A stretch of DNA of 46,502 bases from Verrucomicrobiota bacterium. GTDB taxonomy: Bacteria > Verrucomicrobiota > Verrucomicrobiia > Opitutales > Opitutaceae. The DNA lies in contig JAUWBD010000010.1 of assembly GCA_030605125.1 (NCBI GenBank), positions 1-46,502 on the forward strand, in the 5' to 3' direction. Shown piece after piece: positions 1-46,502 of this stretch. A program made the translations under genes and the position numbers. The stretch's first letter is position 1; every line of letters begins with the position of its first letter. A model generated the notes under the pieces. The model was given only the letters and a program-made list of their open reading frames with translations, had not been told where the DNA came from and ran no database searches.

Positions 1-2
1 TC

Positions 3-3000
3 GTCAACGCCGACTCGCCGACCGTCCTCCTTACCGCCCACGTGATCGGCGCGGCCGACGGCACCCTGATCGGCTGGGAAATCGAGACCGGCACCGGCAC
101 GCTCTCCCACGCCGAGACCGCCACCGTGGACGGCTTCGCGCAGACCACGCTCACCACGAGCACCACCGCGGGCGACGTCTATCGCGTCACGGCCCGCGTC
201 AAAAAACTCGTCCTGCCCGCGCTCCCGACCGGCGGCGCCTCGCCGGAATTCGACTTCGAGTCGCTCGGCATCGCCGCCACCGACGCCTCGCTCCGCCAAA
301 CCACCGCGGACATCACCGTCGTGCCCGGCTTTGCCGCCGCCATCACCACCACGTGCGAGACGCTCTCCGGCGCGCCCGCCTCCGGCCTGCCCGCCGACGG
401 CCGCTCCCAGCTCGTGCTCGTCGCCGATATTCGCGACGCGTTCAACCAGCCGGTTGTGGAAAACACCCCCGTCTCCTGGCGTCTCTCCGGCGGCGGCCGC
501 ATCGAATCGTTCGAGGAGTTTGCCGACGCCGACGGCATGGCCCGCGCCGTGATCGAGGCCGGCGAGGCGGTGGCCGACCAGAAGATCCACATCGAGGCCG
601 ACGGCTACCAGGTCACGGTCAACATCCCCAACACCGCCATCGCCGGCTCGCTCTCGGCGGCAGTTGCCAGTCTCGACATCGCCACCGGCCAATCCACCAC
701 GCTCACCGCCACCTTTCCGGGCGTGGCCGATGGCACGCCCGTGCGCTGGCTCGCCACCCTCGGCGAAATCCAAAACCCCGCCGCCACCGTGCAAAACGGC
801 CAAGCCACCGCCACCCTCCGCGCCGGCGGCGGTCGCGTGGGCGATTGCGTCGTCACCGCCTCGGCCGGCGGCGCCGTGCTCGGCCTGCAGGTCGCCTTCA
901 CCAGCAGCGCGCCGATCTCGGTCTCGGTGGATCATCCCGTGATCGTCGGCGACGCTGCGGCCGACGGCACCCACGCCGTGCCCCGGCTCGATGGCACCAC
1001 GCAAAACGTCGCCTATCGCGCGACCACGGCCGTGCGCATCCGTGCGCCCGACTACCCCGGCCAGACCGCCACCGTGCGTTTCGGCGCCTTCGTTCCCACC
1101 GGCTCGCTGCGCTACGCCTTCGACACCGTGGTGGCCGGCGCCACGCCCTCCGCCTCGGGCAGCCATCCCGCCACCGTCTCGGGCGCCATCCTCGACACCG
1201 TGACGCGCCACGAAGGCGCCGCCTCGCTCTCCTTCGAGGGAGGCTCGGCAGTGGTCGGCGTCCCCGACACGGCGGCGACGCGCCTCCAGCCCGGTCTCGC
1301 GATTTCCCTCTGGGCCCATGCCGCCGAGGCCACCGGCACGCTCGCCGCCAAGACCGGCGAATACGAGCTGTTCCTCGACGCCGAGGGGCGCGTGGTCTTC
1401 GCCGTTTTCACCGACACCGGGCCGCACTCCGTCGTCGGCGCGCCCCTTCCGCTCGGCCAATGGACCTCCGTCCGCGCTCACTACCGCGAGGACGGCACGC
1501 TGGCGCTCACCGTGGGCGGCGTCACCGCCACCGCGACCAGCACCGGCGAACCGGTGCCCGGCTCCGCCATCGTCGTCGTGGGCGAGGATTTTGACGGCTG
1601 GCTCGACGCGCTCGCCTTCGAGGCCGGCCGGTCCTTCGCCGCCGGCACCGGCCTGAGCATCGGCGGCCTCGACGCCAACGGGCAGGTGGTGCTCGACGCC
1701 GAGGGCGAGGCCACCGTCACCCTTTCCGGCAACGCCTCGGGCTGGGTGAATGCGGATGCCCCTGTGCGCGGCGTCAGCATCTCCGTCTCCGTCAACCCGC
1801 CGGGCGCCGCGGAAGGCCTCCTGTTCGTGACCACGCGCGAGAACTATGCCGTGCTCGACGCCACCTTGGGCGAGGTGCGCTGGACGGTAAACGGGGCCAC
1901 CGGCTACATCGGCGACGCGCAGCGGCAGGAGCTGCTCCGCGCCTGTCTTCGCATGATGGAAGACTCCGGCCAGCGCGCCGCGGCGCTGCCCTTCGCCCCC
2001 ACGGGCGGGAGCGAATCCCGGGTCCGATACGGGTTCAGGGCCGTCTTGTGGATGCAGCAAACGAGCGAAGGCGTGGACGACCTCCGTCTCACCCTGGAAA
2101 ACGCGGAGAACCTTTCGCTCACTCCCGAGCAGAAGCAGTTTTTCGAGGAGAACCTCACCCAAATGCTCATGGACGCGGTGCGCTCCGGCAGCGACGCGGC
2201 GGTGGACTACGCGCTCGTCGAGAAATGGGGCGGCTTCATCAAGCTTTTGAGCGAGCTGAGCACCGGCCAGGATTTCCCCGAACTTGTCGCCGCTCTCGAC
2301 GACACGGAAACCTTTCTCGCCTTCCGTGATCTTTTCCGCGCACGCGGAGCGGAATTTGCGAAGGAGATCACCCGTCTCAACCGGCTGATCATGCAGCGCG
2401 AGACAGGATTTTTGAAGCGACTGGTCCTGCAGTGGCGCCGCAACGCATTCATTGCGGGAGGCACGATCACTGGAGCGTTGCCGGAATACGCGCTTGAGAA
2501 CGTGGACAGCTGGCTTCGTGAAAAGACCACGCAAGGGGTTTCGTCCGGTAAAATTGAAGCCGACTCCGCCTTCTACGTGGGATTTCTCTGGGGGCTCTAC
2601 AACGAAGGGGCGGCTTTGGGTTTGCTCCTCAATCCGTTCGCGTCCTATCGAAACGCAGAGCAGTTGACCGAATTTGTGCAGTCGGTGGTTGATGGTGATC
2701 CTGAGGCGATCAATGCCATCAAGGCGGCGATCCCGATCTACGGCTTGATCGTGATGAACGACGCCACCAACGAGATGGTGGAGCAGGGGCAGTATTTCGA
2801 CGCCGGCAAAAGCTCGGCGCAGTTGACCACTGCGGCAATTGGAACCGCGACCACCGTCGGCCAAGTCATGAAGGCCGGCAGCGTGGCCTTGGTGGCGACC
2901 AAGGCGGGCAAGAAGGTTGCCAAAGGAGGGCCGAATCGAACAGCTGCGTCATTTGGACACGCAAGCAGTCTAAACTACCGCACAACCTTCCATACCGCCA

Positions 3001-3293
3001 ATCCAGGGCTGCGTGGAAAAGTCATTGTTCATCACGCGGTCGAACAGCAGACCCTAACTCGTTATCCGGGGCTGGTGAGCCCACAGGAGATTCACTCGTT
3101 GCAGAATCTACGGGGAATTCCGACCTCGATCGATACCCTTGCGCACAGAAGGCTGATCAGATTCTCTTGGGATGGATTTTATGAAAAATACGATAAGCTG
3201 GGGCGCTGGCCAACGAAGGCTGAGCTACTAGAGCATGCCACCTTGATAGATGATGCGCTTGGAAATGTGTTTAATCCAAAAATAAGAAAATGA
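3..3293 (+). CDS. Secreted Ig-like/LamG protein with C-terminal nuclease-type polymorphic toxin domain (5' end outside window)
   Basis: The reading frame is open to the first base, so the N-terminus, including any signal peptide, lies outside the window. What is seen: Ala/Thr/Gly/Val-rich beta repeats resembling bacterial Ig-like (Big-1 type) domains at about nt 3-330, 330-640 and 640-910; a concanavalin/LamG-like segment at about 1090-1660; a mainly helical region at about 1830-2930, rich in Glu, Gln and Leu, like a pre-toxin region; and a C-terminal module at about 2940-3290. That module has a His-His pair at 3030-3035 (VHHAVEQQ), then RYPGLV, NLRGIP and a late Trp-x-x-Phe-Tyr, the pattern of HNH/endonuclease VII-fold toxin tips. 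The tip is A/T-richer than the repeats, as expected for exchangeable toxin tips. The stop overlaps the next start (ATGA), fitting a toxin-immunity pair. Nuclease activity is inferred from the motif pattern only. Confidence 0.72.
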   Translation, partial: VNADSPTVLLTAHVIGAADGTLIGWEIETGTGTLSHAETATVDGFAQTTLTTSTTAGDVYRVTARVKKLVLPALPTGGASPEFDFESLGIAATDASLRQTTADITVVPGFAAAITTTCETLSGAPASGLPADGRSQLVLVADIRDAFNQPVVENTPVSWRLSGGGRIESFEEFADADGMARAVIEAGEAVADQKIHIEADGYQVTVNIPNTAIAGSLSAAVASLDIATGQSTTLTATFPGVADGTPVRWLATLGEIQNPAATVQNGQATATLRAGGGRVGDCVVTASAGGAVLGLQVAFTSSAPISVSVDHPVIVGDAAADGTHAVPRLDGTTQNVAYRATTAVRIRAPDYPGQTATVRFGAFVPTGSLRYAFDTVVAGATPSASGSHPATVSGAILDTVTRHEGAASLSFEGGSAVVGVPDTAATRLQPGLAISLWAHAAEATGTLAAKTGEYELFLDAEGRVVFAVFTDTGPHSVVGAPLPLGQWTSVRAHYREDGTLALTVGGVTATATSTGEPVPGSAIVVVGEDFDGWLDALAFEAGRSFAAGTGLSIGGLDANGQVVLDAEGEATVTLSGNASGWVNADAPVRGVSISVSVNPPGAAEGLLFVTTRENYAVLDATLGEVRWTVNGATGYIGDAQRQELLRACLRMMEDSGQRAAALPFAPTGGSESRVRYGFRAVLWMQQTSEGVDDLRLTLENAENLSLTPEQKQFFEENLTQMLMDAVRSGSDAAVDYALVEKWGGFIKLLSELSTGQDFPELVAALDDTETFLAFRDLFRARGAEFAKEITRLNRLIMQRETGFLKRLVLQWRRNAFIAGGTITGALPEYALENVDSWLREKTTQGVSSGKIEADSAFYVGFLWGLYNEGAALGLLLNPFASYRNAEQLTEFVQSVVDGDPEAINAIKAAIPIYGLIVMNDATNEMVEQGQYFDAGKSSAQLTTAAIGTATTVGQVMKAGSVALVATKAGKKVAKGGPNRTAASFGHASSLNYRTTFHTANPGLRGKVIVHHAVEQQTLTRYPGLVSPQEIHSLQNLRGIPTSIDTLAHRRLIRFSWDGFYEKYDKLGRWPTKAELLEHATLIDDALGNVFNPKIRK

Positions 3294-3742
3294 AAAAATA
3301 TGTTATATATCCCGAAGTTGCAGGTGAGCTGACATCCGGCAGGAATGGGGATGTTATATATAAAATCATGGATTGGGGCGGCGGCGACTTGATTAAGATC
3401 AAGGATTACTTGGTGGCAGAAGCTTTGGCGGGGGCACTTGCTTCATCTGGGCTTGCTGGATTCACATTGACTGCGGTCAATGTGAGGAATGCCACGAAGA
3501 CGAACCTGCCCCAATGGCATCGTCTCCAAGTAGCGCAGCATGTTGATGCTCCTGATGTATGTATAGATGACGAACGGCGCTTGGTTGTGTCGGAAAGATT
3601 TTACTCGTTCCTGTCTGGATTCAATACAAGTGGCATTGAGGTGCAGGCGCTTGACGAGGCCGCAACGCTAGAAGAGAGGCAGGCGAGCATTTTTCAGGCG
3701 ATGAAGCAGCTCTCGAGCAAGGGGTGCGATAAGGGCTCGTAA
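3290..3742 (+). CDS. Putative immunity protein for the upstream toxin
   Basis: A 150-residue, predicted soluble protein without signal peptide or membrane segment. Its ATG overlaps the toxin stop codon by 4 nt, so the two are probably translationally coupled, which is the classic arrangement of a polymorphic toxin and its cognate inhibitor. The sequence is noticeably A/T-rich (many TAT, ATA and AAA codons near the start) compared with the GC-rich upstream repeats, which suggests recent acquisition together with the toxin tip. A central LPQWHR and a late RRLVVSER motif are shared with the broken gene immediately downstream. I do not recognise a named Pfam immunity family with certainty. The immunity role rests on position, size, overlap and the paralogous remnant; a direct link to toxin neutralisation is inference. 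Confidence 0.7.
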   Translation: MKKYVIYPEVAGELTSGRNGDVIYKIMDWGGGDLIKIKDYLVAEALAGALASSGLAGFTLTAVNVRNATKTNLPQWHRLQVAQHVDAPDVCIDDERRLVVSERFYSFLSGFNTSGIEVQALDEAATLEERQASIFQAMKQLSSKGCDKGS

Positions 3743-4082
3743 GGATGAGGCTGCCGATGAGCCAAACAAGAGCCTCGAGCTCGCCTGCCGAAAATGCATT
3801 CCCTCTCATCCGTGCTTCATTGTGAGGGAGGACTTGAGTCAGATGCTGGAAAAGGGAGGCCTCCGTGGTTGATCGAAAAGCGAATGCGCGATCAGTTTTA
3901 CCGACTACGTTGGTCGCGCACCGGAGATCGCGCCGTCGCATTTTCATCGATTCGAGCCCATTGGCGAGGTTGGGATTGATGACTTCGCGGTTAGCGCCAC
4001 GCAGAAGCTGGTGATATCCGAACGTGCCAAAAAGTTGTTGGATGAGTGGCTGATAGATTGTGAATATCAACTGGCGACGTAG
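3741..4082 (+). pseudogene. Decayed second immunity gene, paralogue of the preceding one, with in-frame TGA
   Basis: Reading the frame that ends with TAG at 4080-4082 gives a protein-like sequence interrupted only by TGA at 3870-3872. Upstream of the stop is CFIVREDLSQMLEKGGL; downstream are PSHFHRFEPIG and QKLVISERAKKLL. These align in order with the intact neighbour, which has DYLVAEALAGALASSGL, LPQWHRLQV and RRLVVSERFYSFL. The N-terminal third and a good start codon are missing, and the frame runs into the 3' end of the intact gene. I read it as a truncated, nonsense-mutated paralogue left from an immunity gene array. A sequencing error at the TGA could restore part of it but not the missing start. 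Confidence 0.6.
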
Positions 4083-4123
4083 TGGGACTTCCGACCCAAG
4101 CGCCCCGAGCATTTTAAACGAAG

Positions 4124-5566
4124 ATGGTCACATTGTTGATTTTTAGCGCACTGCTTCTCGGCGTCCTCGTATATTTGGCGACGGCGAACAAATCGCCGGC
4201 CGGCTTTCGTGAGATCGTGGCATCCGGGAAAGAACGTCGCCGGTTTTTCGAGAACACGCTTCCTGCCGAGGGGTTGCAGACTTGGTCCGAATGGCGGATC
4301 CGCGGGATTGTTCGCCGCTACGTGACCTCGCAGGGGCAAACACGCGAGTTCTGGCAGTTGATCCATCTGGGCGAACGCGCCATCCCCGCTTTGGTGCGCG
4401 TGCTGAGGAACGAGCGCAATTACCGGCGCCCGGCTCCAAGGCCCGGAGGTCTGTTCAACCGCTCTCCCGTGGAACGCGCCATCGAGATTCTCTCCCGGTT
4501 TCACCTCCCCGATTTGACGCCTTACTACCGAAAGATGGCGTCCTCGCCGGACTACCATTTGCGTTACAGCGCCGCAGTCCAGCTAGGCCATTATCCGACA
4601 CCGGAGACTTTGCCCCTCTTGGCCGAGCTGTTTGCCGATTCGGAGGAGCACGTGACGCATGGCGTCCTGATTGGATTCCACCACGCGATTCGGGAGCAGA
4701 CCATGCCGCCGCGGGTGAAGGCTGCGGTGCGCGATCTGCTGGTTTCCGCCCTGCGCCGGGACCTTGGGTTCATGTTGTCGGACTCCTGCCCGGCCGCTCT
4801 GCTATTGGCTATGGGAGATCCCGAGGCGCTTCCCCCGCTCCTGTCCTCCGAGGTGTTATCGGCACAGAATCCGCAGGCCGCGCTGATCCTCGAGTGCCTT
4901 GCCAAAAACAAGGTCTCGATCCCCAGGGAGCGACTCGACGCCTTGCTGCTCTCGCTTCAAAACAAACCGGACGAGCAGCTGGACGAAGCGCTCATCAAAG
5001 CGTTTGCCAGCAGTGGCCACCCGGATGCCGAAACTCGCATCTTGGCGTCACTGGCGGCCAAGCCGGATGCCGCGGCGACGGATGACGAGAGAAAGCGGCT
5101 GGACCGAAGGCAAGAGGCTGCCGCCGAGGCTTTGTGCATTCTTCGAGGCATACCCGATCCAGTTGGCTTGGCCTGTTCCAAATGTGATGGGGAAAATCGT
5201 TCTTTGCCGCTTCCCCTCACGCATATCGTCTTGGTCAGCGAAGTGGACGCCGAGATCTGCAACGGAGGGTTTGATCAGTATTTTTTTAACTGCAGCGGCG
5301 ACCAAGCCGACAAGGCGGTCCATGCTCTTCGTGCCGTAGGTGCGACCGGCAAAGCCGAGATTCTGCGGCAGGCCATGTCGCTTTTCGGTCCCCGCGGTCC
5401 GTCGAAAATTCGCGAACAGCGTCATCTCGAACGAGAGCGGTTTTCAGCGCCGCAGGCGCAGGAAATGGCCGCGCTGGACAATGCCTGGTATGAGGATGGA
5501 GAAAACGTGCGCCTTTTGTTGCATCTTTACGCGTCTTCCCACCGACGTGCGTTCGACGTCGGGTAA
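4124..5566 (+). CDS. Membrane-anchored HEAT-repeat protein with C-terminal DUF4375 (DMP19-like) domain
   Basis: A 480-residue protein. Residues 1-20 form one hydrophobic segment (VTLLIFSALLLGVLVYLA), read as an N-terminal anchor. About residues 60-330 are alpha-helical repeats with the HEAT/armadillo look (repeated RYSAAVQLG, PLLAELF, LLLAMGDPEALPPLL). From about 360 the sequence changes to a DUF4375-type domain: NGGFDQYFFN begins at residue 380 and is followed by ALRAVGATGKAEIL, the signature of the DMP19 fold known from a Neisseria DNA-mimic protein. It lies directly downstream of the toxin/immunity genes, and both HEAT-like and DUF4375-type proteins occur as candidate immunity proteins in such loci, so an accessory protective role is possible but unproven. 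It is GC-richer than the immunity genes. It converges on the next gene with about 25 nt between them. Confidence 0.65.
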   Translation: MVTLLIFSALLLGVLVYLATANKSPAGFREIVASGKERRRFFENTLPAEGLQTWSEWRIRGIVRRYVTSQGQTREFWQLIHLGERAIPALVRVLRNERNYRRPAPRPGGLFNRSPVERAIEILSRFHLPDLTPYYRKMASSPDYHLRYSAAVQLGHYPTPETLPLLAELFADSEEHVTHGVLIGFHHAIREQTMPPRVKAAVRDLLVSALRRDLGFMLSDSCPAALLLAMGDPEALPPLLSSEVLSAQNPQAALILECLAKNKVSIPRERLDALLLSLQNKPDEQLDEALIKAFASSGHPDAETRILASLAAKPDAAATDDERKRLDRRQEAAAEALCILRGIPDPVGLACSKCDGENRSLPLPLTHIVLVSEVDAEICNGGFDQYFFNCSGDQADKAVHALRAVGATGKAEILRQAMSLFGPRGPSKIREQRHLERERFSAPQAQEMAALDNAWYEDGENVRLLLHLYASSHRRAFDVG

Positions 5567-5592
5567 AGGAAGCCTTCGCACCAACAGGCCGC

Positions 5593-7638
5593 TCACCCGC
5601 GCGGCCAGTGGAGGTCGGCGACGAGGGGGAAGTGGTCCGAGGCGACGCTCGTGAGGTGGGTGCGCGGCGAGAGGACATCGCGCACGACGAAGTGCGGGGA
5701 CAGGAAAATATGGTCCAGGCGCGTGACGGCGCAGACGGTGGAGAACGTCTTCACCACCACGCCGCGCGGGTGGGCGAGCTGCACGTCGCGCAGGCGGGCG
5801 GCGACGCGGCGGTAGTTGCGGCCGGGCGGCGCGAAGTTGAAATCCCCGCAGAGGATGAGCGGGGTGTCGGGGGCCAGGCCGCCGATCCAGGAAGGGCCAA
5901 GAAGCGTATCCACCTGAAGACTACGATCTGCGCGGCCGAGGGCGAGGTGGGTGGAGAACACGTGGAGCGAGCGCAGCCCCATCTGCACCTGCACCCAGAT
6001 GGCGGCGCGGGGCTCCTTGTAGGAGGCCTGGCTGGTCAGGGGGAGCAGGCCGACGGAGTTGATCGTGAAGGGGTGGCGGCTGAGGAGCGCGTGGCCGTAG
6101 GCCTCGGCGCCGTGGAGCGTGGGGCAGAAGACGACGTGCATGCCGAGCTCGGCGGCGATCTGCTCCGCCTGGTTGGAGCCGATGGCGGAGACTTCCTGGA
6201 GCGCGACGATGTCGGGATCGATCTCGCCGAGCACGCGGAGCACGCGACGCACGGACTGGCGGCCGTCCATGCCGATGCAGCGGTGGACGTTGTAGGTGGC
6301 GAAGCGGAAGGTCTCGGGATCGAGCGCGGGCGCGGCGTGTTCGTGGACGATGCGCTCGCGCCCGAGGGCGTGGCGGGCGGCGGCGTAGATCTGGCCGGGG
6401 CGGAGCCAGTCGCCGCGGCCGGCGCCCACGCGGGCGCGGCGCGGCAGGAGGACGACCCCGTGGCGGGGCGGCGAGACGGGCGAGGCGCGCAGCGCGATCC
6501 AGGCGCCGGAGTCGGGGTGGTCGAGGAGCGATTCGGCATCGCGCTCCACGAGCCAGGGAAGCCAGGAGCGGAGGCTGTGCTCGGAGGGCGGGTTGAGGAG
6601 GCCGACCTCGTCACCGAAGGGGCGTTGCCAGCGCGGCGCGCCGGCGGCGTCGCGCCAGAGGACGGCGACGACGCCTCCGCCGGCCTGGAGGATGCGGCGG
6701 GCGACCTCGTGCTTGTCGGCGTCGTTGACCCGGCCGTCGGCGTAGAGGTGGGCGAGGGCGTCGCGAGCGAGGACGCGGAGGAGGCGGGGCGCGGGCGGGA
6801 CCTGCGGCGGGGCGGGCTTGGCGGAGGGATCGGCGGTGACGCGCCAGGCGTCGCCGATCACGGCCTGCAGCAGGCGCGGGTAGTCGTCGGGGAAGGCGTC
6901 GCCGCGGGCGGGCGCGGGCCCGAGGAGAAGCCAGGTCTCGTAGTCGCGGCGGCGCGACATGCCGGCCCGGTGGTAGAGCCGGGCGAGCTTGCGATCCTGC
7001 CCGCGCCACCACCCGGCGAGCGCGTCGCCGGCGAGATCGGGCGGGGGCGTGCAGTCGCGGTGGAGATAGACGATCGGGACGCCGCGGCGCAGATCGAGGG
7101 CGGCGCCGTAGCGGTTGCGCAGGCGCTCCACCCAGCCTTCGGCGCGGTCGCCGAGCGGCCCGTGAAACTCGTCGGGCGCGGCGCCGCCGGGCAGGAGGGT
7201 GCCCCAGGCGGCGCCCGCGTGGAGGAGGCCTTCGTGGCGCCGGCCGAGGAGGGCGTCGGCGGCGAGCGCGGCGGCGCGCTGCGAGAGATCCTCCGGGCGC
7301 TCGGCGCCGAGCGGCAGGACCAGTTCCCCGGCGAGGGCGGAGGGGAGGCCGTGGAAAAGCTCCGCCTCGCGGGCGACGCGGCTCCAGGGGTTGCCGGCGT
7401 GGTAGTCCACGACGCGGTAGTTTTGTCTGGATACAAGCGAGTCGAGGAAGGGCACGGCGCCGCGGGCGCGGGCTTGTTCCCAGGAGGCCTGATCGCAGCC
7501 GGTGATCTCGATGATGAAGAGGCCGGGCCTGAAGCCTTCCTGCGGAGGGGGCGGGAGGCGGAGGATGCGTGGCATCCACTCGCCCAGGGTCACCCATTCG
7601 CGCAGGGTGCGCCAGCGGCCTCCGATTTTGCTCAGCAT
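5593..7638 (-). CDS. Fusion of a degenerate alkaline-phosphatase-fold domain with an endonuclease/exonuclease/phosphatase (EEP) domain
   Basis: A 681-residue protein. The ATG at 7638 was chosen because it overlaps the upstream stop (ATGCTGA) and the reading before it is Arg/Pro-rich non-coding sequence. Residues about 35-430 resemble type I phosphodiesterase/alkaline-phosphatase-superfamily proteins: an early beta strand plus turn (FIIEITGCD), then VPFLDSL and AREAELFHGLP. The metal-binding DG is replaced by TG, and the usual Thr/Ser nucleophile stretch reads WSRVA, so this half looks inactive. From residue 444 an EEP domain is intact: FATYNVHR (Asn450), IVALQEV (Glu482), GDFNF (about 598-602), RLDH (640-643) and SDH (667-669). 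EEP enzymes hydrolyse phosphodiesters in nucleic acids or lipids; the substrate here is unknown. Coupling to a lipid-type glycosyltransferase fragment hints at envelope lipid chemistry. Confidence 0.75.
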   Translation of the reverse strand: MLSKIGGRWRTLREWVTLGEWMPRILRLPPPPQEGFRPGLFIIEITGCDQASWEQARARGAVPFLDSLVSRQNYRVVDYHAGNPWSRVAREAELFHGLPSALAGELVLPLGAERPEDLSQRAAALAADALLGRRHEGLLHAGAAWGTLLPGGAAPDEFHGPLGDRAEGWVERLRNRYGAALDLRRGVPIVYLHRDCTPPPDLAGDALAGWWRGQDRKLARLYHRAGMSRRRDYETWLLLGPAPARGDAFPDDYPRLLQAVIGDAWRVTADPSAKPAPPQVPPAPRLLRVLARDALAHLYADGRVNDADKHEVARRILQAGGGVVAVLWRDAAGAPRWQRPFGDEVGLLNPPSEHSLRSWLPWLVERDAESLLDHPDSGAWIALRASPVSPPRHGVVLLPRRARVGAGRGDWLRPGQIYAAARHALGRERIVHEHAAPALDPETFRFATYNVHRCIGMDGRQSVRRVLRVLGEIDPDIVALQEVSAIGSNQAEQIAAELGMHVVFCPTLHGAEAYGHALLSRHPFTINSVGLLPLTSQASYKEPRAAIWVQVQMGLRSLHVFSTHLALGRADRSLQVDTLLGPSWIGGLAPDTPLILCGDFNFAPPGRNYRRVAARLRDVQLAHPRGVVVKTFSTVCAVTRLDHIFLSPHFVVRDVLSPRTHLTSVASDHFPLVADLHWPRG

Positions 7639-8354
7639 GTGAGCGTGGCGCCGTCGCGAAACGGCGCGAAGGCTCCGCGAGACCGGTGGACGCGGGTGAA
7701 TTCGGAGGGGTGGACGCGAGACCAGGCGACGGCGAGCTCGCCGCGCAGGCGTCCGGAGTGTGCGCTCTCGCGCAGCGGGCCGCGGGCGCGGCGCTGGCGG
7801 ACGGCCTCGTTGTAAATCTCGATCAGGCGGCGGGCGCCCGCCTCGGCCGCCTCGGGGGTGTCGGCGTCGGGCACGACATGGATAGGGCGCACGACGCCCC
7901 GTTCGAAGAGGCGCACGGCAAGAGCCGGGCAAGGGGACACGACGGCGTCGCAACGGTTGGCGAAGCACACGTCGAGGACGTCGAGGAAACCGGCGAGGTG
8001 TGCGGCTTCGCCGGGGGGCAGGGGCGAGGGGGGCGAGTAGGGGCGGCCGGCGGTGAAGATGAGCGGCGCGTCGTGCTCGGCCGCGAGGCGGAGCGCTTCT
8101 TCTCCGGCGAGAAAAGGTTGATGCGCGTGGACGAGGTCGGGCGCGAAGAGCGGGGCCGGCGGCGGTTCGCCGGCGTCGCCGTCGGCAAAGGTGCGGGTGA
8201 AGCGCGGGGCGCGGCCCGGGCTGTGGTGCTCGGCGGATTCGGGCGCGACGAACAGCACGGTGTGACCGGCTTGTTGCAGGGCCCGGGCGCAGGCGGCGAG
8301 ATGCGGCGCGTCGGGGGCGTGCGCGGATTCGTTGGACAGCTGGAATATGTTCAT
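7632..8354 (-). CDS. Glycosyltransferase family 4-type N-terminal domain protein (half-length)
   Basis: A 240-residue protein; the ATG at 8354 (MNIFQL) starts the recognisable fold, and longer in-frame upstream sequence is Arg/Pro-rich with no fold. The content matches the acceptor-binding N-terminal half of GT4 enzymes of the diacylglycerol-glucosyltransferase type: QQAGHTVLFVAPES, then DLVHAHQPFLAGEEAL, then CDAVVSPCPALAVRLFERG and PIHVVPD. It stops soon after the domain linker, so the C-terminal nucleotide-sugar-binding half (with its E-x7-E site) is absent. Intact GT4 proteins are about 350-420 residues. The gene overlaps the next one by 7 nt and the two are almost certainly co-translated. 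Activity as a glycosyltransferase is doubtful; it may bind a partner or substrate. Confidence 0.6.
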   Translation of the reverse strand: MNIFQLSNESAHAPDAPHLAACARALQQAGHTVLFVAPESAEHHSPGRAPRFTRTFADGDAGEPPPAPLFAPDLVHAHQPFLAGEEALRLAAEHDAPLIFTAGRPYSPPSPLPPGEAAHLAGFLDVLDVCFANRCDAVVSPCPALAVRLFERGVVRPIHVVPDADTPEAAEAGARRLIEIYNEAVRQRRARGPLRESAHSGRLRGELAVAWSRVHPSEFTRVHRSRGAFAPFRDGATLTC

Positions 8355-8558
8355 GGAAAGGGTGCGGTGCGGGCGAGGCGGTGGGCTGGGTGGGGCGTTG
8401 GCGCCGAAAGCGGGCCAAGCCGAGGTGTCTGGCGGGAACACGCGGAGGCGGAGAGAGTAAGGGTGATCGAGGGGCGAATCGGGCGGACCTGTCGCGGCGC
8501 AAAACGCGGTGAGACGCCGGGGGCGGGTGGCGTTTTGCAACCCGGACGGAAGGCGGGT

Positions 8559-9647
8559 TCAGGTGTCGAGCTCGGCGACGCTCTCGTCCACGCCCTCGCT
8601 CAGCGCGCGCACGAAGGCGTTGCGAAGCAGGGTCACGAAGGCGTCCCAGCGGCCTACATCGGTGTCGTCGAAGGCGCCGGAGAAGGGCACGCGCGTGCCG
8701 ACGTTTTCGGTGTCGGGATTGGTGAGGAGCGAGGTGACGCCGGACACGAGCGTCTCCCAGATCCGCTTGAGCGGGCCGCCGGGCTCGTGGCCGAGGTCGC
8801 GGTAATCGGCGCCGCGGATGAGCGGCTTGATGTAGCCCTCGTAGCGGCCTTCGGCGGTGGCGAACTCGGCCGAGACGTGGAGGCTGCCGGCGGAGACATC
8901 GACGCCGGCGGCGGCGCGGAGCAGGGGGTTGAGGGCGGGGAGGTGAAGGTCGTCGATCTCGGCGTGTAGTTCGAGGCGCGGGGGATCTTCCAATGGCGAG
9001 CCGCGGGCGCGGAGGTGGAGCAGGCCGCCTTCGGGAAAGCGCGCGGCGAGTTCGGCGCGGGCGGGGTATTCTTCGCCGGGCGGCGGGAGGCGGTTGGCGA
9101 GGCCTTCGAGGGTGGCGTTGATCGCTTCGAGCGCGACGGTGAAGGGCGGGTCGCGCGCGGAGTCGGCGTAGTCGAAGGCGCCGTCGCGCACGACGAAACG
9201 GGTGATCTCGATGGGGAACAGGTCGTCCACGAGCTCGCGCCAGCCGTCCTCCTCGGCGGGGGCGGGCTCGGTGCGGGCGAGCAACAGGATCGGCGCGTCG
9301 AGCACGATCTCGGAGACGACGCGGCCGCGGAGCAGCTCGCGCCAGGCGAGCGAGAAATCCACGGTGCGCACGGAGAACAGCGGGGCTTCGCTCTCACCGT
9401 CGTGGCGGATGGAGAGCCCGTGGATGCGGTAGGCGCCGCGGTAGAGGTTGAGGTCCACGCTCTCGATTACGCCGTGGTGGGCGGGGAGGGCGGCGAGGCG
9501 GCGGTTGATGGCGCGCTCAAGCAGCCAGGGCAGGAGGAGTCGGACGAGGACGAGGAGCAGGAAAAGGCCGGCGAGCATGCGCCAGAAAAGCGCGCGGCGG
9601 GATGAGGATGGAGTTGGCGAGGTGGGTGAAGCGGCGGCGATGGACAT
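8559..9647 (-). CDS. DUF748/AsmA-like envelope protein
   Basis: A 362-residue protein with a short Ser/Thr-rich N-terminal tail, then one strongly hydrophobic segment at about residues 22-42 (MLAGLFLLLVLVRLLLPWLL), and a long periplasm-facing part. The segment after the anchor (INRRLAALPAHHG, VDLNLYRGAYRIHGLSI, then VDFSLAWRELLRGRVVSEI and LDAPILLL) is the characteristic DUF748 pattern, related to AsmA/TamB-type proteins that act in envelope lipid or protein traffic. The exact function is unknown. It follows the small outer-membrane protein on the same strand, but a strong hairpin separates them (9662-9691), so it is probably transcribed on its own. The start ATG is directly in front of the anchor. 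Confidence 0.72.
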   Translation of the reverse strand: MSIAAASPTSPTPSSSRRALFWRMLAGLFLLLVLVRLLLPWLLERAINRRLAALPAHHGVIESVDLNLYRGAYRIHGLSIRHDGESEAPLFSVRTVDFSLAWRELLRGRVVSEIVLDAPILLLARTEPAPAEEDGWRELVDDLFPIEITRFVVRDGAFDYADSARDPPFTVALEAINATLEGLANRLPPPGEEYPARAELAARFPEGGLLHLRARGSPLEDPPRLELHAEIDDLHLPALNPLLRAAAGVDVSAGSLHVSAEFATAEGRYEGYIKPLIRGADYRDLGHEPGGPLKRIWETLVSGVTSLLTNPDTENVGTRVPFSGAFDDTDVGRWDAFVTLLRNAFVRALSEGVDESVAELDT

Positions 9648-9661
9648 GGCTAGATACGAAG

Positions 9662-9691
9662 CGACCCCTCGGCGGGAGCGCCGAGGGGTCG
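9662..9691 (-). terminator. Intrinsic terminator-like hairpin after the small beta-barrel gene
   Basis: A perfect 13-bp inverted repeat (arms 9662-9674 and 9679-9691, CGACCCCTCGGCG and its complement) with a 4-nt loop. It lies about 70 nt past the stop of the minus-strand outer-membrane gene. The T-run after it is weak (CTTCGTATC), so termination strength is uncertain. Confidence 0.65.
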
Positions 9692-9760
9692 TGGCCCCGA
9701 ACGGCAGGGGAAACCGGGCGGGGCAAGCTGGAGGAAGAGGAGCGCGAGCGCTCCGCGTGA

Positions 9761-10330
9761 TCAGAAGTTGTAACCGAGGCCGATGGTCCAGGAGAAGCCG
9801 CCGTCGTTGAAGTTGTTGTCGGCGCTACGGGCGCTGCGGAAGGCCCAGGCGTAGTCGGCGAGACCGAAGATGAACGTGTTTTGGTTCACGTAGAATTTCA
9901 GGCCGCCTTCGAGACCGGCGACCCAGGTATCATTGGTGCTGTCGCCATACACGCCACCGAAGTTCACGCCCACGAAGGGACGGAAGGCGCCGCGGGGCAA
10001 GAGGTGCTGATCAAGGGCGAGGCGGGTGGAGCCGTTCCAATCGGAACCGCCGCCGGAGGGGTTGCTGTAGCTCACGCCTTGGCGGACGGCGAAGAGAAGG
10101 GAGTCGTTCAGATACCAGCCGTAGGAGACATTAATGCCGCCGGCGGAGTTGTTCATATCCTTGTTGCTGAAGCCGCTGCCGCCGAGGGTGACCTCGTGGT
10201 CGCCGGCGCGGGGGCCCCAGGTGGCGGCGTCGCCGGCGGCGTAGCGGGTGCGGGTGTCGGTCTGGGCGACGAGGGCGAGAGGCGCGGCGAGAAGGGCGGC
10301 GCCGAGAAGGGTCTTGAGGGTGGTTGTCAT
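9761..10330 (-). CDS. Small outer-membrane beta-barrel protein
   Basis: A 189-residue protein with a Sec signal peptide (MTTTLKTLLGAALLAAPLALVAQ, cut probably after the VAQ region). The mature part alternates hydrophobic and polar residues in strand-like blocks rich in Gly, Asn, Tyr and Phe (SYGWYLNDSLLFAVRQG, FRPFVGVNFGGVYG, FIFGLADYAWAF) and ends in GLGYNF, a terminal Phe typical of BAM-recognised barrels. Eight strands are plausible for this length. This is a general OmpA/OmpW-size barrel; no ligand or enzyme motif is seen. It is probably monocistronic, with a hairpin terminator downstream. Confidence 0.75.
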   Translation of the reverse strand: MTTTLKTLLGAALLAAPLALVAQTDTRTRYAAGDAATWGPRAGDHEVTLGGSGFSNKDMNNSAGGINVSYGWYLNDSLLFAVRQGVSYSNPSGGGSDWNGSTRLALDQHLLPRGAFRPFVGVNFGGVYGDSTNDTWVAGLEGGLKFYVNQNTFIFGLADYAWAFRSARSADNNFNDGGFSWTIGLGYNF

Positions 10331-10457
10331 GGTTTGCGGTGGTTGAGGTTTTGCTTTGGTCGGCGCCGAGCGGCGCAGGTCCTAATCGTTTTCCGTCGTC
10401 GTGCCGTGCCGCAATGGGGACCGCGTTCGGAGGGTCCCGAACCTGCCATCGGACCGT

Positions 10458-11825
10458 TCACCGATGGGGGGCGGAGGGCGGCCCCGATTCCTCGGCGCCC
10501 GGCGGGGTGTCGAGCCCGGTGACGACCCGCGCGCCGCTCTTGTAGGTGATGTATGAATACAGCCAGGAGATGAGCACGGCGATCCGGTTGCGAAAGCCGA
10601 CGAGAAACACGAGGTGGACGAGCAGCCAGGCCAGCCAGGCGGGGCGGCCCGAGAAGCGCAGCCGGCCGATGCGCGCGACGGCGGCGGCGCGGCCGATGGT
10701 GGCGAGGTCGCCCTTGTCGCGGTAGGCGAAGGCGTCGCGGACGGTCGCGCCGGCCGGGGCCGAGGCGGGGTCGCCGCGCGCGCGCAGCTCGGCGGCGATC
10801 ACCTGCGCGGCGTGGCGGCCCATCTGCATGGCGGCGGGCGCGACGCCGGGCACGGGTTTGCCGTCCGGTCGCTTGGCGGAGGCGATGTCACCGAGCGCGA
10901 AGATCTCGGGGCGACCGGGCAGGCTGAGATCGGGCTCCACGACGAGGCGGCCGGCGCGGTCCACGGGGGCGCCGAGACTACGGGCGAGGGGGGCGGCGAC
11001 GACGCCCGCGCCCCAGAGCACGAGGCCGGCGCGAAGGATGTTTTCCCCGGGCGCGGCCTCGGCGTCGGGCTTGAGCACCACCTCGCCGGGGCGGATGTCG
11101 GCCACGGGCGTGTCGAGGCGCACCTCGACCCCGAGTTTTTGCAACTGGAGCCGGGCCTTCTCGGAGAGGTCTTCGGGAAAGGTGGAGAGCACGCGCGATC
11201 CGGCCTCGATGAGGACCACGCGGGCGCGGGTGGGATCGATCCGGCTGAAATCGCGCCGCAGGATCGTGCGCGCGAGGTCGGAGATGGCGCCGGCGAGCTC
11301 CACGCCGGTGGGGCCTCCGCCCACGACCACGATCGTGAGCAGCTCGCGGACGCGCTCCGGGTCGGGCTCGATCTCGGCCTGCTCGAAGGCGAGCAGGAGG
11401 CGGCGGCGCACTAGGAGGGCGTCGTCGAGGGTCTTGATGCCGGGCGCATGCTGAGCCCATTCGTCGTGGCCGAAGTAGCCGGTGACGCCGCCGAGGGCGA
11501 CAACGAGGTAGTCGTAGGGGAGCGCGGCCCCGTCGCGCAGGATGACGCGGCGCTCGTCGAGGCGGATCGAGGCCACCTCGCCGAGCCGCACGTGGATGTC
11601 GTCGCGTTTGCGGAAGATGGAGCGGATCGGCTCGGCGATGTCGGGCGCGGCGAGTCCGGCGACGGCGACCTGGTAGAGCAGCGGCTGGAAGAGGTGGTGG
11701 TTTTGTCGGTCCACCAGCGTGATCTCGGCGCCGGGGAAGCGGAAGGCCCGGCAAAAGGCGAGGCCGGCGAAGCCGCCACCCAGCACGACGATGCGGAAAC
11801 GCGGGCGGGCGGCGGGATCGCTCAT
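10458..11825 (-). CDS. ndh: Type II NADH dehydrogenase (NDH-2), NADH:quinone oxidoreductase
   Basis: A 455-residue two-dinucleotide-binding flavoprotein. The FAD site is at the N-terminus (VVLGGGFAGLAF), with NHHLFQPLLYQVAVAGL next, a hallmark of the NDH-2 family. The NAD site is mid-protein (IVVVGGGPTGVELAGAI), and the second FAD contact reads IFALGDIAS. A C-terminal hydrophobic stretch (AWLLVHLVFLVGFRNRIAVL) would anchor it to the membrane surface. NDH-2 moves electrons from NADH to quinone without proton pumping. About 130 nt separates it from the barrel gene downstream; it ends with a Pro/Ser-rich tail. A related quinone oxidoreductase (for example sulfide:quinone type) is less likely because the cysteine pair needed for that is not evident. 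Confidence 0.88.
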   Translation of the reverse strand: MSDPAARPRFRIVVLGGGFAGLAFCRAFRFPGAEITLVDRQNHHLFQPLLYQVAVAGLAAPDIAEPIRSIFRKRDDIHVRLGEVASIRLDERRVILRDGAALPYDYLVVALGGVTGYFGHDEWAQHAPGIKTLDDALLVRRRLLLAFEQAEIEPDPERVRELLTIVVVGGGPTGVELAGAISDLARTILRRDFSRIDPTRARVVLIEAGSRVLSTFPEDLSEKARLQLQKLGVEVRLDTPVADIRPGEVVLKPDAEAAPGENILRAGLVLWGAGVVAAPLARSLGAPVDRAGRLVVEPDLSLPGRPEIFALGDIASAKRPDGKPVPGVAPAAMQMGRHAAQVIAAELRARGDPASAPAGATVRDAFAYRDKGDLATIGRAAAVARIGRLRFSGRPAWLAWLLVHLVFLVGFRNRIAVLISWLYSYITYKSGARVVTGLDTPPGAEESGPPSAPHR

Positions 11826-11911
11826 GCCGCCAGCCTACGCCCCAGGGGCGGAGCGTGGCAGCGGGAGACGCGAGGGTGCGCGGGGCGGTGCACGGCCCGG
11901 GGCGGGCGCGC

Positions 11912-12904
11912 TCAGCGGCGCGGCGGGGGGAGGCGAAACTCGACCGTGGGCGGGGTCTCCTCGCCGGAGCGGACCGGAGCGACCGGGGAGACGGGCGTGA
12001 CCGGCGAGACGGGCGTGGCGGCAGGGGCCAGGGGGGAGAGCGGGGTGGGCGCGCCGGCAAACACGGAGGAGGCGGGAATCTTGGCGAAGCCCTCCTCGAT
12101 GAAGCGGCGCACGTGGGCGTCGCGGGTCTTGGAGTCGGGGCTGCCCATCACGACGACGATGACGCGCTTGGAGCCGCGCTGGGCGGTGGCAACGAGGCAA
12201 AAGCCGGCGTCGGCGGTGTAGCCGGTCTTGAGGCCGTCGCAGCCCTCGACCGAGCCGAGCAGCTTGTTGTGGTTGCGCATCGGGAGCGGCTGGGCGCGCA
12301 CGCCGGCGCCGAAGGGGCGGACGCGTTGCGAGCTGAAGCGGAGCACGTCGGTGCGCGAAACGAGCTCGCGGGCGAGGAGGGCGAGATCGCGCGGCGACGA
12401 GAGATCGGTGTCTTCGCGGCGGCGGCCCTTGGGCGGCAGGCCGTGCGGGGAGCGGAACGTCGAGTTGAGCATGCCGAGGCCGCGGGCGCGCTCGTTCATG
12501 AGCGCGACGAAGGCCTCGCGCCCGCCGGCCAGCTGGGTGAGGGCGTGCGCGGTGTCGTTGGCGGATTCGACCAGGGTGGCGAAGAGGAGCTCCTCGACGC
12601 TGAAGGTCTCGCCGGCGGCGAGATGCACCTGCGTGCCGCCCATGGATTGGTCGAGGGCGTTGGCGGTCACGGGGGTGTCGAAGCGGGCGCGGCCGGAGGC
12701 GATCAAGTCGTGGACGACCAGAAAGGTCATCAGCTTGGTCACGCTGGCGGGGGGCGAGACGACGTCGGCGTTTTCCTCGTGGATCACGGCGCCGGTGGCG
12801 GCGTCCATCACGATGGCGCCGCGGTAGCTCGCGTGCGCGAGGGCGGGGCCGAGCAGGGCCACGGTGACGAGAACGAGGAGACGGCGGAGGCGGGAGACCG
12901 GCAT
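11912..12904 (-). CDS. D-alanyl-D-alanine carboxypeptidase (S11 family, PBP5/DacF-like)
   Basis: A 330-residue exported serine peptidase that trims the terminal D-Ala of peptidoglycan stem peptides. The ATG at 12904 begins a signal peptide (RRLLVLVTVALLGPALAHA). All three active-site motifs are present: Ser54-x-x-Lys57 (ASVTK), SAN (in ESANDTAHAL) and KTG (in GLKTGYTADAGFC). The usual PBP5 C-terminal beta domain and amphipathic membrane helix are missing. Instead there is a Pro/Thr/Ser/Val-rich tail (TPVSPVTPVSPVAPV) encoded by near-identical short direct repeats at about 11975-12030, followed by a basic end. Localisation is therefore uncertain: periplasmic, or held by the tail. The CLC gene lies just upstream on the same strand. 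Confidence 0.85.
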   Translation of the reverse strand: MPVSRLRRLLVLVTVALLGPALAHASYRGAIVMDAATGAVIHEENADVVSPPASVTKLMTFLVVHDLIASGRARFDTPVTANALDQSMGGTQVHLAAGETFSVEELLFATLVESANDTAHALTQLAGGREAFVALMNERARGLGMLNSTFRSPHGLPPKGRRREDTDLSSPRDLALLARELVSRTDVLRFSSQRVRPFGAGVRAQPLPMRNHNKLLGSVEGCDGLKTGYTADAGFCLVATAQRGSKRVIVVVMGSPDSKTRDAHVRRFIEEGFAKIPASSVFAGAPTPLSPLAPAATPVSPVTPVSPVAPVRSGEETPPTVEFRLPPPRR

Positions 12905-13005
12905 GGCGGTGGAAGAGTCGCCGAGGAGGGAGCGGGCGCGGTCCCCGCCGGGCGAGCGCGAAAAACGCGAGGGCGTAGGAATGCGAGGGCCGCGGGCGGC
13001 GCGGC

Positions 13006-14262
13006 TCACCCGGGGAGCTTCTGCGCCGAGTAGAGGCCGGAGGCGCCGCCGGCGAAGTAGCTGGCGAGGCAGGCCACAGCGAAGAGTTCGGCGTGGGCGC
13101 CGCCGAAGATCTCGACCGCGAGCAGGGTGCAGGCGAGGGGCGTCTTGCTCGCGCCGGCGAAGACGGCGACGAAGCCGAGCGCGGCGCCGAGGGCGAGCGG
13201 CAGGCCGAGCAGCGGCCCGGCGACGTGGCCGAAGGCGGCGCCGATGAAGAACAGAGGCGTGACCTCTCCGCCCTTGAAGCCGGCGCCGACGGTGAGCGCG
13301 GTGAAGGCGATCTTCCAGAACCAGCTCCATTCGGTGACGCCGCCCGCTTGCCAGACGGTGACGAGCGTGGGGTGGTTGGGATCGGGGCTCCAGGCGCCGA
13401 GGCCGAGGTAGGCGTCGCTGCGGAGGGCGAGCGCGAGCAGCAGGACGGCGGAGCCGCCGAGCACGGGGCGCAGCCACCAGGCGCGCGCGGGCGGCAGCGG
13501 CACGCGGCCCACGCCGTGGGCGGCGGCGGTGAAGAGCCGGGCCACGAGGCCGCAGAGCAGGCCGAGCGCGGCGGCTTGGAGGAGCGGGACGAGCGCGAGG
13601 CCGGAGGGCAGCGCGTCGAGGCCGGCGAGCGCGGCGTAGTCCTCGTGTTTCACGCCCCAGGCGTGGCAGACCTGGTCGCCGACCAAGGCGGCGAGCAGGC
13701 AATGCCCGAGCCAGGCGTGGCTCAGGCGACCGCGAGTGAGCACCTCGACGGCGAAGACGGCGCCGGCGAGCGGCGCGCCGAAGACGGAGCCGAAGCCGCC
13801 CGCCACGCCGGCGGAGAGCAGCAGGCCCTGGCGCTCGTGGGGCAGGCGGAAGAGCTTTTTCAATCCGCCCGCGAGCGCGCCGCCCATCTGCACGGCGGTG
13901 CCTTCGCGGCCGGCGGAGCCGCCGCAGAGGTGGGTGAGCAGGGTGGCGCCGAGGACGAGCGGGGCCATGCGCAGCGGCACGCCGCCGCCGGGCGCGTGGA
14001 TCTCCTCGATGATGAGGTTGGCGCCGCCCTCGGCCCACGCGCCGTGGCGGCGGTAGGCCCAGGCGCCGATCACGCCGGTGAGGGGCAGGAGCAGGATCAG
14101 CCAGGGCGCGGCGAAGCGCGTGGCGGTGACGGCGTCGAGCGCGACGAGAAAGCCGGCCGAGGCGCAGCCCGCGAGCGCGCCGACGAGGGCGGCCATCGCC
14201 AGATCTCCCGCCAGCGCGCGGGCGCGAGCCCGGACGGACGGGAGAGTGGAGGGAGCGCGCAT
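13006..14262 (-). CDS. CLC-type ion channel/antiporter with GREGT motif
   Basis: A 418-residue polytopic membrane protein. The ATG at 14262 was chosen; a TTG 36 nt earlier only adds non-membrane residues. The CLC signature is clear: GGSAGREGTAVQMGG, then AGVAGGFGSVFGAPLAGAVFAVE, and GAGFKGGEVTPLFFIGAAFG late in the protein. The gating Glu is kept, but the canonical GREGP reads GREGT, and the selectivity motif GSGIP is not recognisable (that stretch is GGANLIIEEIH). From memory, these changes resemble the CLC-F fluoride/proton antiporter branch rather than chloride CLCs. No fluoride riboswitch fits in the 60 nt separating it from the upstream gene. I call it a CLC with substrate unassigned. 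Confidence 0.85.
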   Translation of the reverse strand: MRAPSTLPSVRARARALAGDLAMAALVGALAGCASAGFLVALDAVTATRFAAPWLILLLPLTGVIGAWAYRRHGAWAEGGANLIIEEIHAPGGGVPLRMAPLVLGATLLTHLCGGSAGREGTAVQMGGALAGGLKKLFRLPHERQGLLLSAGVAGGFGSVFGAPLAGAVFAVEVLTRGRLSHAWLGHCLLAALVGDQVCHAWGVKHEDYAALAGLDALPSGLALVPLLQAAALGLLCGLVARLFTAAAHGVGRVPLPPARAWWLRPVLGGSAVLLLALALRSDAYLGLGAWSPDPNHPTLVTVWQAGGVTEWSWFWKIAFTALTVGAGFKGGEVTPLFFIGAAFGHVAGPLLGLPLALGAALGFVAVFAGASKTPLACTLLAVEIFGGAHAELFAVACLASYFAGGASGLYSAQKLPG

Positions 14263-14322
14263 GCCGCGGGTTGCAGCATGCCGGAGGCTGACGGGCAAGC
14301 GCAGGCGCGGGCCTTCGGCCGA

Positions 14323-15150
14323 TCAGGCGTCGGTCGCGGGCGCGACGGGGGAGGCGGGCGCGGTCTCGTCCGCGGCGTCGGCTTGCATGGGGAAGCTGCG
14401 GAGGAACTCGGCGAAGTCGATCAACTCGAGGCGGCCGTCGAGGTGCTCGACGATGGCGGTGAGGCTCTCCACCCAATCGCCGCTGTTGAGGTAGTGCACC
14501 TCGCCCATCATGCGGTCGGCTGCGGTGTGGATGTGGCCGCACATCACGCCCGTGCAGCCGCGGCTCTTCGCGAGCTCGGCGATGTGTAGTTCATAGTTGG
14601 ATACGTGGGCGACGGCGCGCTTCACCCGGGCCTTGATCGCCTTGGAGATAGAGTAGTATTCTTTGCCGCGCCAGGCGCGCCACTGGTTGTAGAGCCGGTT
14701 CAGGCCCATGAGCGCGCGGTAGCCCCAGTCGCCGAGGTAGGCGAGGAAGACGAAGTTCTTCGTAACGGTGTCGAAGACGTCGCCGTGTAGCACGAAATAG
14801 CGGCGGCCGTCGGCGGTGACGTGCACGTGGTCCTCGACGATCTCGAGGCTCTTGAAGCGGACTGGGATGAAGTGGGAGAGGAGATCGTCGTGATTGCCGC
14901 GGAGATAGACGACGCGGGTGCCGCGTTTCTCCATTTTCTTGAGGACGATTCGGAGGAAGCGGGTGTGGGCCTTCGGCCAGAAGGCGGATTTTTTGAGGCG
15001 CCAGCCGTCGATGATGTCGCCGTTGAGGATGAGTTTCTCGCAGCGGGTGTGCTTGAGAAAGTGATTCACCTCTTCCGCCTTGCAGTTTCGCGTGCCGAGG
15101 TGGACGTCGGAGATGATGACGGTGCGGACCTTGAGGAGGTGTTTTTCCAT
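14323..15150 (-). CDS. LpxH-like metallophosphoesterase (UDP-2,3-diacylglucosamine diphosphatase family)
   Basis: A 275-residue calcineurin-fold phosphoesterase with all metal-site blocks in order: SDVHLG, NGDIIDGW, LRGNHDD, LHGDVFD and CGHIHTA. The family includes LpxH and the related YbbF-like enzymes that hydrolyse UDP-2,3-diacylglucosamine to lipid X in lipid A synthesis. Length (family about 240-280) and the NGDIIDGW plus FWPKAH stretch fit this group better than nucleic-acid phosphoesterases. A C-terminal Ala/Pro/Thr-rich tail of about 20 residues is extra. It is upstream of the CLC gene on the same strand with a 60-nt gap. The substrate is inferred from family resemblance. Confidence 0.78.
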   Translation of the reverse strand: MEKHLLKVRTVIISDVHLGTRNCKAEEVNHFLKHTRCEKLILNGDIIDGWRLKKSAFWPKAHTRFLRIVLKKMEKRGTRVVYLRGNHDDLLSHFIPVRFKSLEIVEDHVHVTADGRRYFVLHGDVFDTVTKNFVFLAYLGDWGYRALMGLNRLYNQWRAWRGKEYYSISKAIKARVKRAVAHVSNYELHIAELAKSRGCTGVMCGHIHTAADRMMGEVHYLNSGDWVESLTAIVEHLDGRLELIDFAEFLRSFPMQADAADETAPASPVAPATDA

Positions 15151-15280
15151 CGACCGACGAGACTTAGCAAATGCGCCGCGAGCCGCCTAGAGGGGGGAAG
15201 GCGGTGTCACGCAAAAGTAACGTGAGGCGGGGGCGTGCCCGAGAGGCGGGCGGGGGGAGGCTCCGGGGCGGGCTCCGGGG

Positions 15281-15317
15281 AAAAGCAAAACGCCCCACGG
15301 CGCGGGCCGTGGGGCGT
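15281..15317 (-). terminator. Intrinsic terminator of the isocitrate dehydrogenase gene
   Basis: A 12-bp perfect stem (arms 15290-15301 and 15306-15317, ACGCCCCACGGC and its complement) with a 4-nt loop. It is followed on the minus strand by a T-rich run (TTTGCTTTT). It sits about 40 nt beyond the stop of the minus-strand isocitrate dehydrogenase gene. Confidence 0.85.
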
Positions 15318-15353
15318 GGAAGGCTGGCTTCGGAAGGCGGGCGCTTAGCCGCC

Positions 15354-17887
<2,534 letters not shown>

Positions 17888-19963
17888 ATGGCGGTTTCTT
17901 TTCGGACTTCTCCCTCCGCGTTCGCCGTGAACAAATCGCGTCCATTCCATCGCCGGCCGATCGACATCCTCCTTGTCGAGGGCGGCGGCGTGCCCACGGC
18001 GGAGGCGCTGCGGGAGTTTCGCGTCGCCAACACCCTGCACACCGTCGCGGATGGCGCGGAGGCCATGGATTTCTTGCGGCGCCAAGGGCGACACCGGGGG
18101 GCGCCGCGTCCCGACCTGGTGCTTTTCGACCTCGAATCGGCGCGCAAAGACGGGCGCGACGTGCTTGCGGAGATCGAGGCGGATGCGTGCCTGAAACCGA
18201 TTCCCGTCGTGGTGCTCGCCACCGCGAGCGGGAAGGCGGATTCACCCGGCGCCTGCTCCGCCCGCGCTCACCGCCAGATCATCAAGCCGATCGATCTCGA
18301 GCAGCTCGGCCGGGTGGCGCGTTCGCTGGAAAACGTCTGGTTTGAGATCGTCGGCCTGTCGCCCGAGTCTCCTCGGGTGGCGGCGGAGCGTCTTGTCGCC
18401 GAGGAGGGGGAGACGACCCCGGGCATCTGCCGCGTGCTGCTGGTGGAGGACAGCCCCACGGACGCGCGCTTGCTGGAATCGGCCCTGGCCGGTTCGCGCA
18501 CGATGCGGTTTTGCGTCGAGCCGGTGGCGCGGCTGGCCGAGGCCATCGATCGGCTGCGAACGGAGGCTTACGACGTGGTGGTGACCGACCTTTCCTTGCC
18601 CGACAGCGAGGGGGTGGAGACCCTGCGCAAGGTGCTCGAAGCGGCGGGGCGCACGCCGGTCGTCGTCCTGAGCGCGATGGACGACGAGGAGATGGGCCTG
18701 TCGCTGTTGCACGAGGGGGCGCGCGATTGCCTGGTGAAAGGAGAACTCGGAGGGCGGGCGCTCGCGCGCGCGATCCGCCAGGCGGTGGATCGCGCGAAAG
18801 TGGAGGAGCGGCTGCGCCACGCGCAGCGCATGGAGAGCGTGGGCGTGCTGGCCGGAGGGGTGGCCCATGATTTCAACAATCTGCTCACCATCATCCGGGG
18901 GAACGCGGAGCTGATCGCGACCGGGTATTTCGACGCGGTGGCGGGCGCGGGGGCGGCGCGCCAGATCATGGCCGCGGCCGACCGCGGCGCGACGCTCACC
19001 CGCCAGTTGCTGACCTTCAGTCGCCGCGAACGTCTCAAGACGGAGGCGGTGGAGCTGAACGCCACGCTCGCGGAGTTCATGAACATGCTGCGACGCCTGA
19101 TGGGGCCGAACATCCTCGTCACGGACATGCTCTGCGCGGACGCGCTGCCCATGCTGGCGGACCCGGGCATGATCGAGCAGGTGGTGATGAACCTGGCGCT
19201 CAACGCCAAGGACGCGATGCCGGCGGGCGGGCGCCTGACGATCGCGACCGAACGGATTTCGGTGAACGGCGCCGCCGGGGGCGGAGAGCTGGCGCCGCCG
19301 GCGGGACCGGGGCCCTATGCGCTGCTCACCGTGACGGACACCGGCACGGGCATCGCGCGGGACGTGTTGCCGCACGTGTTCGAGCCGTTCTTTACCACGA
19401 AGGAGACGGGCAAGGGCGCGGGGCTGGGGCTGGCGACGGTGTATGGCGTGGTGCGCCAGCACCGGGGCGATGTGCAGGTGAGCAGCGAGCCCGGGCGCGG
19501 CACGGTGTTTCGGTTGCGGCTGCCCTTGGCGGAGGCCGCCGAGGCACGGCCGCCCGCGGGCGCGTCGGTCGCGCCGCGCGGGGCGGGCGAGACGATCCTG
19601 CTGGTCGATGACGAGGAAATGGTGCGGAGCATGGCGGCCTCGGTCTTGCGCATGCAGGGCTACGAGGTGGTGGAGGCCGCGAGCGGCGTGGAGGCTCTGG
19701 CCAGCTGGGGCGAGATCGCGGCGCGGGTGCGTCTGCTCTTCACCGATTTGCTCATGCCGGACGGCATCTCCGGGCGGGACCTCGCGCGCATCCTGGTCGC
19801 GAGAAAGCCGACGCTGCGCGTGGTGTATTCCAGCGGGCACGTCGGCGACCTGCGGCAGGAGCCGCGGCTGGCGGAGGGAGTCCATTTCGTGGCGAAGCCT
19901 TACACGCTCGAAAACCTGGCGCGGACGGTGCACGAGGCCTTGGGGGCCCCGTCCGGAGCGTAA
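17888..19963 (+). CDS. Soluble hybrid histidine kinase with three receiver domains (REC-REC-HK-REC)
   Basis: From the ATG at 17888 it has 691 residues and no membrane segment. Order: a degenerate receiver (about 20-140; ILLVEGGG lacks one acidic residue, but the FDLES Asp and the IKP Lys remain); a second receiver (about 180-295; VLLVEDSPTD, VVTDLSLPDS, CLVKGE); HisKA with GGVAHDFNNLL (His327); HATPase with DTGTGIA, FEPFFTTK and GAGLGLATVYG; and a C-terminal receiver (ILLVDDEE, FTDLLMPDG, VAKPY). The input is not obvious because there is no PAS or transmembrane sensor, so the receivers themselves probably take signals from other kinases, making this a phosphorelay hub. The intact kinases and regulator downstream are likely partners. 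A short gap separates it from the next gene. Confidence 0.85.
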   Translation: MAVSFRTSPSAFAVNKSRPFHRRPIDILLVEGGGVPTAEALREFRVANTLHTVADGAEAMDFLRRQGRHRGAPRPDLVLFDLESARKDGRDVLAEIEADACLKPIPVVVLATASGKADSPGACSARAHRQIIKPIDLEQLGRVARSLENVWFEIVGLSPESPRVAAERLVAEEGETTPGICRVLLVEDSPTDARLLESALAGSRTMRFCVEPVARLAEAIDRLRTEAYDVVVTDLSLPDSEGVETLRKVLEAAGRTPVVVLSAMDDEEMGLSLLHEGARDCLVKGELGGRALARAIRQAVDRAKVEERLRHAQRMESVGVLAGGVAHDFNNLLTIIRGNAELIATGYFDAVAGAGAARQIMAAADRGATLTRQLLTFSRRERLKTEAVELNATLAEFMNMLRRLMGPNILVTDMLCADALPMLADPGMIEQVVMNLALNAKDAMPAGGRLTIATERISVNGAAGGGELAPPAGPGPYALLTVTDTGTGIARDVLPHVFEPFFTTKETGKGAGLGLATVYGVVRQHRGDVQVSSEPGRGTVFRLRLPLAEAAEARPPAGASVAPRGAGETILLVDDEEMVRSMAASVLRMQGYEVVEAASGVEALASWGEIAARVRLLFTDLLMPDGISGRDLARILVARKPTLRVVYSSGHVGDLRQEPRLAEGVHFVAKPYTLENLARTVHEALGAPSGA

Positions 19964-20026
19964 AAACGCTAAGCTCGGCCGGTCCGGCGCTTGCTAGATC
20001 AGCGAGCGCGTGGATAGTTCTCCCGC

Positions 20027-22003
20027 ATGCCCCTGCCCGAGAAAGGCTCCACGCTTCGGATCGCGGTCGGCGGGGCGCTGTTCGTGGTGGTCACGAGCTT
20101 GGTGGTGCTCTGGGGCTGGGCGACGGGGCACGCGGTCGTCACCCGGGTGCATGCGGAGTGGACGTCAACCATGCCGCTCACCGCGGCGACCTTCGCCTTG
20201 GCGGGCGTCTCCCTTCTCGCCTTGACGCAGGCGATGGCGAGCGAGGGCCCGGCATCGCGACGTTGGCGGGGCGCCGCGCTGGCGATCGGGTGCCTCGTGG
20301 CGCTGGTCGGTTCCTGGCGACTGGCGTCGCACCTCGCCGGGCGGGATTTCCCGCTGGATGCCCTGGGCTTCGGCACGGTCGAGGAGGATGACCACATGCC
20401 CTTGCTCACGTCCGTCGGGCTGGCGCTCGCCGGGGCGGCGCTGATGACCAACGCGCGGCGGATTTTCCATCCGCTCGCGCAGACGGCTGCGAGCCTGCTG
20501 CTGCTGCTCGGCTGGCTGGGGCTGACGCGCTATCTTTACGGGGGCGACACGAGAGGGGTGCCCTTTCTCATGTCGATGCCGGCCGCCCTGCTCTTCACCA
20601 CCCTGGGCGTGGGGCTTTTTTTCGCGCGCCCCGACGGGGGCTTCGTGCGCTTGTGGAACAGCACCACGGCCGGCGGCCTGCTTTTGCGGCGCCTGCTTCC
20701 CACGGCGCTGGTCGTGCCGGTGGTCCTGGGCTGGCTCCGCCTCCTCGGCGAGCGGGCGGGCTGGTTCGGCTTGGAGACGGGGCTGGCCATCTTCGCGATG
20801 TCGAATGTGGCGGTCTTCGCCACATTCGCCTGGCGGACCGGCGAGCGCCTGCATCGCGAGGACCTCGCGCGGCGCGAGGCGGAGCGGACCACGCGGGCCG
20901 AGCGGGATTTCTCCAACGCGCTCATCGACAGCCTGCCGGGCATCTTCTACCTCTACACGAAGGAGGGGCGATTCCTGCGCTGGAACCGCAACTTCGAGCG
21001 GGTGAGCGGCTATGGCCCGGAGGAGATCCTGCGGCTGCATCCGCTCGATTTTTTCGCGGAGGAGGAAAAGCCGCTTTTGCGCGAGCGCATCCAGGAGGTC
21101 TTCGCCTGCGGGGCCTCGGAAGTGGAGGCCTGCTTCCTGTCCAAGGCGGGCGTGCGCACCCCGTATTTCTTCACCGGCATCACCGTGGAGTTTCGCGGCG
21201 AGCTTTGTCTCGCGGGCGTCGGTTTCGACATCACGCAGCGGGTCCGGGCCGAGGAGCAAGTGCGCGAGCTGAACGCGGGCCTCGAGCGCCGCGTGGCCGA
21301 GCGCACCGAGGAGCTGGCGGCGAAGAACCGCGAACTGGAGACCTTCACGTATTCGGTTTCCCATGACTTAAAGGCGCCGCTGCGGGGGATCGACGGCTAC
21401 AGCCGGCTCCTGCAGGAGGACTACGCGGACAAGCTCGACGAGGAGGGGCGTCGCTTTCTGGGGTGCGTGCGGCAGGCGAGCCTGCAGATGGCCCAGTTGA
21501 TCGACGACCTGCTGGCCTACTCGCAGGTCGAGCGGCGCACGCTCAAGCTGATCGGGCTTAGTCCGCGCGCGGTGATCGATGCGCTGCCGGAGAGCTTCCA
21601 CGACGAGCTGCGGGCGCGCGGCGTGGCGTTCATGGTCGATCTGCCCGAGGCGCGGGTGCAGGCGGACGCCAGCGGGCTCGGGCAGGTGCTGCGCAACCTG
21701 CTCGACAACGCCCTCAAGTTCACCCGATCGGTCCCCGATCCCCGCATCGAGGTGGGCGGTCGCGTCGAGGCCGACAAGTTCCTGCTTTGGGTGCGGGACA
21801 ACGGCATCGGCTTCGACATGCGTTTCGCGGAGCGGGTCTTCGAGATATTCCAGCGGCTGCATCGCATCGAGGACTACCCCGGCACCGGCATCGGCCTCGC
21901 GATCGTGCGGAAGGCGACGGAGCGGATGGGCGGGCGCGTCTGGGTGGAGAGCGTGCCCGGCCGCGGAACCACCTTTTTTATAGAACTCCCCTTGCACGCA
22001 TGA
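20027..22003 (+). CDS. Membrane PAS sensor histidine kinase
   Basis: A 658-residue protein. The first ~270 residues hold about eight hydrophobic segments (for example IAVGGALFVVVTSLVVLWGW and LLLLLGWLGL) that form a membrane sensor of unrecognised type. Next come one PAS domain (about 295-405; SLPGIFYLYTKEGRFLRWN, FERVSGYGPEEIL), a coiled-coil linker (LNAGLERRVAERTEELAAKNRELE), HisKA with SVSHDLKAPLRG (His446), and HATPase with VRDNGIGFD and GTGIGLAIVRKATERMGG. The kinase core is of the cyanobacterial-phytochrome (Cph1) type, but no bilin-binding GAF/PHY domain exists. Its stop overlaps the start of a CheY-like regulator, so the two are a cognate pair like Cph1-Rcp1. Confidence 0.85.
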   Translation: MPLPEKGSTLRIAVGGALFVVVTSLVVLWGWATGHAVVTRVHAEWTSTMPLTAATFALAGVSLLALTQAMASEGPASRRWRGAALAIGCLVALVGSWRLASHLAGRDFPLDALGFGTVEEDDHMPLLTSVGLALAGAALMTNARRIFHPLAQTAASLLLLLGWLGLTRYLYGGDTRGVPFLMSMPAALLFTTLGVGLFFARPDGGFVRLWNSTTAGGLLLRRLLPTALVVPVVLGWLRLLGERAGWFGLETGLAIFAMSNVAVFATFAWRTGERLHREDLARREAERTTRAERDFSNALIDSLPGIFYLYTKEGRFLRWNRNFERVSGYGPEEILRLHPLDFFAEEEKPLLRERIQEVFACGASEVEACFLSKAGVRTPYFFTGITVEFRGELCLAGVGFDITQRVRAEEQVRELNAGLERRVAERTEELAAKNRELETFTYSVSHDLKAPLRGIDGYSRLLQEDYADKLDEEGRRFLGCVRQASLQMAQLIDDLLAYSQVERRTLKLIGLSPRAVIDALPESFHDELRARGVAFMVDLPEARVQADASGLGQVLRNLLDNALKFTRSVPDPRIEVGGRVEADKFLLWVRDNGIGFDMRFAERVFEIFQRLHRIEDYPGTGIGLAIVRKATERMGGRVWVESVPGRGTTFFIELPLHA

Positions 22004-22425
22004 ACACGCAACCGCCCGTATTGCTCGTCGAGGACAACCCCATGGACGTGGATCTCGCCCTGCGCGCCTTTCGCCGGAGGCGCCTCGCCAATCCCATCGA
22101 GGTGGCGCGCGATGGCGACGAGGCGTTCGCCTGGCTGGCGCGCTGGGAGGCCGGCGAAGTGCTCCCGGCGGTCATCCTGCTCGATCTGAAACTGCCGCGG
22201 GTGGACGGGCTGGAGGTGCTGCGCCGCTTCAAGGCGCATCCGCTCGCCAAGACCGTGCCCGTGGTGGTGCTCACCACCTCGGCCGACAGCGAAGACGTCA
22301 AACGCGCCTACGCGCTTGGGGTGAATTCCTACATCGTAAAGCCGGTGGATTTTGAAAAATTTGTGGAAGTCGCCTCCCAGATCGAAGTGTATTGGACCGT
22401 GCTAAACGCGAGGCCCTCCCCCTGA
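22000..22425 (+). CDS. CheY-like response regulator (Rcp1 type), partner of the upstream kinase
   Basis: A 141-residue single receiver domain. Its ATG at 22000 overlaps the kinase stop (ATGA). Seen: the acidic pair in LLVEDNPMDVDLALRAF, the phosphate-accepting Asp in ILLDLKLPRVDG, Thr/Ser in VVVLTTSAD and Lys in SYIVKPVDFEKF. The DLKLPRVDGLEVLRRFK and SEDVKRAYALGVNSYI blocks are those of Rcp1-type regulators paired with phytochrome-like kinases. It has no output domain, so the signal probably passes by protein contact or phosphotransfer to the adjacent hybrid kinases. Followed after 20 nt by the next kinase gene; likely one operon. Confidence 0.9.
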   Translation: MNTQPPVLLVEDNPMDVDLALRAFRRRRLANPIEVARDGDEAFAWLARWEAGEVLPAVILLDLKLPRVDGLEVLRRFKAHPLAKTVPVVVLTTSADSEDVKRAYALGVNSYIVKPVDFEKFVEVASQIEVYWTVLNARPSP

Positions 22426-22445
22426 GCGCCCCGTCCGCCGTCCCG

Positions 22446-25160
22446 ATGCGCCTCCTTCTCGTAGAAGACAATCCCCAGGACGCCGATCTTGCACGGATCG
22501 AGCTCGCGCGCCGCATGCCCGGCCTGGTCTTGCACTGGGCGCCGACCTTGGAGGCGGCTTGCTCCGCGTTGGAGGGGCGGGAGCCTTTCGACGCGGTCGT
22601 CGCGGACCTGAATCTGCCCGATGGCTCGGGGCTCGACCTCGTGGTGCGTCTGCGCGAACGCGAGACGCACTTGGCGGTGGTGATGCTGACCGGCTCCGGG
22701 GATGAACGCAGCGCGGTCGCGGCGCTCAAAGCCGGCGTGGACGACTACCTGCCCAAGCGCGGAGACTACATCCGGCGTCTGCCCGGCGTGGTGGAGTCGG
22801 CCGTGGCGGCGTTTCGCCTCGGGCTCACGCGCCGCAACCGCCCCCTTCGCGTCCTTTACGCCGAGCACTACGCGGTGGACGCGGACCTGACTCGCCGGCA
22901 TCTCGAGCGCCACGCTCCGCACATCCGCCTCGAAGTGGTGCAGTCGGCGGAGGAGGTCCGGCGGCTCCTCGACGAGCAGCCGCTGGCCTATGACGTGGTG
23001 TTGCTCGACTACCGTCTCGCCGGGGCCAGCGCGCTCGACTTGTTGCGCTCTCTCGCCGTGGACGGCGCGCAGCGGCATCCGGTGATTTTGGTCACGGGGC
23101 AGGGGGACGAGGGCGTGGCGTTGGAGGCGCTGCGACTCGGCGCCACCGATTACCTCGTGAAGCGCCCGGGCTATCTGCACGAGATCGCGCCCACGATCGA
23201 AAGCGCGTTTCATCGCGCGCAGGTGGGCCGCGAGCGCGCGGCGCTTCGGGCCAGCGAGGCTTCGCGACGTCTGCGCGAGGAGGCGATCGAGACCCTGCCC
23301 ACCGGTGTGGTCCTCGCCGACGCGCAGCGCCGGACGGTTTACGTGAACCCCGCCTTCACGCGGCTCACCGGCTACGAACCTCCGGAGGCGATCGGGCGCA
23401 GCTGCGCCTTTCTGCAAGGCCCCCTCACGTCCAAGCCGGAGCTGGAGACCATGCGAAACGCCCTGGATGAAGGGCGCGCCTACGAGGGAGAGCTGCTCAA
23501 CTACCGCCGCGATGGCAGCACCTTTTGGAACCATGTTTCCATCACCCCGGTGCGCGACGAGACGGGGCGCGTCATCAATCACGTGGGCGTGCTGAGGGAT
23601 GTGACGGAGCGTCGCCAGACGGAGGAGGCGTTGCGCCAGAGCGAGGAGCGTTTCCGCCTGATCGCGGAGAACCTCCACGAGGTGTTTTGGCTGACCGATC
23701 CCGAGCGGCACACGATGCTCTACATCAGCCCCGCCTACGAGAGCATCTGGGGGCGGCCTTGCGCCGAAATCCTGGCGCGCCCGTCCAACTGGCTGCATGC
23801 GGTGCACCCGGACGACCGGGAGCGCGTGGCCGCCGCCTCGCGCGGGCAGAGCCGCGGCGACTACAACGAGACCTACCGCATCGTGCGTCCCGACGGCACG
23901 ATCCGCTGGGTGCGAGACCGCGCCTTTCCGATCCGCGACTCCGCCGGCGTGGTGAAGCGAATCGTCGGCACCGCGGAGGACATCACCGAGCACCGCCTGC
24001 TCGAGGAGCAGTTCATGCAGGCGCAGAAGATGGAGGCGATCGGCACGCTCGCCGGCGGGATCGCGCATGATTTCAACAACATCCTCGCCGCGATCACCGG
24101 CTACACGGAGCTGCTGCAGATGCAGGTGCAGGGCAGCTCGCCGCAGGTGGATTCCTACCTGCGCGCGCTTTCCCAGGCCGGCGCGCGCGCCACCGCGTTG
24201 GTGCGGCAGATCCTCGCGTTCAGCCGGCCGGGTCGCCACGAGCGCAAGCCGGTCAACCTGGCCAAGGTGGTCGAGGAGCCGCTGGCCCTGCTGCGGGCGA
24301 CGGTGCCCGCCACGATCGAGATGGACCTCGACGTGACGGAGGAGCTGCCGCCGGTCCTCGCCGACGCCACGCAGGTGCACCAGGTCCTGATGAATCTCGG
24401 TGCCAACGCCGCCCATGCCATGGGGAGCCGGCCGGGCCGTTTCGGCGTGAAGCTGCAGGCGGTCGAGGTCGGCCTCGACGAATTCAACGCGGACGGACGT
24501 CTGCGTCCTGGTCGCTATGTCCGCATCTCGGTCAGCGACACCGGCCATGGCATGTCCCGCGAGGTGATGGATCACATCTTCGAGCCTTTCTACACCACCA
24601 AGGCTCCCGGGGAGGGCACGGGGCTCGGCCTTTCCGTCGTGCACGGCGTGATGCAGGCTCACGAGGGCGCGGTGCGAGTCCGGAGCGAGGTGGGCGCGGG
24701 CACGGTTTTCGACCTCTACTTCCCGGTTCACGCTCCCCGCCCCGCGCCTCGCCAGATCGGCGAGCCGCGCCCGCTCCCTCAGGGGGCGGGCGAGCGGGTG
24801 CTGCTGGTGGATGACGAGGAATCAATCCTCCAAGTCACGAGCATGATGCTCTCGCAGCTCGGCTACAAGGTAGAGGCGAGCTCTAGCAGCGCGGGAACCC
24901 TCGCCCGGCTGCGGGAGCGGCCGGAGGAGGTGGATCTGGTGGTGAGCGATGTGTCGATGCCCGGCATGAGCGGCCCCGAGCTGGCGGCCGAGTTGGTGAA
25001 ATTGAGGCCCGGCCTGCCGATCGTGCTGATGACGGGCTACGACGCGACGCTCGATCCCGCGCGCCTGCGCGAGCTCGGCGTGACGGAGGTGCTCGCCAAG
25101 CCATTCACCGCGCGCGATCTCGCCCATGCGGTGCGGCGAGCGATGCGCGCGCGGGCGTGA
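22446..25160 (+). CDS. Hybrid histidine kinase with two N-terminal receivers, a LOV-like PAS and a second PAS
   Basis: From the ATG at 22446 it has 904 residues; a TTG 54 nt earlier adds nothing recognisable. Order: receiver 1 (LLLVEDNPQDADL, VVADLNLPDG), receiver 2 (VLYAEHYAVDADL, LLDYRLAGA, YLVKRP), PAS 1 (about 285-395), PAS 2 (about 405-525; LYISPAYESIWG, RIVRPDGTIRWVRDRAFPI), HisKA with GGIAHDFNNIL (His541), HATPase with VSDTGHGMS, FEPFYTTK and GTGLGLSVVHG, and receiver 3 (VLLVDDEES, VVSDVSMPGMSG, AKPFTARDL). PAS 1 has a LOV-like GRSCAFLQG (Cys320) and NYRRDGSTFWN, the flavin-pocket pattern of blue-light sensors. No membrane segment. It is in the same operon direction as the regulator and kinases upstream. 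Confidence 0.85.
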   Translation: MRLLLVEDNPQDADLARIELARRMPGLVLHWAPTLEAACSALEGREPFDAVVADLNLPDGSGLDLVVRLRERETHLAVVMLTGSGDERSAVAALKAGVDDYLPKRGDYIRRLPGVVESAVAAFRLGLTRRNRPLRVLYAEHYAVDADLTRRHLERHAPHIRLEVVQSAEEVRRLLDEQPLAYDVVLLDYRLAGASALDLLRSLAVDGAQRHPVILVTGQGDEGVALEALRLGATDYLVKRPGYLHEIAPTIESAFHRAQVGRERAALRASEASRRLREEAIETLPTGVVLADAQRRTVYVNPAFTRLTGYEPPEAIGRSCAFLQGPLTSKPELETMRNALDEGRAYEGELLNYRRDGSTFWNHVSITPVRDETGRVINHVGVLRDVTERRQTEEALRQSEERFRLIAENLHEVFWLTDPERHTMLYISPAYESIWGRPCAEILARPSNWLHAVHPDDRERVAAASRGQSRGDYNETYRIVRPDGTIRWVRDRAFPIRDSAGVVKRIVGTAEDITEHRLLEEQFMQAQKMEAIGTLAGGIAHDFNNILAAITGYTELLQMQVQGSSPQVDSYLRALSQAGARATALVRQILAFSRPGRHERKPVNLAKVVEEPLALLRATVPATIEMDLDVTEELPPVLADATQVHQVLMNLGANAAHAMGSRPGRFGVKLQAVEVGLDEFNADGRLRPGRYVRISVSDTGHGMSREVMDHIFEPFYTTKAPGEGTGLGLSVVHGVMQAHEGAVRVRSEVGAGTVFDLYFPVHAPRPAPRQIGEPRPLPQGAGERVLLVDDEESILQVTSMMLSQLGYKVEASSSSAGTLARLRERPEEVDLVVSDVSMPGMSGPELAAELVKLRPGLPIVLMTGYDATLDPARLRELGVTEVLAKPFTARDLAHAVRRAMRARA

Positions 25161-25212
25161 GCGCCCGGCATCTTTGATCGATACGGCGCCGGGGCTGCCG
25201 CGGGTTCCAGGC

Positions 25213-28614
<3,402 letters not shown>

Positions 28615-28681
28615 TGGGGCTGGAGGTTGACGCTTTACAAGGAGTGTTTCGCGACGGAGCGCTTGGCAAGGACCCACCAGC

Positions 28682-28712
28682 AAAAACAAGGGCGCCCTTT
28701 TCGGGGCGCCCT
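28682..28712 (-). terminator. Intrinsic terminator of leuB
   Basis: A 9-bp perfect stem AGGGCGCCC / GGGCGCCCT (arms 28689-28697 and 28704-28712) with a 6-nt loop, followed on the minus strand by TTTTT. It is about 40 nt past the leuB stop and separates leuB from the CHASE kinase transcribed in the same direction. Confidence 0.85.
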
Positions 28713-28752
28713 GAGCTAAAAACGGACGTGGTGGCGGCGGCGGACGCCGTGC

Positions 28753-29856
28753 TTACAGGTTCGCGATGATCGCGTCGGCCATTGCCTTGGTGCCGACGGA
28801 GGGCTTGCCGAAGGCGATGTCGCCGGTGCGCACGCCGTCCTGCGTGACGGTCTTGCGCACGGCGGCCTCGATCTTCGCGGCGACGGCGTCGAGGCCGAAG
28901 CTGTAGCGGAGCATGAGGGCGGCGGAGAGCACCTGCGCGCAGGGGTTGGCGACGCCCTTGCCGGCGATATCGGGGGCGGTGCCTCCGGCGGGCTCGAAGA
29001 GGCCGAAGGGTTTGCCGTGGGAGTTGTTGCCGGTGCCGAGCGAGGCGCTGCTCATCATGCCGAGCGAGCCGCAGATCACCGCCATCTCGTCGGAAAGGAT
29101 GTCGCCGAACATGTTTTCGGTGAAGAGCACGTCGAACTGGTTGGGATCGCGCGCGAGCTGCATGGCGGCGTTGTCAACATACATGTGGCTGAGCGCGAGG
29201 TCGGGGTGGTTTTTCGCGAAATAGGCGGTGACGACGCGGCGCCAGAGCACGGAGGTCTCGAGCACGTTGGCCTTGTCCACGGAGCAGACTTTTTTGCCGC
29301 GGGCGCGGGCGGTGACGGCGGCGACCTCGGCGATGCGCTCGATCTCGGAGGTCTTGTAAACCATGGTATCGATGGCCTGCTCCTCGCCGTTCTCGAGCTT
29401 GGTGGTGGTCTTGGGCTGGCCGAAGTAGATGCCGCCGGTGAGCTCGCGGATGCAGACGATGTCGATGCCGTTGGGGATGCGCTCGGTCTTGAGCGGGGAG
29501 GCGTCGCGAAGATCCGGATACAGCAGGCCGGGGCGGATGTTGGCGAAGAGGTTGAAGGCCTTGCGCAGGGGCAGCAGGGCGGCGCGCTCGGGCTGCTCCT
29601 TGGGCGGGAGTTTTTCCCACTTCGGGCCGCCGACGGAACCGAAGAGGATGGCGTCGGCCTGCTGGCAGAGGGCGAGGGTGGAGTCAGGCAGGGCCTTGCC
29701 GTGGTTGTCGATGCCGGCGCCGCCGACGTCGGCGACCTGGTAGGAGAGGGTGAGACCCTCCTTCTTGGCGACGTGCTCGAGGACGCGGAGCGCCTCGGAC
29801 ATGACTTCGGGGCCGATGTAATCACCGGGCAGGACGGCAAACTTCAGGGTGGGCAT
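28753..29856 (-). CDS. leuB: 3-isopropylmalate dehydrogenase
   Basis: A 367-residue cytoplasmic enzyme that oxidatively decarboxylates 3-isopropylmalate to 2-oxoisocaproate with NAD in leucine synthesis. Seen: the N-terminal [13 protein letters not shown] nucleotide/substrate loop, [40 protein letters not shown] and the metal-binding/NAD region [10 protein letters not shown], followed by [14 protein letters not shown]. Length is normal for the family. No leuA, leuC or leuD is nearby. A terminator follows directly. Upstream is a repeat-like GACAG/CGGAAGG stretch (about 29862-29895) of unknown role. Confidence 0.96.
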
Positions 29857-29955
29857 GGTGGGAGGAAGAGCGACAGAGGGACGGAAGGACCGAGCGACAG
29901 AAGAAGAGGATGCTGAGGAAAAAGGAGGGAGCGTGAGGAGGGGCGGGGCGGTCGG

Positions 29956-31221
29956 TCAAGAGGCGGGCGCGAGGTCGAGACCGAGGTGGCGGGCGAGGCG
30001 TTGTTCGCGGATGCCGTAAAAGGCGGCGAAGGCGCGAGCGCGGGCGAGAGCGGCGGGATCGGGCTCGAAGGTGGCGCCACGGGCGGCCAGCGCGGCGGGG
30101 CGGATGGCGGCGAGCATGAGATTTTTGGCGGTGTGCTCGGTGGAGACGAACTCGAAGACCTTGGTGCGGTAGCCGGCGCATTCGAGGAGCTGGGCGCGCA
30201 GGGCGTCGGTGACGAACTCGGCCTGGCGCTCGAGGAAAATGCCGTGGCGGAGCGCGTCGGCCAACACGGCGGGGGCGACGAGGCGCGGGCGCAGTTCTTT
30301 CTGGCAGCAAGGCGAAACGACGAGCAGGCGCGCGCCGGCGGCGTGGCCGGCGGCGAGGGCGTCGTCGGTCGCGGTGTCGCAGGCGTGGAGCGCGATCAGC
30401 GCGTCGAGCGCGTTGAAAGGACCAATGGTCAAGGACCAATGACCAATGTCGGAACCGGCGGGCGGGGCGGGGATGTCGCCCTCGACGAAGCGCAGGCGGG
30501 GGGCGAGGCCGCAGTCGGCGGCGACGCGGTTGCAGGCGGCGACGAGGTCGGCGCGGCGCTCGAGGCCGACGATCTCGGCGCGGTCGCCGAGGAGGTCGGC
30601 GAGGGCGAAGGTGAGATAGCCCTTGCCCGCGCCCATGTCGGCGAGGCGGAGGGGGCTGAGGTTTTCGGTGAGGCCCGACTCGGTGAGGAGGGTTTGGAGG
30701 AGCTCGGCGAATTTCTCGATCTGGCGGAACTTGTGCGCCATGCCTTCACGGGGCTGGCCGCGGTCGTTGGTGACGCCGAGGGCGCGGAGCCAGGGGGCGT
30801 CGGGGGAGACAATGCGGTGCTTGGCGCGATCGTGGGCGGCGGGCGGCACGGGCGGGGCGCTGTCGGCCGTCTTCACACGGAGGCGCGCGGGGCGGGCGGC
30901 GTCGGCGGATTGCTCGAGCTGGGCGGTCTGAAGCGGCGTGAAGAGGTGCGCGTCGAGGAAGGACTCTTCGAGGAGGCGGAGGAGGGCGGGCCCGGCCTCG
31001 GGCGGCGGGAGGTTTTTGGTGATATCGCGCGTGTCGTGGCGAAAGAGCAGCGAGATGTGCGGCCCGGATTTGAGCGTGACGGGGCGGGCGAAGACGTTGC
31101 GCAGCGTGGGGTCGGCCGCGCCGGGGCGGGGTTTGCCGAGGGTGAGCTTGACGAGCGCGCCTTGGGCGAGGGCGTCGTGGAAGAGCGTGCGGAAACGGGC
31201 GAGGGCGTCGGGCGCGGGCAT
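29956..31221 (-). CDS. Class I SAM-dependent methyltransferase (Methyltransf_32-like)
   Basis: A 421-residue protein; the ATG at 31221 (MPAPDAL) was chosen because earlier in-frame sequence is not protein-like. The N-terminal ~150 residues are a family-specific domain; then KFRQIEKFAEL and the SAM-binding motif I (LRLADMGAGKGYLTFALAD), motif II (EIVGLERRADLV), and LIALHACDTATDDAL followed by VVSPCCQKEL. The HACDTATD/PCCQ pair is the signature of the Methyltransf_32 family, members of which are mostly uncharacterised (possible RNA or small-molecule methylases). A short repeat-encoded insert, SDIGHWSLTIG, interrupts the loop before FNALDALIALHACD. No operon partner is evident. Confidence 0.8.
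   Translation of the reverse strand: MPAPDALARFRTLFHDALAQGALVKLTLGKPRPGAADPTLRNVFARPVTLKSGPHISLLFRHDTRDITKNLPPPEAGPALLRLLEESFLDAHLFTPLQTAQLEQSADAARPARLRVKTADSAPPVPPAAHDRAKHRIVSPDAPWLRALGVTNDRGQPREGMAHKFRQIEKFAELLQTLLTESGLTENLSPLRLADMGAGKGYLTFALADLLGDRAEIVGLERRADLVAACNRVAADCGLAPRLRFVEGDIPAPPAGSDIGHWSLTIGPFNALDALIALHACDTATDDALAAGHAAGARLLVVSPCCQKELRPRLVAPAVLADALRHGIFLERQAEFVTDALRAQLLECAGYRTKVFEFVSTEHTAKNLMLAAIRPAALAARGATFEPDPAALARARAFAAFYGIREQRLARHLGLDLAPAS
30418..30450. repeat. Short in-frame repeat insert inside the methyltransferase gene
   Basis: Three copies of GACCAATG (30420-30427, 30434-30441 and 30441-30448) lie in an A/T-richer patch unlike the surrounding coding sequence. On the coding strand they give HWSLTIG, placed in a loop between two conserved methyltransferase motifs and keeping the frame. 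Confidence 0.6.
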
Positions 31222-31339
31222 GTGAAGGCGATAGAGCCGTGCCGGTCGCAAAACGCAAAGACGGCTTTGGCGGATTTTCCGGCGTGCCGGACCAAGGCCC
31301 GCCGGATGGGGCGAAGCGCCGTGCGAGCTATGTTGGGGC

Positions 31340-32323
31340 ATGGGCACCGTGCGTATCGGCATCTCGGGCTGGCGATACCCGCCTTGGCGCGGGGTGTTTT
31401 ACCCGGAGGGGCTGCCGCAGCGAAACGAGTTGGCCTACGCCTCGAGCCTCTTCGCCTCGATCGAGATCAACGGCTCCTTCTACTCGCTCCAGCGTCCCGC
31501 GAGTTACGGCGCCTGGGGCGAGGCGACGCCGACGCACTTCCAGTTTTCGGTGAAGGGGCCGCGCTTCATCACGCACATCCTGCGGCTGGAGGGAGTGGAG
31601 ACGCCGCTCGCGAATTTCTTCGCCTCGGGCGTGCTGCGGCTGGGCGAAAAACTGGGGCCGATGCTTTGGCAGTTCCCTCCCTCGTTTCGCTACGACGCGG
31701 AGCGGATGGAGGCGTTTTTCGAGATGTTGCCGCGCGACGCGCGCGCGGCGGCGAAGCTGGCGGCGCGGCATGACAATCACCTGAAGGCCGAGCCGTGGTT
31801 GAAGATCGACGATCCGGGCCGGCCGCTGCGGCACGCGGTCGAGATCCGGCACGAATCGTTCAAGACGCCCGATTTTGTCGCGCAACTGCGTCGGCACGGC
31901 GTCGCGCTGGTGGTGGCGGATACGGCGGGCAAGTGGCCGCTGATGGAGGATGTGACGGCGGACTTCGTCTATGTGCGACTGCACGGCGACGAGGAACTCT
32001 ACGCCTCGGGCTACAGCGACGAGGCGCTGGCGGATTGGGCGCGGAGGATCGAGGCCTGGAGCGCCGGCGGCGAGGTGAAGGACGCGCGGCGAGTCGGACC
32101 GGCGGCGAAGAAGGAGCGCGGCGGGCGCGACGTGTTTGTCTATTTCGACAACGACGTGAAGGTGCACGCGCCCTACGACGCGATGAAGCTCGCGCACCGG
32201 CTGGGCCTCGGGCCGCCGCCGCTGGAGCGGCCGGAGGCCGGCAGCGTGAAAGAGGTGCCGCGGGTGGAGTGGCCGCGCTATGGCGAGGCGCGGAGAAAAC
32301 GCGCCGCTACTCGGGCGCGGTGA
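31340..32323 (+). CDS. DUF72 (YecE-like) family protein
   Basis: A 327-residue TIM-barrel-like protein of unknown biochemical function. Diagnostic stretches: IGISGWRYPPWRGVFYP at the N-terminus, SIEINGSFYSLQRP, FQFSVKGPRFITH, PMLWQFPPSF, AVEIRHESF, DFVYVRLHGDEELY, and VFVYFDNDVKVHAPYDA near the end. This order is typical of DUF72/YecE. Length is somewhat above the ~250-290 usual because of a C-terminal extension rich in Pro, Glu and Arg. Cytoplasmic. It transcribes divergently from the methyltransferase (118 nt between starts) and overlaps the 3' end of the next, convergent gene by 17 nt. Confidence 0.9.
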   Translation: MGTVRIGISGWRYPPWRGVFYPEGLPQRNELAYASSLFASIEINGSFYSLQRPASYGAWGEATPTHFQFSVKGPRFITHILRLEGVETPLANFFASGVLRLGEKLGPMLWQFPPSFRYDAERMEAFFEMLPRDARAAAKLAARHDNHLKAEPWLKIDDPGRPLRHAVEIRHESFKTPDFVAQLRRHGVALVVADTAGKWPLMEDVTADFVYVRLHGDEELYASGYSDEALADWARRIEAWSAGGEVKDARRVGPAAKKERGGRDVFVYFDNDVKVHAPYDAMKLAHRLGLGPPPLERPEAGSVKEVPRVEWPRYGEARRKRAATRAR

Positions 32324-33116
32324 CGAAGTGCTGGCGCACGGCGCTGGTCTCGGGGGCGTGCGCGGGGAACTTGTGGTCGTCGATGACGCTCACGGGCATG
32401 ACCTGCATGAGCGCGTTGGTGACGAAGCATTCCTGTGCGGCGAACACCTCGTCGAGGGTCAGCGGCTGCTCGTGGGCGCGCTCGGGCCCGATGATCGAGA
32501 GCACGCGGGCGCGGGCCACGCCGGGGAGGATGCCGGCGGAGAGCGGGGGCGTGTAGGCGTGGCCGTCCTTGACGATGAAAAGGCTGCTGGCGGAGCACTC
32601 CAGCACGCGCCCGTCGGGGGTGACGAAGAGCGCGTCGTCGGCTCCGGCAGCCTTGGCCTGCTGGCGGGCGAGAAGGTTCTCCAGGTAGTTGAGGGATTTG
32701 TGGCCGGTGAGGCGGCCCGCGCGCTCGCCCTGGCGGAAGGTCATGAGGCGAAAACCGCGGAGGTAATCGGGCGCGGTGTAGGGCAGGGCGCGGGCGGTGA
32801 TGAGCTCGGCGGTGCGGGTGAGCTCCTTGAAGCGCACGATTTTCACAGCGGCGGCGGGCATGCGCACGGCGGCGAGCAGGCGGGTGATGCGCGCAGCGAG
32901 TTCGTTGGCGGGCGGCGGGGCATCAAGCCCGAGCGCGGCGCAGGAGGCGACGAGGCGCGCGTGGTGCGCGGCGAAAAGCAGCGGCCGGCCCTCGCGGGCG
33001 CGGATGGTTTCAAAGGCGCCTTGGCCGAATTGGAAACCGTCGCAGAGGGCGGAGACCTTGGCTTGGGCGGCGGGGAGGAGCTGGCCGTCGAGGAGGACCT
33101 GGGGGGCGAGGGACAT
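32307..33116 (-). CDS. Class IV PLP aminotransferase, aminodeoxychorismate lyase (PabC)-like
   Basis: A 269-residue fold-type IV PLP enzyme. The ATG at 33116 starts MSLAPQVLLDGQ. Seen: GFQFGQGAFETIRAREG, LVKIVRFKELTR-like strand, the Schiff-base Lys in GHKSLNYLENLLARQQA, DDALFVTPDGRVLECSASSLFIV, LSAGILPGVARARVL and ECFVTNALMQVMPV. The GHKSLNYLE site and the short length fit 4-amino-4-deoxychorismate lyase, which releases p-aminobenzoate for folate, better than branched-chain aminotransferase (about 300+ residues). A pabB gene occurs 3.7 kb downstream in the window, giving support. D-amino-acid aminotransferase remains an alternative. Confidence 0.78.
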   Translation of the reverse strand: MSLAPQVLLDGQLLPAAQAKVSALCDGFQFGQGAFETIRAREGRPLLFAAHHARLVASCAALGLDAPPPANELAARITRLLAAVRMPAAAVKIVRFKELTRTAELITARALPYTAPDYLRGFRLMTFRQGERAGRLTGHKSLNYLENLLARQQAKAAGADDALFVTPDGRVLECSASSLFIVKDGHAYTPPLSAGILPGVARARVLSIIGPERAHEQPLTLDEVFAAQECFVTNALMQVMPVSVIDDHKFPAHAPETSAVRQHFVTAPE

Positions 33117-33190
33117 GAAGGGAGGCTTTTGCCCGCGAAGGATGAGTAAGGACACGGAAAAAGCGGCCGTGGATCGCGGCGCGCGCGCGA

Positions 33191-34582
33191 CTAGGCGTCG
33201 GACGCGGCGCGGCGGGTTTTCAGGCCGAGGGCTTTTAACTTGTAGGCGAGGGCGCGGGGGCTGAGGCCGAGGAGGCGCGCGGCCTCGGCGCGGTGGGGCG
33301 TGACGCGTTTCAGCGTGGCCTCGATGAGGCGGGCCTCGACCTGCGCGATGGTTTCGCCGGCCGCGACCGTTATCAGGGGAGCGGCGCCGTGCGCGGGGAG
33401 CATGGACACGGGAGGCGGTGGGGCGTGTTCGGCGCCGAGGGTGCTTTCGCGCACGGTGACGACGAGGCGCTCCATGAGGTTGCGCAGTTGGCGGACGTTG
33501 CCCGGCCAGGGGTGCCGCACGAGCGCGGCGAGAAAATCCGGGTGCAGGCGCTTCTTGCGGCGGCGGTGCCGGGCGGAGAAGTGGGCGTTGAAGGTTTCGG
33601 CGAGCGCGGGGATGTCCTCGGGGCGTTCGCGCAGGGCGGGGACGCGAAACTCGACGATGTTCAGCCGATAGAGCAGGTCGTCGCGGAAGCGCCCGGCGTT
33701 GGCGAAGGCGGCGAGGTCGCGGTGGGTGGCCGCGACGATGCGCACGTCGGCGCGTTGGGGGCGGGTGCCGCCGACGGGGAGGTAGAGCCCGTCCTCGAGC
33801 ACGCGGAGGAGGTCGCCCTGGCCCTTGGGGCTGAGGTCGCCGATCTCGTCGAGGAAAAGCGTGCCGCCGGCCGCGCTCTTGAAGGCGCCGGGGCGGTCGG
33901 CGAGGGCGCCGGTGAAGGCTCCGCGCACGTGGCCGAAGAGCTCGGATTCGAGGAGGGTGTCGGTGAGGCCGGCGCAGTTGAGCGCGACGAAGGGGCCGCG
34001 ACGGCGCGGGCCGCGTTCGTGCAGGGCGCGGGCGACGAGTTCCTTGCCGGTGCCGCTCTCGCCCTGGATGAGGACGGGCACGTCGGTGGGGGCGACGCGG
34101 GCGAGGGTGTCGCCGATGGCGCGCATGGCGGCGCTGGTGCCGGCGAAGACGTCGGCGGAGGAGGGCCGGCGCAGGCTGGCGCGCAGGCCGGGGTCCTCGG
34201 CGACCAGGGCCTGGCGTTCGAGGGCGCGGCGCACGGCCTCGTGGAGGAGGGCGGGGTCCACGGGCTTGGCGAGGTAGTCGCAGGCGCCCAGGCGGAGGGC
34301 GTTGACGGCGTCCTCGATGCCGCCGCCGCGCCCGCAGAGGATGAACTCGGTGTCGGGCGAGAGGGCGCGGATGCGGGCCATGAAGGCGAGGGCGTCCACC
34401 TGGCCGACTTCGTAGGCCTTGATGACGAGGTTGACCGGGCCGTTCTTCAGGTAGTCCTCGACCTGCGCCTCGGAGCCGGCGGGGAGGACGCGGTAGCCGG
34501 CGTCCTCCAGCACGCCGCACAGCCGCGCGAGGTCCGCGGGGCGCCGGTCGAGCACGACCAGCGTGATGGCGGAGGGATTCAT
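33191..34582 (-). CDS. NtrC-family sigma-54 activator with a pseudo-receiver domain
   Basis: A 463-residue protein from the ATG at 34582 (an in-frame ATG at 34603 adds seven residues). N-terminal receiver-like domain (1-120), AAA+ domain (about 145-370) and a C-terminal Fis-type helix-turn-helix (RAEAARLLGLSPRALAYKLKALGL). The AAA+ part is complete: Walker A GESGTGKEL, the sigma-54 contact loop FGHVRGAFTGA, Walker B GTLFLDEIGD, and RFRDDLLYRLNI with HPWPGNVRQLRNL. In the receiver, the phosphate-accepting Asp is Lys55 (NLVIKAYEVG) and the acidic pair is reduced to LDRRPAD, while the YLAKPVD Lys remains. It therefore cannot be switched by normal phosphorylation. The Fis end binds enhancers; targets are unknown. 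Confidence 0.88.
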   Translation of the reverse strand: MNPSAITLVVLDRRPADLARLCGVLEDAGYRVLPAGSEAQVEDYLKNGPVNLVIKAYEVGQVDALAFMARIRALSPDTEFILCGRGGGIEDAVNALRLGACDYLAKPVDPALLHEAVRRALERQALVAEDPGLRASLRRPSSADVFAGTSAAMRAIGDTLARVAPTDVPVLIQGESGTGKELVARALHERGPRRRGPFVALNCAGLTDTLLESELFGHVRGAFTGALADRPGAFKSAAGGTLFLDEIGDLSPKGQGDLLRVLEDGLYLPVGGTRPQRADVRIVAATHRDLAAFANAGRFRDDLLYRLNIVEFRVPALRERPEDIPALAETFNAHFSARHRRRKKRLHPDFLAALVRHPWPGNVRQLRNLMERLVVTVRESTLGAEHAPPPPVSMLPAHGAAPLITVAAGETIAQVEARLIEATLKRVTPHRAEAARLLGLSPRALAYKLKALGLKTRRAASDA

Positions 34583-34595
34583 GGTGGCCGAAGTG

Positions 34596-34636
34596 TGCTG
34601 CATTTAATGCGGCTAAAAAATGCAGAAATTGCAGCA
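34596..34636. repeat. Nested inverted repeats in the divergent region of the sigma-54 activator
   Basis: Outer arms TGCTGCA (34596-34602) and TGCAGCA (34630-34636); inner arms CTGCATTT (34598-34605) and AAATGCAG (34618-34625), plus a small palindrome GCATTTAATGC. It spans the upstream ATG of the activator. It could be an operator or RNA hairpin in the leader. Confidence 0.45.
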
Positions 34637-34722
34637 ACAGACAAGCAGGCGTAACGAGAGCGCCTTGATGTTTCGCTTTATCCATCCGATTCGCAGCCGC
34701 TTGCGTGTCGGGTCCGGGAGTT

Positions 34723-34737
34723 GGCGCGACGATTGCG
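34723..34737 (+). promoter_or_regulatory. Sigma-54 -24/-12-like sequence (doubtful)
   Basis: TTGGCGCGACGATTGCGA (34721-34738) has GG and GC separated by exactly 10 nt and close to TGGC-N8-TTGC. It is divergent from the sigma-54 activator. A start site about 12 nt past the GC would fall after the strong Shine-Dalgarno site (34738-34745), so the match may be chance. Confidence 0.25.
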
Positions 34738-34753
34738 AAGGAGGGTGTTCTTT

Positions 34754-35128
34754 ATGCAATCCATCGAAGGCATGCAGGACTTGTATTCTCTCAACTGGCT
34801 GGGCCGTTTCGCGGCGAGCCTGCCGGCGGGGAAAGCGAGGCAGAAGGCGGTTTTGGCGGAGATCGCGGCGCTGCGGGAGCGGCTGCCGGTGTCGTTGCTC
34901 GCGTTTCACGACCGGCAGGCGAAGCAGAAGAAGCCGAGCGTGGTGCGCTCGAACGGGACCTCTTGCGGCGGGTGTCATCTGCGCCTGCCGATGGGCCTGA
35001 CCCACGAGCTGCGGATGCCGGGGCGTTTCGTGTTCTGCCCCCACTGTAGTGTCTTTAACACTACCGATGCCTCGCGGGCGCAGGAGGCCGAGTCGGAGAA
35101 GACCTTGAAGGTGTCGTTGCCCGAGTAA
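34754..35128 (+). CDS. Small C4 zinc-ribbon protein
   Basis: A 124-residue protein. The ATG at 34754 follows a strong Shine-Dalgarno sequence AAGGAGGG (34738-34745, 8 nt spacing), which decides the start. The first ~70 residues are helical and basic (KARQKAVLAEIAALRERLPVSL, then a Lys/Gln-rich turn KQKKP). A C-terminal ribbon has two CxxC knuckles, SCGGCHLRLP and FCPHCSVF, about 30 residues apart. The layout of a helical segment followed by GGCHLRLP and a distal CPHC recalls the C4-type zinc-ribbon (DUF164/CT398-like) proteins, though this is much shorter than their usual ~240 residues. It probably binds zinc and a nucleic acid or protein; no enzyme motif. Followed after 20 nt by another gene with its own SD; likely an operon. 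Confidence 0.65.
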   Translation: MQSIEGMQDLYSLNWLGRFAASLPAGKARQKAVLAEIAALRERLPVSLLAFHDRQAKQKKPSVVRSNGTSCGGCHLRLPMGLTHELRMPGRFVFCPHCSVFNTTDASRAQEAESEKTLKVSLPE

Positions 35129-35148
35129 GGAAAAAAGGAGACGCGACC

Positions 35149-35712
35149 ATGAGTTTTTCGAAAGTGAGCCCAAAATTTCTGTATCGGGCGCTGGAGCTGA
35201 TCGGCCGCAAGGCGCAAGCGGCGGACCTTCGGGTCGAGGTGGCGGTCTGCCAGCGGGCGTGTTTCGTCACGGCGTTCTTGAAGCACGGGCGGCCGAGGGC
35301 CTTCGCGGTGCCAAACGGGCGGGCTCGCGCGCTGGTGGAGGAGGCGGGCGAGGAGCTGCGTTTCGCCGCGGGTTGGCTGGACGCGGATCTGGCCCCGTGG
35401 CTGACCGCGGAGGCGGCGAGCGGGCGACTGGTGATGGAGGCGCGGTCAACGGGCGTGATGCTCTCGGTTAACGAGGGCGCACGTATCCTGGCGCACAAGC
35501 TGGCCGTCCTGGGGCAGGCGTCCGGGGCGGAGGATAGCGACGCGGCGGACGCGAAGCGCCTGTTGCGCGGCATGCGGGGGCTGAACGAGGAGCAGGTGGA
35601 GGCCTTGTATCGCAGGCATTGCCCGGAGGTGGAGTGGAGCGCGGCGGCGCGACGGCTGGTCGCGGCGTCGGTGGGCGGCGTGGTCGCGGTGCGGGAGGCG
35701 GCGGAGCGGTGA
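35149..35712 (+). CDS. Protein of unknown function, possibly nucleotidyltransferase-like
   Basis: A 187-residue cytoplasmic protein, start supported by AAAAGGAGA 10 nt upstream. I do not recognise it firmly. The middle contains ARILAHKLAVLGQASGAEDSDAADAKRLL, then GLNEEQVEALYRRHCPE. The Lys-x3-Leu followed by an Asp-x2-Asp-x3-Leu helix resembles the C-terminal part of DUF6036/AbiEii-type nucleotidyltransferases, where a Lys helix precedes a D-x-x-D site. The N-terminal part lacks the GSD nucleotide-binding signature, so a catalytic role is unproven. It follows the zinc-ribbon gene closely and is probably cotranscribed. Confidence 0.55.
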   Translation: MSFSKVSPKFLYRALELIGRKAQAADLRVEVAVCQRACFVTAFLKHGRPRAFAVPNGRARALVEEAGEELRFAAGWLDADLAPWLTAEAASGRLVMEARSTGVMLSVNEGARILAHKLAVLGQASGAEDSDAADAKRLLRGMRGLNEEQVEALYRRHCPEVEWSAAARRLVAASVGGVVAVREAAER

Positions 35713-36043
35713 GCGGAGGGCGGCCACGGAATTGGCGCGCGCGGCGGAGCCCGGTCGCGCGGCGGGGGCCCGCGCGGGCGAGGCCGGAGGCGCGTGGAAA
35801 TGACTGATCGTTGGCAGGCGGAGCAGTGGACCCCGGGCTGGCCCTGCGGGGACGATTGCCGGTGGGCTCGTCCGCGGCTCGTCGCGGGATGGCAGTGGTG
35901 CGAGGCGCCGGGCCAGGGGGAGCGCCTCCGGCGCGAGGGATCGCATTGCGCGCGGTTTGAGGCGAGGGGCGCGGAGCCCGAGATACCGCCGACAAATCCG
36001 GGCGACCGGGAGCCGGGGCGCTCGACAACCTGATTTTCGCACC
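35713..36043. other. 331-nt gap with no supported gene
   Basis: Very GC-rich sequence with possible short frames on both strands (for example 35797-36033 plus) but without conserved protein features or a usable ribosome site; the minus-strand frame through this region is Arg/Pro-rich. No hairpin terminator or tRNA seen. Confidence 0.4.
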
Positions 36044-36799
36044 ATGCCTTACTCGCATCCTCAACCGATCAATCGAGCGCGGGCTCTCCATGAAGTGAGG
36101 CACCTGTTGCCGGGCGCGCTGGCGTTCGCGGGGCTGGGAGGCTACGTGAACGCGGTGTCGTTGGGGTTTTTCAGGACGCCGGTGAGCCACATGACGGGCG
36201 CGATCTCGCACCTCGGGGTGAACCTGGCGGAGGCGCGTGGCAGGGATTCGCTGTCGTCGTTTGGCATCGTGCTGGGGTTCATGAGCGGGGCGGTGGTGGC
36301 GGGCGTCGCGATCGGCTCGAAGCGACTGATGCCGGGGCGGCGCTACGGGGTGGCCTTGGCGGGCGAGGGCGCGCTGCTTGCGGCGGCGACCTGGCTGCTG
36401 TTGACGGGGCATCGCATGGGACTGCCCTTGGTGGCGATGGCGTGCGGGCTGCAAAACGCGATGACGAGCAGCTATTGCGGGTTGTTGATCCGCACCACGC
36501 ACATCACGGGCACGATGACGGACATCGGGGTGATGATCGGGCACTGGATCAGGCACCGGGAGGTCACGCGCTGGAAGCTGGGTTTTCTGGCCGCGGTGGC
36601 CGGGGCGTTTGGCGTCGGCGGGTGGCTGGGCGCATGGATGGATCTGCGCTTCGGGCCGATCTGCCTGTCGGCGGCGGCGCTGGGATGCATGGGCGCGGGC
36701 GCGGGCCTGTGGTTTTCAATCGAAAAGGGGTGGCTGCGGCGCGAGGCGCAACGGGTGGCGGAGCAGCGGCCGAAGACCGCGAGTTTCCCGAATCTGTAG
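36044..36799 (+). CDS. DUF1275 (YoaK-like) membrane protein
   Basis: A 251-residue polytopic membrane protein; the ATG at 36044 (MPYSHPQ) is favoured because the sequence before it is Arg-rich and unfolded-looking. Diagnostic stretches: LAFAGLGGYVNAVSLGFF, VSHMTGAISHLGVNLAE, LGFMSGAVVAGVAI, ACGLQNAMTSSYCGLLIRTTHITGTMTDIGVMIG. The combination of HMTG near the N-terminus and AMTS...THITGT later is the fingerprint of the DUF1275 family, transporters of unknown substrate. About six hydrophobic segments. No clear operon partners. Confidence 0.88.
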   Translation: MPYSHPQPINRARALHEVRHLLPGALAFAGLGGYVNAVSLGFFRTPVSHMTGAISHLGVNLAEARGRDSLSSFGIVLGFMSGAVVAGVAIGSKRLMPGRRYGVALAGEGALLAAATWLLLTGHRMGLPLVAMACGLQNAMTSSYCGLLIRTTHITGTMTDIGVMIGHWIRHREVTRWKLGFLAAVAGAFGVGGWLGAWMDLRFGPICLSAAALGCMGAGAGLWFSIEKGWLRREAQRVAEQRPKTASFPNL

Positions 36800-36838
36800 G
36801 GGAACCGCCGATACGTTCGACGGCGGGGCGCGGGGGAA

Positions 36839-38179
36839 TCACTCCGCCGTCAGCGCCCGATGCATGGCGCGGCCTTTGTGGAGCGTCTCCTCGTATTCGG
36901 CGTCGGCGTCGCTGTCCCAGGTGATGCCGCCGCCGACGTGGTAGGCGGCGAGACCGCCGGCGCAGGTGATGGTGCGGATGGCGATGGCGAGGTCGGCGTC
37001 GCCATCGTAGCCGAGGTAGCCGAGCGCGCCGGTGTAGGCATGGCGCGGCACGGGCTCGAGTTCCGCGATGATCTGCATGGCGCGGATCTTCGGCGCGCCG
37101 GTGATGCTGCCGCCGGGGTGCAGGGCGCGGAGGGCGTCGAAGCGGTCGAGCCCGGGAGCGAGCTCGGCCGACACGGTGGCGACGAGGTGGTGCACGGTGG
37201 CGTAGGTCTCGAGGTCGTGGCGGGCCTCCACGCGCACGGTGCCGGGCGCGGCCACGCGGCCGAGGTCGTTGCGCGCGAGGTCCACGATCATGAGCAGCTC
37301 GGCGTGGTCCTTGGCGCTGGCGAGGAGGCGGGCGCGTTGGGCGGCGTCGGCGGCGGGGTCGGCCAGGCGGGCGATGGTGCCTTTGATCGGGCGGGTCTCG
37401 AGGCGGCGACCCTGCACGCGCAGCAGGCGCTCGGGCGTGCTGGAGACGATCTGGTGGTCGCCGAGATCAAGGTAGGCCGCGTGGGGCGCGGGGCTGAGCG
37501 AGCGGAGCCGGGCGTGGAGCGCGGCGGCGGAGCCGGAGAAGGGCGCGGTGAAGCGCTGGGTGAAGTTGACCTGATAGACGTCGCCGGCGGCGATGTAGTC
37601 GCGGATGCGCCCGACGGCGGAGGCGTGGGCGGCGCGGTCCAAATCGGGGCGCAGGGAGCCCACATTGTAACCCAATGGGTGACACTTTGCCGAGGGTGGG
37701 GGAGGGGATGCGATGATCGCGCGGAGGCGGGCGAGTCCGGCGGCATCGGCGGCGACCAGGGTGGCGCGGCCGGTCTGGTGGTCGAAGACCAGCGCCTCGG
37801 CGTAGATGCCGAAGGCGAGCGGGGGCAGGGCGGGGGCGGCGTCGGGGTTTTGTGAATACACGCGGTCGCGGGCCGCGCCGGCCTCGTAGCCGAGCCAGCC
37901 GATGGCGCCGCCGACGAAGGGCAGCCCGGGGACGGGCGCGCAGGCGCGGGCGGCGAGGTGATCGCGGAGAAAACCGAGCGCCTCGGCGGCGCCGGAGGGG
38001 GCGTGGACGACGAGCCCGGGCTCGCAGGCGAGGATGCTGAAACGGGCGCGGGGGCCGGGGAGGGCGGTGTCGAGAAAAGCGCAGCCGGGGCGGGCGGCGA
38101 AGCGAGGCCAGAGCAGCGCGAGGTCGAGCGCGGACGAGGCGGGCAGGGGCTCGACGAGGGGAGGCGGGCGCATGGACAC
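36839..38179 (-). CDS. pabB: Aminodeoxychorismate synthase component I
   Basis: A 446-residue chorismate-binding enzyme. The start is GTG at 38179 or the ATG two codons in, a few nt after the apaG stop (translational coupling likely). With glutamine amidotransferase (PabA) it makes 4-amino-4-deoxychorismate for p-aminobenzoate and folate. PIKGT at 264-268 has Lys at the position that is Ala (PIAGT) in anthranilate synthase, which identifies PabB. Other blocks: GDVYQVNFTQRF, SSTPERLLRV, AELLMIVDLARNDLGRV, HPGGSITGAPKIRAM, GALGYLGYDGDADLAIAIRT and HVGGGITWDSDADAEYEETL. Residues about 163-172 (SAKCHPLGYN) are encoded by a palindromic insert in a variable loop. No pabA is seen here. Confidence 0.93.
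   Translation of the reverse strand: MSMRPPPLVEPLPASSALDLALLWPRFAARPGCAFLDTALPGPRARFSILACEPGLVVHAPSGAAEALGFLRDHLAARACAPVPGLPFVGGAIGWLGYEAGAARDRVYSQNPDAAPALPPLAFGIYAEALVFDHQTGRATLVAADAAGLARLRAIIASPPPPSAKCHPLGYNVGSLRPDLDRAAHASAVGRIRDYIAAGDVYQVNFTQRFTAPFSGSAAALHARLRSLSPAPHAAYLDLGDHQIVSSTPERLLRVQGRRLETRPIKGTIARLADPAADAAQRARLLASAKDHAELLMIVDLARNDLGRVAAPGTVRVEARHDLETYATVHHLVATVSAELAPGLDRFDALRALHPGGSITGAPKIRAMQIIAELEPVPRHAYTGALGYLGYDGDADLAIAIRTITCAGGLAAYHVGGGITWDSDADAEYEETLHKGRAMHRALTAE
37666..37684. repeat. Palindromic in-frame insert in pabB
   Basis: TGTAACCCAATGGGTGACA is a 19-bp palindrome with 9-bp arms and one mismatch, in an A/T-rich patch unlike surrounding pabB sequence. On the coding strand it adds KCHPLGYNV in a loop. 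Confidence 0.55.
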
Positions 38180-38182
38180 GCC

Positions 38183-38575
38183 TCAGGCGGACGCGTTTTC
38201 CGGGATGTGCATCTCGAAGGGCGCGAGCAGCACGTGGATCGGCCGCCCGAGCTCGTCCACGCCGTGGAAGCTGCCCTGCGCGAGGCAATCCGAGCCCGCC
38301 ACGTGGTAGCTGTTGTAGGAAAAGCTTTCGCCCGGCTCGAGGCGCGGCGTCTCGCCGACGATCTTGTCGCCCTCGATGATCTGCCGGGAGCCGTCGGCCT
38401 GGGTGAGCACCCATTTGCGGCCGAGGAGGGTGACGGTGTGCTCGGAGGCGTTGTGGATCGTGATGAAATAGACGAACGCGTGCGGCTTGTCCGGGGGCAG
38501 GCACTTCCCGCCATGGTGATACACCAGTTTGTCGAGGCGGGCGGAGAGACCGGAGAGTGCGAGCGAGGCGGACAT
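38183..38575 (-). CDS. apaG: ApaG family protein
   Basis: A 130-residue single-domain protein of the ApaG family, an immunoglobulin-like fold linked genetically to Co2+/Mg2+ homeostasis and AppppA metabolism, with biochemical role unresolved. Diagnostic: FVYFITIHNASEHTVTLLGRKWV, DGSRQIIEGDKIVGETPRLEPGESFSYNSYH and GSFHGV; also KCLPPDKPHAF, with a Cys in an otherwise polar loop. Length fits the family (125-130). The ATG at 38575 is followed by a short basic lead. It is the first gene of a two-gene unit with pabB and starts divergently 133 nt from purH. Confidence 0.94.
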   Translation of the reverse strand: MSASLALSGLSARLDKLVYHHGGKCLPPDKPHAFVYFITIHNASEHTVTLLGRKWVLTQADGSRQIIEGDKIVGETPRLEPGESFSYNSYHVAGSDCLAQGSFHGVDELGRPIHVLLAPFEMHIPENASA

Positions 38576-38708
38576 GGCGGACGGGCGAACCGGTTAAACG
38601 AAGGCGCGCGGGCCCGCTTGGCAAGCGGTCGCTCAAGTCGAAATTCGCGCAGGGAAAAGCGGCTTGCGCGAGCCTGAGCCGGGCCGCACACCTCTCGATT
38701 TTCCTATT

Positions 38709-40256
38709 ATGCAAAAGCTGGCCCTGCTCTCGGTGAGTGACAAACGCGGCTTGGTGGAGTTCGCCACCGCCCTCGTCAAAACGCACGGTTTCACCCTGCT
38801 CTCGACCGGCGGCACCGCGAAGCTGCTCGCCGAAAAGGGCCTGCCCGTCACCGAAGTCAGCCAGCACACCGGCTTCCCCGAGATGATGGAGGGGCGCGTG
38901 AAGACCCTGCACCCGAAGATCCACGGCGGCCTGCTTTGCCGTCGCGACAAGGCCGACCACCTCGCCGCCGCCAAGGAGCACGGCATCGGCCTCATCGACC
39001 TCGTGGTCGTGAACCTCTATCCCTTCGAGCAGACGGTCGCGAAGAAGGACGTGCACTTCGAGGAGGCGATCGAGAACATCGACATCGGCGGCCCCTCCAT
39101 GCTGCGCAGCGCGGCCAAGAACCACGACGCCGTCGCCGTCGTCTGCGACCCCGACGACTACAACGACGTGCTCGCCGCCTACGCCGAGCCGGCCAAGCTG
39201 CCCGCCCTGCGCCGCAAGCTCGCGCTGAAGGTTTTCCAACGCACCGCCAGCTACGACGCCGCCATCGCGCGCTACCTCGAGACGCAGGCCGAGGAGCCCG
39301 ATCTCGAATCGCTCAGCGGCTACCCGAAGCAGTTTTCCCTCTCGCTGCCCAAGGCGCAGAGCCTGCGCTACGGCGAAAACCCGCACCAGAAGGCCGCGCT
39401 CTACGGCTCGTTCCACGACCATTTCGCGCAGCTCCAGGGCAAGGAGCTCTCGTATAACAACATTCTCGATATCACCTCCGCCACCTACCTGATCGGCGAG
39501 TTCGAGAAGCCCACGGTCTGCATCCTCAAGCACACCAACCCCTGCGGCGTCGCCTCGGCCGACACGCTAGAGGAGGCTTGGGAAAAGGCTTTCGCCACCG
39601 ATCGGCAGGCGCCCTTCGGCGGTATCATCATCGTCAACCGCACCCTCGAGGCCGGTCTCGCCAAGACCATCGCCGAGATCTTCACCGAGGTGATCATTGC
39701 GCCGCGTTTCAGCGACGAGGCCTTGGCGATTTTTGGCAAAAAGAAGAACCTCCGCCTCATGATCGCCAAGGAGGGCGTCGGCGCGGACTCGCTGCTCGAC
39801 GTGCGCTCCGTGGTGGGCGGCCTGCTCGTGCAGGATCGCAACAAGATCCTCGGCAACCAGGCCGAGTTCAAGGTGGTGACCAAGCGCCAGCCCACGGCCG
39901 AGGAGTGGGCGACCATGATGTTCGGCTGGCGCGTCTGCAAACACGTCAAGTCCAACGCGATCGTCTATTGCCGCGGCGAGCAGACGCTCGGTGTCGGCGC
40001 CGGCCAGATGGCGCGCGTCGATAGCTCGCGCATCGCGGTCTGGAAGGCCGGCGAGGCCAAGCTCGACCTGCGCGGCTCCGTGGTGGTCTCCGAGGCGCTG
40101 TTCCCCTTTGCCGACGGCCTGATCGCCGCGGCCGACGCGGGCGCCACCGCCGCCATCCAGCCCGGCGGCTCGGTGCGCGACGACGAGGTCATCGCCGCCG
40201 CCGACGCGCGCGGCATGGCGATGGTCTTCACCGGCATCCGCCACTTTAAGCACTAA
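38709..40256 (+). CDS. purH: Bifunctional AICAR formyltransferase/IMP cyclohydrolase
   Basis: A 515-residue enzyme that catalyses the last two steps of purine synthesis: formyl transfer to AICAR, then cyclisation to IMP. The ATG at 38709 follows an AT-rich TTCCTATT stretch. N-terminal MGS-like domain: [64 protein letters not shown] and [18 protein letters not shown]-terminal transformylase: [54 protein letters not shown] and, at the end, [14 protein letters not shown] and [14 protein letters not shown]. Length is standard (about 515-530). A repeat-rich spacer follows before trpB. Confidence 0.97.
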
Positions 40257-40261
40257 GACGT

Positions 40262-40319
40262 TTTGGAGGGGCGGCGTCCTCGCCGCCCGCGCGGACGCCG
40301 GGGACGGCGTCCCTCCAAA
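40262..40319. repeat. REP-like palindromic element between purH and trpB
   Basis: Bounded by TTTGGAGGG (40262-40270) and its complement CCCTCCAAA (40311-40319). Inside are two GC-rich inner hairpins (GGCG/CGCC units around 40271-40290 and GGACGCC/GGCGTCC around 40293-40311). It begins just after the purH stop, so it may act in mRNA termination or stability, or be a dispersed repeat. Confidence 0.7.
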
Positions 40320-40402
40320 CAAGCACCCTCTCCAAAACCCGTTTGCCAGCGACCGGGAGCCGGCCGACGGTGCCTTTCCTCTTTCGTTTTCCCTCTATTC
40401 CC

Positions 40403-41644
<1,242 letters not shown>

Positions 41645-41665
41645 GGTGCACTCAGAAGAGAGAAC

Positions 41666-41784
41666 GACAGAGCGACGGAAGACAGAGCGACGGACGGTCG
41701 GGCCGCGGTCGGGCCTATAGAAACTTTCGGACTCTCCGACAACAGGAGCCGGCAGGTGCCTGCGCAGTCTTCTGTCGCTCTGTC
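41666..41784. repeat. Long-range inverted repeat between trpB and the tyrosine kinase gene
   Basis: Arms GACAGAGCGACGGAAGAC (41666-41683) and its near-complement at 41767-41784 (17 of 18 match), spaced 83 nt. A related GACAG...CGGAAGG stretch lies upstream of leuB (about 29862-29895). Positioned between convergent genes, so possibly a bidirectional terminator or a dispersed repeat. Confidence 0.5.
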
Positions 41785-41817
41785 CTCTGGCGCTCTGCTT
41801 CGCTCCGCCCGAAGGGC

Positions 41818-43983
41818 TCAGCTCGCGGTGCCGTAGTATTTCTTGTAGCTCCGGTAGTAGCGGTAGTTCGAGTAATACTCGATGCGGCGGGCGCTCAGGC
41901 CGTTGAGCACGACGCCGAGGATCTCGTTTTTGCCCTGCCGGAGCGCGCGGATGTAGAGGCGGATGTGTTTGCGGAGCGCGCGGTTGAAGCGGCACACGTA
42001 AACGACCTCGTCGGTGCTCTCGGCGATGAGGAGCGAATCGGTCACGGCGCCGAGCGGTGGCGAGTCCACGACGACCAGGTCGTATTCGCGCTTCAGGCGG
42101 TCGATGAGCTGGGTGAAGGCGGGGCTTTCGAGCAGCTCGGTGGGCACCTTGGAGCGGCCGCCGGAGCGGAGCAGGTCGATGTTGTCGCCGATGGAGACGA
42201 TGCCGAGCTCGGGAATGGTAGAGACGCGCGCCACGTCGAGCTTGGAACCGGCCTCGTGCCACTTGAGCAGGCCGGCGTCGTTAGCCAGATCGAAGTGGCG
42301 ATGCAGCATCGGGCGGCGAAGATCGCAGTCCACGAGGAGCGTGCGTTTGCCGTGGCGGGCGAAGCAGCCGGCGAGGTTGGAGGAGACGAGCGTCTTGCCT
42401 TCGCCGGGGATGGTGGAGGTGACGAGAATGGCCTTGGGGTAGTCGAGCTTCGAGTGGATCTTGGCCGCGCTATAAACGCCGAGGAAGGATTCGGAGCCGC
42501 GCTCGTTCTGGTTTTGCAGGATAAGGCGGTATTTCTCCTCGTCCTTCAGGCCGGAGAGGTCGGGGATGATGCCGAGCAGGTTGGCGCCGATGAAGTGCTC
42601 GACGTCCCAGGCGGACTTGATGCGGTCGTCGATGAAGGAGAGGCCGAAGGCGACGCCGAAGAACACGCCGAAGAAGAGGAGCGTGGAGGTGCGGACGATG
42701 GCGTTGATGTTGGGGGTGAAGGGCGCTCCGGCGGGCAGGGCGGGGTCGAGGCGGCGGACCGGGATCTTCTCCAGGTTGGAGGAGTTCGTCGCCTGGGTGA
42801 GACGGTTGAGCAGCTCGGCGTAGTTGTTTTTGGCGATGTTGGCGGCGGCCTCGAGCGACTTGAACTCGACGCCGATGTCGCGGAGGCGGAACTGCTCGCG
42901 CTCCTGCGCCTCGTATTCACGCTGCAAGGACGCCTCGCGCTCGCGGGCCTTGGCGAGGGTGGCCTCGAGGTCGGCGATCGAGAGCTCGACGGCCTTCTGG
43001 AGCTGGGCTTGGGCGACGGCGATGGAGTTGGCGACGTCGATCATGCGCGGGTGGCGCTCGAGGTAGCGCTCGGCCAGGACGGTCTGCGAGCGGACGAGCT
43101 CGGCGATCTGGTTGCGGAGCGAGGGCACGGTGCCGTGGTTGGCGACGTAGGAGAGCTCGAGGAGGTTTTTGCCCTCGCGGCGGAAGGCGTCCACCTGGCG
43201 GTGCAGATCCTCGGTGGCGAGGCGGCCGAGGCGGGCCTCCTGGAGCGCGGCGTTCACGCTCTTCAACCGGTCGGAGACGATGTTCACGCTGCTGTCGAGC
43301 GAGACGAGGTTGTTGCGCGTCATGTAGTCGAGCAGCTTCTGCTCGGCGGCCTTGGCCTCGACGCGGAGCTCGTCGGCGCGGACGCGGAGGTATTCCACGG
43401 CGTCCTCGCTGCGGCCGCTCACGCTCTCGAGCAGGTAGCGGATGAACTGCTCGACGTAGCGGTTGGCGACAAGGGCGGCGGCCTCGGGGTCGCGGTGGCG
43501 GGCGTGGAGGTTGACGAGGAAGCTGTTTCGCACGGCCTCGACGGTGATGTCGCCGACCAGGCCGCCGACGCCGGGAGGTTGCTGGCCCGGGGCGAGGTCC
43601 GCGAGGTAGGGCCGCTGGATGAGCTTGATCTCGTCGGGCGTGAAGGAGGCGACGACCTTGTTGCGCAGGGTGGCGGAGCGGATGACCTGGAGGTAGGTGT
43701 TGAGCTCGACGTCGCTGGTGATGGAGGTGTCCACGACCTCCTGGCTGGTGACGACCTTCTCGGGCTTCTCGATCCGCATCGAGGCGGTGCTTTGGTAGAG
43801 CGGGACGGTGCGGGACTTTTGGTAGGCGAAGCCGATCGCCGCGAGCAGGGCGAGGGGGAGGGCGATCCAGAGGCGCTCGCGGACGATGACGTAGTAGTCT
43901 CGCAGGGTGCGGCGCTCGATGATTTCGTCGTCGAGCGGGGAGGCGGAGCGGGCGGCGGAAGGCGGGTGGTGGGCGTCGGCCAT
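41818..43983 (-). CDS. Polysaccharide co-polymerase/tyrosine autokinase (Wzc-like BY-kinase)
   Basis: A 721-residue inner-membrane protein of the Wzc/BY-kinase type that controls chain length and export of exopolysaccharide. N-terminal cytoplasmic tail, TM 1 (about 40-55, IALPLALLAAIGFAYQ), Wzz-like region (MRIEKPEKV), long coiled coil (about 200-370, RLGRLATEDLHRQVDAFRR, EREASLQREYEAQEREQ), TM 2 (about 430-450, TLLFFGVFFGVAFGLSFI), then a P-loop tyrosine kinase: Walker A IPGEGKTLVSSNLA, Walker A' LLVDCDLRRPML, Walker B LVVVDSPPLG. The C-terminus is a Tyr-rich tail (RIEYYSNYRYYRSYKKYYG), the autophosphorylation cluster typical of the family. It follows the Wza-like gene on the same strand (65 nt apart) in one export operon. 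Confidence 0.93.
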   Translation of the reverse strand: MADAHHPPSAARSASPLDDEIIERRTLRDYYVIVRERLWIALPLALLAAIGFAYQKSRTVPLYQSTASMRIEKPEKVVTSQEVVDTSITSDVELNTYLQVIRSATLRNKVVASFTPDEIKLIQRPYLADLAPGQQPPGVGGLVGDITVEAVRNSFLVNLHARHRDPEAAALVANRYVEQFIRYLLESVSGRSEDAVEYLRVRADELRVEAKAAEQKLLDYMTRNNLVSLDSSVNIVSDRLKSVNAALQEARLGRLATEDLHRQVDAFRREGKNLLELSYVANHGTVPSLRNQIAELVRSQTVLAERYLERHPRMIDVANSIAVAQAQLQKAVELSIADLEATLAKAREREASLQREYEAQEREQFRLRDIGVEFKSLEAAANIAKNNYAELLNRLTQATNSSNLEKIPVRRLDPALPAGAPFTPNINAIVRTSTLLFFGVFFGVAFGLSFIDDRIKSAWDVEHFIGANLLGIIPDLSGLKDEEKYRLILQNQNERGSESFLGVYSAAKIHSKLDYPKAILVTSTIPGEGKTLVSSNLAGCFARHGKRTLLVDCDLRRPMLHRHFDLANDAGLLKWHEAGSKLDVARVSTIPELGIVSIGDNIDLLRSGGRSKVPTELLESPAFTQLIDRLKREYDLVVVDSPPLGAVTDSLLIAESTDEVVYVCRFNRALRKHIRLYIRALRQGKNEILGVVLNGLSARRIEYYSNYRYYRSYKKYYGTAS

Positions 43984-44048
43984 GGAGCGGAGGTCTGGGT
44001 GCGAGGGGGGGGCGTTGCGAGCCGGAGGACGCGGAGAGGGGGCGGGGA

Positions 44049-44708
44049 TCAGATCAGGCGCTCGGGGACGAAGATGATGTCGCCGGGTTCGAGAACGAGG
44101 GAATTGTCCTGCACATTGGCGCCGCGGCGGCCCTTGATGAGGCTGTCCACGTCGATGTCGAAGTTGCGCTTGGTGCCGTCGGGCATGATGCGGGTGACGC
44201 GGACCGCGGTGCCCTTCGCGGTGTCGGTGAAGCCGCCGGCGCGGGTGACGAGCTCGAGGATCGTCATGCTCGACTCGATGGGCAGCGGGTAGCGGCCGGG
44301 CGAGCGGACCTGCCCCTGGATGGAGACCTCACGGGCGGCGTATTCCTCGACGGTGATCGTCACGCGGGGGGCGCGCAGGTATCGGCCTTCCTGATACGCC
44401 TTCTCGATCGCGGCCTGGGCGTCGCCGACTTTCAGCCCCGCCACGGCGACCTCGCCGACGAGGGGCAGGTTGATGCGGCCCTGGGAGTCGATGCGGGCGA
44501 TGCGCGAGAGCTCGTCCTCGCCGAAGACGGTGACGCTCACCCGGTCGGTGTTGGTCAGGACGTAGGCGGGCGAGGTGGTGGTGCCGGAGGCGGGGCGGGG
44601 CGAAGAGACCGGCGGGGCGCTATCCTGCGCGAGCGCGCGGGCCGGGCCGAGGCAGAGAAGGAGAACGAAGCCGGCGAGGCAAAGGAATCGGAGGACGGGC
44701 GGGAGCAT
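44049..44708 (-). CDS. Polysaccharide export protein (Wza-like, SLBB)
   Basis: A 219-residue exported protein. The ATG at 44708 begins a signal peptide (LRFLCLAGFVLLLCLGPARALAQ). The mature part has a Poly_export domain (YVLTNTDRVSVTVFGEDELSR, GRINLPLVGEVAVAGLKVGDAQAAI) and an SLBB domain (VSIQGQVRSPGRYPL, TILELVTRAGGFTDTA), ending with LEPGDIIFVPERLI. It is much shorter than Wza (about 360-380 residues) because it lacks the extra SLBB repeat and C-terminal pore helix. No clear lipobox Cys, so it is probably soluble or loosely attached rather than a lipoprotein. It likely links the kinase to the outer-membrane barrel encoded just upstream. Confidence 0.88.
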   Translation of the reverse strand: MLPPVLRFLCLAGFVLLLCLGPARALAQDSAPPVSSPRPASGTTTSPAYVLTNTDRVSVTVFGEDELSRIARIDSQGRINLPLVGEVAVAGLKVGDAQAAIEKAYQEGRYLRAPRVTITVEEYAAREVSIQGQVRSPGRYPLPIESSMTILELVTRAGGFTDTAKGTAVRVTRIMPDGTKRNFDIDVDSLIKGRRGANVQDNSLVLEPGDIIFVPERLI

Positions 44709-44746
44709 GACGGGCAAGGGGAAGGGGCGGGCCGCGCACGGGCGGC

Positions 44747-45943
44747 TCACCAACGAGTGGACAGGGTAACGCCGACAGAGTGCCTCCGGAATTGGTAGGC
44801 GGAAAGATCGGACCAGTTCTGGTAGTAACCGTAATTGGCTCCGAGGGTAAAGTGGCTGTTGATGGCGTAGGTGGCGCCGAAGCCGGCGGTGAGGTAGTGG
44901 TCGGTGCGATCGGCGCCGTTGAAGCCCTGGGTGGGGCCGGCGGCCCCGTTGGCGTAGCCGCTGAGGAACTCCGTGCGGCCGACGCCGAGGCTGGCGTTGG
45001 TCGAGAACTTGACCGTGTGCGAGAAACGACCGACGAGGTCGGCGGAGCTGCCGCGGGTCTGGAAGTTGGTGGAGGTGACGTTGAAGTCCTCGGAGAGGGT
45101 GAGGGTGAAGGCCACCTTCTGGTTCACGGGCCAAGTGCTCGATACGCTGGCGTAGAGGCCGTCGTTGGTGGTGTCCGGGATGGCGCCGGGGTAGGTGGTG
45201 GTGCGGTTTGTCCAGCCGACGCGCGCGCTTCCGCTGAGTTTGCTGACGATGCGGCCCGAGACGCCGGCATAGACGCTGTGGTCGAAGCTGGACGACTGGA
45301 ACTGGGCGTCGGATTGGCGGTAGCGGTAGCCGGTGAAGAGGTCGCGATCGGAGCGCCAGCTGTAGAAGAGGTCGGTGCCGAGGGTGTAGGTGTCGAGGTC
45401 GGAGAAGAGGCCGCCCTCATCGACGTAGTCGGAGCGAGACCAGCCGATGTTGCCCGCGATGGAGTAGCGCTCGATCACGGGGTAGCGGAGGTTAAGGTTG
45501 ACGCCGTAGTTCCAGAGATCGGTGCGCAGGCCGACGGTGGGGTCGGCGCGGGAGTCGCGGCGCGCGTGGAGCTGCACCGATCCGGTGGTGCGCCCGGTGC
45601 CCTTCGAGAACTCGAGCGAGGCGGAGGGGTTGAGAAAATCTTCGGACGAGAAGGTCGCGAAGGTGCCAAAATCCCACCCGAGGGAGGCGTTCACGCCGAT
45701 GAGACCGGCGCGCCGCGAGTATTCCATGCCGGCGCCGCCGGTGATCGTGAGATCGCCGTCGGAGTCGGCGCGCGTGAACACGTTGGAATCGTAGCCGGCG
45801 CCGACGTAGGCGGTGACGTAAATCTGGTCGCGACCTTCGTTGAAGCGCAGGAGGGCGTGGGCGGGGAGAGCCGTGAGCAGGGAGAGCAGCGCTCCGGCGG
45901 CGGCGCGCCGGGGAGCGGGGTGGAGGAAGCGCGGACGGATCAT
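44747..45943 (-). CDS. Large outer-membrane beta-barrel of the exopolysaccharide locus
   Basis: About 398 residues from the ATG at 45943; a TTG 24 nt earlier is less likely. Signal peptide (Ala-rich, ending ALPAHA), then many alternating strands rich in Gly, Tyr, Ser and Asn: YVTAYVGAGYDSNVF, GVNASLGWDFGTFA, RYSIAGNIGWSRSDYV, GTDLFYSWRSDRDLFTGYRY, KLSGSARVGWTNRTTTY, HFTLGANYGYYQNW. It ends HSVGVTLSTRW, a terminal aromatic consistent with BAM assembly. Length fits a 16- to 18-stranded barrel, and this type is common in exopolysaccharide loci as a putative export pore partner. Function is inferred from position between the FecR-type and Wza-like genes. Confidence 0.85.
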   Translation of the reverse strand: MIRPRFLHPAPRRAAAGALLSLLTALPAHALLRFNEGRDQIYVTAYVGAGYDSNVFTRADSDGDLTITGGAGMEYSRRAGLIGVNASLGWDFGTFATFSSEDFLNPSASLEFSKGTGRTTGSVQLHARRDSRADPTVGLRTDLWNYGVNLNLRYPVIERYSIAGNIGWSRSDYVDEGGLFSDLDTYTLGTDLFYSWRSDRDLFTGYRYRQSDAQFQSSSFDHSVYAGVSGRIVSKLSGSARVGWTNRTTTYPGAIPDTTNDGLYASVSSTWPVNQKVAFTLTLSEDFNVTSTNFQTRGSSADLVGRFSHTVKFSTNASLGVGRTEFLSGYANGAAGPTQGFNGADRTDHYLTAGFGATYAINSHFTLGANYGYYQNWSDLSAYQFRRHSVGVTLSTRW

Positions 45944-45979
45944 CGGGGCGCGGCGGAGAGGGGACAAGGGAGGGGAAGA

Positions 45980-46502
45980 TCAGGGGCGGGCGGGGCTGAC
46001 GATCGGGCCAACTTCACCCGGGTTGATCGGCGAGGTGGGCACAGCGACGAGACTGGCGTCGGGTCCCTGCTCGGTTTGCCGCTCGGCGATGTCGAAATAG
46101 ACTTTGCGACGGGCTTGGCAGGCGCCGTTGACCATGTCCTCGAGGAGCTCGGCCTGATCGGGCGGGATCGGGCCGATGGTGATCTCGGGCGGTTGGTTGG
46201 GGCCGCGTTTGCGGATGGTGGCCTGCTGTCCGGGTTGGAGCGATTCGCCTCCGGCCATGTTGTCGCCGCGGAGGGTGATGGCGCCTTCGAAGAGCGTGAC
46301 GATCGTCACGTCGTTGTTCACCTCTATGGCCACCTTTTGGGTGTTCTGGCTGAGGATGTTTACGCTGCCGTGCGGCGTGTCATACACCATGGAGCTGCCG
46401 GCGATCAGCTTGCCGCTGCAGATGCCGATCGTGCCGCGGGCCAAATGGGTGCGGGTCTGCGAGACGGAAGGCTCGGTATCGAGGTCGGTGCGATTGGGCT
46501 GG
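45980..46502 (-). CDS. FecR-domain protein (5' end outside window)
   Basis: The frame is open to the last base, so the start lies outside. The visible 174 residues contain a FecR-type beta domain: SGKLIAGSSMVYDTPHGSVNIL, VNNDVTIVTLFEGAITL and GGESLQPGQQATIRKRG, with the alternating small beta strands and the TPHGSV turn typical of FecR/SPOR-adjacent sensor folds. The C-terminal part is Pro/Glu/Ile-rich (ITIGPIPPDQAELL, PTSPINPGEVGPIV). No transmembrane helix in the visible part. Placed directly upstream of the beta-barrel, Wza-like and kinase genes; in such loci FecR-domain proteins are probably part of the export apparatus or its control. Confidence 0.75.
   Translation of the reverse strand, partial: QPNRTDLDTEPSVSQTRTHLARGTIGICSGKLIAGSSMVYDTPHGSVNILSQNTQKVAIEVNNDVTIVTLFEGAITLRGDNMAGGESLQPGQQATIRKRGPNQPPEITIGPIPPDQAELLEDMVNGACQARRKVYFDIAERQTEQGPDASLVAVPTSPINPGEVGPIVSPARP

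Follow-up and report, generated by a model that had tools for sequence, protein, structure and literature searches.

The locus considered here raises the question of whether a PAS domain that has a candidate flavin-adduct cysteine, and leucine in place of the LOV active-site glutamine, is the input of a blue-light-regulated kinase. It lies in the window, by which we mean the whole stretch of 46,502 nucleotides analysed from a Verrucomicrobiota bacterium (contig JAUWBD010000010.1). The most likely identity of the protein, to which we give a probability of roughly 0.6 on the basis of its sequence and a structural model, is a photoactive hybrid kinase with a glutamine-less LOV domain. Its sequence, conservation, predicted fold, and neighbourhood are described directly below, and from them we infer what is said of flavin binding, light response, photochemistry, signalling, and partners.

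The hybrid kinase and its putative flavin pocket

The open reading frame at 22446..25160 on the forward strand encodes 904 amino acids in the order REC-REC-LOV-PAS-HisKA-HATPase-REC, as read from translation, Pfam (three REC, two PAS, one HisKA, and one HATPase_c match), and motif positions, with phosphosites assigned by motif to Asp54, Asp188, His541, and Asp835. An alternative TTG start at 22392 is also possible, and the orthologues have a methionine aligned with the ATG at 22446. The first PAS domain (residues 277-402; 23274..23651, +) is LOV-like and is delimited by a PAS_9 match, orthologue alignment, and predicted structure. The second (23688..24023, +), found with Pfam and a genome search, lies between the LOV domain and HisKA and is weakly conserved, with 12 of 107 columns invariant.

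Translation and alignment confirm the three motifs that the initial annotation had singled out. GRSCAFLQG, beginning at residue 317, places Cys320 (TGC codon 23403..23405, +) at the adduct position, C62 of YtvA; NYRRDGSTFWN, beginning at residue 352, supplies Asn352 and Asn362; and HVGVLRDVT, beginning at residue 379, puts Leu383 (CTG codon 23592..23594, +) where the active-site glutamine would stand on Iβ, at a spacing from Cys320 of 63 residues, as for YtvA C62/Q123. In the alignment with YtvA and AsLOV2, Gln324, Arg337, Asn352, Asn362, and Leu383 correspond to Q66, R79, N94, N104, and Q123 (YtvA numbering), and the LOV asparagine pair of Gβ and Hβ, the FLQ glutamine, and the Fα arginine are thus all present. 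Relative to YtvA, the domain keeps G59, C62, F64, L65, Q66, R79, N94, and N104 and has a loop three residues shorter; besides Q123 it has lost N61 (Ser319) and R63 (Ala321), two changes that the earlier description of the pocket had overlooked. The full GXNCRFLQ motif is absent, the window reading GRSCAFLQ with N and R substituted; that motif is a common search filter and no functional requirement.

Six full-length orthologues (L002/L099, L003/L100, L004/L101, L076/L102, L077/L103, and L078/L104) were found among 95 relatives and 252 genomes of the family; they are 46-75% identical over the full length, and the frame of L102 extends to the contig end. In all seven proteins, the window's included, the equivalents of Q66, R79, N94, and N104 are kept together with Cys320, which alone of the kinase's three cysteines is conserved in 7/7. 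R63 occurs in none, N61 in two, and F64 in three, and the Q123 place holds Gln in three, Leu in three, and Ser in one: glutamine in the nearest relative, L002, which is 68% identical to the window within the domain, leucine in L077 and L078 as in the window, and serine in L076. The LOV domain is about as well conserved as the two N-terminal receivers (39/114 invariant columns, compared with 44/115 in REC1 and 45/124 in REC2); the corresponding counts are 27/63 in HisKA, 39/119 in HATPase, and 16/102 in REC3. Against a chance motif speak the constancy of the cysteine, Q66, R79, N94, and N104, the PAS_9 score of 94.6 bits, the best in the organism's own genome, and the PDB sequence matches, for the most part to LOV domains with flavin (best E 1.6e-29). 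The non-LOV MmoS structure 3ewk is among the top three of those matches. The conserved residues described in PMC10468136 for FMN-binding PAS domains are Arg, Cys, and Asn, a triad present here, and those for FAD-binding ones include a Trp on Fα.

Leu383 excludes the canonical LOV class and leaves the LOV-deltaQ class, because the glutamine has been published as dispensable (PMC9098866). Glutamine-less LOV domains are already published as a kind (LOV-deltaQ; Dietler et al. 2022), some 350 natural proteins being listed, with Leu and Ile predominating (PMC9098866). The window domain shares with these receptors the adduct cysteine, both asparagines, and leucine for glutamine, the predominant replacement there, and differs from them in also lacking N61 and R63, in its shorter loop, and in its REC-REC-LOV-PAS-kinase-REC arrangement. 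It would fail the published filter, which needs at least eight of nine residues (PMC9098866), since it has seven (G59, C62, F64, L65, Q66, N94, and N104).

Predicted fold and placement among related domains

A scan of genome contigs gave 45 related loci with no Cys domain above 60 bits, which were therefore used as depth for a structural model. The flavin-free domain model, built from 14 sequences of at most 38% identity to the window domain, has a pLDDT of 94.7 and a pTM of 0.85. In it Cys320 (model residue 53) starts a short helix, the two asparagines (85 and 95) occupy consecutive strands, and the last strand bears Leu383 (116); the aligned ranges suggest that residues 53 and 116 face C85 and Q148 of CagFbFP. 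By title, LOV domains make up all 50 of the Foldseek matches listed and 48 of the 50 VIA-align rows listed. MrLOV (9vf7) is the best match in both sequence (44% identity) and structure (Z 21.4; 1.1 Å over 125 residues), CagFbFP reaches Z 20.6 (0.7 Å, 104 residues), and good fits are also obtained for the EAG1 PAS (Z 19.1) and the NifL FAD-PAS (Z 18.9). The best matches of the model are thus flavin LOV structures, and nothing in it refutes the initial annotation on structural grounds; a LOV-like fold by itself does not show flavin, and AlphaFold has been exposed to many LOV structures. Unlike the window domain, 9vf7 has the canonical motif and the glutamine. Brucella LOV-HK (6ph2, 6pps, and 6ph4), which like the window kinase has a LOV domain followed by a PAS and a kinase core, presumably has the canonical motif and glutamine as well, and we take both it and MrLOV to be without the N-terminal receivers that the window kinase has.

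The tree comprises 93 rows and 117 columns; only columns 43-46, 86, and 107 (N61 to F64, N104, and Q123) were excluded, and those of Q66, R79, and N94 were retained. The window and its orthologues form a starred clade of seven rows (98/91) in a short-loop branch separate from the classical LOVs, with two further starred short-loop clades nearby, and YtvA, AsLOV2, CagFbFP, and 9vf7 group with the family's long-loop domains (82/82, unstarred). In the best tree, one branch sets apart every Cys row along with four Cys-less ones nested among these, and the window is on this Cys/LOV side with weak support (72/86, unstarred). Two alternative placements of the window clade, with 24 Cys-less PAS rows (p 0.25) and with the classical LOVs (p 0.16), both survive the AU test, and pocket residues therefore carry more of the case for a LOV affiliation than the tree does. 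The LOV reading of the initial annotation stands, as does the change from glutamine to leucine; the phylogenetic check proposed with it points weakly the same way and leaves the grouping with non-Cys PAS domains in play. One of the two nearby starred short-loop clades, of nine rows (98/91; L082, L081, L083, L084, L086, L087, L109, L131, and L132) has the cysteine in eight and the glutamine in none, mostly with Thr instead; L109 comes from another family of the class. The minimum number of changes is at least six for Gln/not-Gln among Cys rows and four for the cysteine over the whole tree.

A wider survey drew on the 95 relatives, the 252 family genomes, 387 phylum genomes, and other loci, with 181 aligned matches reduced to 87 non-redundant domains by removal of duplicates and of matches of 60 bits or less. 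The cysteine is present in 32 of the 87, an over-representation because loci were selected for similarity to the query. Asn104 accompanies it in 27 of these 32 and occurs in 5 of the 55 Cys-less domains (27/5/5/50; Fisher p 1e-12, not independent of descent), and an independent-pairs test gave nothing significant, with only four independent pairs on the tree. In 20 Cys domains the loop is short, 10 residues by our own count, compared with 13 in YtvA, AsLOV2, and 9vf7 and 12 in CagFbFP. At the glutamine place these 20 have Gln in eight, Thr in five, Leu in four, Ser in two, and Asn in one (12/20 without Gln), and the Cys domains with a 13-residue loop have Gln in 9 of 11, one further Cys row being incomplete. 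Three short-loop domains (L089, L091, and L098) keep both Cys and Gln and have Asp and Ser in place of the two flavin asparagines, and to judge from them the cysteine can persist without a full pocket.

Several domains depart from these patterns. In L007 (G034:C1:5896540-5896893), which reads GRNARFLQ ... VGTCTDVT, with Ala at the adduct position and Cys at the glutamine place, the cysteine looks to have crossed to the other side of the flavin. L128 and L140 (G230), similar to each other, keep both asparagines but have Pro at the adduct position and Met at the glutamine place; they are candidate Cys-less LOVs. A plasmid search matched 834 records, all below 60% identity, and the domains read from 5 of the 12 records listed comprise two canonical-motif LOVs, one short-loop Cys domain without Asn104, and two Cys-less domains. 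One canonical-motif LOV, on an Azospirillum plasmid (L154), keeps the adduct Cys and has Cys in the glutamine place as well. The short-loop domain belongs to a GGDEF protein on a plasmid of Deinococcus sp. NW-56 (L153:1492-2289), reads GRTCRFLQG, and has Gln, with Tyr at the Asn104 place; short-loop Cys domains thus extend to another phylum.

It is conceivable, and we put it forward tentatively, that the short-loop domains make up a LOV photoreceptor branch of their own, either sister to the classical LOVs or unconnected with them in origin, in which the cysteine is kept and the glutamine and phosphate arginine vary freely. Such a branch would amount to natural Gln-free blue-light signalling that common motif filters miss, perhaps with a flavin other than FMN. 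A literature search on this LOV kinase family and its short loop gave nothing that we use here, from which we claim no absence from print.

Competing explanations and a possible light signal

The simplest objection, that an otherwise ordinary LOV domain shows Leu383 because of a mistake in sequencing or assembly, draws on the single base that separates CTG from the glutamine codon CAG and on the glutamine of L002; it is very improbable, given that L077 and L078 share the leucine, that L076 has Ser there, and that none of the nine sister-clade rows has Gln. A degenerate LOV descendant is also to be considered, a flavin-free domain with another ligand or none, in which the cysteine is a relic and the domain a relay between the receivers and the kinase. 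Of the seven polar contacts that LOV domains usually make to flavin, three differ here; R63 is missing from all seven proteins, a related Cys-bearing clade has lost both asparagines, and the LOV-like PAS of the adjacent protein at 25213-28644 has no cysteine. Drift would be expected of a relic pocket, but five pocket residues are invariant among the orthologues and conservation of the domain is close to that of REC1 and REC2, and we regard degeneration as unlikely.

Rather unlikely, too, is a flavin-bound redox or oxygen sensor like NifL or MmoS, in which the cysteine would tune flavin chemistry or serve as a redox thiol. Hybrid kinases often contain redox PAS domains, the NifL FAD-PAS fits the model well, and loss of the glutamine would weaken adduct signalling; the PAS fold is shared, and the MmoS row has an asparagine at the N94 place. 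FAD redox PAS domains, however, have a Trp on Fα in the account of PMC10468136, and the window has Arg337 there; the adduct cysteine that NifL and MmoS lack is present together with both LOV asparagines, and the MmoS-like rows lie across a starred branch (100/99). The NifL/MmoS-type FAD redox class was rejected on the Fα residue.

On the preferred reading, that of a light-responsive LOV domain without glutamine, the first PAS would bind flavin, either FMN or, because the phosphate arginine is missing, perhaps riboflavin or FAD. Blue light would produce an adduct between Cys320 and flavin C4a, and the signal of N5 protonation would reach the last β strand without the glutamine, perhaps via water as proposed for LOV-deltaQ proteins. 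From there it would pass through the linker helix and the second PAS to the HisKA-HATPase core and shift the kinase/phosphatase balance, with phosphoryl flow to the kinase's own C-terminal receiver and perhaps also to the adjacent REC protein. A blue shift in absorbance of about 10 nm would be expected, Leu383 would slow dark recovery, and Ser319 would speed it; these opposing effects may leave the net rate ordinary.

Precedents for these steps exist. With Gln replaced by Leu, flavin binding and adduct formation persist in YF1 and AsLOV2, which recover 10- and 22-fold more slowly, and the YF1, AsLOV2, and NmPAL variants keep light responses that are often weaker; a natural Gln-less LOV-GGDEF protein is light-regulated (PMC9098866). 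The initial annotation's proposal of altered signalling is thus possible, but such variants, as described there, still signal. AsLOV2 N449S, the counterpart of Ser319, recovers about 60-fold faster (PMC10751770), and in PpSB1-LOV mutation of two other phosphate arginines made recovery 280-fold faster (PMC5314338). Given that N61 and R63 are lost, the latter in 7/7, flavin may bind weakly, and weak loading is a real risk because W619_1-LOV, its arginines intact, was only about 10% flavin-loaded on purification (PMC5314338).

The dispensability of the glutamine is known mainly from engineered variants and one natural protein (PMC9098866). Here the relatives within one family vary at that place and all keep the cysteine, and a pair such as the window (Leu) and L002 (Gln) could for that reason reveal natural compensation. 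If these proteins are photoactive, the GXNCRFLQ and eight-of-nine filters undercount photoreceptors.

Neighbouring genes and the rest of the genome

Directly 5' of the hybrid kinase lies a single-REC, Rcp1-like response regulator (22000..22425, +; Pfam), whose start is overlapped by the stop of a PAS-HisKA-HATPase_c kinase (20027..22003, +; Pfam). The initial annotation had seen in them a phytochrome-type kinase/Rcp1 pair without bilin domains, in keeping with light sensing. The pair is a real conserved neighbourhood: a single-REC relative, 71-83% identical, is directly upstream in all six orthologue loci, and a relative of the kinase precedes it in five, the contig of the sixth (L103) starting at the REC gene, after the kinase position. 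The upstream kinase has no GAF or PHY match (Pfam, E 0.001), hence no bilin domain by which it would count as a phytochrome, and nothing in the pair itself is evidence of light sensing. A scan of 19800-25300 for sigma-70 promoters found none.

The true bacteriophytochrome is elsewhere: the genome has one PHY protein, a PAS_2-GAF-PHY-HisKA-HATPase kinase on another contig (L130:6995-9304, -; contig C20), and the organism therefore probably has a second light sense. BLUF had no match in the genome. A search with the LOV alignment gave 17 matches at E 1e-8, and among the 20 domain matches read only the window domain has the cysteine, the one Cys-bearing LOV found in the genome.

Adjacent and convergent to the LOV kinase is a CHASE hybrid kinase (25213-28644, -) with a LOV-like PAS at 27157-27513. 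It shares PAS_9 and the FLQG and NY motifs with the window domain (GRSPGSFLQG and NYHKSGVPYW), differs in having neither the cysteine nor Asn104, and falls within a starred Cys-less clade of 24 rows (98/96). At one orthologue locus (L102:4152-6298, G256) the upstream kinase is split between two open frames that overlap, which may reflect a frameshift or an assembly error, and at another (L104:6622-11485, G273) the orthologue stands beside an extra REC gene and a second set of kinase, REC, and hybrid kinase like the trio of the window.
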